Assembly: GCF_030867095.1 (NCBI RefSeq)
Contig: NC_081829.1
Location: 89,179,261-89,243,260, forward strand
Reading direction: 5' to 3'
Length of the DNA stretch: 64,000 bases
From: Alligator mississippiensis
Taxonomy: Eukaryota > Chordata > Crocodylia > Alligatoridae
The notes beneath the pieces were generated by a model. The model had not been told where the DNA came from. It saw only the letters and a program-made list of their open reading frames with translations, and ran no database searches. The position numbers were made by a program, and so were the translations under genes. Shown piece after piece: positions 1 to 64,000 of this stretch (position 1 is its first letter; each line of letters begins with the position of its first letter).

Positions 1-64
1 GGCCCTCGATGGCTTGCTAAAACTCAGTAAGTGGCCCTCTGCCCAAAATAATTGCCCGCCCCTG
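1..64 (+). mobile_element. hAT-type MITE, 3' end only (cut by window edge)
   Basis: This stretch matches the last third of the complete MITE at 35584-35752 almost base for base, including the GGCCCTCGATGGCTTGC block. It ends in TTGCCCGCCCCTG, the expected hAT terminal inverted repeat (complete copy: TTGCCCACCCCTG). The left part lies outside the window. It has no coding capacity. Confidence 0.8.
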
Positions 65-78
65 ATCTAAGAAAACAA

Positions 79-232
79 GCAGTCAGTGTGCTAGAGGCGA
101 TATCTTTATTAGACCAACTAGACAGTTGCAAAAAAAAGTTGCAAACCTAGACAGTTGCAAATAAAGAAAAAAAAATGTGCAACTGTTTAGTTGGTTTAAT
201 AAAAGATGCTACCTTTAGCACACTGACTGTTT
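79..232. repeat. Snap-back inverted repeat, arms of about 53 bp
   Basis: The left arm (79-133) and the reverse complement of the right arm (about 176-232) agree at roughly 85 percent. Both start at GTCAGTGTGCTA and run through a TTTATTA(G/A)ACCAACTA block into AGTTGCA. The loop is A-rich and repeats CTAGACAGTTGCAA (about 118-131 and 148-161). The TTTATTAGACCAACT block is also found in the short repeat family at 7.9, 8.1, 8.8, 61.4 and 63.3 kb, here as two copies with their 3' ends facing outward. It may be a foldback MITE or a pair of insertions. Confidence 0.7.
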
Positions 233-239
233 GAAATAA

Positions 240-3200
240 TGCAGTCACCGAATGCATTGGTCTACTTCAGGGTAGAGGACGTTTTAGCTCATGACTAAAA
301 ACTGCTGGAGGGATCTGGCAACACAAATGCCAGAGAAGGGTACGGATTGTCAGCAGCTCAGAATGTATGCTCTGGAGGGAAATTGCAGATCAGCGTATTC
401 AGTTTCCCCGGCTGAGTCAAGCATAGATCTTCCTTGGCGTTACTACTATAGAACAACCCCTTGGCATACTGTACTAGCCTGAAGGGTGGGTTTATTTTTT
501 AGTTTAGCCCTTACAGTTGCAGAATTTAAAAGAAGTCTGGGATTGCAAACTGGAAGATGTCCAAATAAAATGTATACAGTTACATGATATATTTTGATCA
601 CGCTGTTTATTATGGCAATCACTAGAACTAATAGAGAAAAGGTGACCACTACTTTCAGCCCCGCACAAACACAGTATAAGTAACAATTCGGAAATAATTA
701 TTGTTTTCTATATAGTTTCTCTTCCTTTTTTAATGGTTATAAATATTAATATGAACATTATTCTCCTGTTTTATTCAGCCCAGAGAGATCAGTAGTATCC
801 CACCTTGTTCTGTCTTGGAGATGTGCCACATTAAAAAAAAAAAGTGGAGGGGTGATGGGGGGAGCATAGGAAAGACTCTGGGGAAGACATTCTTCCCTAC
901 AAATATTATAAAAGTGGCTGGTGATCTCAGTAAAATAATGAAGAAATTTGCCTTCAAAACTTCTTTCATTTCAAGAAGCACTTGCCTCATATGTAGTCAG
1001 AAGAAATTCAGTCTTACTTTTATTTCCTATCCTTTCTTAAGCTTGTGACGGTGACTTCCTCCCCCTTCCCCCCACCGCGACTATCCCATGACAGGCCAAT
1101 TCTAACTCGTGCCTATCAACTGCCTTTGCTGTGTTGTGTTGTGTTTGCTGAAAAGCCTCTTAACATTCTGTCCTCCAGAAAGTACTCCAACCCAATGATG
1201 ACTGAAAAACCTAAGCTTGCTCCCAGTGTTTGCCATTCTTCTGCTCACTGCATATGAAAAGTGGCTTCAATACATTTGTCTTCTACTGAATCCATTTGGA
1301 CTGTGCTGTCCTAAACTATGCTTTCATTCACTTTTTGCCATTTTATCCGCTTCCTTTGTTCCAGTATCTTTCAGAACACTGACATTTAGATGTACAAGCC
1401 TGTGATTTCTTTTAATTTTTGTTTTGCACTCTATGTACTTTTTTTCTTAAACATGACTCATAAAAGGGGAAACAATAGGATGGATGTTATTTCTGCTATA
1501 TAAAAGATGCCTGAAATTTCCTCCTCAAAATAATATAAACATTTTTTTCCTTTATTTTTTAGGTTTGGAAATCTCAGGTGTGTGTCTATAAGGCGTGACT
1601 TGCTGATTTTAGGTAGTCAAAGACACCTAAGTCTGAGCAGAGAGGATGTGAATTGCCACAGAAGCAGGATGGGTGCATTTTGTTCTGCAAAAGTGTGAGT
1701 GTTTCCACAAGGTGCAGGATGAGAGAACTGGGCCCACTGCTTTACACTTTTCCAAGGGTATCAGATGGCCAAAAAGGGTGAAACTATAGCCTGTTTTTGC
1801 TCTCTGATCAAGCTGTATCAGTCCCAAATGAGGAAAGAACTAAAACAGCTATTTAAAGCAAGAAATGGAGTTAAATATGAATTAGGCGCATGTTTAAGTG
1901 CTGTTCTGCATCTAGCCTGTTGACTCAAAGATGTTTACATTTTTGAGTGAAATAAAACAAAAAATTGGTTTAAAATGATCTGACTGAAAATTCTTTTTTC
2001 TTTGGCTGCTAAGATTTAATTGAGGTTCAATCATCCAAAGATTATTCCAGGAAATCAAAGATTATACAACAGCTGAATTTCCAGTCTGGGTAGAAGGAGG
2101 CAGGGGGTGTTTTGCATTCCCCAAACAGTGTCTTAAAAACTCCATGACCAAGTTACCCTTCATTTAAAAAAGCATTCCCAAATCCTCTTGTTTTAGTACC
2201 TATTGTTATATAGGAGGAATCTTTGCCTGAGTACCTAAACCTTTCTTTAATTACCTCCTTGGTATTTTTACATGCTTTGTTAAACATCCAACCATGTCAG
2301 CTTTAAGTCATGTGGCCTATTAAAAGTTCACACTCTCAGTCACTTGTCTCAATCTGTGGTTCTATTTCATTACCAGATTTTCAAAAATCCCTTATTTTGA
2401 AAGTGCACTAGTACTTCCCTGTACTAAGAAAATGGTTCACTTTTCTCCCTCCTCTCCTTCCTTGTTCCTTTTATAAATAAAAGTAGTTTTGGAGGTTGAC
2501 TTTCTTAATTTTTAAAAGGGAAAACATGCACAAGCCTTTCCCCTCCTCCACAATTTCAAGTTAGAATACAAATGGTTAAAATAAAGTATTGTATCAAAAA
2601 TCCATTGACGTGAGCAAATACAGTAGTTTGCTAATTAAAAATACAAGGTAGAGCTAATATGCAGTGGGTTTTAAAAATAGTTTTTGCAATTGGAATAATA
2701 TACACACCAATAATTAGTGTGTTGAGCTTCAAGAAAAGGTTAGTGTTTAGAGTTGGTTTGTTTGTTGTTTTTCCCTAATCTTATTTGACGAATGACAGAC
2801 AGTAAGTCACTTATCTATGACACAGGCAGGAAGCTAGTAAAATTAATTCTAACTAGCAGTAGTGTACTTCCTAAAAGTAGTTATTTAGGCTAACATGTCC
2901 AGAAGTAAATTAGAAGCTTTTTAGAAGGTTTAGGTTTAGATCATTTTCCCATCAGTACTATAATGTTATTTCTAGTTGAGTTTCATTTTTTTGAAACTGA
3001 ATAAAATACAACTGATCTTGTTACCTGCCTTTTTTATTAAAAATTAAAAATTCTAACTTTCTATTGAAAAGCTTCCGGGTGGCATCTCTTGATATTTCCC
3101 AGACTCTTATGTAATAGGCTTACTACCTTTTGCTCCTCTGGCATGTAGATTTTAAAATGTTCCTTATAAACACCCATTCTTTTTGTAAAAACAATAGCCC

Positions 3201-3500
3201 TTGATTTGATTAAGTGTAATTCATCCCATCTGTACAGGATACATCTGTCTCCTTCCTTGAAAAGGATATGCCCAGTGAAGTATGGATTACTTCCTTCTTT
3301 CCCATTTCAGTGAGCCTATCCTGCTGTGTGATGCTGCATTCATGTACACCTCTGCCTCTGTTTTCTTTTGTCTTATACAGTAGAACCTGGATTCTTGATT
3401 CTTCCTTCTTCCCCCCGCCCTTTGCAAAGACTCTGTTAACCACGAGGCTCTGTGGAAGATCATATCAAAGTTTAGCTACCCAAGGAAATTTATCACTATC
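240..3500. other. Intergenic, no gene recognised
   Basis: This is AT-rich sequence. The open frames are short, overlap on both strands and show no family resemblance I recognise. I see no tRNA-like fold or clear repeat boundary. A CAGTAGAACCTGGATT motif near 3379 resembles the tip of some Tigger-like MITEs, but no partner end is visible. Confidence 0.5.
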
Positions 3501-3504
3501 CTAA

Positions 3505-4690
3505 GACTCCTGCATAACTAGATGACTGCCTCCATCCTATGCAGTGGCTCTGCCATGGAGCCATTTGCCATTCGAATTGGCATCAAGCAGGGCTGTGCGA
3601 TCACACCAAATCCATTTTCCATCTTTCTTGTGGTCATCAAGATGCTCATCCATGACTGTCTGCCACATGGCATTGGCATCATGAATGGAAACCTTTTCAA
3701 TCTTTCCCACCTTCATGCCAAAACCAAAGTCACATTGGCCTTGATTGTGGAACTTCAATACGCTGATGATTGTGGTGTTGTTGCACATATGGAGGAGGAC
3801 CTACAAATAGCCTTTAACCACTTCTCCAAAGCATACCAGTGTCTGGGACTGACCCTTAACATCAGAAAAAAAAGGTGCTTCATCAACCTGCTCTGGGCCA
3901 ATCAACTCCCCTGGCAAACATCCTCATTTACAAACAGGACCTGGAGAACGCTGACCACTTTGCATACCTTGGCAGCCGTCTCTCAAAGAAGGCCAACATT
4001 GATGAGGAGATCCAGTACAGCATCCGATGTGCCAGCTCTGCCTTCGGAAGACTGTACTATCATGTGTTCAATAATCACAACATCAGGACTCGAATAAAGC
4101 TCCTATTATATAAGGCTATAGTAATCCCAACTCTTCGCTATGGCTGTGAACTTGGGCGACCTACAGGGAGCACCTGAAAAGCCTGGAATGCCTTCAGCAG
4201 CACTGCCGCCGGAAGATGGTTGGCATAAAGTGGGAGGATCAATGCACAAATGCCAGTGTCTTTACCAGCGCTAACACCACCAGCACAGATGTGTTGATTA
4301 TTCAACATTGGCTGTGGTAGACAGGGCACTGTGTGTGAATGCCTAATGTATGGTTACCTAAAGAACTATATTCCCAACTCAGCCAAGGACAAAGGGTATG
4401 CAGGGATCAGGGGAAATGTGTCAAGGACAGCCTGAAGGCAAACATTAAGTGTGGCATTGACAACACAAACTGGGAAAACTAGCTTGAGACAGGGCTACAT
4501 GGTGAGAGAAACAAGTCAGAAATGGAAGGAAAGGAAACAAGACTGAGAAGTCCATGGTTTGGCCCTCCCTTGAACCACCTGTGGCATCAATAGAATGAGT
4601 TAACGAGCAATGGTTAACACCTCCAAAGCCACAGACTAAGGAAAGGAAAGAATCAATACAGACAATCAACTACCCCAAGACAGACAGACA
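3505..4690 (+). mobile_element. LINE fragment, reverse-transcriptase 3' half (broken)
   Basis: A non-LTR retrotransposon piece that starts in the middle of the RT domain. It shows G-IKQGC (about 3576-3599), LHAKTKV (about 3712), the catalytic YADD (about 3757-3770), an AYLGSRLSKKAN block (about 3960-4000), a LLLYKAIVIPTLRYGCE block (about 4095-4150), and a C-terminal zone that decays into the 3' tail near 4690. The frame shifts once in the A-run near 3868-3875 and again after 4150. The family is the 'GVKQGCVLAPTLF' LINE type often annotated as endonuclease-reverse transcriptase. I cannot assign the clade firmly. The fragment at 47.8-49.0 kb carries the complementary 5' half. It is 5'-truncated and dead. 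Confidence 0.85.
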
Positions 4691-4710
4691 GTTGCACAAG
4701 CACCCTTGGC

Positions 4711-5170
4711 ACGAGTTTTGTCTGTCAGCAGCCAGAGGTGCAGGGCCCCAAACCCCCCCTGCACCAATCTCCTCGACAGCTGGCAGGCTTCATGGCCGCA
4801 GGAGCGGCTAGCAGGCCTGCAGCTTTCACTGCGCTACACCTTAACATACACAGGGTCATCTGTGTCACGAGTTTTGCCTGTCAACAGCTTGAGGTGCAGT
4901 TCCCTCCACCCCTGCATTTATCTCCTTGAAACTTGGTGGCCTTTGTGGCCTCTGCAGGGATAACCACCCCTGCAGTTTTCACCCCCGTGTTGTAATACAT
5001 AGACGTGATACGAGTTTTGCTTTCAAGAATTTGGGGTGCAGTTCACCTGAACCCCTTAACTGATCTTCTTGAAACTTGGCAGGCGTCATGCTTTCAGCAG
5101 AGGCTACCACCCCGGCAAGCTTCATCCATATCAGACAAAAAACAACAAAGTTATAGATATTTCATTGATT
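4711..5170 (+). repeat. Degenerate tandem array, three units of about 150 bp
   Basis: The block ACGAGTTTTG starts at 4711, 4867 and 5010, giving periods of 156 and 143 bp. Each unit then carries a (G)AGGTGCAG-like word, a CTCCT(C/T)GA(C/A)A or CTTCTTGAAA word and a GGCAGGC(T/G)TCATG-like word. Translated in one frame the units align as RVL…LL(D/E)(S/T)W(Q/W). The third unit runs on into AT-rich sequence. I do not recognise the satellite. Confidence 0.75.
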
Positions 5171-5560
5171 CCCCATTGTACCCTATGGCCAGATCTCCAA
5201 GATGGCTCTGAAGCTTCGGAGCCGCTTGGGCTGGATCGAGGCAGAAACCCAGTCTGGAGCTCCGGATCAGATCCCTGGCATCCAAAGCAGCTGGATCCGA
5301 AGCCAGATCGAATAGCTGCCTACTCGCACAGGCCTAATTGCCACCACCGAATGAAGCAAAGATGCAGGTTTGTGAAGTATACAGGGGCATATCGGCTGTG
5401 TGGGACCAGAGAGATGCTCTAGCTGCAGCTGTGGCTTTTATTTCAATGGGCACCAGTTCTCCCATCAGCTGTCGGGGACCGCTGGTAAACTTCAGGGGAG
5501 TGGAAAAGCAATGCTTTATTGAAGAACGTTGCAGCAGTCATTCGTTTGGCAATCTGCTTC
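5171..5560. other. Intergenic, GC-richer repetitive-looking DNA
   Basis: A CCGGATCAGATCC / GGATCCGAAGCC palindrome-rich stretch lies at about 5200-5320, directly after the tandem array. It may be part of the same composite repeat. There is no convincing coding signal. Confidence 0.35.
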
Positions 5561-5567
5561 CTGTGGA

Positions 5568-5645
5568 TAGTTAGGCTCTTTGAGGCAGGAACCATCTTTA
5601 TGGTATATCTTTGTACAGCACCTAGAACAGGGTCTTTTTCCGAGA
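5568..5645 (+). repeat. SINE/LINE-tail fragment ('TTTGTACAGCACCTAG' type)
   Basis: The string CTCTTTGAGGCAGGAACC followed by TTTGTACAGCACCTAG is a dispersed tail found widely in reptile genomes and in old vertebrate SINEs. The family name is uncertain. A second, poorer copy lies at about 37930-38010. Confidence 0.5.
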
Positions 5646-5649
5646 CTAT

Positions 5650-7930
5650 TTTTTCTAGGCTCTGAATGTCACCAATCAACATGTCACTATATGTACATTA
5701 TAGTGTCTTGAAGTCCTAGTATTTTTTATTATTCTTTTCACAATTTGTGCATTCCTTCATTCCCTGTTACAACTTTTTAAATATTTGTAGTAGCTTAAAT
5801 ACACAGGACAGAATATCATTGTTAAACTATGCTGAACACTCTAATATCAGAATATATTAAGAATCACACATCAAATACACGCAAAATTGCACCTCTTTCT
5901 TTATCAGCCTATGAGTGTTTACCCTGAAACTGTGTTTCCAGTTGGATAACAGGTTTCTCCAATGCTGTATTTGTTACCTCATGCTATCGCTATTTTTCCT
6001 GTCTCTGCTCCAGTACAATTTCCCTATGAACACTACTACTTGGCAGGTTTTCAAAAGGTTAATGAACCTTTATCTTCACCATGTCGACTTGGCAACTATT
6101 TTCTTAATAAAAAACATGCCCTTTGCAAACTGCTTTTTAGGTGATCTTGTCTTATTCACCCACACTACAGTAAAATATTAAGTGTGATTTGAAAATGTTG
6201 ATGTCTCAAATTCTTCTAGTGACAAGCTACCTTGTTAATGATACTTAATAAAAGAATATCTATCCTGTTGTTCCTATTTCAGTTTTATTTTGTAAATTAA
6301 TTGAGTTACTGTATCTCTGGCTGTCAAACTAATTCAAAACACATTCTCATATTTATACTAACCTGTGATTTAGAGACCACAATACAGCTCAGTGGGATAG
6401 GGTTCAAAATGCTCTGAGTAAGGCAGCTCCCCTGCTCCAGCAAATTTCCCAAGACAATGTCAACTGGAAAACCCAATAAGGGTCTTTCATACAAAGCGTA
6501 CTGGAGCACTCGAGTTCCAGATCAGGACCAAAAAGAAAGTAACTTTGTAGTCTAACAATAGCGAAAGAGGTTTGGCTTTGAACCTGTCCGGTACAAAACA
6601 ATTCTAGCTTTCATGACTCTAGGGCTAACCTTGCAGGAAACCTGCACCCACCGGTTCAGATTTGCCCTTTTCCTTGAAGGGATGGCTGTCCTCTTCCCAT
6701 ATTGCCACTGAATATACCTGGCAGTTTTGGAGGGTGAACTGTTAGGACCACTAACACAAAAATGGGTTTTTAGGAGGTCTTTTATGTCCTGAGGGCAGCA
6801 GGATACAGAGAACAGCTGCTTTTCGGTTTTGCCTGTCACATATTTGCTTCCTTCCAAACTAGAGACTCTTAATCCTGCAGTATCCCTACTCAGGAATTTC
6901 TGTAGGCCCCCCACAACTGGAAGGATATATAGGATGGACTTGCTGCCATACCTTACACCCAGTGTGAAAATACTGCTCCTCCATATTCACAGTGAAGGTT
7001 GTATTATATTCCTGAGCCACAGCAATTCATCCCGAATAAAAATAGACAAGTGATTTCATCCTAGTTCCTGATTAATATTGGTTCGCACAAGGCAAGCTGA
7101 GAAACCACCCACATAACTTGGCAATAACTACTCAAGAATGATTTGTCAGGGTTGTTACAGGATGAGATTTACCTGCCTTTTTTTTTTTAATCTCGGTGGT
7201 TTGGCTGTAGAAGTTCCAACAATATTCTGGGGGACGACGGTCCTAGTTTATGCCACAAGCTATCGATGCCAGTGAGATTTTTTTTTTAATTACTGAATTC
7301 TGGTGCTGACATCATAATGGCCCCAGCTAAGACCTCCATCAAGCCAATAGCTGCTTGAGGAAAAGAGCAAATCCTTTTTGCTGCCTGTAAGGTGGGAGGG
7401 TAAATCATCGAATACAGCTATTTCTGTCAATAGCTCAGCTTTCGAGAGGCCATTCCATGCTGCAGTCAACCTGTTTTTGTTTTGGTTTTTTTTGCTGAAA
7501 ATTGAGTATCCAGGACTAGCCCAATTCCATAGCTGGTGTTGGTGCCGAAGCAGAAAAACTGCTGCCTGTGTTATTTGGTAACCACAGAGTGATATTGATT
7601 TTCTCAATACTGCTTAAACAGAAGAATGCAGAAGGGCTGCCACTTCCATCCGCTGCAAGCACTTTGCAGCAGAGTGCATCTCTTTGGCGAGGGGGAGGGT
7701 GGTAATGAGGGGCCCCCAAATATTGCTGTTTCTGGAAGAGGCACTAACACCACAGGGAAGGAGCGGGGGTTAAGCCATTCCAGGCAAGCCCAGACCTCCC
7801 TTTATGAGGAGACAAGCCACATGTTGCCACCAGACGAGGACAATTTAGGGGTTGCTAAGGCAAGCCTCGAGTTCCCACTGGAAGAAGAGAAAGAGACCAA
7901 AAAAAAAAAAAGATTTAAAATGCCTGCAGA
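5650..7930. other. Intergenic, nothing firm
   Basis: A minus-strand open frame at 6552-6914 (120 codons) has no recognised domain or clear start context. It reads on through stops to about 6324. It could be an old repeat-derived frame. No RNA gene or complete repeat is visible. Confidence 0.4.
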
Positions 7931-7936
7931 GGAAGA

Positions 7937-7985
7937 AGGCAGACAAGGTTCCTTGGGTGAATTTAATATCTTTTATTAGACCAAG
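7937..7985 (-). repeat. Short repeat, ATATCTTTTATTAGACCAA family, 3' tip
   Basis: It shares GGCAGACAAGGTT, a GGGTGAATTTAATATC word and TTTTATTAGACC with copies at 8077-8120, 61285-61470 and 63240-63445. Only the 3' tip is present, in the minus orientation relative to the 61.3 kb copy. Confidence 0.65.
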
Positions 7986-8076
7986 AAGAAGGAAGGCGTC
8001 AGGCACCTGTGGACTTTTGCTTTCCATTCCTAGGAGGGGCTTAAAGGAGGCAAGGACTAGAGCCAGGGTTGCTGAC

Positions 8077-8120
8077 AGCAGACAAGGATCTTCGTGTAAA
8101 TCTGATATCTTGTCTGAGCA
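8077..8120 (-). repeat. Short repeat, same family, 3' tip
   Basis: CAGACAAGGATCTTCGTG and AAATCTGATATCTTGTCTGA match the family tip with a few changes. It lies about 100 bp from the previous copy, in the same orientation. Confidence 0.5.
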
Positions 8121-8351
8121 AACTCCAGTCCTACTACTGGAAAGCGATGGGAGAGGACAGAGAAGACACAGCCAACTCCACCTGGAAAAGTGACACTTGG
8201 CACAGGCTGTTCAACGACCCCCTGGGAGGGGAGGCGGATGGGGAGAAGGAAGAGGACAACGACGCAACTGGGCCCGAAGACAGCGAGGACGACGGCAGCA
8301 AAATCAGCAGCAGCGGAAATGACAGCGACATTGACAACGGAAAGGACAGTG
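8121..8351 (+). other. Acidic, Ser-rich open frame of unknown origin
   Basis: The frame open from 8069 to 8521 reads as a Glu/Asp/Ser-rich stretch (…KEEDNDATG…SEDDGSK…) over about 8225-8350. It then runs out of phase into a CR1 tail, so the 150-codon frame is a chimera and not one protein. The purine-rich GAC/GAG periodicity is real, but I see no splice signals or known domain. It may be a lost exon or a low-complexity stretch. Confidence 0.3.
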
Positions 8352-8520
8352 AAGGGACGTCCAAGAGAGGTGGTGCTCTCCCCTACCCAGGGGGTGTTGA
8401 AGAGGAGACTGGACAAGCACCTGGATGGGGTCGTCTGACCCCAGCGCTTCTCCTGCCCAGGGCAGGGGTCGGACTCGATGATCTCCTGAGGTCCCATCCG
8501 ACCCTAGCATCTATGAACTG
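8352..8520 (+). mobile_element. CR1 LINE, extreme 3' end
   Basis: GAGGTGGTGCTCTCCCCTAC is followed by the CR1 C-terminal frame, the stop region, GGTCGGACTCGATGATCTCC and a CATCTATGAA end. It matches the 3' ends at 14.9 and 26.6 kb but is more diverged. It is strongly 5'-truncated, as usual for CR1. Confidence 0.9.
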
Positions 8521-8654
8521 AGAATGTAAACCCCAAATCAGGCCTTGGACCAGGGAAGTGCAACAGGGGTAGTGGGGGCATTTATTGTAACGGGAGCGCG
8601 GGTTTCTTAACGCGGTTTAAAGGTGCGGTGTAGAGTTGATGAGAGGATGCGTGT

Positions 8655-8825
8655 CTGTATGTGTATATATATATAGAGAGAGAGAAAGAGATGTCTAAGT
8701 AGCTATAGATATTGATATCTAGATATAGTTAGCTAGATAGATACCTAGATAGACAGTTATCTAGATAAATACCTAGAGCTAGAGATCTGGATAGATACCT
8801 AGTTAGAGCTAGATAGACATATCTA
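8655..8825. repeat. Microsatellite, (TA)n/(GA)n grading into TAGA/CTAGATA
   Basis: A TATATATATA and GAGAGAGA start grades into degenerate TAGATA/CTAGATAGA tetranucleotide units. It lies just upstream of the PDZD8 CpG island. Confidence 0.9.
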
Positions 8826-8837
8826 TAATTTTTTAAA

Positions 8838-8905
8838 AATCCGGGATCTTTTATTAAACCAACTCAGTCGCTGGAAAAATTGCTCTTTGCAAGCTACCAG
8901 GCACA
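8838..8905 (-). repeat. Short repeat, ATCTTTTATTA(G/A)ACCAACT family
   Basis: GATCTTTTATTAAACCAACT is followed by CTGGAAAAATTG and TTTGCAAGCT. This is the same word order as in the longer minus-strand copy at 63240-63445 (TTTTATTAG…GGAAAACAATTTTTAAGCAAGC). It is diverged. Confidence 0.55.
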
Positions 8906-9033
8906 AGAAAAGCCCCCAAAGCTTGCCAAGAACAAGTGCCCGGGTACTGAGCGGATTCGCACCCCGCGACCCCCTCGTCTGAGCGCAGCCGCGCCTGCGC
9001 CGGGGTCTCTCCTCCCACCTCCCCCTTCCTCTG

Positions 9034-9041
9034 TGACGTCA
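9034..9041 (+). promoter_or_regulatory. Consensus CRE (TGACGTCA)
   Basis: A perfect palindromic CREB/ATF site, 384 bp upstream of the PDZD8 ATG and inside the CpG island. A related TGACATCA lies at 9206-9213. Function is inferred from the motif and position only. Confidence 0.6.
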
Positions 9042-9134
9042 CCACTTAGAGCCTCCGCGTGACCCCTCCCCCTTCACGCTACGCCTGAAGGCTCGCACCA
9101 ACCGGCCGCTCGCCTCGTGCCAGCTGGGCGCAGG

Positions 9135-9144
9135 GCGCATGCGC
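9135..9144. promoter_or_regulatory. NRF-1 palindrome (GCGCATGCGC)
   Basis: A perfect NRF-1 core, common in CpG-island promoters. It is 274 bp upstream of the start codon. Confidence 0.6.
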
Positions 9145-9243
9145 AACGCCCTCCCTCCCTTTTCTTTTTTTTTTTTTTTCTCTCTCTCCCCTCCCCGCGG
9201 CATTATGACATCAGCGCGCCGGTGACGAGCCCGCGCCTGTGCT

Positions 9244-9288
9244 CCAATCCGGCGCCAGGAGGCGAGGCGGGGCGGGGCGGGGCGGGAC
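9244..9288 (+). promoter_or_regulatory. CCAAT box followed by GC-box cluster
   Basis: CCAAT at 9244-9248 is followed by overlapping GGGGCGGGGC units at about 9265-9287, the usual Sp1/KLF layout of a TATA-less promoter. Transcription probably starts between here and the upstream ATG at 9391. Confidence 0.6.
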
Positions 9289-9390
9289 CCGGATGAGACG
9301 GTTGCTGCCGCCGCCGCGCGAGGCGGAGCGGGGCGCGCGAGCCCCGCGGCCCCCCCTCCCCCACCCCGCCCCCCCCGTCCCTCCTCCCGC

Positions 9391-9411
9391 ATGGCGGCGG
9401 CGGCGGCGTGA
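9391..9411 (+). CDS. Minimal upstream ORF, Met-Ala5-stop
   Basis: ATG, five GCG codons and TGA end 6 nt before the PDZD8 start codon and lie in the same frame as it. If included in the 5' leader, it would make ribosomes terminate right at the main ATG and could lower PDZD8 translation. Its ATG has G at +4 but C at -3, so leaky scanning is likely. The alanine run is (GCG)5, a trinucleotide repeat that could vary in length without changing the frame. Confidence 0.45.
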   Translation: MAAAAA

Positions 9412-9417
9412 GCGGAG

Positions 9418-10172
9418 ATGCTGCTGCTGTACGTGATCCTGCTGTCGGCGCTGGCCGGCTCCTTCGTGACGCTGCTGCTGCAGCTGCTGCTGCTGTACCG
9501 CCGCAAGCCCGAGCCCCCCGGCGCGCCCCGCCGGCCCGGCCCGGGCCACGGCCGCGTGCTGCCCGAGCCCAGCCTGCGCGACTACCTGCAGGGCGGCGAG
9601 GCGGAGCCCGGCGAGGAGACGTGCCATTTCCTCAATGCCGTCTTCCTCTTCCTCTTCAGGGAGCTGCGGGACACGGCGCTGGTGCGGCGCTGGGTCACCA
9701 AGAAGATCAAGGTGGAGTTCGAGGAGCTGCTGCAGACCAAGGTGACGGGCAAGGTGCTGGAGGGGCTCAGCCTGCGCGACGTCTCGCTGGGCGACGTGGT
9801 GCCCCTCTTCAAGGCCGTGCGGCTGCTGCGGCCCGTGGCGGCGGGCGCCGAGGGCTGCCCCGAGGAGCTGGGCTTCGAGGTGGACGTGGAGTACAACGGC
9901 GGCTTCCACCTCGCCATCGACGCCGACCTGGTCTTCGGCAAGTCGGCCTACCTCTTCGTGCGCATCTCGCGGGTCCTGGGCCGCCTCAAGCTGGTCTTCA
10001 CCCGCCTGCCCTTCACCCACTGGTCCTTCGCCTTCGTGGACGACCCGCTCGTCGTCTTCGAGGTCAAGTCGCAGTTCGAGGGGCGGCCCATGCCCCAGCT
10101 CACCTCCCTCATCGTCAACCAGTTCAAGAAGGTCATCAAGCGCAAGCACACGCTGCCCAACTACAAGATCAG
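9418..10172 (+). CDS. PDZD8: PDZD8 coding exon 1 (N-terminal TM anchor and SMP domain)
   Basis: PDZD8 is an ER membrane protein that transfers lipids and tethers the ER to late endosomes/lysosomes and mitochondria. The exon encodes 251 full codons plus two bases. Residues 1-27 form a hydrophobic anchor (…ILLSALAGSFVTLLLQLLLL) followed by YRRKPEPP as in mammals. From about residue 65 comes the SMP lipid-transfer fold, with conserved blocks FLFLFRELRDTALVRRWVT, KKIKVEFEELLQTK, VEYNGGFHLAID, DLVFGKSAYLFV, FTHWSFAF, FEGRPMPQLTS and KRKHTLPNYKIR. As I recall the mammalian protein, the low-complexity linkers before ETC(H)FLNA and before CPEEL are shorter here. I chose the ATG because the protein then begins as in orthologues. 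The donor is AG|GTGGG, phase 2. Nearly every codon ends in G or C. Confidence 0.97.
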
Positions 10173-10259
10173 GTGGGAGGGGGCATGTGGAGGTGGAGGT
10201 GGATGTGGGTGGGGCTGCCCGGGCGGGGGATGGATGGTTGCCCCCCTCTCCCCCCCCCG

Positions 10260-12420
10260 GGGACAGGGCGCCTGGGGAGGGCTCCCGCCCGCTAGAGGGG
10301 AAACTAGTCTCCAAGTTGATGTGAAGATAAAGGTTCATTCACTTTTTCAAAGCTCGCCAAGTAATAGCGTTGTCAGGGAAATGGTACTGGAGCAGACGCA
10401 AGGAAGATAGCGATAGCGTGAGGTAAGGAAGGGAAAGGGTGTGTCGGCACCGTGGGGCAGGTGTCCCTGCGCCACTTCACTGCTTTCAAAGGTAAGGGGA
10501 GTTCCCCTCATAGGCGCCGTGTGGTTAAGGCTGGGCTGAGAGCACAGGACATTGGCGGCGCGAGTGACCGCTGTGGTGCGGCTCTGACGCTGCGTGATTA
10601 AGGCCGGGCTATGAGAGTGTAGGGTGCTGGTGGTGGAAGTGGCCATTGAGGTGCGGCGACGGTCCTAACTCGCTGTCGCCTCAGCCGTCTGCATCTGCAG
10701 AAGGTGGAAGGAGGGTGGGGGGATATTAGGGCTCGGCCGGGGGTTGGGTATGGCCTTGGGCTTGTATCTGGGAATAGGAGGAGCAGCCTGCCTCTTCTTG
10801 GAGGAGCAAGGGAAGCTCTTCTTTGGGACTTCCCCAAGAAGCAGCTTTGTTCATTCTTCTAGAAGCGTTCCCCAGAAGTGCGGGCTAGAAACTTGGCCCA
10901 CTTCTTTCTTTACAGCATGAGTTCTTGGTCTCATTTTTCTTCCTCTTCCACTGTGTGCCTCCCATCCCCGCCCCCCCAGTAAAAATAGAGATCCTAGTGC
11001 TTCTGGTGAGAGAGGCAGTAATTCATATTCTCTAATGTGCTTTTGAGATAGGGGAAAAAGCATCTGTTAAACTACTTTGCAGATGCTGCTTTCTTCTGTG
11101 CCCCTCCAGTCTGGCCTTGGGCTGACCTAAAAGTTAGCCGGGAACAGTCTTGCTTCCAGCAGCTATCAGGGAACCTTCGGGTGTCCACTTAATGTTTCTC
11201 ATGGTGAACTGGAACGAAGAGCACCTCCTGTCTGACATAAATGCCAAATAATGTGATGTCCAGTGAAAGAACCGTACTGGTTTCTGTCTGATTTCTACCT
11301 AGTCTATGACTGTGGATGTTCAGTAGCTTACCAGCCGCAGGAAGTACCTTTACCCTCTCCCCTACTGGCATGTTCTTTTGTAGCTTGCATTACCACTTGC
11401 CAAATGTGTTACAGTGTGGTGCTGTGTATGCACACTTCTCAGCAGTAACACCTCTTTGAAAGTCCCTGCAAGGGAAACAGCCCAAATAACTGAAGAAGTT
11501 GATCTGGGTTCCTGAGCTAACCTAAGACTTGGAAGGAAGAAGTGGTGGCTTTTACAGCTTTGGTAGTCTATTTTTTATCCCCATAATTTAGACCAGCTTA
11601 TGCAAGTGTGTTTGTGTGTGTGTGTGTGTGGGTGCACGTAAGATGAGCTAGAATTTGGGAAATCTACATAAGCAGGATGACAACATTTGCAGAATTTTCC
11701 TACTTTTTTCAAAATGTAGAAATTTTGGTTGTGAAGATATCTTACACTTGGCAAGTTAATGTGATGGTCTTCCTGAGCCTTTAGACAGGTACTTCTTGTG
11801 TTTTATTTGCTAGGTATAGTTCTCCCACAGAGGAGTAAAATGAAAATCGACTAACGACTTTCACTGCTGCTGTTCGGAAACTGCGGCGGCAGTGACGCTG
11901 ACAAGTATCTCGGCAGTTTTGGTTTGTGGCAGTTGGAACAGAATTGAAGCTGCTGACTTTGGCTAGGGGGAAGGGAATAGAGAACACTTTTTTATTTTTC
12001 TTGCAGTTTCTGTGTGTCAGTTGTTGGCACATCCCCTCTTTAAGCAACTGTGAGAGGAAGGGGGTTATGGAGTCTGATTTGGGAGATGCCCTGGGACTAA
12101 GGAGCCACCTCCCTTCAATTTAGCACTAAGTATTAGATATTCTGTAATTTTTTTTGTTCAAACCCTTTGCTTGCAGCTGCTGAATTTAGGAGTATGAGCA
12201 AGCGGGAGAGGGAGGAAGCAATAAGGTAACTGGATAAAAGCGGAGTAGAGGGAGAGAAATTTTGAAAGGAGAAATGGAAAAAGTATGAAGTGCTGGAAAG
12301 AAAGCAGAGCTCTATTTAGGGAGAGAAAGGAGTGGGAAGACTTTGTGATTGAAAGCAATACAGGAGAGGTCTGCTGTGATGCTTTAAGAAAGAACTGAAG
12401 GAGGAAAAGAAAGTCTAAGA
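10260..12420. other. Intron 1, 5' part: CpG-island tail, then unique sequence
   Basis: GC content stays raised to about 10690. After that the sequence is ordinary, with a (GT)n run at about 11605-11632. No exon or repeat boundary is evident. Confidence 0.5.
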
Positions 12421-12670
12421 CAGTGGAGACCAACCTTTTTGGCAGGCATGCCACAAATTAACCCCACGACCACCCCGAGTGCCACTCTAGTCCCCTTCCC
12501 TTGTCCAGGTTGCTGCTTTACTTTTCTGCTCCCTGCCCTGTGCCTCCCTGACCAACTTGCTGCACAGCTTTCTGCTTCCTGCCCTATCTGCTGTTGCGCT
12601 GCCTGTTCCTTTCCTGATTTGTTGCATGCAACACACAGAAGCCCTCTGTGCTACATGTTGGCTACCCCAG
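12421..12670. mobile_element. hAT-type MITE (CAGTGGAGACCAACCTTTTT)
   Basis: It starts CAGTGGAGACCAACCTTTTT and then GGCAGGCATGCC, and ends GTTGGCTACCCCAG. The C/T-rich interior (CTGCTTTACTTTTCTGCT…) is shared with the copy at 30262-30497. The 8-bp duplication is poor (TCTAAGAC / TCTGAGCT). There is no coding capacity. Confidence 0.65.
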
Positions 12671-12679
12671 TCTGAGCTA

Positions 12680-13990
12680 TACTTACGCTATTTAAAAACA
12701 TCAACTGAATCTTAAACTGGTTTTTCTTTTAAATTATGGGGAGTTTAGCTTGTGGAATATGGGGAGAGACTTGTGGTGGCAGAACTCTTTTTCACACTAT
12801 TAGGTTTAGTATACAGGCCAGTAGGTATTGGGCAAAAAAAAGTCCTGCTCTATATTTAGTTCTCTTTCATTAAGAGATCCAGAAATGCTTTACAAATACC
12901 GTTAAAACTTACAGCCCATTGACCCTGATGTATTGGAAGGCCCAGCTAGTCACTTGTCAATGAAATTCAGTTGTCTTGGGCCAGATAATTAGGGCTAGAA
13001 TCCAGGTGTCCTTATTGTTCTAGACTCTAGATCATACTGCTTTTTGGGTAACATATTTAGGAAGGTAAGCTCTTTTTTGTTATGTGTTTGTAAGATAACA
13101 TACACTAACCCTGTCATTAGGATGTTGTTTTAGAGTCATGCCAATTTATTTTCTGATGCACGTTTTCTGTGTAAAAGGCAGTTGGAGGTAAAGGAGACAG
13201 TCAGGAACTTCACACCTTCTAAACAACCTGTTCCCTGACTGTAAATGTTAGATCCTTACTCCTCCACACCAAACGTATTTTATTCCCTTCCTCTTCTTTT
13301 TTGGATGTATATTTACCTAGTAATAATACAAGTTGTTTTGCCTCTCTATAGTTCAAGACCTGTCTGTGGTTTCTTCTCTTAATTCTGTCTAGGAATTTTG
13401 CAAATAAATCATTGAATAGTTATAATAGCCTTGGAAAAGTAAGTCTTGGCATGTACAGAGTTGTCTGTCAGACCACTTCAAAAGGGACTTTAGACTAGCC
13501 AGGTGACCTCAGAACTGATCTACAAAGCTGTTATCTTCTTCCAGCTGTAAAATAGCATTAAAAGAAGCTAAGAATATATTGTTTCAACAAGATATTTTTA
13601 AGATAGAGGGAACTGTTATAGATGCATTAGGGATATTAGTTGATGACTGATGACCAGAAAATAAGTTTTCATGCTTGTTGGTGATGTCCACTGACAAAAA
13701 CTGAGAATCCCTGCAATAGTCAGTAGCTCATGCCAGTCAGCCTTATAGTAAGGCTTGTGGAAATTAGATGTTAATTTGTCACATGTACATTTTTATAGAA
13801 ATGTTAGAGCACACGTAGTGTCTGCATGTGTTAAAGACAAATAAGCACATATCTTATTTTGTGCATTTTTTTTCCAAATGTGAATCAAGTTGTAATGTGT
13901 ATGATAAAATAGCTTTTGGTAATGCTCTTTACCCATTACCACTTCCCCTCTTCTGTAATTAAAGAAAAGGCCTTATGCTTGTCGTCTTCT
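12680..13990. other. Intron 1, unique AT-rich sequence
   Basis: I see no repeat ends, coding exons or RNA genes. Confidence 0.45.
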
Positions 13991-14757
13991 CACTCGAACT
14001 GCGAAGAAGTTCCTCCCAATGTCCAATCCAAATCTGCTCCCTGCCAGCCCGTGGCCACCGTTTCCTGCAACCCCCGGGGGCACCTTGGTGAACAAATACT
14101 CACCAACTCCCCTCTGTGCCCCCGCGACGAACCCAAAGGCAGCCACAAGGTCGCCCCTCAACCCTCTCCCGCGGAGGCCGATAAGGTCCAGTCTCTCTAG
14201 TCTCTCCTCGCAGGGCCCGGTCTGCAGGCCCCCGACTATACAAGTTGCCCTTCCCTGGACCCTTTCCAGGCCATCCGCATCCCTCCTGAAGTGCGGCGCC
14301 CAGAACCGCACGCAGCACTCCAACCGCGGTCCGACCAGCGCCCGACAGAGGGGAAGCACCACCTCCCTGGACCCACTCATCACGCATCCGCCGATGCACG
14401 ACAAAGCGCCACTGGCCCTTCCGATGGCCTCGCCACACCGCCGGCCCATGCCCATCCCAGAGTCCACCAGGACTCCAAGATCCCCCTCCACCTCCGTGCC
14501 ACCCAGCAGGTCACCCCCTAGGCTGTAGGTGTGCTGGACACCCCCCCTCCCCAGGTGCAGCACCCCGCACCCCTCCCTGTTGAACTGCATCCTGCCGCCC
14601 TCTGCCCACCCGTCCAACCTATCCAGGTCTGCCTGCAGCTGTTCCCTGCCCTCCGGCACGTCCACCTCTCCCCATAGCCCTGCGCCATCTGCAAACCCGG
14701 ACAGAGCACACCCGACTCCCTCGTCCAAGTCACCGATGAAGACACCAAAGAGCATCG
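13991..14757 (-). mobile_element. CR1 LINE, inverted 5' arm of a twin-primed, A-to-G-loaded insertion
   Basis: Read on the minus strand this is the CR1 RT 3' half, from the block before FAD(D) to the FFAVRV block, open over about 250 codons. It aligns without large gaps to 25686-26444. The differences are overwhelmingly A-to-G on the element's sense strand, about 104 by hand count. Lys and Asn codons have become Gly, Thr to Ala and Met to Val, and the catalytic FADD reads FADG. Homopurine runs such as AAAAA have become GGGGG. C-to-T (about 6), T-to-C (about 3) and G-to-A (about 2) changes are few. The 3' end of this arm abuts host DNA at 13990/13991, and its 5' end abuts the forward arm at about 14757. 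The protein could not be active. Confidence 0.93.
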
Positions 14758-14983
14758 ATTGGACATTGGGAGGAACTTCTTCGCAGTTCGACTGGCCAGG
14801 GTCTGGAGCGGACTCCCAGGGGAGGTGGTGCTCTCCCCTGCCCTGGGGGTCTTCGGGAGGAGGTTGGATGAGTATCTAGCTGGGGTCGTCTGGACCCGGC
14901 ACTCTTTCCTGCTTATTCAGGGGGTCGGACTCGATGATCTATTGAGGTCCCTTCCGACCCTAACATCTATGAATCTATGAATC
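14757..14983 (+). mobile_element. CR1 LINE, forward 3' arm of the same insertion
   Basis: It starts GATTGGACATTGGG and runs through the CR1 C-terminal frame, GGTCGGACTCGATGATCTAT and an ATCTATGAATCTATGAAT end. About 38 bp (14757-14794) repeat, in inverted form, the last 38 bp of the other arm (13991-14028). Between 14757 and 14898 about 14-15 of 17 differences from the copy at 24.7-26.6 kb are A-to-G, including the ORF stop (TAG to TGG). From 14899 to the end there is no A-to-G change among about 18 adenines. A 22-nt T-run follows at 14984-15005. Confidence 0.93.
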
Positions 14984-15005
14984 TTTTTTTTTTTTTTTTT
15001 TTTTT
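14984..15005 (+). repeat. T22 homopolymer directly after the CR1 3' end
   Basis: Twenty-two T residues follow GAATC. CR1 does not normally add such a tail, so this was either present at the target or grew later by slippage. Confidence 0.9.
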
Positions 15006-15009
15006 AGGA

Positions 15010-15430
15010 GAGATGTCATTTTAAAGCAAATTGAAAAGCTATGAAGAAACCAGCAATATAATTTCTGTAGCTGAATATTTCCCCTGTTTAGGGGAGAGAA
15101 CCCTTTCTTAGACAAGCCATCCAAGAAGTGGCCTTGCCTAGCAGGACATTAGTTGTAGCAAGTCTTTTTGCTGCAAAACTTATTCCCTTAAGCACACTGC
15201 TTAGCTCAGGAAAAAAGATTTAAGACCCTCTGATCTTAAATTAATGTTTATGCTTGTTATAGTGAAATTAGTGTTCCTGATTTGATACATTCTGATTTTG
15301 CAATTTAGGTTACAGTATGCTAGAACATGAATTTACAGTGCACTGGCTACGCTGTTTGAACTCAGCATGAATGGTTTTTGTGCCCTTGTGTGAACTACCT
15401 GACTCCCCTTTTACAGTGCAGCGCAATATG
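15010..15430. other. Intron 1, unique sequence
   Basis: This is AT-rich sequence between the CR1 and the pogo-type element. I see no feature in it. Confidence 0.45.
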
Positions 15431-15688
15431 TTATGCCATATTTATTCAACTCTAAGGTGACTCTGAATTTAGCACAACCCCCCAATAATTAGATTCCACA
15501 TGAGGAAAGAATTTAATTTGGCATTGTTTTTATAAATAGACATACGGACAAAAACTGTAGCAGTACCAGTAAGTCATAAATACAACATTAGCTTTGATTC
15601 AATTCAGGCATTAACTAACTTAATCTGTATTAGGTTCTGCGTGGGAACTGGTGAGCGCTACTCCTTTCTTGGATCCTACAATTTAAGA

Positions 15689-16960
15689 CTAGTCACTTTC
15701 AGATGCATCCTCGCTCTCACACTCTTCACTCTTCTCTTCTCCCTCATCTTCCCACAAAATGTTATCTTTAGTTCCATCCATGGCATTGGATATAGAGCAC
15801 TTCTTGAAGCCTTTAGTAATGGATCCTGAAGATATTCTTTCCCAGAAAGTCAGAATCCATTGGCAAAGCAGTGCTATGGTTGGCTGCTTAATCTTCCCAC
15901 CAGGTGTAAGCACATGGTTCCCTGCCAAGAGCTAGTCTGAGTACTGACACTGTAAATGGTTCTTTAAATGGCTTATTCGCTATGGTATCCAGTACTTGGA
16001 GTTGAGATGTTATACCAGCAGGTATGACCACAAGATCACAATTCATTGGCCAAATTTTTGCTTTCACATCTGGTCTTCAATGCCTTCTGAATGAATCTAA
16101 CACTAACATTTCTCTTTTCTTTTAGCACTGCCCCAATCTTCATTTCCATACAATGTCTAACCAGTTCACTTGACATCCATCCTTGTTTTTGGCATCAAAC
16201 CACTATTCCTGGTGGCAGCTTTCATTTTGGCAGAATTTTGTATTTTAAAATCACATAGTGAGGCAGTTTGCTTCCATCTGCCAGTACTGCTAACATCACT
16301 GAAATTTGCGACTTTTTGCTTCCTGTTAATCATGAATTTTGCGCCTGTCTTGATGGTGACATTGTATGGCATGTCAAAATAGACTACAGTTTTATCAGCA
16401 TTATGTATCTGGCCCAGCAGGTAATCTTGAGTTTTGCATAGCCCAATAATGTACTCCTGAAATTCAGCAAGTTTTTTGCTGCTGTCTGATAGTAACTTTT
16501 GTGCAAGTGATGTTCTTTGTCTCAGGGCTAAGCCGCTATGTCATTTAGATACACTACTCACTATTGGTTTTCAGTTTTTGAAGAGGAATGCTCAATTCCT
16601 TTGTTATTTCTAATGCTGGGTGATTGGCATCCCCTCCTTTCCTTTTCTTGAACATACTTGAGAACTTGTTTATCAGCTTCAGGAAAGCGACCTTGTGTTG
16701 GACTCCCAAATGTTTTCCGTGTGGACTTAGCATTCTCAAGTTTCCCTTTTAATTGTCTCCATCAATGCGCATTAGCTTTAGTAACATTATACTTCCTTTC
16801 TGCCTCATGATGAAGGTTATAAATTATGCTGAAAAAACAAATCATTTTAAAGTTGGTATTATAGCTGCACCTCGTTCCTTTTGGTATCTTCATATTTGTA
16901 CCTCTACTTCCTCTTTTTTTCTTTGTGGTTTGTCTTGGGGGTTTCCCTGACACTGATCAC
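15689..16960 (-). pseudogene. pogo/Tigger-like transposase (CENP-B/jerky-type DDE), broken
   Basis: On the minus strand, in order: a helix-turn-helix start with CSYNTNFKMI and AERKYNVTKANAH (about 16760-16870), a second DNA-binding zone with HPALEITKELSIPL (about 16580-16620), a DDE-domain core with MPYNVTIKTGAKFMI (about 16330-16372), a TPGGKIKQPT block and the C-terminal KGFKKCSISNAMDGT…LWEDE signature ending in an acidic tail (15689-15900). The pieces sit in different frames with stops between them, so it is a neutral fossil. These transposases cut and paste DNA at TA sites. Usual length is about 450-550 residues, so all main blocks are represented. Confidence 0.85.
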
Positions 16961-17029
16961 CCCACAGAATTTGCCATGGGTTTCTATGGTTTTAAATTTT
17001 TACCACTGGGTAGTGATCAGCCCCTGTAA

Positions 17030-17560
17030 TCTGCTGCTTTCCCTGCTACCCCACCAGGTGCTCCCCTGCCACCTGCCCCTTTGCTAGGTACCTTGTTGCC
17101 ATTTGCCTCATTGCTGTCGGGTGCCATGGTGTATGCTGGTTCCCTTGCTGCTGCTGACTGGAGCTTCAATGTGTGCTTGATCCCTCACTGGCATGCTTAT
17201 GCTGGGTCCCCGGTCACCACTTCTGGGTCCTTTATAGCATGCTGCTTCCCTTGTTGCTGCTGCCAGGTCCCTCATTGCCACATGCTGGGTCCCTTGCTGT
17301 CATTACTGGGAGCCTTGCCATGTGTTGGATCCCTTGCTGCCACTGCTAGGAGTTTCACTGCATGGACCCCTCTCTACTGCTGCTTGGAGTCTTGCCATGC
17401 ATTGGATCCCTTGTTGCATGCTGGGTCCCTTGCAGAGTCCCTTGTTGCTGCAGTCGGGTCTCTTCGTGCAGCATGCAGGGTACCTGGCTGGTCCCTGGGG
17501 GGGTTTTCCTCCATGAGTGCTATGGGGTCCCTCTCTGCTGTGTGCCTGGCCAGCCTCTCC
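17030..17560 (+). repeat. GC-rich degenerate tandem repeat inside the pogo-type element
   Basis: Loose repetition of words such as GCTGGGTCCCTTGCTG, TTGCCATG and TGCTGCTGC at irregular spacing of about 50-60 bp. It creates long open frames on both strands (for example 17081-17737) that I regard as non-coding. The following 17700-18050 has a related G/C-rich motif set (CACTGCTCAAGCAGTGGGTG). Confidence 0.6.
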
Positions 17561-18194
17561 CCACAGCATGCTGGATGCCTGGCAGGCAAGCGAGCAGGTT
17601 GCTCCCAGCTGCTGCTGCTGCCTGGCGGGTGCGGCAGCAACTTAGTGTGTGCTGGCCACGCTCCTTGCAAGCAGTTCAAAATGACCTGGCAGGCACCATC
17701 CCCACAGCGTGTAGTGTTTCTGGCTAGCACGTGCTGAATTTCTCTGAGCCACTGCTCAAGCAGTGGGTGCTGGAGCAACCTGGTGCAGATGGACCTGCCC
17801 AGGCTGCCAGTACATGACGAGTTGCTCCAGCACCCGCTGTTGGGGCAGCAGCTCAGAATGACTTGGCACGTGCTTGCCAGGTCACTTGAACCTGTGTGTG
17901 GGGTTTCCAGCCAGAAGGTGCTGAAGCAACTCGGTACACACTGGCAAGAAGCAACTTGGAGTGACCCTGCGCCAACTGGCCTGGAACCCCGTGCACTGAG
18001 GGGAGCTCAGGCACTCTGCTGGCTGGCCGTGTGCATTTTTGGGTTTCAGTTAAGTCAGAGATGATCATAAGACAAGACTTGGGTTTTGTTTCTTCTGGAC
18101 TTTTTCCTCCTGCGCTGCGCCCCCGTGACACCCGCCCCCCCCCCCCGATGAATGGGGGGGAAACCCTCATCTTATAATCGAGTAAATACAGTAC

Positions 18195-21100
18195 TTGGGA
18201 TGCAATAAAAGTGTTCATAGGGAGAATTAGTATGGAATGGTTAGTGCATTGTGAATTCATATCCTAGTTTACTGCTCACTAATTTTCCCATCTAGACAAT
18301 CTCTTGGTAATGCAGAAGAGGGGTGCAAACCTCTTCATTTGCTGTTAGAGATGCATACAAACTCTGTTTGCTTTATTTATTTATTTGCATTTCAACTTCC
18401 CAAAATGCTTGTCTCTCTTGGGTCTTGAGCTAGAATACAAGATTTTCCCCAGACTTGTTTTGATATATTTGTTATTCAGTAGTAGGGTTTTACCTTATCT
18501 AGTGCCACCCACACTAGAACGATATATAAGGTACGTTAAACCTTTGTTTGCTTTTTCTTTGTCATTAGTTTAGCCTTGGCATTAGTTTGGCCATAAGTTC
18601 CAGACTTAAATTTCAGGCTATTATTGTAAATCTATTGATAGCAAGAATTGAAGTGTTAGTATGTACATGGCATTGATGTGTTTGTCACTATTATCTCACT
18701 TTACTCAGAACATTTTTAGGTCACATGGTGGGATAAACATAGACAGCTGTTTGAGCTTCCACTCTAGCTAATACCTATGGTAGGGCAAAGAGGAAAGATT
18801 TCCCAGTCAGGTGTAGACATGGTGTGAAAGTACCTATACTTCATTTTAATACGATTCGTTAGCTATGTAAACATGAGCATAAGAAATTGGCTCACTGAAT
18901 CAAGATAATATTGATTTTCTTTTTTAGAGGGAATCACAGTGTACATCTGTCTTTGACAGATATTAAAAGAGGTGCCATGGTTGTTTAATTTCAGTTACAG
19001 TATTTAAAAATAGCTGATGGAAAAATGCATATAGGTTTGTGTGCTAAATGGCTTTAGATAACACTACCAAAGTTACACCTTATACCTCTGAGACTAATTA
19101 CCTAGTGGCTAGAGCCATGGGAATGAAAAAAGAAACAAGTCTTTTTACATCCAGTTGTCACTGGGTAGCTCTGATGCTCTGAATATCTAAATCTTCTAAC
19201 TCTCTCTCGTCCCTTTTCCTTTTGAAGTTACAACTTGTTACCAAAATTGAAAAGCACTTTGAGAGAAGATGTATTGTTTGCTGCATGTATAATCATGTCA
19301 TATTTAAGCAGTGTATAGAAACACTAGCAAGATATGTTAGAGAGAGGAATGAAATTTGAGCCAGATTCTTCTCTCTCACACCATGTCTGCATTGTTACTT
19401 TTAACTGCACGAGAATGAATGCTGTTTCAGGGACTTCCAGTCTCAGAAGCCTTCTCTACATAGTACAGTTTTACTCATTTAAACTTGAACTTGTTTTTAA
19501 ATGATCTAGTTAACCTGGTGTACACCTTTGGATGAATACTTTTATTCTGGTATGGGTCAAACCGATTTCTGATAAATGTAAGCTGATGTAGAAATATTTT
19601 AAAACTACTAAGTTGTTTGCGCACAAATTTGCAGCAGGCTCAGCTGGTCTCAACTAAATTATCAGAAACTTACACTTCTAGACTAGAACGGTGTTGGTCT
19701 CTTATACATACGCGGCCTTAATATTTGGTTCCATTATGCCACATCTGTAGACAGTTTAAATTGTGCTGTGCTAGAATGAAGAAGCTCTAAGTTTTCTTTT
19801 GAGTGGAATTGTTTAGTTACCTTCCCCCTCCTGATCTGACTGCAGTATTATTGAAAATCTGACAGCTGTTGTGTTTCCACATTCAAGGTCTTGCAAGTTC
19901 ATCCATTTAGATACCTAATCTGCTTAGCATAGCTAAACCAGTGATGGAGTTCTGTATATTTTAAGGACGTTGGGTGTTTCATTATGTTACGTAAGAGATG
20001 ATGGGTTTTTTTAATGTTAGCTTACAACTTCTCAGATACTTTGCTTTATTGTAAAGCAAGCTATTGGAGGCTGAAATAACGTTACTTGGTATCTCCATCT
20101 TGGAGAAACATTGCTGACAAAAGACTGCATTCTGGTAACATTTCACTATTAAGAGCTAAACTCCAAAAGTGAGCACTTAATAAACTCCAAAATAATGTGA
20201 GTGATTATATAGTTTCATTTAAAATTTGTCATTGTGGACAAAAGCTTTAATCTAACTTATTTAAAATTCATGGTTTACCAAACTTTTACATAACTTCCTT
20301 AAATGCATTCCAGATCCTTCATGAAATATAAGCCAGAAAGTAATGCAAGGAATATTGTGACTTAAGATTATTCCCTGCTGTAGGAATGACAAAAATAATA
20401 CGGTCACCAGGGGCTTTAAAACATTCCTGATACCTATTAACAAGTGGACTCACCTGCTTAACCTACCTTTGAAAGATAAAGTTGGGAGTATCAGTAACAT
20501 CTGGGAGTGGGAACCTGTTAAGAAACCGGCTGCCTTTCTGCTGGAAAAGCAGACTATGTGGAGACATTTTTACCATGTTGCTATTTCTGGATCTTACTGC
20601 TATTTTTATATCTGTTTCTTTCTAGCAAAACAGTTTCCTCCTACAGCTTTGAAAGTCTGTTTCTAGTATCTTAAGAGACACTTACTTATTTCTTCCCCCT
20701 CATCCCCTTCCCATTCCCATACTCTCTTCATTCCCATTTTCTGAGTCCTTTTCCCATGTGGAAAAATCAAATGCTTGCTGCTCTTGCTGTTGTTGCTAGA
20801 GATGGTAGCATGACATGAACAGGACTCTTGATAGTTTTGGTGCTGTCCACATGGTTCTCAATAGTAGCTTTGAAAATGACCAGACACAGCCTTCTGTCGC
20901 TTGGCAAAGATATGCTAAGCAGATGCAGAAGAGTCGTCCACAGACAGCAGCATTTCACATTGGGAAGATTATCTTTGCAGCTTGGGGGCAAGTAACTTTA
21001 TTTTATTTTTAAGAAGAAAAATAAAATAGATACTTACACAAAGGCATAAATAATAATACTCATAAATAATATTACAACAAATAGTAACATTACATAATTA

Positions 21101-23365
21101 TTCTAAAAGGAACTCTGCCAGTCGTTTGCTTACTAAAAATATATTTTTTCATCCTTTCAGCATGCTAGCAATCTTACTTAGTCTACTTCAAAATCCCTGC
21201 TGCATTGTTCTTCCTGCGTCGCTCGATTCGGTCTATTTCTTGTCAAAATGAAAGTTTTAATTTTTATGGATGTTGATAAATTTGATAAAGACAATAGGGG
21301 TGAAACCTCTTCTCCCTGTTTTGCTTATCCTGTACACTTTCATGGTGAAAAATGGCATTCAAAATGTCCTGTACTTCAAATAAGCAGTCATTTACTCCCA
21401 TAGCACATGCCAGTAAGTTATTTGGTTTTATGGTTGGGTAAGAGGTCTTTGTGATTGCTAGGTAAATATTAATTTTTTTTCTTGTGACTTAAATTGTGTA
21501 TGAGGGGAAAAATCTTGTATGAGAAGTTTTTTGTATTCAGGTGAAAGTGATTAGCTTGGAATCTATGAAGGAACAAAGGAGGTGGGAGATATAGAATATG
21601 AATTAAATAAATCTTGGTAAATTTAAAGGATGGTGGGAACAAAAATCCTAGTATAGATGAGTTTTATGGTGAGAGTTTAGAAAGAAATCTGGTAAAGTTT
21701 AGGTGGTCTTAGGATTTTTGAATGTGACATTGGTATGAAAAGAGATCCTTAATATTTACTCTTTTCAGTTCTCATGTATTAAAAAAGACTTGTTTTTTCC
21801 TAACTAACAGCCGGCAAATACATTTTGTTATGCTTACACGTTATAAGTATTGACTAACTTTTAATGGCTCATAATTGGTCCATCAATTTAAATACTTTCA
21901 GAGCTTTAAGTATATCCTCTAGAACTTATATCTTAAGTAACTGATCTTATCTTGAAAACCAAAATCAATTTTTATGATTAGGCTAATTAAGCAAAAGCAG
22001 TAGGTATCCTTTAAGTGGGAGAAACTCAAGGTACAAAATGTGGCATCAGACTATAAGCCGGTACTTCTTTTTGAAACCTTGAGATAATCCATATCTGAAC
22101 CTCTCTCTTCTTTCCAGTAAAAATGGAGAATGTGAATTTTATGCAGAAATGAAGTGCTTAGATTTTCCTGCCAAAAGATGTGTGTGTGTTTGTACAAGTA
22201 CAGGACATTTGTTCTGAAAGTCTTGTAAATTTTGCCAAATTTCTTGCTTGCATTTTAATATTTTATAAAGCAAGTGGAGTGAGTTTTAGCAGTGATAGTG
22301 GTGTAACAGAATGCTGTGCCCTAGTAATTATGAAGTTTAGTCTCATGCTGACAGTTTCATTATTGTAGCTACTCCTTTCATGTTGTTGGGTTACTATGGT
22401 AAACTGCTTATTCTACATTCCTTCAGAGATTGCCTGAAGTCACCCAACACTCTTCTGTGTACACAACTCATGTTCACACTTGCTTGTTTTTCTGCCATTT
22501 CATCATTCTCTGTGGTTACCATTTTAAATAGAACAATTGAAGACCCTATTCATTCTACTGAAAAGTAAAGATAGTGTTTGACACAGGTGTGGATTTGGGA
22601 GGTTAGTACCTGGAGATGCTCATTTTTGAATTTTTGGTAATTTGATAAAGAATTGGTTTTACACAAAGCTAAAAATCTATTTATAGTTCATTATCAAAAC
22701 CTTAGCAATGTGATATCAAATTGTACCTCTGTTCAGCAAAGTGCTCATCTGCTGCAAATTGACAGATGAGACGGTTGAAACAGAGCTATTGCCTTCCGTA
22801 CTTTTCTGTAACAACTTAAAAGAGCTTGCCTGCAAAGAGTTGGTCAGTTGGGTTTGTAACTGAATGGGACAGTTTGAGAAAAATGGAAGTATTTAAGCGA
22901 TGTGAAAATGCATACGTATTTTATTTGCATGCTAAATTTAAAGGTTGCAGTGTTGAAAGTCTGTCTCTTATCCTGTTTTGGAGCAGTCTGGAAGCGTTAA
23001 ACTCTTAACCCTTGGCTAATGTTCCCTTTTAGACAGTGAAAAGCAAAAAGATTTCTGATTTAAAGCATAAATTCGTGTTTCATGAATCACAGTGGTTTAA
23101 CAGTGACATGAAACGTTGGGCTTACGTTACTGAGAACCGTGATGGGACAAAGCAGATCTTTATTTCTAGGGACTTCCTACTAGGAGACAAACAGGGATTT
23201 ATTTCCTGCGCTGTCAGAACCTAGAGGATTTCTGTTTCCTCACTTCCCATTGTGCCTTTAAAAACATGAAACTGTGGCAACAATTTTACCTCCGTTAGTA
23301 CCCTGCAAATTAAAGTGCTGCCCTTCCCATCTTCTCCCCCCATCCCCGGAGAACGTGTAAAAGTA
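18195..23365. other. Intron 1, 5.2 kb without recognised features
   Basis: This is AT-rich sequence. Open frames are at most about 75 codons and unconvincing. I saw no full repeat, exon or RNA gene. Part of it may be old unique intron. Confidence 0.5.
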
Positions 23366-23369
23366 GAGG

Positions 23370-23433
23370 TACTAGATTTAACGCACATTAACTAAAGCAC
23401 GTTAATGCACATGTAGATGTGCCCACTAACACT
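23370..23433 (-). mobile_element. Short MITE end (TGGGCACATCTACATGTGC)
   Basis: The reverse complement begins TGGGCACATCTACATGTGCA and continues TTAACGTGC. This matches the TGGGTGCATCTACA tips of the MITEs at 29000-29129 and 35136-35799. Only one end is recognisable. Confidence 0.55.
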
Positions 23434-23786
23434 TCATTATTATTTTCAAAGGTATAGCTCCACAACTAAAGTTTTATCAGCCATTTAGGAAGAAATGTTT
23501 AAAATTTGGAAATCTTATGAAGATTTTGTGAAGGAGTTTGGAACAAGGTGTTAGTCATAATACTGTGATCTCTAACTTTTATACTTAAAAAGAGCGTTTT
23601 GGAATCAGTGGAGATGGTGTGCGTTTCAATGCAATATGCAGATTTTTGCATGTCTTTGACAAATCTTCGAAATAATTGCATATCTTTGACAAAATCAGTG
23701 AAGTAGATCAGTGTAAGTTCCAGTAATTACCTACAAGTACAGTACTTACCTACCATTCTTGACATTCTGAAATGTTCCAATTTGTG

Positions 23787-23811
23787 ATTTATTTATTTAT
23801 TTATTTATTTT
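23787..23811 (+). repeat. (ATTT)n microsatellite
   Basis: About six perfect ATTT units. Confidence 0.9.
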
Positions 23812-23819
23812 CAATTTTA

Positions 23820-24660
23820 ACTATTAACATCATTTCTCTAAAGAATCTGCAGTCAGGGGAAAAGTAGCCTGTATATATAGGTATTCAGATCTGGCTTTGC
23901 AGTACAATTAAGCAGCGTATCATGTTTTGTTTATCAGTGTCAAGGTAGTCATTTTGAAATGCTTAAGCATTTTGTACCTTGGATCTCATTTACTGTGTGA
24001 GTAGAGGTAAAATCCTTGAACTGCCTGGTATTGAATTCACTTGCTCTGTAACTGTCCACCTTGAGCCTTGAAGAGAATATTGATTAGAGAATTCCATGTT
24101 GTAAAACAAGACTTGAAATAAGCCTGATAGATTGACTGTACTAACTAATATTTTCCATAAATGAATGGTGTAGCAAATGACTAAGCACCAGAAAGCTGAT
24201 TAGCCCATGCAAAAGTAACTGTAGAAGGGGTAGAAACTGAGCATCAGAGTCTTGGGACTGCAGAGCAAGAGAGTTCATGGAATGATCTAAACTGCCTCTG
24301 TAATCGAGCTGGATTAGACAGATCTCTGTCATTTTATAGCTATTTAAGACACTGAGGTAGAGGAAGTATAATGCAGATCCAAGTTGAAGACTGTGTGCCA
24401 GTTTTAATTGCTCTTAATGGTTTTACATACTTGTTGACAAACTCCCAAAGTGGTTTCCTAATCAATGAAATTCAAATGAGAAAAACTAATGAAGTTACAG
24501 GTGCCACAATCATTAATAGAACCAGTTGGATTATAGGAGAAGGGGAGGCAAAGCAGGCACTAATACTTTATTCTTAAAACTAAAAATTCATATTTTTGTT
24601 TGGCCAATTTAGAAAAAATGTTAAAGTATTAAATCTGAGAATATCTGCACTTTTTGCAGT
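23820..24660. other. Intron 1, unique sequence before the CR1
   Basis: I found nothing recognisable here apart from short random open frames. Confidence 0.45.
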
Positions 24661-24680
24661 TATAGATTGATAGTAATACT

Positions 24681-26637
24681 GTTAAAAGGGCCAAAAGGGG
24701 AGCACATAAAAAGTGGAAACAGGGTGAGATCACTAAAGATGAATATACCTCCTCTGCTTGTGCTTGTAGGGAGGTAGTTAGGCGGGCCAAAGCTACCATG
24801 GAGCTGAGGATGGCAACCCAAGTAAAAGACAACAAGAAATTGTTTTTTAGATATATTGGGAGTAAAAGGAAGGCCCAGGGAGGAATAGGACCCCTGCTAA
24901 ATGGGCAGAAGCAATTGGTGACAGACAGGGGGGACAAGGCTGAACTCCTTAACGAGTTCTTTACCTCAGTGTTCCTAAGTGAGGGGCACGACAAGGCTCT
25001 CACTGGGGTTGTAGAGAGGCAGCAGCAAGGCACCAGACTTCCATACGTAGATCCTGAGGTGGTGCAGAGTCACTTGGAAGAACTGGATGCCTTTAAGTCG
25101 GCAGGCCCGGATGGGCTCCATCCGAGGGTACTGAAGGCACTGGCCGACATCATTGCAGAGCCACTGGCGGGAATATTCGAATGCTCGTGGCGCACGGGCC
25201 AAGTCCCGGAGGACTGGAAAAGGGCTAACGTGGTCCCCATTTTCAAAAAGGGGAGGAAGGAGGACCCAGGCAACTATAGGCCAGTCAGTCTCACCTCCAT
25301 CCTTGGCAAAGTCTTTGAAAAAATTATCAAGGCTCACATTTGTGAGAGCCCAGCAGGACAAATTATGCTGAGGGGAAACCAGCACGGGTTTGTGGCGGGC
25401 AGATCGTGCCTGACCAATCTAGTCTCTTTCTATGACCAGGTTACGAAACGCCTGGACACAGGAGGAGGGGTGGATGTCGTATACTTAGACTTCAGGAAGG
25501 CCTTCGATACGGTATCCCACCCCATACTGGTGAACAAGTTAAGAGGTTGTGACTTGGATGACTACACAGTCCGGTGGGTGGCGAATTGGCTAGAGGGTCG
25601 CACCCAGAGAGTCGTGGTAGATGGGTCAGTCTCGACCTGGAAGGGTGAGGGCAGTGGGGTCCCGCAGGGCTCGGTCCTTGGACCGATACTCTTTAATGTC
25701 TTCATCAGCGACTTGGACGAGGGAGTCAAATGTACTCTGTCCAAGTTTGCAGATGACACAAAGCTATGGGGAGAAGTGGACATGCCGGAGGGCAGGGAAC
25801 AGCTGCAGGCAGACCTGGACAGGTTGGACAAGTGGGCAGAAAACAACAGGATGCAGTTCAACAAGGAGAAATGCAAAGTGCTGCACCTAGGGAGGAAAAA
25901 TGTCCAGCACACCTACAGCCTAGGGAATGACCTGCTAGGTGGCACAGAGGTGGAAAGGGATCTTGGAGTCCTAGTGGACTCCAAGATGAACATGAGCCGG
26001 CAGTGTGATGAAGCCATCAGAAAAGCCAATGGCACTTTATCGTGCATCAGCAGATGCATGACGAATAGGTTCAGGGAGGTGATACTTCCCCTCTATCGGG
26101 CGCTGGTCAGACCGCAGTTGGAGTACTGCGTGCAATTCTGGGCGCCACACTTCAAGAAGGATGCGGATAAGCTGGAGAGGGTCCAGAGAAGGGCCACTCG
26201 TATGGTCAAGGGCCTGCAGACCAAGCCCTACGAGGAGAGACTAGAGAAACTGGACCTTTTCAGCCTCCGCAAGAGAAGGTTGAGAGGCGACCTTGTGTCT
26301 GCCTATAAGTTCATCACGGGGGCACAGAAGGGAATTGGTGAGTATTTATTCACCAAGGCGCCCCCGGGGGTTACAAGAAATAATGGCCACAAGCTAGCAG
26401 AGAGCAGATTTAGATTGGACATTAGGAAGAACTTCTTCACAGTTCGAGTGGCCAAGGTCTGGAACGGGCTCCCAAGGGAGGTGGTGCTCTCCCCTACCCT
26501 GGGGGTCTTCAAGAGGAGGTTAGATGAGTATCTAGCTGGGGTCATCTAGACCCAGCACTCTTTCCTGCTTATGCAGGGGGTCGGACTCGATGATCTATTG
26601 AGGTCCCTTCCGACCCTAACATCTATGAATCTATGAA
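24681..26637 (+). mobile_element. CR1 LINE, 5'-truncated, young-looking
   Basis: The open RT frame begins right at the truncation (AKRGAHKKWKQGEI…) and ends with TAG at 26547-26549. A short 3' UTR with GGGGGTCGGACTCGATGATC and the terminal ATCTATGAATCTATGAA repeat follow. The copy lacks the endonuclease half, as most CR1 copies do. No clear target duplication is visible, also typical of CR1. It serves as the reference for the edited copy at 13991-14983. Confidence 0.95.
24798..26549 (+). CDS. CR1 ORF2 reverse transcriptase, C-terminal 583 codons, uninterrupted
   Basis: Reverse transcriptase of a CR1 non-LTR retrotransposon. Motifs in order: LLNGQKQLVTDRGDKAELLN (about residues 35-54), DWKRANVVPIFKKG and NYRPVSLTSILGKVFE (about 140-172), QHGFVAGRSCLTNLV (about 195-210), VYLDFRKAFDTVSH (about 228-241), GVPQGSVLGPILFN (about 287-300), catalytic FADDTKLWG (about 317-325), then the C-terminal YCVQFWAPHFKKD and NFFTVRVAKVWNGLP blocks. 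The open frame actually extends upstream of this ATG to about 24666, so the Met is internal and not a true start. The N-terminal endonuclease is missing, so it cannot move by itself. The absence of stops points to recent insertion. Confidence 0.93.
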   Translation: MELRMATQVKDNKKLFFRYIGSKRKAQGGIGPLLNGQKQLVTDRGDKAELLNEFFTSVFLSEGHDKALTGVVERQQQGTRLPYVDPEVVQSHLEELDAFKSAGPDGLHPRVLKALADIIAEPLAGIFECSWRTGQVPEDWKRANVVPIFKKGRKEDPGNYRPVSLTSILGKVFEKIIKAHICESPAGQIMLRGNQHGFVAGRSCLTNLVSFYDQVTKRLDTGGGVDVVYLDFRKAFDTVSHPILVNKLRGCDLDDYTVRWVANWLEGRTQRVVVDGSVSTWKGEGSGVPQGSVLGPILFNVFISDLDEGVKCTLSKFADDTKLWGEVDMPEGREQLQADLDRLDKWAENNRMQFNKEKCKVLHLGRKNVQHTYSLGNDLLGGTEVERDLGVLVDSKMNMSRQCDEAIRKANGTLSCISRCMTNRFREVILPLYRALVRPQLEYCVQFWAPHFKKDADKLERVQRRATRMVKGLQTKPYEERLEKLDLFSLRKRRLRGDLVSAYKFITGAQKGIGEYLFTKAPPGVTRNNGHKLAESRFRLDIRKNFFTVRVAKVWNGLPREVVLSPTLGVFKRRLDEYLAGVI

Positions 26638-26639
26638 TA

Positions 26640-27919
26640 AACCATCTGGCTGTTGCTGTACTATCAGGTATCCTGAATTTCTGATTTTGTACTTTTTCAC
26701 CTTAAATTTGACCATTGGCTCTGCAGTCCCATGATGCTGACTGGATCAGACCAGCTTTTTGCATCATACTGACCAGTATAGACTCATCCATTTACTTGTT
26801 TATTTGTATTATATTGAAAAGTCGTTGGGGCATGAATCTGTTATTGGGTTACAATTACTGCCACATCATGTTTGTTTGTTTGAAGTGACTGAAGGAGAGA
26901 AGACTTGACGGATAGATGGAAAATGGGTTTGATTGTGTTTTTTACTAACAGTGGGACTAATGCGACCTGTGTCATTTCTCAGAATGTGCTTGTGGAGGAT
27001 GTTGGATTGAAAACTGTGGAGTCTGAAATGTAGTATCCGTGGAACATTTAAAAAAAATGCCAATTCCCTTACCACTGTTGCATTATGTTCAAGAGTAAAA
27101 AGGCATTTTGCAGATACAGTCAACTCTTAGACTTAGCAGAAGCTGCTGTGAGGGATACTGGTGGTTTTCATCGTGTGAAACTGGGGAAGCAGAAGGGTAT
27201 TGGTGGTGAAAAGTGAGGATTAGGAGTTAAGAGCAGAATCTGGTAATAAGCAACTATGCCTCATTCTCGCCACTTCTGCTAGCAGTATTGCTTTTTTGTT
27301 CCTAAAATATAGTTGATATACCCATCTCTCCAGGATTGTTTAAAGGTTTGAGACTTTCTTATGAACAAAGGTACTACAGAAATGAGAGAGCTTTTTGCTA
27401 GAGAATTATGTGAGACAGCGTTTATTCTTTTTCAGTGCCCTAAAAAATATTGTTTAAAAAATGTGAGCATGTTGTATATGATATGTAGTGCTCAAGTTGC
27501 CTCTTCATTTTGAAACATAACATTGCGCTGTCTGTTGGCTGAAAAAAAAACTCCTTCTCTTCCATTGGATAAATGTTAATTATAGGAGTTTACATCTAGT
27601 CAAGCTGTTTTGTGATCAGCTAAAAGCTGTCTGCTAGCATGCTTATTGAGCCAGGCGCACCTAGTCCAGTCTTTCAGCCTCCAGGGACTAGAGCAAATTC
27701 TTTTTCTTGTGAGTGCTTTTAACAAGGATATTCTTCCTCCTGGGGAAATTATTCCCCTCTGCCTCACCCTTTGTTATCCTAGTAGCCCATCACCATAGTC
27801 TTTTGATTCCACATTGACCAACCCACCTCAAAAGGCAAACAGAGAGGAAAAGATGAATGAAAACCCCTCTAGCATGATCCAGTTCAGGAAAGCGTGTAAG
27901 CACCTGCTTAACTTTTAAG
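26640..27919. other. Intron 1, unique sequence
   Basis: I recognise no repeats or exons between the CR1 and the solo LTR. Confidence 0.45.
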
Positions 27920-27924
27920 CATGT

Positions 27925-28744
27925 TGTGCGGGCCGGGAGCAGTCCGAGGCCCTTTTTTCGTGCTGCAGGCTGTGGCCAGCAGCCCAGACATGCCGGGTCG
28001 GGGAAGACAGGCGGCACGCTAGAATTAGGCACGGACGCTTAGTGGTTGATTTAAGATTATTTTACTTACGCCGAAGATGGTCGCGGTGCAGGCAGGAAAA
28101 CTTGCTTGAGTTGCGGTTACAAAACAAAACAAAAAACTCGAACCTGCAGAACGTAAGGGTATGTCACAACGGGGTTTCGGCGACGGGAGATGAACAAAAA
28201 CCTCAGGAGTACGTCGCAATGGGGTTTCGGCGATGGGAAGAAAAAAACTGCAGGACTCAAACCCCGGGTAGAGCTCTGGATTTACTCACTCACACAAAGT
28301 TTGCTAGGCTCCGTGGAACTTTGCGCGCAGGGAAGGGTACATTGAGGGATCAGGTGGTGACGGGGAGAGGCGAGAGGCTGATCAGACCCCTATAGCCTTC
28401 TTGAGATACACGCTGGGTCCGATAGGCTCCGCAGCGCTTAGAGAGCTTCGCAAGACGTGAAGTTCTCCTCCTCCTGGTGGTTGTGGAGTCCTCCAACTTG
28501 GGCGGAAACCACTGAAGCCTCTTATACGGCTAGCAAGCCAATCGCTAGCCGCCACGTAGGAATAATTTAGAACTGACCAATAGTGGGGCACGAATCTGAA
28601 TACAAACGGCGGGATCTCCTTGCAACGTGCATTTCTGTGTTGCAACGAAGAAATGCACCCTGCAAAGAAAGCTACAAGTGGCGGGAAATAATTCAGCAGT
28701 GCCGAAGCGCACACAAACAAAAATCACACCCTTGGGTTGTGACA
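27925..28744 (-). mobile_element. Solo LTR (ERV/LTR-retrotransposon), 820 bp, 5-bp TSD CATGT
   Basis: On the minus strand it begins TGTCACAACCCAAGGG and ends GGCCCGCACA, so it has the canonical TG…CA ends. CATGT flanks both sides (27920-27924 and 28745-28749). It carries CAAT-like and TATAA-like boxes in order and an internal short duplication around the CGCCGAAACCCC word. No internal region or second LTR is present, so it is a recombined solo LTR. It is related to, but clearly diverged from, the LTR at 55396-56170. The 5-bp duplication fits ERVL or Gypsy-type integrases; the family is not assigned. The perfect TSD suggests moderate age. Confidence 0.9.
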
Positions 28745-28749
28745 CATGT

Positions 28750-28998
28750 ATTTGAAGATTAATATGCAATAAATGCTTTCTTGACTCAGGGCTCTTTGAG
28801 CATGTCAGTCTTTACTAATGCAGGGACCAGTGGAAAATGTGAAATTAGTTTAAAGCCTCTAGGATTTAGGACTTAACTTCAGACAACTGTACTGGGCTTT
28901 GTCATCAACCTCTGAATCGGGGTTAAATCTCCTTTGTACAAACCACAGCATGGCGGTCAAATGTACAAATGAACTGTTAAAGCCCCAAGCAGAACACA
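28750..28998. other. Intron 1, short unique stretch
   Basis: I recognised nothing between the LTR and the next MITE. Confidence 0.4.
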
Positions 28999-28999
28999 C

Positions 29000-29129
29000 T
29001 GGGTGCATCTACACGAGATGCAAACTGCGTAGTAGCCTAATGTTGTTGCACAGTAGCATGCCAAGCAGAACCCGTGCTAATACGCTACTGCACAGTAGTT
29101 ATTAGGCTAGAACATGTAGATGTACCCAC
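29000..29129. mobile_element. Foldback MITE, TGGGTGCATCTACA…TGTAGATGTACCCA
   Basis: The termini TGGGTGCATCTACA and TGTAGATGTACCCA are inverted repeats. Inner words TAGCCTAAT and CAGTAGC are also arranged as inverted repeats, so most of the 130 bp can fold back. Related ends are at 23.4 and 35.1-35.8 kb. The superfamily is unknown; target duplication is unclear (possibly ACT or CACT). Confidence 0.7.
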
Positions 29130-29175
29130 TGACAGCACAAATATGTTTGCAGAAAATCTTAACCAGATGCTAAGC

Positions 29176-29480
29176 CAGGGGTGTCAGATCTACCTCCTGC
29201 CCTGAATCTTGACCCCAGGGTTCCTTGTGAGCCAGATCCAGCCCAGGGTAGGGGGTAGCATGTCCCAGGGCTGAGCCAGAGCTGCTGCTGCTGTCATGTA
29301 CCTCATGTCTGCAGGATGCACAGTGAAGGTGGCTCTACCTCTGGCACGTGTAATCCATTTCCATGTAGTGCACAGTGGCAGTGGGGGTGTTGGCTGAGGA
29401 GGTGGGGCTGCTTCAGTGGCAATGGATGAAGCGGCTGGAGGGCGACTGGGTCTGTACCAGCTCTTACCTAACCTTAGCGT
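29176..29480 (+). mobile_element. hAT-like MITE, 5' end CAGGGGTGTCAGATC
   Basis: It starts with a hAT-type tip and has a G/C-rich interior with CAGTGGCAGTGGGGG words like other MITEs in this window. The 3' end was not located with confidence. Confidence 0.45.
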
Positions 29481-29708
29481 TAGAACGTGGGTGGTGGTGC
29501 TGAAGTTATGAAAATGGCTTGGACGAGAATAGTCTGTTCTTGGAAGAGAGCATTTATTGAGTACAGCAAGTTACAATTTTAAGCTCATGACAAACAGCAG
29601 AAAACTTCGCCTGTCTTGCGTAGTCCTGAGGACCGAGTGTCTCCCGGCAGCCAGGCATTCAGATGTTTTCTGGGGTCTGCAGTTCTTGAGGCAGGTGGAG
29701 GTCCACCG

Positions 29709-29856
29709 GTTCAATCTAATTAGCCAGTTGCTGAAACTAACTGCTACCACAAGTATCTACTTATCTGTCATGTTTTCAGTAGCATCAGGAAATGACGAGG
29801 GAAGGAAGCTGCATTTGGCTAAAGACGAACAAAGACTAACCTCGCTCTTTCTACAG
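29709..29856 (+). repeat. Exon-like duplicated segment, copy A
   Basis: About 145 bp shared, in inverted orientation, with 32138-32281. It holds TCTAATTAGCC, TAACTGCTACCAC, a pyrimidine-rich TGTCATGTTTTCAG and then an open stretch read as FSVASGN(D/K)E(G/A)RKL(H/R)LAK. Homology stops at CTCGCTCTTT(C/T). The source family is not recognised. Confidence 0.6.
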
Positions 29857-29859
29857 AAT

Positions 29860-30255
29860 CACTGCCCCCCTCCACCTCTCACTGCTCTCCAACATCCAGT
29901 AGCTCTGTGTAAATATAAGAAATTGGGCTGGTGCATCTACTTCAGGATTTTGCAGCTCGTTTATTTTAGCACTCGGAAACACTTGAATAGTAGTAAATAC
30001 TTAAGGTATTTTACCATTTGTGTGATGACTTCTGATAAAGAAACAGGGGAAGCTGTTGCTCTAGGTATCTGCAAAGAAGCCTCCCGAATTTAGTGCATGT
30101 TTTACCTGGCTCTGTAGACCAATGCTCAAATATTCAAAACTAATTAGTAATTTTGAAGGCCCAGTTTGAAACACCTTAAAGATGGAGGGATGCTGAAAAG
30201 TGTCCTGCACTAGGCTTACTTTTTCTGGGTACAACACCCAAGATCACTAATTGTT
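29860..30255. other. Intron 1, continuation without recognised features
   Basis: The frame open from 29557 continues to 30093 (178 codons), but only its middle is shared with copy B. I do not recognise a protein. Confidence 0.35.
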
Positions 30256-30261
30256 CTAGAG

Positions 30262-30497
30262 CAGTGAGGGCCAACCTTTTTGGCAAGCATGCCACAAATG
30301 AGCCCCGTACCTTCCCCATGTGCCGTTTTGATCCCATTCTTCTGTCCAATCTGCAGCTCTGCTTTCTGCTCCCAGCCCTGTATCCCCTCTGGATCTGCTG
30401 CTTTGCTTTCTGCTTCCTGATCTATACGCAGTCTGCATGTGCCATGCGCTAAAGCTGTCCGTGCCCCTTGTGACATCCATGCAGGAGACCACTCCTG
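30262..30497. mobile_element. hAT-type MITE, 8-bp TSD (TTCTAGAG/TCCTAGAA)
   Basis: It starts CAGTGAGGGCCAACCTTTTT and ends GGAGACCACTCCTG. The C/T-rich interior is shared with 12421-12670. The flanking octamers agree at 6 of 8 positions, as expected for an old hAT insertion. Confidence 0.75.
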
Positions 30498-30499
30498 TC

Positions 30500-31950
30500 C
30501 TAGAAAACATAGGTGTTGACTGAAAACGATGCTGTTATATTGAGCTACTGTGGAGTAGATGTGGTACTGTAGGGATTGTATGAATTTAACCCTTTCAGCA
30601 TCTGGACAGGTGCCATGTACAAGAACTCTAACAAATTCTCCTGTGAAGGATTCTGTGATAAGTTCTATCCTTATCTTCACACATGTTGCTCATGTTTCAC
30701 TGCTTAGTCATAGGGAGGAGTGTAACCTGAGCATCTGGTACAACGTCATAGAAAAACAGATACTAATTTCTTCCTTCTAGTGGTGATTTTTGACTAAAAT
30801 GTGCCTCTTCAGTACGTTGTGAATTTATGCATATGAACTTCCCACATATTGGTAAGAGAGTAAAATCCATGCTGTGGTGGGTAGAATACTAAAACGGTCA
30901 GAAACAGATTTGTGTATTTTTCATAAAATCTAGAAAATCCACACACTGTAACATGAAGGCCCTACTATCTTTGAGATGGTGTGGGGAAGGGTCTGCCCGA
31001 GCGGCAAAAGGAGGGAAATCGCATCACCTCTCGTTCTGTGCCATCAAGGGTGGGACGTAGGGCAGTGTGCTGCATCTAATGAAGCAGATCAGCTGTGCCG
31101 CAACATATCATGGCACAGCTGATCCACTACATTTATCAGCTTCTGACACACTTTTAAACATGTTATTAACAGGATTATTTAACTTGTTAAGCAGTTTTTT
31201 CATGTAGCTGACAAAATGCCAGAGAATTTGAACTTAATGCCTTCTAGGATGGCTTCTTGTTGTTGTTGTTGTTTTTCCAGCCAGCTAAGAATCCAGTTTG
31301 TTAACGTGTAACTAATTTTTAAATTCAGATTTATGAAAAATCCGAATGATAGTTTTGTGTCGAAACCAAAAAAGTAGTATTTAAATAGAAATAAAAAAAG
31401 ACTGCTTTGTATCGGTATCCTCATTATTGAAGTGTAGAATTTATTCTTTCAAGCATGATATAGTAATCAGAACATTTTTTGGGGGGTGGGGGGGTCATTT
31501 AATAGTTAAAAAATCATGTTTTATTAAATGTATCTTAGCCTTGAAAGATGCTTTGTTTTTGCTTTATGTTTTAGTAAATATGGTTTGAAGTAAATATCTT
31601 CTACAAACTCCTCACAAAATAATCCTTTTCACTAAACATTTACATATTATTGTACTTTTGTGTGCTAGTTTACCTGTCCTGTTAAATTTTAAAGACTTCT
31701 TGTAAGGGCATAATAATATTAACTATTAAGTTAATATATTTTGTGTTCTAAAATGAATATGTTACTTTTACTGGAAATTAATGAACCTAACACCAGCTAA
31801 TCTTTTTAATGACAGTAATAGAATGCTGAAAGTTATGTAACTCAAGTGGTAAGCCGAAATCCAAGTAATGATTTTAGACATCCCTGTCATTACATTTGCT
31901 CAGCCAAACAGCTGAATAATTTAAAACTCTTTCTTCTTTTCTCAAAACTT
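30500..31950. other. Intron 1, unique AT-rich sequence
   Basis: It contains a short (GTT)n at about 31258-31275 and a G-run near 31480. I see no exon or element. Confidence 0.45.
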
Positions 31951-31954
31951 ATTG

Positions 31955-32300
31955 TTATATGATCCTGCTCTCACCTGTCACCTGAAGCTGACTTAGTCTA
32001 CAAAATTCTAACCTTTCTTTTGCATTGAAAAAGAATTGGTTTTTCTCAAAGCAGTCCAATTCTTCTGCTGGATTGCTTAGATATTCTGGAGTTTGTCCCT
32101 TCAGTATTTTTGCCCGTGATTCTGGATATCCTTGCACTAAAAAGAGTGAAGTACATCTTTGTTTGTCCTTAGCCAAACGGAGCTTCCTTGCCTCCTTGTT
32201 TCCAGATGCTACTGAAAACATGACAGCTAAGTAGATATTGGTGGTAGCAGTTAATTTTAGCTAACAGGCTAATTAGATTAAGCTAAGGTATAAAAGACTA
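31955..32300 (-). repeat. Exon-like duplicated segment, copy B, with longer open frame
   Basis: The part 32281-32138 matches copy A. The frame then stays open to 31955 (88 codons from a Met at 32221), reading VASGNKEARKLRLAKDK, YPESRAKILKGQTPEYLSN and RLEFCRLSQLQ. It begins right after a TTTTCAG acceptor-like site and meets CTTCAG|GTGACA at its end, so it looks like an internal exon with flanking intron. It does not resemble any protein I can name. It could be an exon of a duplicated host gene or a piece of an unrecognised mobile element. Confidence 0.45.
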
Positions 32301-32454
32301 TTCCTGTTTGGTACAAAAATCTGGCTTAAAGCCAACAATACAGTTTCTGTGTAGTAGCGAATACAGTAATGTTAATTTGGGTCAGACACACTTTTAAATG
32401 CAAGCGTTAACTACAACTGCATTCTAATTAGATGGAGAGGATTCATCCCAAATT

Positions 32455-32474
32455 AAAAAAAAAAAAAAAAAAAG
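32455..32474 (+). repeat. Poly(A) run
   Basis: About 19-20 A residues. No retrotransposed body is recognisable upstream. Confidence 0.85.
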
Positions 32475-32643
32475 AGATCAGGAGGAGTTCCCTATGAGTA
32501 TCCCCAAAATGGAAGTGCCAAGCTGTATTGTTTTTCAAATTTAATTTACAAGATGGTTATCTGTGAAGTTAAACATAAAACAAGAAAGTCGAAATGTGCT
32601 AAAATTGCCACCATTCATGGCTTTATTGGCATAGTGGGATGCA

Positions 32644-32645
<2 letters not shown>

Positions 32646-32676
<31 letters not shown>
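32646..32676. repeat. (TA)n microsatellite
   Basis: About 15 perfect TA units. Confidence 0.95.
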
Positions 32677-32678
<2 letters not shown>

Positions 32679-32679
32679 G

Positions 32680-33334
32680 AAGTTTTCTTTATGCTAACTG
32701 GTTTTAGACAGAAGGTTTGAATAAATTTATTCAGTATTTTTTTGGTTTTCTACACAAAAGATCCGAGTCTAAGGCTGTTTTAAGAGTACTGTCTTTAATT
32801 AGTTACACTCAAAGAGTACTTATGTCTAATTCTTCCTTGGTCTAATCATCTGACCGTAAGTGTTATGTTAACATAATTTTGTTGCTTGTTTTCTCTGCTG
32901 CTATATTTGAAATGAATTATTCCTATTCAAGGGCTTGTTTACACTGTAAAAGTAATTCTTAATGTGTTCTCACAGAGCTTACTTGTGCAGACTGATTGGA
33001 TGAGTTTGCCTCTAAATATGTTCTTTGCCTCAAACTGAAATGCTCCTTTCTTTCCCGATTTAATAAGGATTTTTTAATAATGTTCTGCTTGAATTTCACA
33101 TACACGCGTTGATGTTGTTTGTAGCTCAGCTTGGGAAGAAATGTTGATTTGTTTTTAAGGAGGCATAGTAACGGTTCAGTGTATTTTTAAAACTTTATTT
33201 GATGCCCTTGTCATTTGGATTTGAAATTGATTGTTCAGAAAAGTAAGAACAATCTTATTCTATTTATGCTAACAACATATTTTGCTTAAATAAATGTATG
33301 TTGTCTAAAAAAACTTTATTAACGTTCTAAGAGC
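32680..33334. other. Intron 1, unique sequence
   Basis: I recognised no features. Confidence 0.4.
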
Positions 33335-33336
33335 TA

Positions 33337-33539
33337 CCATGTTTATCCAAATCCCAAACTGTGAGTTTAAGATGACCCCCTAATAATTAGGCTGCAGCTT
33401 CGTCCCTGGTCCTGGAGCCATGGCCATAGCACCTGCCTGCTTCAGCTCAGTATTTAAATCTAAGAAAAGGCTTCCCCCGCCCCCCCCCCATCCATGTTTA
33501 AATGGGGGAGGGGCGTGTCTTGTATTCAAGTCAATATGG
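33337..33539. mobile_element. pogo/Tigger-type MITE with TA target duplication
   Basis: The left end is CCATGTTTATCCAAATCCC and the reverse complement of the right end is CCATATTGACTTGAATACA. TA flanks both sides (33335-33336, 33540-33541). The interior has AAGATGACCCCC and a C/G-rich centre. The tips match the larger pogo-type element at 15.4-18.2 kb, so it is probably a non-autonomous derivative of that family. Confidence 0.75.
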
Positions 33540-33544
33540 TACTT

Positions 33545-34610
33545 CTGACTCTAGGTTAAAATGACTTTCTCTGTTTCTCAGTTTGACAGCTATATTAGAG
33601 GACAGGAAACAATTCAGTATTTAACTGAAAGTATAAGAGAACAGCTTTTGCAATTGTTTTTTTTTTTTTTTGATGTGGAAAGATATTTGCAATAGTGGAG
33701 GGGAACTCTTGTTTCGAAGTCTAAACAAACTAGATAAAAGACTATCAAATCTTTTCTTCCCAATTTTGATTGAGACCCTTGAAGAACTGGAGACAAATTA
33801 GGAACTATCTGAGTCTAAAAAAGGAAAGATCAGGAGTACTGAAACGTTTGCAGAGAGCTTTTCTTTCAGTTCTGAAATAATGATTCTTAGGGTTTAACTC
33901 AGTTCTGAGCAATGTAATTAAAAATTGCTCCTCTTCAAATTCTGGTTTCACTTTGCATTTGAGAGATCTTCCAGTTGTCCATGATCTGTCTGCTTTTTCT
34001 GAAGTAAAAGTCCTAAATTTCCAAGACGTAAGTTTTAAACCTTTTGGGACATACCCTTACCATCTCCATCCCATGCTAGGAAGTGCTGCAGTGAAGTACT
34101 GCACACCCATTCCACCCATGCTGCAGCTCAAAAAAACGTAATACAGCCACAGTTAGAGCAGTTCTGAATGAATTCCAGCAAGCGTACCTGAGGCAGAGAA
34201 CTAGAGGGTTGCAATGGGTGCATGCCAAACACCAGCTATGTTTTATTTCTTTTTTTTCCCTGGCTGTAGTGCTCAGAGCAGACCTGCAGTACTTCACCAT
34301 GGTATTTTCTAGCACAATTCCAGAATCAGTGTAGATAGGCCCTACGTCTCTAACAGCTTAAAGATGAGCCAACAAGCAAAAATCCTTCCCCCCAGACTTC
34401 CCACATTGCATTCCTTTTGTTTCACCTTTCAGGCTGTTAGAAATATCTCTCTCATATTCTTTTCCTAAGAGGTGATTAAATGCCATAAGCCATTAAACTG
34501 AGAGAATAAGGTACAGAGTCAGTGAATTCCTCATGTTAAGATTTGTCGCTGTGATGATATTCCTATATTTCTCATCTGTTTTCCTTAATGAAGTATAAAC
34601 ATTAGCATAA
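33545..34610. other. Intron 1, unique sequence
   Basis: It includes a T-run at about 33658-33671. Otherwise I found nothing recognisable. Confidence 0.4.
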
Positions 34611-34612
34611 AC

Positions 34613-34943
34613 CAGTGATGATGAACCTTTTTAGACTTAAGGTGCTTTTGCATAACTTTTCTGAATTTAGCAGCACCCCAGTTGAGAACCACTGTTCCAT
34701 GTCTCAGGTTACCTACTTTATGTGCAGGCTGCTGCTCTGCCCAGCATCCTAGTTTACAGGAGGGGCATGTGGAACCAGACCAGGAAGCAGCTGAGACACA
34801 AGCAGGCACATTAGGTTTATGGTAAACTGGTTATGTATGCCCCTCCTGGAAAAAGGCATGCCAGACAGTTTCACCCAGCCGTAGCAGTGTTGCCAGTGTT
34901 GGCTCCATGGCACCCTTGAAAGCACCTTGGTTGACAGCCACTG
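34613..34943. mobile_element. hAT-type MITE, TSD GCATAAAC/ACATGAAC
   Basis: It starts CAGTGATGATGAACCTTTTT and ends CACCTTGGTTGACAGCCACTG. The flanking octamers match at 6 of 8 positions with only transitions. The interior has no coding frame. Confidence 0.75.
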
Positions 34944-35054
34944 ACATGAACTATAAAAGTACAGGATATGTATTATACTGTCTTGATTTTTTTTATTTAA
35001 CTCAGTTACCTTAATGTTTTGGACATTTTTTTCCTCAGTCTTAAAGTCACTGTG

Positions 35055-35115
35055 TGACGCGGGATACTGGGCTAGATGGACCTATTACCTGATCCAGGAA
35101 ATGGCAGTTCTTTAC
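35055..35115 (+). repeat. Old LINE/SINE tail (CTGGGCTAGATGGACC type)
   Basis: GATACTGGGCTAGATGGACC is followed by GATCCAGGAAATGGCAGTTC. It resembles the widespread vertebrate tail that normally reads …GGTCTGACCCAGTATGGC. Old L2/L3/CR1-type tails look like this; the family is not assigned. Confidence 0.55.
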
Positions 35116-35135
35116 ATTTTAGTACAGTGACACAC

Positions 35136-35799
35136 TGGGTACATCTACATATGCAATTAGAGGAACACAATAAACTCAGGAGCACTTTGATCCCAAGAAC
35201 ACGACTCCTTGGCATAGCATCTACATGTGCATCTGGGACAGAAAGGAGGCCTGAGCTGGCAGCAGAGTTGGGGGGTGGGGGCGGGGAGAAGTCAGCTCTG
35301 GGGTTCTGGTGTGGTGGTGTTGGGCAACGGCTGGAGCACAAGAGTGCTGAAATTGCGGAGCCGTATGGCTGGACGGCAGGCAGGAGTCCGGCCTCCTGCT
35401 GGCTGGGCTGACCAGGTGCAATTTGCGCCTGCGGTCACCATCGTCACATGCATTTCATCATGGTCAGTTACTGTGCCATAAGTTAGTACTGCCCCTAACA
35501 GTACGATCTTATAGTGGAGTTTGTTTAGTGCACCGTAATATCAGAACATGTGTAAGTGGTGACACTTTACTGTGCAGCTAGGTCAGGGGTGGGCAAAATG
35601 CGGCCCGCCAGGCCATTCTGTTCAGCCCGCGGGGCCCCTAAAAAGTTCAGAAAATTAATATTCATCTGCCCCTGGCTGCCTGTCATGTGGCCCTCGATGG
35701 CTTGCCAAAACTCAGTAAGCGGCCCTCTGCCCAAAATAATTGCCCACCCCTGAACTAGGTAGTCTGCTCTGCAGTAAAGTACACATGTAGATGCACCCA
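35136..35799. mobile_element. MITE (TGGGTACATCTACAT tips) with a nested hAT MITE
   Basis: The ends TGGGTACATCTACAT and ACATGTAGATGCACCCA are inverted repeats matching 29000-29129. The copy is longer because it carries a G-rich interior (about 35230-35440) and an inserted hAT MITE at 35584-35752. The order of insertion is therefore clear: this MITE first, the hAT later. Confidence 0.7.
35584..35752 (+). mobile_element. Complete hAT-type MITE, 169 bp
   Basis: The termini CAGGGGTGGGCAA and TTGCCCACCCCTG are perfect inverted repeats of 13 bp. The flanks AGCTAGGT and AACTAGGT match at 7 of 8 positions. Partial copies of the same element are at 1-64, 37617-37673 and 47586-47624. There is no coding capacity; a hAT transposase would have moved it. 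Confidence 0.93.
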
Positions 35800-35804
35800 C
35801 AGTG

Positions 35805-36298
35805 TATTAAATATATAATGTAGTGTGTTTCAAAGAATGGATGGGCTTTAGAAGGGTTTTTTTTTAATTGAGGAGTGGAGCTTGTCTATGGTATCAGGTA
35901 CTTGTTCTAGACCTCAGAGAAAGCACATATAGAGAGTAAACAGAGATGCAATCTTGTTGTAGTGCACAGATTGCATTTGGAGTGATCTTGCATATATAAT
36001 GTCTTGGGTATGGGTTTTGATAGACTGGAATCTACATAAAAGTGGTCATAGTGATTAATATGGACAAGCTTTTATGGCGCACATCTTGGGAGGGAGATGC
36101 ATAGAAACCCTTCATAAGCATCAGGCTTCAACTATAGTCTTCATGCGTAAAGAGAAGAAACCATATTGCATAGTTCTGTTTTGGGGAGGAGAAGGCTAGA
36201 AGAATTAATTGCACCTCTTAAAGGAAGACAGCAAGATGAAGCAGTGTACTATTGTGTTCCTATGTATCAGGATCTCTGTAGGTCAGTAAAATGAGTAG
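35805..36298. other. Intron 1, unique sequence
   Basis: I recognised no features. Confidence 0.4.
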
Positions 36299-36308
36299 GA
36301 TTTGTATT

Positions 36309-37026
36309 CAGGGGCAGATCCAGAGGAGGTGCAGCAGCGTGGCTTCACCCTCTTTCGGACTACAGGAGCAGCATCCAGGGACTCTCAAGTCCCCAAAGTG
36401 TTTTTCCCTCCATCCTTCCCCTTCCATCCTCAGCAATACATCTCCTACCCTCCCATCTCCCTGCTTCTCCTGCCTGCTGCTTGTCCCTGGCTGACTTCAG
36501 GGTAGGAGAAGCTCCAGACTCATTTCTTGGGAAGACTGGCTCAGCTGGGGACAGCAGTAGCAGAAGGATGGGTTCCTTTTCCCTGCCTAGTTTCCCTAGG
36601 AGCAAGCTCAGGGAGGGGGAAATCTACCAACTGCTGCTGTCCCTGGCTGAGCCCAGCTACCCATGTAGGTTGGCTGGAGATGGGCAGGAACAGCTGGGGA
36701 GTTCTTCCTGCCCCTGGGTCAGCCGGGGTAGGCAGCAGCGGTGGACAGGAGAAGTGTAGCATGGGGTGGGGAGGGGTGGAACAAGGGGTCGTGCTCCTCA
36801 ACACGGAGAGGAAGGGAAGAGGGACTTGAGAGTATGTGGGGTGAGGGAGGGATGTGGAAATCGTACCTGCTTCTGGATTGAACAGAAGTCCCTGGCTGCT
36901 GTTCCTGCAGTCTGGTCTTCCTGCCCCCTTGACTGGGGAGGCAGGGGGAGCAAGAGCACTGTCATTCTTGCAGCATTGGCCACTGCTTCCATACCCTGTT
37001 TTTACAGAATCCTGGATCTGCTCATG
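36309..37026. mobile_element. hAT-type MITE, 718 bp, perfect 8-bp TSD TTTGTATT
   Basis: It begins CAGGGGCAGATCCAG and ends CTGGATCTGCTCATG, which pair at 13 of 15 bases. TTTGTATT lies on both sides (36301-36308, 37027-37034). The interior is GC-rich with CTGGCTGAGCCCAGCT-like words shared with 41158-41713. The open frames inside are compositional. Confidence 0.9.
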
Positions 37027-37616
37027 TTTGTATTCAATATGAAGTTTTGATAAAGACAGGTGGCCTAAATCTATTTTTAAATCAAACTGAAAACAGTTAT
37101 ACTACTGAAATGTTGTCCCCTCCTTAAAGCGGGGGAGGGTAGGAATTAGGTACATTGAGATCTTAAATCACTAAGTTAACGAGAAATCTGTTGTAAAGCT
37201 GGAAATAAAACTTGGATCTGTTGACCAGGTCTTGTAAAGCGTATTAATATTAAGATAGCCTTTTGACTAAAACACCATGTGCATCTTTGCAAATCTTTTG
37301 TTCCGTAATATAAAGATTGTTCCTAGGCTTGTCTGTTGCAGAGGCGTGGAAGTAGGAAACCTGGCCTCTGGCTGGAAATGGAGAGCATCTTGTATTGTTT
37401 TCTAGCAATCCTGTTTGGTCAAACAATGACAGCTCTATAGGAGAGCATTCCTCACTACAGGCAATGCTGCCACTAAGCAGCAACTGTTGTTGGGGTCTGT
37501 GTGCCTTTTAAGAATGGAATGGCCTGAAGGATTTTCCTGTGAGAGGAAAGGGGAAAAAATGGACACTGAAATCTGTTGCAGGCTTATTATAGGGGGTCTG
37601 TGTATGGAGGTTAGAA

Positions 37617-37673
37617 GATGGCTTGACAAAACTCAGTAAGCGGCCCTCCACCTGAAATAATTGCCCATTCCTG
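37617..37673 (+). mobile_element. hAT MITE fragment (3' end of the 35.6 kb family)
   Basis: AAACTCAGTAAGCGGCCCTC and ATAATTGCCCATTCCTG match the last 57 bp of the complete copy at 35584-35752. The 5' part is missing. Confidence 0.85.
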
Positions 37674-37679
37674 AACTAG

Positions 37680-39988
37680 AATTTAATAGGAAAATTTTAT
37701 TCCATTTCAGTATTTATTCACATTCATTCTGTTGGAAATGAAGCTAATACACACACTGGAAGATCCTAAGCCTAAAAGTATTTGCTTACTCAGAGTTTGA
37801 CAGCATTCTTCATTTTAGCTGCAGAAACAGATAATTTTAAGTTAACAAAGCGTGAATTGAAGGCACAATTTTAAAAGAAAAAAAAATCTCATAATGCAGA
37901 CCCAATGCAGTCAGTTACACTAAATTTGTAAGTTCTGTGGAGCAAGGACTGTCTCTGTTTTCTTCACACAGTCCTTGCACAGATGGGTCCTGGTCCTTTA
38001 TCAAGACCTCTGGATGGTAGGATGGTATATGCAAGGCAAGGAAATTCATTAGCTCACAGATTTTTATTTAAAACGATGCTAATTCTGTTTTTAATACAAA
38101 ATGAATAGGATGAGTAGTTTGTCTCAATTTTTAAGACATTGAAGTAGAATTAAGGGTGAAATAACAAACCAGACTTAAGCTAGGTGAGATCTGCACTTGG
38201 GAGTTAAAGGTTCAGCTAGTAAAAATGTTAAGATTTCTTACTGCTTCATATTCTTATATCATTATAAAGAGTGGTGGGAGTGGGGGCAAGGAGGATTTAG
38301 ATGTGGGACTTATTTTAAAAACACTGTTACTACCTCCTTCTAGCAATTACATTTTTAGAAATGGAGTACTCTGAGAGTTTAGTTCTTAAAACTACTCTTA
38401 AACAAGGTTTAGGGTCCCCCCCGTCCCTCCACAGTCAAGAGGGAAAAACTGACTTCTGGATAGAGTAAGGAATTAAATTGGTTTTTGATAAAATAACTGA
38501 AGTGTTAAGGCCTGTTTATTCACAAGAACAGAAAAAAATGCTGTGTTCAGACATGATTTGGGGCCTGCTATTCTGAATGAGAATACGTGGAAGGTAGGAT
38601 GGAAATTAAAGGGTCTCAAGTCAGAATGTTTTGCTTCCTCTTAAGGGCTGTGTCATCAGTGAAAGGGGATTTGGTTATTTATTTTCAAGTAAAAGAAAAG
38701 TCACTTGAGATGCATATGACTGCTTCCTGTATACACTGTTCTCCAGAATGTGATAAACAATTGACTCCAGTGGTCAAACAGTGTTCATGAAAGATGTCTG
38801 TTTATTCTAATGAAATACCAAATGCCTTCCACACGCAGGGATGTTCATATATTGCAGTTAACAAATACTCTAAACAAAGCTGATAACTAAAAATACAGTG
38901 ACACAGATGACACAGAATGGGGACAAAAAACATAGTGGGAAATGAACATACAGTCAATAAAGAAAAACCAAAAGTTCTCGCATGTAAATTAAACGCTCAA
39001 CAAATGTTTCCAAAATATTATTATAGAAGTAGGTTGACTAAAAATGGGATCTAAGGTAGGATCACTTAAGAATATAAATAGACAGAGTGACAGTGCAATG
39101 ATTTTTACCAAAGCCCCTGATATTTCTGTGTTTAATTCAATAATAGAGCATGTCCTGCAAATGGGGGGAAATATGCTGCTCCTTTTCTTTATCAGTCTTA
39201 GAGAGAGAAAAAAAAAGAATTAAAATGCAGATGGAGGTATACAGAAAATCTGCACATGACAGGCAGAGGAAGGTGGTTTAATATTTGGTTTTATTTTTAC
39301 ATTGAACTCTTAGTCAAACAGCACTCTAAAGATGGTTCTTTCAAGTGATGCCAAGGTTTAGCCTGAAAAATAGAGTACTAATCTGCATAATGATACTAAT
39401 AGTATCTTGTTTGTCAGGTTCCAGCTTTCTAAGTGTATCAGTATCTTAATATATGAAAACTTATGCCATGGTATTTAAATATTTTTCTGCAGTTTTTTTT
39501 CTCCTTGATCAGCTAAATCCACTGATTTTTAAATAAGTTGCAAATTTATACTAATCTTCTCAAGAGATGATGACTGCAATAAGACATTCTCAAATGAAAT
39601 ACACTGGTAATATAAACATTTATCATGTGAACTGATAAGCTTTCTTTATTTTCAAAATTAGTTGCCCTGTTGATTATGCCATTTAAATGATCAAAATGAA
39701 GTGAAGCATTCATATTTCTGCTGTTTAAAACAGTTTTCGGCTTCTTCTGCATGAGCTAATTTACAGTAGCTCCGAGGGGCTTTTTTTGGTCGTCAGACTT
39801 TTAGTCAAGTTCTTAATAAGGTGTTCTTATTTCAAGAAACACTATTGCCCTATTAGAGCAAGAGAGACAATATGTATGTGCACATGCACACGTGCATTCT
39901 TTGTGCCTTCCTTCTCAATTGTGTGTTTTGTACTATTTAAGATAAGATATTGACAAAAATTGAGAGTTCTTGTATTTTATTTTGTCAG
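37680..39988. other. Intron 1, 3' end: mostly unique, one SINE-like fragment
   Basis: A diverged TTCTGTGGAGCAAGGACTGT … ATGGGTCCTGGTCC fragment at about 37930-38010 is related to the piece at 5568-5645. Nothing else is recognised before the exon 2 acceptor. Confidence 0.45.
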
Positions 39989-40111
39989 GTTCAAGCCATT
40001 TTTTCCATTTCAAGTAATGTCACCTGAAGAGTATGAAGATCGGGATCTCAGCATACAAGATTTTCCACTGACAGAAGGCCGACTTAAAGTTACATTAATA
40101 GAATGTACCAG
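39989..40111 (+). CDS. PDZD8: PDZD8 coding exon 2
   Basis: Acceptor TTTTGTCAG|GTTC and donor CCAG|GTATGA. The 123-nt exon completes the split Arg codon of exon 1 (AG+G), reads FKPFFPFQVMSPEEY… through LTEGRLKVTLIECT, and ends with AG of the next split Arg codon. It matches the mammalian segment that follows NYKIR, at the end of the SMP domain and the start of the C2-like region. Phase 2 at both ends, so skipping it would keep frame. Codons here favour A or T at the third position, in contrast to exon 1. Confidence 0.97.
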
Positions 40112-41157
40112 GTATGACCAGGTCTCTTTGGTTGTCTTTCTAGACTAACAAGCTGTAGCTGATTTCTAAGTACATGATATAACAACAAGCCTTAATAGGG
40201 TCTTAAAATTCAGGAATATAGTTCACTTCCTTTCATATGGCTCTCAATCTCTGTTTCAAAATGTGAGGGGGAAGGATTTTAGGAGGAGATCTCTTTTATT
40301 GCACCATTATCTGGAATCGAACATGGCCAACCACTGAATGATCTTTGCGTTTCTGAAATTTCCTTTGAACATGGAATGTTGTTTTCCTCGTTACCAAGCC
40401 TCTGAGACATACAATTGCATAAAGTTCAAATGATTTTTAAACTTCTTCCCACTGGCTGCAGTGATAGATAAGTAATATTTAGGTGGTTTTCCATATCAGT
40501 AAGAATTAGATGCAAGACTTACTTTGTAAAAATGTTGGGATAATAGTTTGCAAACCAATGGAATTTTTCCTTACTTGCAAGCTATGGAAATCTGGATGCT
40601 AAGAGGACTGTCATGATCTTAAATCAAGATAAGTGTTGGGCTTTGTTTGTTTTGGGTATTTTGGCTTTTGAACTTAGGGAATGAATCTTAGTATCCCCTT
40701 TAAACTTTTGAAAGAAATGTAACAAAAAACCAACTTTTTTAAACAGAGGAAACAAAGGGCCCAAAACCTCGATGAAAAAGCAGTAGTAGGCAGATGTACC
40801 TTTATCAATGTAATTAATTAGTGTGAAGACTTAATTTTGCCAGTACAGTATGATCTTAGAAGTTTTATCACTGCACAAATAAAACATTTGTATAAGGACA
40901 GAGAAATCAGGCAGTGTTTAGGGGGGGAAACATAATTTACTCTGGAGAGTTTTCTCTAAGAACTGGGCGAGGAAATAAGTCTTGACGGACAACTTTTATA
41001 ATCTTCTATTTTCTTGAGGTCTCAAACTCTCCAGATGATTTGTCTATCAAACTGTATAAACATTTTATTCTTAAACTATATGAATTTAGATTTTTATTAT
41101 AGGAAAAATAATCCCTTCTAATTTTGTTGTCAAATAGATTTTGTAAACTAACACATA

Positions 41158-41713
41158 CAGGGGTGGCAAAGGGGGATGCAGGAGCAGCCACCCACACTGC
41201 AGAGGTGGCTGCAGGCTTGCTCCAAGCCTTCTACCCCAGCACAGGCAGACTGCGCTGCAGGAGCCTTTAGGGACTTTTTAAAGTTCCCAGAGCAGGTAAG
41301 CATTCCCCCACTTCAGCTTAAGAGCTGCTCCTGCCTGCTTCAGCTAGGCAGTGCGAGGGGTGGGCTTAGCTGGGAAACAGTGGCAGCAGCAATAGGGAGG
41401 GAGTGGGTTGCTTCACAGTGCCAGTCCCCGCAGGAGCAGGCACAGGAAGCTGCTGTTGCTGTTGCTGCCCTAGGTGAGCCCAGCCCCCATTCAGCTCAGC
41501 TGGAGTGAGCAGGAACAACTCTGAACATACCCCCGGCCGCAAGACGGCAGGTGAGGGGATGGAGAGGAAGGGAGGGGACGTGACTCTGAGAACGGAGCAG
41601 AAGAGGGGATTCTTTTCTGCTTTGGGGACTTTTTCAAATTCCTCGGAGGCGCCAGTAGCACGGCCTAGGGGGGATGTAGCTGTGTCATTGCAGCTCTTCT
41701 AGATCTGCCCCTG
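41158..41713. mobile_element. hAT-type MITE, 556 bp
   Basis: It begins CAGGGGTGGCAAAG and ends CTAGATCTGCCCCTG. The GC-rich interior shares GAGCAGGAACA, AGCTGCTGTTGCTG and GTGAGCCCAG words with the copy at 36309-37026. The flanks AACACATA / AATATTTA agree only in part. Confidence 0.7.
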
Positions 41714-42680
41714 AATATTTACTTACAGAACTTCATATTTGTAAAGTAAAGAGGTTTAAATGTTTAGCTCCTATAATATTAGAATATGTCATGGGTAAAA
41801 TAACTGAAATGCATGATTCAGGGGTGGACAAACTTGACAAAATAACTCTAAATGAAAAAACAATAGCAAATAACACTGGTATGTGAAAGCATGTTTTAGT
41901 CTTTTGTATAACATTCACTGTACAATTCACAAAAAATGATTTAGTTTTGAAACTCTTGTAATCTGAGGAATATTTAACTGATTCTGAAATATTGTAGGGG
42001 TAAAAATAAATGTAGTTGAAAATCAGCAGAGTAGAAAAGTAAAATCCATTATATTTTTTTGCTCCATAAGTTGACTCAGCAGCCAGTTAGTGAAGATTCT
42101 TGGACCTCCAGTGACATAAATATAGTGCACAAATGAATAAACAAGAACTCTTATTTACAGTCACATTATAATTCAGCTGAAGAATCGTTTTTCAGTGGGT
42201 GGGTTAAAGGCAAAATATGAAAGTATGGAGTTATTTTTCAAGTGTCTGTTAGTTGCGTAAAAATGGATTATAAATAAGGTGTTTAATCTGATCTCCACCA
42301 AAACTAAATGTCCCATTGCTGACTTTAACAAGTTCTTGTTACTTCCAGACCTTGGGCAGTCTTTTTACTAGCTCTTTAATCATTGTTCATATAACAGGTG
42401 CAGAATGTGGTAATGTAGGAATGCTTTAGTGATTTGGCTTGAGGGATATCCTAGTCCCTATAACACTGAACTTTTTTATGTTAAAAAAATTTGGTAGCAG
42501 ACATCCATATTTTCACAGACATGTCCCTCAAAGGGTTTGTGGTAGACTTATTAAAAAATCCTTTATATGTTGTTCAAATCCAGTGAGGGTACTTGGTGCT
42601 TAGTGCGTGCACATAGTCTGTTGGGTCTTCATTTTTTTTTCTGGTCTCCTAAAATCTTCAGAAAGGCTTTTAAAGAAATA

Positions 42681-43908
42681 CCATATTTACTTGAATACAA
42701 GATGACCCTTCAATTATTAGTTTCTATATATGGAAAATTTATACATTTGTTATAATTTTCCAGATATAGGATCTAATTATTGGAGGTTTGCCTTTAATCT
42801 GTCCCCTTCCCACTGTTTCAACAGGAAAATTAAATCTGGAGGGTTAGCCCCCTTGCCCTCTGCTTCCACCCTTCCCTACTATTAGACTGTTTTCCCTGAG
42901 CACATGGAGGTGAGGGGCAAATCTGAAACACTGACCTTGAAATAGTTCAGTGGCTACAGGTACCCACAGACTTAGTTCATCCAGAACGGATGCATTTTGC
43001 CTTTTTTAAAACTGCTGCAAGTTTTAGCATAGATCTTCTGTACTCACACTTTTAAGCAGCATTTTCGTATCTACTTACATAATACAAGCTATGCATGATA
43101 TTAGTTCAAAGCCGAAAGGCTCATGATTTATCACAACAGTTTGTTGGGATGGACCCTAGCAGGGTCAACAGCATTTCAAGCCATGGTGACCCTGCAGCTC
43201 AGTGCTGCTCAGTATGTGTATACTTAAGATACCATTCTCTTCCCTCCCCAACAACAAAGGATCCACATGCTAGTTTGCCCTCGACTCATGGCAGGAACTG
43301 GGTGTTCTTGTCACAAGTTCCAGGATTCTACAGAAATGTATATGCAGGTGAAGCACAAGGCAACTTGATCTGGCTCCATCTCGTGGAGGGCAGGGCTGCA
43401 CTAATCATGTGCCAGGCTGAGAGAGATGTTAGAGGAATTCTGGATGGACTATTTGGGACCCCATTTGATGTTTGCCAGACATTTCAGGGTGGTGAAAAAA
43501 CAAGAATAATTAGAAATGGGAAAGAAAGGCACAGCTCAGCTGTGGGAGTGAAGAGGATATTGAAATGTGTTCAGTGAAGTGGCTCACCATGATTTGCAAA
43601 TGAGTTGGCACAGGGAGACTGCATGCAGTGAGCACTACTGTATATCTTATTCAGATAGGCTGCACTAACCTATCCTTGTGGTAGGTTCCTGTCAGGATGT
43701 TTGCCCAATGTGGGCCATGCTCCATGTTGGCTGCATTTAATCAGCTTCATGTTGGGTTCCATTGCTGAGTACATGCTGCTTTTGACAGCAGTTTAATGAT
43801 AGACAGTGTATTAATGAGGTTTCCTTGTATGCAATTATAAAATGAAGTGCTTTTCCTCCTATGCTCATGAGGGTGGGGGAACCTAGTCTTGAATTTGAGT
43901 AAATATGG
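42681..43908. mobile_element. Probable pogo-type element, 1.2 kb, TA-flanked
   Basis: The left end is CCATATTTACTTGAATACAA and the reverse complement of the right end is CCATATTTACTCAAATTCAA. TA flanks both sides (42679-42680, 43909-43910). The tips match the 15.4-18.2 kb element and the MITE at 33337-33539. Inside is an open frame of 160 codons (43095-43577) with no transposase motifs and no resemblance I recognise. It may be captured DNA or two independent MITEs facing each other. Confidence 0.55.
43095..43577 (+). CDS. Unidentified open frame (160 codons) inside TA-flanked element
   Basis: It reads without stops, with segments FYRNVYAGEAQGNLIWLHL and CQAERDVRGILDGLFGTPF. No known domain is recognised. 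Codon use is ordinary. No promoter or splice evidence is visible. It could be chance, a fragment of a captured gene, or part of an older repeat. Confidence 0.2.
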   Translation: MILVQSRKAHDLSQQFVGMDPSRVNSISSHGDPAAQCCSVCVYLRYHSLPSPTTKDPHASLPSTHGRNWVFLSQVPGFYRNVYAGEAQGNLIWLHLVEGRAALIMCQAERDVRGILDGLFGTPFDVCQTFQGGEKTRIIRNGKERHSSAVGVKRILKCVQ

Positions 43909-45068
43909 TAAGTTGTCTGAAAGGGTAGCTGCACTGCCCATATTTACATTTTACATGTCTCTTGTATCAAATCTCAATTCAATATCCAGTTCATAGGGAA
44001 GGAGTAAACTCTGAAGCCCACTTAGCTTGAGTTATAACCCCTTTATTTTTCAGTAATTCTGTTCACCCCATCAAATATGAATTGGCAAACTAAAGACAAT
44101 CAGTCACATGCAGGTTTTTTAAAACCATTTGTGGTTTGCATAAACGATGAAAAATCAACTTTTAAACGATAAAATATTTCTAAGGCTCCAGTGATTTAGG
44201 TGCTCAAATTCCCCTAACTTTCAACAGAGTTTATGCTTTTCTAAAAAATAGCCCTCCCCCCACCCCATCCCTTCCTCATTTACCCATATACAGTTTCCAG
44301 AGGAAACTGGAACCAGTTCAACAGGAGCCAGACCTGTTGGCATGAGAAGTATGACTGAGCCTCTGAAGTTCCTTCTGCCTTGCTAGTTCCAGGCAGACTT
44401 CATTTGGACCTGCCTGCCACAGAACAACAGTTCTTTTTAAAATTGAAGGAGGAATGTTTTGCAGGTTTTTTTAATTGGCTTATTTTTTGTTGTTAGCAGA
44501 GGCTCTTCACTGCTGGAAATCCTTTTTGGTTTGGGCTTGCTCGTTTCAGTTTGTTCAAACACACGTGGACTGGAATGGTGGGCAAATAGAAATGGGAGTA
44601 GAAAGGAAAAGTGTGCTTAGCCTACATAGCTCCCCTAAACGAGCCTGTGGATGGAGACCTCTGTGCCCTCTCCTCCAACAAGACAGGTTCTTCCTCAGAT
44701 TTGAAGACCAGCTGGAATTCTGCAATCTCCTGACTAGTTGCAACAGGCTTGATAAACCCTTTACCTATCCCTGTTTCCCCAGGACAGTATATTCTGCATG
44801 AAATTCTTTGCCTCGGCTTGCTTAAGAATTAAAGCTATCAGGCCACCGTTTATTTGCTGACCACATTTACACAGCATCGCTGATGAATGTGCAAATTCCC
44901 CTGTAATTCTGAGACATAATGGCAACATAGGACTGGTAGGGCCCTTCAAGGTCATAGTCCAAAGTTTCTTGAATTCACAGGCAACCATTTACCCAAAGAT
45001 AGCTAAACACCACCCACTGCAAGCCTCACGCACAACTGCAAAGCGAACAAACAAAAAACCTTCTGTAA

Positions 45069-45412
45069 CAGTGGTGCTCAACTTTCTGGCCCTGTGGGCT
45101 GGATGAGTGGTGCAAGCCCAGTCTATAGGCCAGATCCCATGAGTGGGGTCAGTCCGTAGGTGCAATCTAGCATGCTGGCCTGGCCCTGCATCCTAGATGC
45201 AGACAGAGAGCAGCTTTGTACCATCTGGTGTGTGGGGCCATGTCATCCGGCCCACAGTGCTCCCCACAGGTCTGGAAATTTTGGCACTATAGGCGAGTAG
45301 TGGCAGTATTAATTGTTACTATTGCCACTGCTCCCCCAGCACCAAATTGCCAGACCTGTGATGAGCCCTGAGGGCTGAAATCAGACTGTTGGCTGGATGT
45401 TGAGCACCACTA
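45069..45412. mobile_element. hAT-type MITE, 344 bp, TSD TTCTGTAA/TCCTATAA
   Basis: The termini CAGTGGTGCTCAAC and GTTGAGCACCACTA are inverted repeats (13 of 14). The flanking octamers agree at 6 of 8, both differences being transitions. Confidence 0.85.
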
Positions 45413-47585
45413 TCCTATAATATGCCACAGGTAAAGAACACCAGAGGTAAGGGAGACTTGTAGGCATGGACAGGAGCACCAATACACCCCCAGCCTTTGA
45501 TGTGGCCAATGTCCAGTGCTGCTGAGGAAGGCTGTGGGAGGGGAACACCCAGAAGACAGTAGCATTCATAAAGAGAAGAAAAGTCTTTTCTGGCCTCTAC
45601 ACATAAGCAGCAAAGCCCTGAAGCTTTTTACATATTCTGCTGCTTCCCTCGTGACTAGAACTTCCTTGCAGAATCAGTCCATCATACCTCTGAAATCTTC
45701 CTAAGTCATTCCTCCAGACTCAGGGAAACTTAAGCACTAGTCATATTTGAAGTTGGTGGAAAAAAGTGGGAAATTGACCCTGGATAGGCACATGAATTTC
45801 TCAAATGATCAGTTAAGTATCATCTTTACTTTTGCCTTCCCCATTTCCTTCCTGTTGATTTCATCATCACTTGGATTGAAAGATGCTTTTGGGTAGGCAT
45901 GCCATCTTTGTGTTGCTTGGCAAAGCAGACATAGCATATAAAAGGCAGTAAGCTCATACCTTTTAAACTACCGTGGGTTTGCTGGTTTGCAGCACAATCT
46001 AAATGTCCATTTCCTTTCTGTTGTGATTATTTTGCAAATATGAACATTAAATTCCCTCCAGAATTGTTTAAATGTATGTAATGGGTCAAACGACTCTGTA
46101 GTATGTAAAATGCATTCTATCGTGTGTACAAACGCATACGCATGTTTAGTACTTAAACATTTCCTCTGCATGGTAACTCTTAGCACCTCACCTTTTTTAA
46201 TTTCCAAGCCTGTTGGCATAGTTCAGTCACTAGATACATGGTGTGTGGGTCAGGAATGTCTTCCAGTCTTCTGAGCAATATACTCCTTCTATTGGACAAG
46301 TTAGGGTCACATAGGGCTATTTGAGAGGTGTAGAATAAAAATACTGGCAACATTGGGGGAGAGATTGGACTCCCTTGCCTGCCCCATTTAAGAGCTAGAA
46401 GGATAATTTCTGCCACCTTGATGGACTGTTTTACACATCTCCTTGGATTTTTAGCTTCCCTTCCCCTTCACTTGCCAATAAAGGGCAATACCAAGGGAAC
46501 TCATTACTGTACCCTTGTCATGTGAAGAAACAGCAGCAACACAGTTTTGCTGCATACCCCTTCTTGTAGCTCTGCTTCCCCCCCGCAAGATCTGCCATCA
46601 GCAGCAGGCATTCATTGGCAGATTTCAGTGCCATCATTTTGGTCTTCTCATTTCTTCATTTAAGACTCCAGTTGACCTTGACCCGGTCTGAATCACTGAC
46701 ACTAACTACCTCCGCTGTCCTCTAAAGGCATATACTGATATTACAAAAACAAGGCACTCAAAAGTTAAGAAGTTTCAGAACTATAATTGTCTATAAAACC
46801 TTGTTATGGGGCTTCTTGTTGCTATGCATCATGATTCAGTCCTTAATTATAGGATCATTGTATACACACCCTGCTTCATCCAGTGCACAAATATACAATG
46901 TTCAGCTATATGGTTTTTTTCCTCTTAGTGTTCAGTGTGTAGCACCAAGCTTTTACTTTAAACTCTGCTCTTAGGATAGAGTAATTTGCTGCTTCTTGGG
47001 TTTTTTTATGGCACTCATCACTTCTGTTATTGGAGTATCTCACAAACTTCAGCTGCTTTAGCTCCCTTATGAAGTGAAAGGCCGGCATTGCCCCAACTTT
47101 ACAAGTGCGGAGCTGAGGCATTGAAAGTAAGTTTGAGAGTAATTTTGGGCTTGCTAATTTTTAAGTTCCTAATTTACAGTGCCTCAGACCTGCCATAGAA
47201 ACTTCAGCAGCTCTGGCCATTGCATGATGCTAGTTAGGTGGGGCTGTTTCTGCTCTGCTGGGCGAGCCGGCAGGACTGTTTCCTCCCAGTGCTGACGCAG
47301 TAGCATCAGCTGTGGATCCAAGCAGATTCCCTGAACCCCATTTGGAACCTGCTGGCCTTGTCCACAGCTGATGTCAGCATCCACCCAGGACTGCTTCCTC
47401 TGTGCCAGGCAGGTGCTGGTATTAGCTATGGATGTGGCCAGAAGGTCCTGGGCAAAGTGGGGATGGGGCATCCTGCAGCTCCAGGTGGGGTAGGGTTTGG
47501 GATATGCTGCAGGGCAGGATGGGGATGATGGGGGGAGTAAAGAGAGAGAGAGAAAAAAGTGTAGTCCTCGAAGACACCAAAATTC

Positions 47586-47624
47586 ATGAAGTGGCCCTCC
47601 AGCCAAAATTATTGCCTACCCCTG
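47586..47624 (+). mobile_element. hAT MITE end (35.6 kb family), possibly a longer copy from about 47180
   Basis: TGAAGTGGCCCTCCAGCC and AAATTATTGCCTACCCCTG match the 3' end of the family. The G/C-rich DNA from about 47190 to 47560, with CAGCTGATGTCAGC-like words, may be the interior of a longer copy, but its 5' tip was not found. Confidence 0.65.
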
Positions 47625-47839
47625 CCTTGGAGGCTTACAAGGGATGGTATCTTCCCTTACCATACAAGGAGGATTGGACCTTTTTGTATCTTCTTCTCCC
47701 TTCCCATCATACTTGGCATATGGTTGAATGGGTTGGGAGAAAAACAAGACAATGGGAATGTGGTCCTGAATCATTCCTAAAGCTTTTCTTTGAAAGTTCT
47801 TTAAAAACCCAATTATTTAGATGCTAAAATTTAGACGCT

Positions 47840-49040
47840 ACCAGGAAACAGCCACAGAAGTATATGGGAAAAAGAAATTGTCAAATAAAGACTGGTTTGA
47901 GGCATACTTGGAAGAGAGCTACCACTTGTTGAAGCCAAGAATACAGCCTATCTGAAACACAACCAGATTCCAACAGAAAGTTTCAAGGCTAAACTGAAGC
48001 ATGCTGGGACATTGGTACAGAAATAGCCAGATTCAGCACAAACCAGTGCTGGACTGACTGACCTATGTCAAGACATACAATTTGCCTCAGACACAGGAAA
48101 CCTGCGAGTTATGTATGATGGCCTGAAGAAAGCCCTTGGCCCAGCTGTCACTAAAGTTTTCCCCCTCAAGTCTCAAGATGGCAAAGTAAAAATCACTGCC
48201 AAGAACAAGCGGATGTCAGACTGGGTCGAATATTACTTAGGGATTTACTCCCATGAAACAGACATTTCAAAAGAGGCACTGGATCAACTTCCAACTCTAG
48301 GTGTACCGGCACAGCTAGACAAAAAGCCTACCCCTGAAGAACTTGGCAAGGCCATAGACTCTCTAACAAGCAGAAAAGCACCAGGGGGAGGTTGGCATCC
48401 CAGCTGAGGTTTTCAAGTGCAGGAAGGCTAACCTGCTACCACATCTTCATCAACTTCTAGTGTGCTGCTGGAAGGAAGATCAAGCACCCCAGGGCATGCG
48501 TGATGCCAACATCATCACTCTCGACAAGAGCAAGGGAGACAACAGTGACTGCAACAAGTATAGGAGCATCTCTCTCCTCAGTGTCACAGGCAAGGCTTTT
48601 CCCAGAGTCATCCTGAAATGCTTGCAGCAACTTGCTGACCACATCTGCCTGGAATCACAGTGTGCATTCAGAGCAGGGAAATCAAAAGTGAACATGATAT
48701 TCTCGTTACTCCTACTTCAAGAAAAATGCAGAGGACAAAATAAGCCACTGTATGTAGTATTTATTGACCTGACGAAAGCCTTTGGCACTATCGGCAGAGC
48801 AGGTTTGTTCAAGGTCCTGGTAAAGATTGCATACCCCGCAACTTTACACGGCAGAATACGCTCCTTCCATGAAAGTATGCAGGCCACAGTTCAGTTTGAT
48901 GAATCAAACTCTGACAGGTTTGAGATGAAAAGCGGAGTGAAGCAGGGTTGTGTTCTGGCACCCACACTCTGGGATCTTTTTCTCCATGCTGCTGCACTAT
49001 GCTTTTGATGGCTTGAAGGAAAGCATATACCTTCACACTA
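47840..49040 (+). mobile_element. LINE fragment, 5' part of RT (same family as 3.5 kb), broken
   Basis: It begins in the linker before the RT (KKKLSNKDWFEAYLEESYHL at about 47865-47925), then MYDGLKKALGP and KAPGG(G) (48111-48400), MRDANIITLDKSKGD, YRSISLLSVTGKAF, ESQCAFRAGKSKVNMIFSLL, VVFIDLTKAF and SGVKQGCVLAPTLWDLF, ending in the next helix at about 49040, just before where YADD would be. There is a frame change near 48400. It is truncated at the 3' side by the foldback element that follows. The two fragments in this window cover complementary halves of the family. Confidence 0.88.
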
Positions 49041-49855
49041 GAGATGCACTGATACGTCGGTCCATATTGTATCGGCACCAATAAAAGGAAATTGACATCG
49101 TCGGCAGTCAGCCTTTTTTGGCTGCTATGACCGAATAATGTCACCAGTTAAATGCCACGTGCATGCACATGGCTGCAGGATGCATGTGGCCAGAGGTGCA
49201 GCCCAGCAGCTTAGAGAGCAGAGTCCAGCTGGTAAGTCTGTGGGGGAGGGCAGGTGCAGAGACGGATCAAGGCCCTTGCATTGAGGGAGGCAGTGGGGCT
49301 GGGGCAGGAGCTGGTGCTGCACAGGCGGGGCAGGGCACAGGACAGAGCCACAGCTCATTCAGAGGGGTGGCTCCTGCCATTGTGCACATCCCAGAGGAAG
49401 CATGGTGGGGCACGTGTCTCCCGGATCTATGGACGGGGTGAGGACAGGCTGCTGCTGCATGCTTGGGGCCAGAAGGTGTGCTGGACTCTTCCTGGCAGGG
49501 GCCTGGGCCCAGGCTGCATTCAGGGTGGTGCTGGGGGGCGGCAGGGGCGGGCTACAGCAAACTTTGGGTTGGCTGTAGCCCCCTTCCCTACCATAACCCC
49601 CTTCCCAGCACTGCTGCAGCCTTGACCCAGGCCCCCTGCTAGGAAGAGGCTAGCTCGACCTCCGGCCTCGAGCGCACAGTAGCAGCCCACCCTTGCCCCA
49701 CAGATCCAGGGGGTATGTGCCCCCCATGCTTCCTCTGGGGGTGCGCACAGCAGTGGACCCACCCCTGTATCTGCCCGAGCAAGCAGCTGCTCCATCCCAC
49801 CCCCCACCCTGTCCTGGCTGTGCAGCCCCAGCCCTCACTGCAGGAATTAGTCAGA
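49041..49855. repeat. GC-rich foldback element with arms of about 280 bp
   Basis: The left edge has a hAT-like tip, CACTAGAGATGCACTGATA, followed by CGTCGGTCC and a TATCGGCACCAAT word. The arms at about 49280-49555 and 49565-49850 are inverted copies: GGAAGCATGGTGGGGCACGT…CCCGGATCTATG and the reverse complement of the right arm GGAAGCATGGGGGGCACATA…CCTGGATCTGTG align over most of their length, meeting at CAAACTTTGGGTTGGCTGTAG. It looks like a foldback transposon with long subterminal repeats. The right tip was not recognised. It sits exactly at the broken end of the LINE fragment. Confidence 0.7.
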
Positions 49856-52234
49856 TCTTTCTATTTTTGCAGCTTTAACTATCTCTTTTTGTGTAATTGG
49901 ATTAATAGTGAGCATTGCTTGGACTCCAGTTTTTCTCTCACATTTCATCTGCATAGTATCCAAAGTATAATAGGGGAACATTTGGGTGGATCTAAGTAGT
50001 GAAAGTGAAAATATGTGTATAACTAATCTGAGTTCGCTAATTCATATCCTGTCACAAACAGTTTGAAAAAATAGGCTGAAGGAGGAGGACAGGCAGTAAA
50101 ACCAAATAGTAAGATGAGTCTTAAAATGTCAACTCGTACTATAACGGATCACTTCTGGAACTCCCAGAAACTTGAAACGAGAGTGTGGTTACATCCATTT
50201 AAATTTTATATTGGCTATGTGGTTTAATTTCACATTTTTGGGGGGAGGGGGTTGGAAGAAGAAAGCTGCTAAGCAATACAATGTGTCAGATTTGGTTGCC
50301 TTTCATGAGAAGAACTGGTAAAAGGAGAGCTGTATCAGCAATAGAATTAGTGTCCTGCTCTCACCCAGTTCTCCCTAAATTGAGACCAGAAATGCAAGTC
50401 TTATGAGAACATGCCTTGCTGAGAGCCTGCAACAGACTAATCAGAAGAGATACTACAGGGTTCCCCCTGTTTCAACCTTCCCCATCTACCACCCCACAGG
50501 ATTGCTCCACAAGGGCTCTTCAGAGTCCAGTAATAATTAATAGCTTTTTCTACTGGGTTTTGATTTTGGTAGAATATAATTTTAAAAGCATATCCTTCAT
50601 AACTGGAAAGTTCTGCATTCTCAAGCATGTTACCATTAACCACCTTTCAAGAGCACATAGTTGCTAAGAATGAATGGAGTTTTGTGAATGTGGCAGAATA
50701 TCAGTTTTGGCTCTGAAATATAACTTATTTTGTGAGGTGCTAACGTCCTTTGTCTTGTTCCCCCTGCACCCACATTCTTGTCTTTCCCCCTGCACCCACA
50801 TTCACACACATACGCACTCTTGCATACAGTTTAGTTGTACTTAAAACATTTCTGTGTGTGCACGCGCGCACACACATTTGTGTGTTAATCTCTTTTTAAA
50901 CATTTCCTTGATCAGAATCCAAAATATGTCAATTGCTCGGTTTACTAATTAACGTAATGTTAAAAGGCAGGTTGGTTGCTGCTCTAGAAAAATAGCAGGG
51001 TCTTGAATTGCTTGGCAGTCTTTTTCCAGAGCTTGACAGTTTAGTGCTCCCAGTCCCAGGGAACCAGTCTTTTTAATTTAAGGTTAAAATTCCGACCTTG
51101 CTCTGTTCTTTCAGGGTGATGATTTTCAGAGTATTGGAAGTTATTTTACATAGTATCTTTTAGATTGGGACCCTAGATGCCATTTTTGTCAGTTCTGTAT
51201 GAATTTGGGGGCAGAACTGTTGCAGAACTTGGGGTCCTGTTGGACATAGTTATCAGCAGCAGCCATGGGGCAAAGAGGAAATGGGATTGAGGGCAGTACC
51301 CATATAGCCCTGCTTGACCTGCTGCCACCCCAGCCCAGGGTCTGAGATGAATTTGACATTTAAGGTGTAGACAACAAAAAGCCAGTACTTGTTGTGAGCA
51401 CGAAGAGTTTGCATCATCCCAAAACGTTCTATCCATCTGCCACCTATTATTGTGCAGCCTACACATCCTGAATGTGTCTCTGCACCGAGGCTGGTGCATT
51501 TCATTTATACTGCAAATTATTCAGTTGAAGAATTTTACTATCTTTTGGGATAAAAGCTTATACATAAAAAATAAGGGGGAGATGTTAACATTTATGTGGA
51601 GAAAAGCCATATCGATGATGGAATACGGGCATCATTAAGTAGAAATAAGTCAGCTATAAAGTGGAATCTTAGCTTAAATGTTGCAGTAATTTTATTTATC
51701 TTGTTGAACCAGGCAAATCAGTAGTGAACTTTTGGCAGTGGGAGGAATGTTTAAATAGTCAAGAGACTAGAAAAAACATTTCTTGTAAACATGCAGTTTA
51801 TCTACTTAAAGATGGGAGTATTGGAAATGCTTTTAAGAAGATACTGAAATTACTGCCCCTGTTTAATAGAATCCTCTGTGCATGTCCTTTCACAGGACCT
51901 GATGAAGTGGTCTCAGGCTCACAAAAATTTATGCACTGTTCATTTAGTATATCTAAATGATTTCTATAGCATTACTTGCATAGATAACTGCATCTCTACC
52001 CTGTCTTCAGTAAAACTGTGGCCACTTTTATTTACTCAGTTCTTCCACTAGAGGGCATAGAAGTCTTTTAAAACTTTCTCTTTTGGTACAAATTAAATTT
52101 AGCACTAGAGAACTGTTGTTACAGTGTATGAAAAAGGTGAATAAGTTTTAAAAAGTTGTTCCTAAAGCATATACTGATATAATTTGACTGTATAAAATTG
52201 TTAAAATACTTGTACTGCTGTTTTTTGTTTTCAG

Positions 52235-52337
52235 ATTACTATTTTTTGGATCCTATGAAAGAGAAACAAATGTTCACTGCACGCTGGAGCTGAGCAATAA
52301 TGTTTGGGAAGAAAAGTCGAGGAGTTCCATAAAAACA
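52235..52337 (+). CDS. PDZD8: PDZD8 coding exon 3
   Basis: Acceptor TTTTGTTTTCAG|A and donor AAAACA|GTAAGT. The 103-nt exon completes the Arg codon (AG+A) and reads LLFFGSYERETNVHCTLEL and NNVWEEKSRSSIKT, ending in phase 0. This matches the mammalian C2-like segment (…FGSYDREANVHCTLEL…) that precedes the PDZ domain. In mammals the next exon encodes the PDZ domain. I did not find it in the remaining 11.6 kb. Confidence 0.97.
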
Positions 52338-52599
52338 GTAAGTTCCATAAAAATGGTACATGGCTAAGCTTCTCTGATACACTCTTCTGAGACTGTAGAG
52401 TTCCTGTTTTAGCTTAAATAGTCAATGGCCACACAGGTGTTCATTTTTTACGGGGAGAATTGCCATTCTCCCAGTAGAAACACGAAGTGTGCAGTTATCC
52501 AAGCTTTTTCTCCCAAATCAAAAATGGCTGCTCTGGCAGGAAAAATTATCGGGGAATAACCAGAGTTCCCTTACAGGAAACTAAACATCTGAACTTTCC

Positions 52600-53600
52600 T
52601 CTGCCTTAACTCTTCCCAGGGACCAAGAGGAGTTGAACCAAGGAAAAGGCACCTTTGTCTTCCTGAGACTGGGGTCTCTGGTCTGCAGAAGGTGGTGGGA
52701 GCAGCTGTCCCCTGCCCCCACCTCCTGTAGACCGGGAGGTGAGAGGAGGAGCGGTTACCTGCTGCTCCCCACTTGCTTCTCACTGTAAAGTTTCAGTACA
52801 GAGTAGGGTCCGGGCATTTTGCCTTAGTGGCAAGATTCCCAAGCCTTGTGGCTGAGACATACCAGGTTGCCTTGCCCAGCTGTGCTCCAGGTCAGCTGGA
52901 TGGCAGGGGGAAGCCGGAGTGGCTGGGACCTGGGTTTTCCCCAAGCCAGACTGCTGGTCCCTCTGGCTTTTAATTGGCTGACCCCTCTGCCCAGCTGAGT
53001 GGCAGGAGGGAAGGGAAGGGCAAAGGGAAGCAGTCAAGAAGCAGCAACTCCTGAGCACAGCAAGAAATGCTCTCTTTCTGGTTTTCCTTTGCTTTTAGCT
53101 GGGCAGTGGGGGCAGCAGCTTGAAAGCTGGAGGGGCTTGGAGTCCAGGTTGGGGAAAGCCTTTGCATGCCTGGTTCTCAGCGCCTCTGGCTTCCCCTTGC
53201 CATGTGGGCTGCCCAGCTGACACTGAGCAGAGTGGGGTGAGTGAGGCTTGCTGCTGCAATTAAATGCCCCAGCTTTGCCCTGTACTGCTGTGGGTCAGCC
53301 TGAAGCAGCACAGGGTGAGGTAGTCTGCTGTGTCTGCTTCTCCACCATGAGAAAATGTCTCCCTTGTGCCAGTCAGCTGATAGGTGGGGTTGGGGAGCAT
53401 TCTCCTGGGGCCGAAACCCTCCTTAGCTGTCTGTATCTGCTGTTGCTTTTCAGCAGCTGCCAACTGTCACTTGACAGCCTGTCCCCTTCCCAGGCAGGGG
53501 ACAGGGCAGACAGTCAATTAATGGGCTCTCCTAAGAGTGAGCATAGCCCAGGGAGCAACCCCCTAGTGCCCCCTGGCTGGAAACCATGCCCGTGAAGCTC
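52600..53600. other. GC-rich block inside intron 3, unidentified
   Basis: An abrupt 1-kb rise in GC, with CAGCTGGATGGCAGG, CCCAGCTGAGTGGCAGG and GCTGGGCAGTGGGGGCAG words repeated in both orientations. It resembles the GC-rich interiors of the hAT/foldback elements at 36.3, 41.2 and 49.2 kb, but clear terminal repeats were not found. Confidence 0.4.
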
Positions 53601-53803
53601 TTCCACCATGGAACTGGAGGAATGTCTGTACAATTCAGTTCCTGGACATTTTTCTACTGGAAGAAATTAACATGTGCAGGAGAAGCAATCAGCTGTATAC
53701 AGGAGAACCAGTTGGGGATTGCTAAGTATCAACTATTTATCCTAAAGGTTAGACTGTGCAAATAACTTGTGTACAATTACTGTAGTTTTGTTTCCATATA
53801 AAT

Positions 53804-54001
53804 TGGTGGTTTTCAAACTTTTCCATGGAACCCTGGGGTTCTGCAGTAGGTTGTCAGGGGTTCTGCAGAGAGATTGGAGGTAATGGCAGTGCTCTGCCTG
53901 CAGGGCCAGGGCCCCTGGACTGTGTGGAGTCTGGCATAGGGGTTGCAAAGCAGAAGTGATGTAAAAGGATTCCAAGTCTTTAGAAAGTTTGAAAACTGCT
54001 A
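53804..54001. mobile_element. hAT-type MITE, about 198 bp
   Basis: The left end is TGGTGGTTTTCAAACTTTT and the right end AAAGTTTGAAAACTGCTA, diverged from the usual CAGTGGTTTTCAAAC. The flanks ATATAAAT / GCATAGAT agree at 5 of 8 with only transitions, consistent with an old insertion. Confidence 0.75.
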
Positions 54002-54024
54002 GCATAGATTAAGTATGCAACAAA

Positions 54025-54358
54025 AGCATGACTTGTGAGAAAAGGTTGAAAGAACTTGGGTTATTTAGTCTGCAGAAGATTTGGAGGGGGGTACAATTTG
54101 GAAAGTCTTCAAATACCCAGGAGCAATGGTCTCAAGATGCATCGGAGAAAATTGAGTTTGGAGATTGGGAGGAACCTTCTGACTATGAAGGTGGTCAAGC
54201 ATTGGAATAGGCTATTTAGAGGAGTTCTGGAATCTCCATCCTTGAAGTTTTCAAGAGCAGTCAGGCGGACACTTTGTTTGCTCAGGGCAGGATCATCCCT
54301 GACTAAGGGGCTAAACTAGATGACCTTGTGAGATCCCTTCCAGCCCCATGATCCTGTA
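54025..54358 (+). mobile_element. Old CR1 LINE 3' end
   Basis: It reads the decayed CR1 C-terminus (GAAAAGGTTGAAAGAACTTG, …TTGGGAGGAACCTTCTGAC) and ends in GGGGCTAAACTAGATGACCT, GTGAGATCCCTTCCAG and CCCCATGATCCTGTAT. This is the tail of an older CR1 subfamily than the copies at 14.8 and 26.6 kb. Confidence 0.85.
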
Positions 54359-55395
54359 TATGGGAAACAGATCATACTGGTGGTTTGCACTAATTTTAGC
54401 CAGACACAGTCCACAAACTATGCTTTTCCCTTCTCTGTGTGGGAGGATCTGGGAGAGTTCCTCAGATAAAAGGTACAGTGTACAAGTCTGTGTATGGGTG
54501 TAGCTTCAGATCCTACTAGCAATGCAAGTTAATTAATCTGAATCAGGATTCTCTTGAACAGTATTGTTTGAATTGAAAGATCTTTAAAAGAAACTTTAAC
54601 AGATCTTTACTATAATGAAGTCATTTAATTGTCTGTTTTGTTTTGGTGGGTTTTTTTGCTGTTGCGTTTTGATCTTTTGTTTTTCCGTCTTTTATTAACT
54701 GTTATGAGCAAAAGCCTTCTCTCAGTATACTGTCATTTAGTACAGGTTATCTGAGCCTCCTAATATACTTCCTATAGCAACCAATATCAGAACTCTCAGT
54801 TAAGTAAATAATACTATACTAGTATATTATGATACTGTAATTTTTTGGGATAAGAATCCAGTCCTGCTAGTACTTCCTCACATGAAAGCAGTCCCAAGCA
54901 ATATTCCCTCATGTCTGCAGGATTGTTGTGCTAGCAATTAAAACTACATTGATTTGTATGTAGAATTGTGTTTAGCATGTGGTGTTGAACAATTATTTAA
55001 TGCATATGTCACAGAACAAACTTATAAGGTGTGAGTAGGAATATTATGCCTGCCTTTTGCTGTTTCATTAATTGCAAAAATTAAAATATTACTGGCATAG
55101 CAGTAGTGTAATCCTGACAGCAGATGGCAGTACAAATAAACTGATGACTAAGGTTGAGATTGGGTCAATAGCATTTAGACCATTAGAAAAATATTTGGGG
55201 CAAGGTTCTTAAAAGTTTAGCTCTTATTTAACTGTATAACACAAAGGGGAAGAAGTACAAAATAATTTGGTAACTTAGGCTGTCAGCTATATAAATGCAT
55301 TTTTGGTATGCTAACTTTTGTGCATTACCAAGCAATGTCCAAATTACCTAAGTGCATCCAGCAAAGCCTTTACTATGCTGTTAGTAAGTGGGTAG

Positions 55396-56170
55396 TGTCA
55401 CAACCCAAAGTTGTGAGTTTTTGTTTGTGTGCGCTTCGGCATCGCTAAATTATGTTCCCGCTAAATTGCAGCTTCCTTTCACGGTGGAGTTCTCTGCTGC
55501 AGAAGAGAACTCCAGTGCAACGGGGAATTTCCTGCCAATTTGTAGCTTTCTTTGCATGGTGCATTTCTTTTGCATCTCAGAAATGCACGGTGCAAAGGAG
55601 TTCCCGCCATTTGTATGAGGATTCGTGCCACATTATTGGCCGATTCTAATATATGCACGCTGTGTGAAGATCTCTAAGCACTGCGGATCCTCACGGACCC
55701 AGCGCATCTCTTAAGCAGGCAACAGAGGTCTAAACATCCTCTGGCCCCTCCCCATTGCCAAGCACAATCCTAGACGTATCCCTTTCCTATATACTCGATT
55801 TTCGAATCCACGGAGATTTAACAACTCCGGGGCCTGAGAACCGAACAGAGCTTACGGAGCTTCGACAACTCCGTGAGAAAGAAATTGCCGAACCCGCGGA
55901 GCCTTAACAACTCCGGGGCCAAAGAACCGAATTTGTTGTAGTCCTCCAATGAGGATTTAAGCGGAGCTGCACCTGGAAACTGTCCAGCCTACACCGCGAC
56001 CATCTTGGGTGTAAGTAAATAATCTTTCAATCAACCGTTACGCCTCTGTGACTAATTCTAGCCCGTGCGTGCCTTGCTGCCGCACGGTCTCCTCCGACCC
56101 CGCGTGCCCGGGCTGCTGGCCACAGCCCGCGTGCGCAAAGACGGGCCCGGCTCGCCCCCTGGCCCGCGCA
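55396..56170 (+). mobile_element. Solo LTR (related to 27.9-28.7 kb), 775 bp, 5-bp TSD GGTAG
   Basis: It begins TGTCACAACCCAAAG and ends CTGGCCCGCGCA, with GGTAG on both sides (55391-55395 and 56171-56175). It shares with the minus-strand LTR the 5' block GTTTGTGTGCGCTTCGGCA, the GCACGGTGCAAAGGAG-type U3 words, CACCGCGACCATCTT and the GCTGCTGGCCACAGCC 3' block. An internal ACAACTCCG repeat is particular to this copy. No internal coding region remains, so it is a solo LTR. A perfect TSD suggests moderate age. Confidence 0.9.
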
Positions 56171-56332
56171 GGTAGCAGTTCTTCAAGTGGTAAACCAGAT
56201 GAAATACCAAGAGAACTCCCTTGAAACAATGCTAATTAGAGAGCACACATCATAGCATTAAAATCTTTCTTTTTTTTTTTTTAATAAATAGTGCATATGT
56301 ATTTATCTAAAAGTTTATGCTAGTTACTACAG

Positions 56333-56629
56333 CAGGGGTTCTCAACCTTTTTGAACTCTCAGGCACCCTTCGCTAGACTGCAGGCACTCCTCCATAACTT
56401 TTGTGAACTGCAGCAAATTTAAAAAAATGAATTTATGTATTACAGTGGTTGCTTCCTTGCGAGGGGCTGGGCAGTGGGGGTGGGGGATCAGCCAGGCAGG
56501 GACAAGCCTGAGCTTGTGTTTTTTTTACTTACCTCCTCCTACCTTGCTTATGTCCTCACACTTCTTGGCACCCTTCAGAGGATCTGGAAGCACCCCAGGG
56601 TGCTGTGGCATCCTGGCTGAGAATCAGTA
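56333..56629. mobile_element. hAT-type MITE, TSD TACTACAG/GTCTACAG
   Basis: It begins CAGGGGTTCTCAACCTTTTT and ends CCTGGCTGAGAATCAGTA. The flanking octamers agree at 6 of 8. The interior has GGCACCCTTC / GGCACCCTTCAGAGG words typical of the family at 61240-61672. Confidence 0.8.
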
Positions 56630-59454
56630 GTCTACAGCCTCTTGTGGGCCCCAGGTTTTTAAGGGAAATGCATTCATAAAGGAATCTGGGAATTTTACTT
56701 AAGGGTTGTGTTTATTACAGATCATCTTAATGTAAGAACCATGTAGCATTTGAAGTGAGCAATTTGAGTAGCCGGTAATATCTTTTTATTATAAAGGTGA
56801 AGTCACCCTTCATGGTTAAAATTCAAAAAGAAATATAAAGAAAGGCTAGAATAATATTAAAGCAGGATGCCACAAGAGCCTTTTAAGGGTGTTGCACAAT
56901 ATTAGCACTAAGTCTGCACGCCCCTACACATAATGTACAAGCTCAATGCAGAGATATCAAATAGGAATCCATAGTGTCAAAAAACATTCTTGCCTGTTGT
57001 GGTCTTTCTGAGTTCTTTGCAAAAAAAAATGCTCTTTTATTTTTCCTTAGTCAAAAAAAACAAGTCGGAGCTAACAGCTGGCATTTTTAAGGGTGCATTG
57101 AGTTGGAAAATGTTGAAAACTGTTGGAGTAGATTCAAAATAACGTACAAGTTTCTGCCTTCATGCTAGCTCAAGTACCATGCTGTGCGAGTCTGTCAGAG
57201 CACTGACTTGAGAGTTGCTGGGAACACATCTCGGTAGCAGTTGCCCCAGTACCCTCGGAGAGTGCTGTATGCATTGTTGGCTTTCCGCTGTAATGGAAAG
57301 AGACTAGTCAATGGAGAGCTGATGCTCTTACATTGTCCAGTATCTTTTAACAGTTAAACTTTCAGTAGTAACTGAAAAGGAATTGATAACAAGACTAGAA
57401 ATGCACGCCTAGATGAACACAAGAGAGGTAATAGATTATTCTCGTGAGAAATGAAAGATAGCTGAATATGGTCAGTTTACAGCTGCATATCTACATGAAG
57501 ACGCAGCATCTGATTTGGACTGTGTTCTGCAGTATTCTTAAAGAAAATATTCATAACTTGCTGTAGTTATTGGCATTTTCATTCTTCTTTATTATGCTAG
57601 CAGTGATAAAAGTTTAGACAGTTTTTAATATTTTGTAATGAATGGTGAATCTTTAATCTGATCTCATTATTTATGGAATATTAGTATGTGTCAGTTTTGA
57701 AAAATGATGCTATGTTATTAAATTTAGACATTTCAGTAGTGCACTGGATGTTGTAGTACAAGGGTGTCTTGTGCTTCCAAGATGTTTATTAAATCAACTT
57801 GAGACATGTATGCGACCTCAGAGAGATGAATTGACACATTCCGATGCAAAATTGTTTGCAGCATTTCTAAATGTACTATTAGATAGTGTTGCAGTAAATG
57901 TTATTCATGGATTTGCTGTACGCATTTATTGTATGCATAAACAGGGTCCATGTTCAAAGAGCAGATCATTAAAGATGAATGGCTTCCTACATTTCTCATC
58001 CAGATGGATAGTTATTTGGAATATTTGTGTTAACAAAAAGTTATACCTTGCACTAGCTCCTTATGTTTCAGAAATTTTCCAGTGAAATAACATGTAGCTT
58101 TTTATTTTGAGGACTACATAATAAGAGAGAATTTGGGGTTTGTTCTGAATTGTATTTACAGAGAGAATTCGTGGCCTAAGGGAGCTCTGTGGGAATTATT
58201 CGCTTGAATTATTCACACTCTTTGTAATGCATAAAATTACTATTTTTTTTTTTCTCCACAAACTCATGAATAAAATGAAAATAGCTCCACATAACACTTC
58301 TGTGTAATACTTGAAGCAACACTCAGGTGCCAGTTTTACTCTACAGAGTACTGGTAGTCCAAATTCAGCTTTGTAGCTATGGAGATGAATGCCGGTCCTG
58401 AGAGAGGTACTCTAATAAAACTCCCAAAAGGGCTGTCTAATTCCACAGGAGCTCTCAAAGCATGCCTCTTCAAGTATAAAAAGCAGTAGTGTGTATAATC
58501 CTAGCAAAATGGAGAGAAGCCTGGAAGTGAGAATTGTGTATATACAGTAAGTGGTTTTGCAATCGTCTCTTGTACAATGGGAAGAAAGGATATTTCAGCT
58601 GAATTGACTAGCTACTTATCTGTGCAAGTCCTGCCCAGGGAGGACATGTAGAATATGGAGAGTCTGTCCTTTTTATTATTTGTATGAATAGAAAATAATA
58701 CAAATAGTAGTGTACATCCATATTTTGTAATGTGTGTTCTCTCTCTCTCTCCACGTATGCATGCTTTCTGTTGTATTGGAAACTAAACAAAACAATAACT
58801 TTATCAAGTTATTTAATAATGCCAGGAGTGGGGAAAATGTAGCTGGACTAATACCTCTTCCATTTCTTTGGGCTATGTATCAAATTTGATTCAATTTTTT
58901 TGGAGCTGAGACCTAACTCTTACTTGTCTTCCCTTCATAATCTGTGCACTAACAAATATTCATCTGTTATTGGTATTGCAAGATTGTCAGAGTATTGACT
59001 AGCCGGAGGGTTTGTACACATTTTTATACTGCATTTTTTTTTTTTTAACCCTGGGAGTTTTCTATCCGCTGCTACCAGTTTTTAAAGATCTGTTGAAAGA
59101 AATTAATCCAGACCTATTCACAACTAAAAATGAAACTTCTTTACCATGGTTTTTAAATAAGAAATGATCTGATTTGAAAATGGCTAGGCAGATAATCTGA
59201 GAAATATTAGGAGACATGTTATTAAAGTATTTTCAGGTAATGCTTGGAGTCCCAAGGACACTCTAGGTATATATATTTTTTTTGTTTTTGTGCCAATCAA
59301 GGAACAGATTTTCCAATTGCAGTCTTAATAATCTGGGGCTGTTTAAAATCCAAGACAAAATAAACCATATACTGTGTAAATTTAAGCAGTGTAGAGAGTA
59401 TCTTTTGTATTTTGCAGGATAAATACTTTCCATTGCAGAAATACAGGTAAAGTA

Positions 59455-59980
59455 CCATATTTCACAGTGTTAGGTTTGAAGCCAAAATATTTGTCCTCTT
59501 AAATTTCCATCTCAATTTATATACTGTATCAGTACTTCAGCTAGACCTTGTGTTAGCACCCTGCCGGGAGGCAGCAAACAAATATCTAAGAGCTCCCCCG
59601 ATGTTGATGGAGGCCAGGCCAGGCTCCTGACACTCCGGAGCCAGACTGGGTGCCCGAACTCTGCACCCATCAACTCTGGCCTGGGGACACTTACCCATGG
59701 CCTGGTAGCTGCCCCTCAGGTAGATCTCAGCCAGTGGGGTGGAGCCACCACCTGATGGCATGGGATCTGCAGCACCCCCACCTGCTGCCAGCAGCACCAG
59801 GGCGCAGAGTGGCAGCAGGGAGCAGCGCTTGCTGGGCAGGAGCCACTCACAACCCCCCCATGCTGAGCTCCTCTGCTGCCCACCTGGCTGCAACTGTGGC
59901 TCCTGGACTCTGGCTGTAGTAGCAGGGACTACTTATACACCGGATCTATGAAAATCCTAACTTTTTGATTGGAAATATGG
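59455..59980. mobile_element. Probable pogo-type MITE, 526 bp
   Basis: The left end is CCATATTTCACAGTGTTAGG after TA, and the reverse complement of the right end is CCATATTTCCAATC. The right flank is TG instead of TA, so one side has mutated or the boundary is slightly off. The GC-rich interior (59560-59930) has no coding motif. Confidence 0.5.
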
Positions 59981-61239
59981 TGTCAACTTGTACACCATAA
60001 AATACAGAATTTGGTCCTAGCAAACCTAGCCATTGCAGTTGTTTCACAGTGTGTCTGTATTCCTGAGACTGCATCCCAGTGGAAAATGGTGTTGTTTTAG
60101 ATGAGTACATTTCCCTCCCGCGACTATATTTTCCTGAGAAACTCTCTTCACACTATTGCCTTCTCTAAGTTCAGTCGAGTCAGTCCTCTGAATGTTTGGA
60201 TGAATGGAAAAGAAGGTCCTAGAGCATCAGCCTGCAAGTGTTGAACTTTTTACCTGGTAGAACAGCTTCTACTAGGTAAGACTGGAGGGACATCCACAGC
60301 AAGCAGTCCATCCTTTCAGATGAATAGATTGGCAAAGATGTCACCTTTTGCAAGAGAATATGAGCAGATTGGACCCTGAATGACGAACTGTCTGTGGAAT
60401 TTTTTTAATGGATTTAGGCAAGAAGGCTCACGTATTTTGTTTGCATTTTTAATTAAAAAAAATTAAAAAACCCCCAAAGGTCATGTGTTTGGTTTTTTTT
60501 TGGTCTTTCATTAAACCAAATTTATAGGTGTTTTTAAAAAAAATATTATTTGGCATGCATGGAAAATGAAGGACCATATAAATCAAATTCAGCTCCCATT
60601 GCAATGAGTTGCTTGAAGACATTGAACTGTAATGTCAAATTTGAAGTGACTGTGAAACACTAATTTATAAATACATAAAGCCAAATGCCTCACAGTTAGC
60701 ATTTTGGTGTGCTTATTTAATAGTCTGCCATTTCATAGTCTAATCCTATCAAAAGAAAAAGAGAAGGATTAAAGCAAGGAAAGCTTTTTGAAAATGTCAC
60801 TTTTTATGAAAATTCATGGTCTTGTAAAATTTGATAATATTTGTAAATACAATGGGGAATAGTTCTGAGATTTGCGCCTTACATAATATTTGGTAATCCA
60901 TCTTTCAAATAAACTTGAAGGCCAGCAAGTTGTTTTTCCCTCCTCTCATCTTGAGCATTTCAACGTTTTAACTTCAGGCTTAGCATAACTCTTTTCCTGT
61001 TTAACCAAAGACATTCTGTAAAACTGGGTTGCACTGTGTTTTGTGCATCATTGTTGGAACTATTTTTGCATGCTTCTCCAACCTTACCTCCACTTCTTAC
61101 CTGTGTAAGGTGTGATAGGTAAGAACATAGTCACGCTGGGCCAGATTGTGCCTGGAGGAACCTTTGATTTACATGACAGGCAAAAAGAGGTGTGGTATTT
61201 GTGAGAAGGTTAGAAACCCTTGCAGGCCCTGTGCTTAGG

Positions 61240-61672
61240 CAGTGTTTCTCAACCTTTCAGATTTGAGGCACCTCTCATTTGCCATGTATGCATACCAGCC
61301 CAGCCTCTGGCTTTACTTTTCCTTCTACCTAGGAAGAGCACACACCCACTGCAGAAACTTCCTCAGCTTGACGAAGGGTTTTTAAACCCAAAAACTTGCT
61401 TAATTTTTTTTCCCCCCAACTATTTAAGTTGGTCTAATAAACGATATCAGATTCACCCAAGACCTTGTGTGAATTGAGCAGCACCCCGTTCCAAAAACTA
61501 ATTTATTTATTACAGTGCTTAACTCTTTGCAGAAAGTCAGGGTAGTTGGGGTGTTTCAGTGACCAGGCAGGGACAATCCTGAGGTTCCCCTTATGTCTTT
61601 ACACCTTGTAGCACCCTTAAAAAGGTCTCATGGCACCCTAGGGTGCTCCGGCACCCTGGTTGAGAATCAGGG
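61240..61672. mobile_element. hAT-type MITE carrying a nested repeat
   Basis: It begins CAGTGTTTCTCAACCTTTCA and ends CACCCTGGTTGAGAATCAGGG. The hAT interior (GGCACCTCTCATTTG … AGCACCCCGTTCC) is split by the repeat at 61285-61470. No clear 8-bp duplication was found. Confidence 0.75.
61285..61470 (+). mobile_element. Repeat family with hammerhead-like core, copy A (nested in hAT MITE)
   Basis: It matches the minus-strand copy at 63240-63445 over its whole length: TGTATGCATACCAGCCCAGC, GAAGAGCACACAC, CTGCAGAAACTTCCT, TTGACGAAGGGTTTTTAAAC, then a CCAACTATTTAAGTTGG hairpin and TCTAATAAACGATATCAGAT. The short tips at 7.9, 8.1 and 8.8 kb are 5'-truncated members. The dispersed 5'-truncated copies with a common 3' end suggest a retroelement, possibly Penelope-like or a SINE; not proven. 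Confidence 0.65.
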
Positions 61673-62205
61673 ACTCCTTGCATATGAGGGGACACAGTGT
61701 CCAGAGAAGATGAGGGAGGAGCAAAGCCATGGCCATGCTTCTGCTTTTTGATACTACCCAGCCGGCAAGGCCAGGGACATTTTGTGCAGAGGCTGGCTTC
61801 GTAATTCTCATAGTTGCTAACACTCGGCTTCCAAATGTCATGTTCCTCCTCTGAGACGTAATCCCTCTCGGGTCTTCCTGAGATGTAGCAACAGTGCACA
61901 AGTCCCAACCAGTGGCTGTGGTTTGTAGGATACAGCCTAGCTTGCTGTTCAGATCGAACATGCCACATGAAAACTGGCTAATAAGATGAGTACATCAAAA
62001 GTCATGAACTCTTGAAATGAAAATGGCATTCTTGCCCTTGATTAGCCAGACTTTTAAATAATTTTCAGACTTTGAACATTCAGCCAAATAACAAACTAGT
62101 AAAAAAAAAAAAAAAAAAAATATTCCACCTGAATAACGAGAGTCAAAAGTTTTTATAAGCAACCAAAAACTGCTGGGGATTTAGATTTGAATTTATACCT
62201 TAAAC

Positions 62206-62493
62206 ATGGCGTTTGCTGCTGTTCTTTATCTCCCTATAGAAGATGTTAGGAAGGCCTTACAACTGATGTTTAATAGTTGCTGCATTCCCTGCAAGAGTAG
62301 TAGTCCTACTGATCCCCTAAGAAATGTGTACAACCTGGAAGATCTGTGGGTGGAGCTAAATCTTAATTCCACGGGCATCTTTCTGTATAGCGGTTCCAAT
62401 ACGGAGAACCTCGCAGAAGCTTCCTGCAGGATCAAGAGACTGGGCCTCCTCTTTCCTAAAGCATTTCAGCACATTAAAGGCAAAATTATTTGA
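62206..62493 (+). CDS. Unidentified open frame (95 codons)
   Basis: It reads without stops with segments LYLPIEDVRKALQLMFNSC and FYSG-like FLYSGSN. The first part faintly recalls the 'FVP.EDV..AF' helix of MULE-type transposases, but the rest does not support it. It is probably a chance frame or a transposon scrap. No splice or promoter evidence. Confidence 0.2.
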   Translation: MAFAAVLYLPIEDVRKALQLMFNSCCIPCKSSSPTDPLRNVYNLEDLWVELNLNSTGIFLYSGSNTENLAEASCRIKRLGLLFPKAFQHIKGKII

Positions 62494-63239
62494 ACGGTGG
62501 AGTCCTACACAACCAAACTTCATAAAAGTGACTGAGGTGATAACACACTTGTTTTGTGAATCTTTGAATTGCATATATTTTTAATAGAATAGTGCTGTAC
62601 CTGTGATGATAATGTTTTACACACACAGTTAAAAAAGAAAATAAAGCTGCTTGTAAAGCAGTACACACATGCACATGCATGCGCACACGCACACAAATGC
62701 ACGCACACCAAAGTAAATGCAACATGACTGTCCCTCAGATCAGCTATACAATTCAAGAGTTGCAGCACCATTTTTGCTCTCCCAGATACACTGTGCTGAT
62801 GACCTTTTTTGTATTCTCGTGGTAATCTGTTCTGCTACACACATAAATATTGGATGCAGGAAGGAGTTTTAAGTAGGTTTTGCAGACAGCTGTATTTCTC
62901 GTTTGCAAAGAAATTGATTTGCAGTGATAGCTGATCTCACTAAATAAATAGGTGGCCTGTGCTTGAAAGCTAACTGTGTTTGAATAAACAGTGTGGCCTA
63001 TTGTAAGAGAGATAACAATGTTTTATTGACCAGTGTAAACAAGACGGTTTCTGGGTAATTCACTGCATTTCTGGAATGACTTCCTCACCTATTTGTGTGG
63101 TGTCCTGCTGCAAAGTGTTGCAGATATCATGCTCAAATTGGCTGTTGCTTGTGGTTAGGATGGTGGCAGAGAGCCTTACTTTTATTTATTTTTTTAACAT
63201 GGTTCATGTCACCCACACTCTTCCCTTAGTGCACCGATA

Positions 63240-63445
63240 CTTCCAAGGCAGACATGGTTCTTTGGATGAATCTAATATCTTTTATTAGCAACTTAAATAC
63301 TTGGAAAACAATTTTTAAGCAAGCTTTCGGGTTCAAAAACCCTTCGTCAGGCTAAGGAAGTTTCTGCAGTTCGTGTGTGCTCTTCCTGGATGAAATGAAA
63401 AGTAAAGAAGCCAGCGGCTGGGCTGGTATGCATACAAAGATAGAC
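63240..63445 (-). mobile_element. Repeat family with hammerhead-like core, copy B
   Basis: On the minus strand it reads TGTATGCATACCAGCCCAGC … GAAGAGCACACACGAACTGC, AACTTCCTTAGC, CTGACGA (63350-63344), a GGGTTTTTGAACCC hairpin (63342-63329), GAAA (63328-63325), GCTTGCTTAAAAATTG, TATTTAAGTTG, CTAATAAAAGATATTAGATT. The CTGACGA–hairpin–GAAA order equals the conserved strands of a hammerhead ribozyme, with one extra A before the hairpin. Confidence 0.65.
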
Positions 63446-64000
63446 AGTCAGTTAAGATGTAGACTGAGGAGTCAATGGGTGAGTTATGAGGAACCTCCTA
63501 GTTACAAGAGAAAATCTACCTCACTGAATCATCCAGTAACAAAATTTGTTCAAGTATATGAATTTTAGAACTACAATGCCTAAGTATTGTTTTAAGCCCA
63601 CTTGTATAAACACTAATGTGATGCTTTTTTAATCGATTTTTTGTTTTTGTTTTTGTTTTTAATTCTTCATCTGTTCAAGCCTTTATCAGTTCTTACCCAC
63701 ATCCAAAGGGGCATGATCTTGTATGTCTGCCTCTGATGGCTTAAATTTCTTGCCTATGCAACCCAAACCCTTGCCTATGCAAAGACTTTCATGGTCTCGC
63801 CAGGGAAAATATGACAGCATCACTGCCAGCTTGCGCATTTCTTGCTTTCCCATCTAGCTTGCTATCTTTCAGCTGCATTGCCCAGTCACCTCTGGCAATA
63901 ATTTTAATTAAAGTTAAAGTTGTTTTCCATATCAAATCATGAACTGGATATATTTCTTGCAAATGAGAAAACAGTTCTTATTTTCTATGAATGTTGTATT

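Follow-up and report, generated by a model that had tools for sequence, protein, structure and literature searches.

A CR1 copy in Alligator mississippiensis with a probable signature of ADAR editing on its sense strand

The window analysed here is a stretch of 64,000 nucleotides from Alligator mississippiensis. At 13991-14982 it contains a 992-bp CR1 copy (hereafter the edited copy), which blastn against another CR1 of the window (24681-26637, hereafter the reference) resolves into two oppositely oriented pieces of a single copy. The inverted piece aligns over 767 bp at 84.1% identity and the direct piece over 226 bp at 92.9%, with zero gaps in either. CR1 bases 26413-26450 (38 bp) are present in both pieces, at the left end and again at the joint; the second of these copies has a further, private difference, G>C at 26448. 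This 5'-inverted structure is absent from the initial annotation of the locus, which gave one copy without two pieces or an overlap. The architecture is as follows:

13991..14757, minus strand (the CR1 sense strand): inverted 5' piece of the edited copy, reference 26450..25684 read backwards
14757..14982, plus strand (the CR1 sense strand): direct 3' piece of the edited copy, reference 26413..26638
13991..14028, minus strand: first copy of the 38-bp overlap, reference 26413-26450, edited at 26424, 26428 and 26439
14757..14794, plus strand: second copy of the 38-bp overlap, with the same 3 of 11 As edited as in the first
14899..14982, plus strand: unedited 3' tail, reference 26555-26638, with predicted hairpins and two CTATGAAT octamers
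24666..26549, plus strand: reference CR1, unedited, a 627-aa open frame ending in the ORF2 stop

The reference carries a CR1-type reverse-transcriptase ORF2 (RVT_1 match, E 1e-32), and its protein shares 93% identity with two Alligator mississippiensis proteins that bear the annotation RNA-directed DNA polymerase from mobile element. We take the element to be a CR1, a name that the initial annotation supplied. Relatives of it are described as CR1 in PMC4316615. The reference is 5'-truncated, and at least 39 other copies at 97-98% identity in the genome (2.35 Gb searched, in 195 contigs) indicate a young subfamily. Elsewhere in the window we observed a third, old CR1 copy (8355-8517), a remnant of the C-terminal part of CR1 ORF2 (54028-54277), a remnant whose protein similarity to CR1 reverse transcriptases is about 23-30% and which is probably another or a very old LINE (48376-48987), and an imperfect palindrome with a 71% match to its own reverse complement (49363-49766). 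An Rfam search of the window gave no match; the viral contigs searched yielded no relative, and the bacterial and archaeal genome contigs searched gave one short match at 50% and nothing useful.

Read on the CR1 sense strand, in an ungapped alignment with the 38-bp overlap counted twice, the edited copy differs from the reference by 119 A>G changes among 138 differences, the others being 3 T>C, 3 G>A, 6 C>T and 7 transversions. The initial annotation, counting by hand, had arrived at about 118 of about 137, with the same minor tallies. The inverted piece accounts for 106 A>G among 122 raw differences over 767 bp, and the direct piece for 13 among 16 over 226 bp. Over the 955 unique CR1 positions there are 116 A>G among 134 differences, and the asymmetry between A>G and T>C has a binomial P-value of 8e-31. 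Up to the last change, 116 of 244 As are altered, in agreement with the earlier estimate that about half of the adenines in the affected part had changed. We tabulated 12 other repeat pairs in the window, leaving out two self-palindromes. The 11 pairs that do not involve the edited copy present no comparable skew (largest A>G count, 7), while the twelfth, a comparison of the edited copy with the old one at 8355, is skewed in the same direction, as expected (A>G 10, T>C 1).

The asymmetry follows the CR1 sense strand, not the chromosome strand. On the plus strand of the window, the left piece (13991-14757) shows 106 T>C against 3 A>G and the right piece (14757-14982) shows 13 A>G against no T>C, a reversal of the bias at the joint, 14757 (Fisher P-value 5e-15). 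Had the process acted on the completed insertion, its direction would not switch at the joint; the change is therefore older than the inversion. The 38-bp overlap points the same way: the chance of finding the same 3 of 11 As edited in both copies is 0.006 unweighted and 0.011 with context rates, a test that is weak alone (P about 0.01). From the strand flip and these shared edits together, the change preceded the inversion, most simply in RNA, and the simplest template is a single sense RNA that had been edited and was then copied twice. Two other templates were considered and rejected. Template switching onto an antisense RNA predicts T>C on the sense strand of the inverted half, as does a single RNA carrying both orientations; we count 3 such changes raw and none once the direction of change is assigned (see below).

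An inverted piece and a direct piece derived from one RNA constitute the layout of twin priming, which quite probably produced the inversion. At the target site we found only a 4-bp TCTT, at an offset and in T-rich DNA, and no clear target-site duplication. Beyond the CR1 3' end come one C and then a run of 22 Ts (14984-15005), which may be the target site or may have grown later. Inversions of the 5' part have been described for L1 in human cells and once for Nimb-2_DR in DT40 cells, and the zebrafish element ZfL2-1 (CR1-1_DR) is reported to have given none in cultured cells (PMC4245944). The unclear target-site duplication and the fact that 5' inversion is known mainly from L1 count against twin priming here, and the behaviour of ZfL2-1 favours another sequence of events, in which a hyper-edited RNA gave a plain 5'-truncated insertion whose 5' part was inverted later by a DNA rearrangement. 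The strand flip demands only that editing came before inversion and is compatible with either history. However, a later rearrangement calls for an additional event, one that would also have to duplicate the 38 bp found at the left end and the joint, whereas with twin priming a single event suffices, and we regard the later rearrangement as unlikely. Were it correct, the editing claim would be untouched.

Which copy has changed cannot be told from a pairwise table alone. The direction of change was read from 21 of the at least 39 other genome copies (the first 7 and the next 14 in the list), and a derived change was called only where at least 80% of these relatives agree, that is at 943 of the 955 sites, the 12 mixed sites being dropped. 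The edited copy then has 124 derived changes: 115 A>G, 4 C>T, 3 G>A, 1 T>A, 1 G>T and no T>C. At 109 of the 116 raw A>G sites G is found in none of the 21 relatives, at 6 it is found in at most 10% of them, and at a single one it is found in most. This last site, 25937, has G in 20 of 21 relatives and A in the reference; the change is the reference's own, and the only one wrongly counted as an edit in the raw table. Among the changes that a single one of the 21 relatives carries alone there is no imbalance (A>G 13, T>C 15, C>T 23, G>A 22, transversions 28). The initial annotation had named two findings that would speak against hyper-editing, a parent subfamily already carrying the Gs and a table balanced between A>G and T>C, and both are ruled against by these counts. 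The 9 ordinary changes in 943 bases suggest that the insertion is rather young.

Protein comparisons agree with this polarity: of 94 nonsynonymous sites, 91 have the unedited residue preserved in one or more of three alligator CR1 proteins. CpG decay of the reference was rejected as a source of the changes at C-A sites, 28 of 28 nonsynonymous C-A sites being unedited in at least one of the three proteins. G also occupies three late edited sites in the old copy at 8355-8517; this hint of ancestral Gs was settled by the 21 closer relatives. The mark of APOBEC DNA editing, an excess of G-to-A on the sense strand, was not found either (3 of 124 derived changes).

The same sense-strand A>G in both halves would equally result if the editing had taken place in an earlier round and the present locus were the daughter of an edited master copy somewhere in the genome. 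A search of the genome with the inverted piece, in which 40 of 4989 candidates were scored and judged by percent identity only, returned the piece itself and 39 other places, all at 84-85%. This is the level of the unedited reference, so there is no parent with Gs among the candidates scored. A protein search with the edited frame gave 19 matches out of 2573 candidates, and 19 of 19 carry more unedited than edited residues at the covered sites. These searches and the 109 sites without G in any relative leave an edited master copy very improbable.

The affected As are strongly sorted by the base that precedes them. Relative to the 21 copies, 51 of 61 As are changed after A (84%), 21 of 32 after T (66%), 32 of 72 after C (44%) and 11 of 80 after G (14%). 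By the reference-based counts, the depletion of G on the 5' side has a P-value of 2.5e-14, and no 3' neighbour preference is significant at the edited As. ADAR1 ranks the preceding base in the order A and U, then C, then G, and has no strong 3' preference. The initial annotation had proposed depletion of a preceding G as a test for ADAR, and the locus passes it, with G before 11 of the 115 edited As but before 80 of all 245 As. In published work, ADARs are described as acting less often on As preceded by G than on those preceded by A, C or U (PMC8586724), and edited sites are preceded by G in 7.85% of cases versus 30.3% (PMC2873906). The agreement of our 5' neighbour rates with that preference and that depletion points to ADAR as the likely enzyme, a reading taken from the signature.

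The edits span 25688-26554, or 867 bases. They extend to the 5' limit of what was copied, and the duplex may therefore have been longer. Inside 25684-26554 no unedited gap is longer than chance allows (simulated fraction 0.247), and this gap-free editing fits a long double-stranded RNA as the putative substrate of ADAR. When the RNA's own pairing is predicted, edits fall on 33 of 97 paired and on 83 of 147 unpaired As, and most of this difference follows the 5' neighbour. Since edits are not concentrated in self-pairing stretches, the likely partner is a second, antisense RNA.

Editing stops short of the 3' end. None of the 18 As in the last 84 bases is changed, where 8.4 would be expected (P-value 3.9e-7); the ORF2 stop lies at 26547-26549, and the clean part is nearly the 3' UTR. 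Both 3' features of CR1, a hairpin and an octamer repeat, are present: reference bases 26550-26638 have a predicted fold of -27.7 kcal/mol (z -2.7), and the octamer, CTATGAAT, can be read twice at the end of the element. It has been suggested that the CR1 reverse transcriptase recognises the 3' UTR of the element, whose hairpin and octamer show strong conservation (PMC4316615). The clean tail may reflect a hairpin that was shielded, a stretch that was unpaired with the partner or, alternatively, a requirement for a clean hairpin in copying.

Upstream of this tail, the edits alter the encoded protein, as three features illustrate:

14541..14545, minus strand: AAAAA changed to GGGGG, reference 25896-25900
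14684..14686, minus strand: second D of the reverse-transcriptase motif FADD changed to G (D364G) by an edit at reference 25756, both copies being translated
14891..14893, plus strand: ORF2 stop TAG changed to TGG (*628W), reference 26547-26549

The first two had been reported in the initial annotation and are real, the run in the alignment and FADD-to-FADG in both alignment and translation (ORF numbered from 24666). Over 287 residues the number of lysines drops from 24 to 1 and that of glycines climbs from 19 to 59, and the edited frame is open for 316 codons. The reference piece is a weak match to RVT_1 (E 2e-6, below the curated cut-off), while the edited piece has no match up to E 1. As a fragment whose catalytic motif is broken, the insertion would not be expected to give rise to a functional reverse transcriptase.

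Could the pattern have arisen outside RNA altogether? The sequence is known from one assembly, and an assembly or sequencing artefact might be suspected. It would have to produce 115 changes of one type with the neighbour bias of ADAR, oriented with CR1 sense in two opposite pieces, in a copy that sits within continuous flanks, and is very hard to credit. A change in DNA after insertion, by GC-biased gene conversion or by transcription-linked or other strand-biased mutation, has in its favour that the edited copy is strikingly GC-rich (0.60-0.69 in 200-base windows, versus 0.34-0.44 outside). However, gene conversion yields A>G and T>C alike, and derived T>C is zero; a bias of the chromosome strand would not flip exactly at the inversion joint; and the last 84 bases are untouched. 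We give this explanation even less credence. The remaining possibility, that an APOBEC-like enzyme hypermutated 24681-26637 from G to A, is compatible with the pairwise table but is refuted by the relatives, at least 80% of which have A at 115 of the 116 sites, and by the two alligator proteins, which keep the unedited residue at 63 and 66 of the 68 residues changed by A>G alone.

The reading that best accounts for these observations is that a sense CR1 RNA was edited by ADAR before being copied into the genome, and we hold it to be very probably correct. The initial annotation had advanced the same idea of an RNA hyper-edited before its copying, and the derived table, the neighbour bias and the strand flip all support it, with the enzyme deduced from its signature.

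A LINE copies itself at its target, and the history of this insertion could be reconstructed along the following lines. A sense CR1 RNA would have formed a duplex with the antisense RNA of another CR1 copy, spanning no less than the 867 bases in which the edits lie, and ADAR would have deaminated about half of the As of the sense RNA to inosine. The 3' hairpin would have escaped, being outside the duplex or covered by protein, or else only RNAs with an intact hairpin would have been copied. A working CR1 reverse transcriptase would have come from elsewhere. Copying from the first nick would then have run up to 26413 and copying from the second nick would have covered 26450-25684, with inosine read as G, and the two cDNAs would finally have been joined. 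In a region sampled outside the window (L042:2662-5778) we observed two CR1 copies tail to tail, in opposite orientation and with 14 bases between them. If transcription read through such a pair, the RNA could fold into a duplex of the kind on which ADAR acts.

How general the phenomenon may be is a separate question. The edited CR1 is the only such copy among those compared, a point against our reading. An outside sample of 20 stretches of 10 kb (200 kb, half of it near the window and not random) contained 16 CR1 matches without comparable skew. The largest imbalance among them was 96 to 60, at 70.5% identity (one-sided P-value 0.002, uncorrected for 16 tests), a size that old subfamily differences can give. 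It is conceivable, though we would bet somewhat against it, that ADAR hyper-editing restricts LINEs in the germ line and leaves heritable scars behind. In such a system the 3' hairpin would stay clean, either because the reverse transcriptase is bound to it or because copying depends on it, while the duplexed body is nearly saturated, and the disarmed RNAs would still insert. If this is true, a recognisable class of G-rich, stop-free, dead copies should exist across crocodilian and other sauropsid genomes.

Independently of its frequency, the edited CR1 lends strong genomic support to the view that a LINE RNA, once edited, can still be reverse-transcribed and inherited, and its inversion serves as an internal control that a plain insertion does not offer. 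The clean 3' hairpin provides a testable link between recognition by the CR1 reverse transcriptase and editing. The signature itself (A-to-G on the sense strand, the neighbour preference, no T-to-C) can be used to scan any assembled genome for ADAR as a transposon mutator. For Alu, a 2016 review described the roles of ADAR in subfamily evolution and in mutational suppression of retrotransposition as not determined (PMC4982230). Our literature search for a genomic A-to-G hyper-edited LINE found no report among the titles and abstract openings listed.

The locus nonetheless has points in common with several known systems. Like L1 insertions attributed to twin priming (PMC4245944), it combines an inverted 5' piece with a direct 3' piece; it differs in being a CR1, in its 38-bp overlap, in its edited template and in having no clear target-site duplication. 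With inverted Alu pairs it would share a duplexed retroelement RNA edited by ADAR, but the Alu edits are described in RNA (PMC4982230), whereas the pattern of the edited CR1 sits in the genome. APOBEC editing of mouse IAP and of human HERV and AluY (PMC2873906) has likewise left clusters of one type of change, due to a host deaminase, in genomic retroelement copies; there the change is G-to-A on cDNA, whereas here it is A-to-G on the RNA-sense strand with the neighbours of ADAR. In the avian retroviruses RAV-1 and ALV, hyper-edited by ADAR (Felder 1994; Hajjar and Linial 1995, both as cited in PMC8586724), A-to-G clusters occur, as here, in an element copied by reverse transcriptase and in a sauropsid host group. 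Those are retroviruses, whereas the present case is a LINE in an assembled genome, with a control built in by its own inversion.
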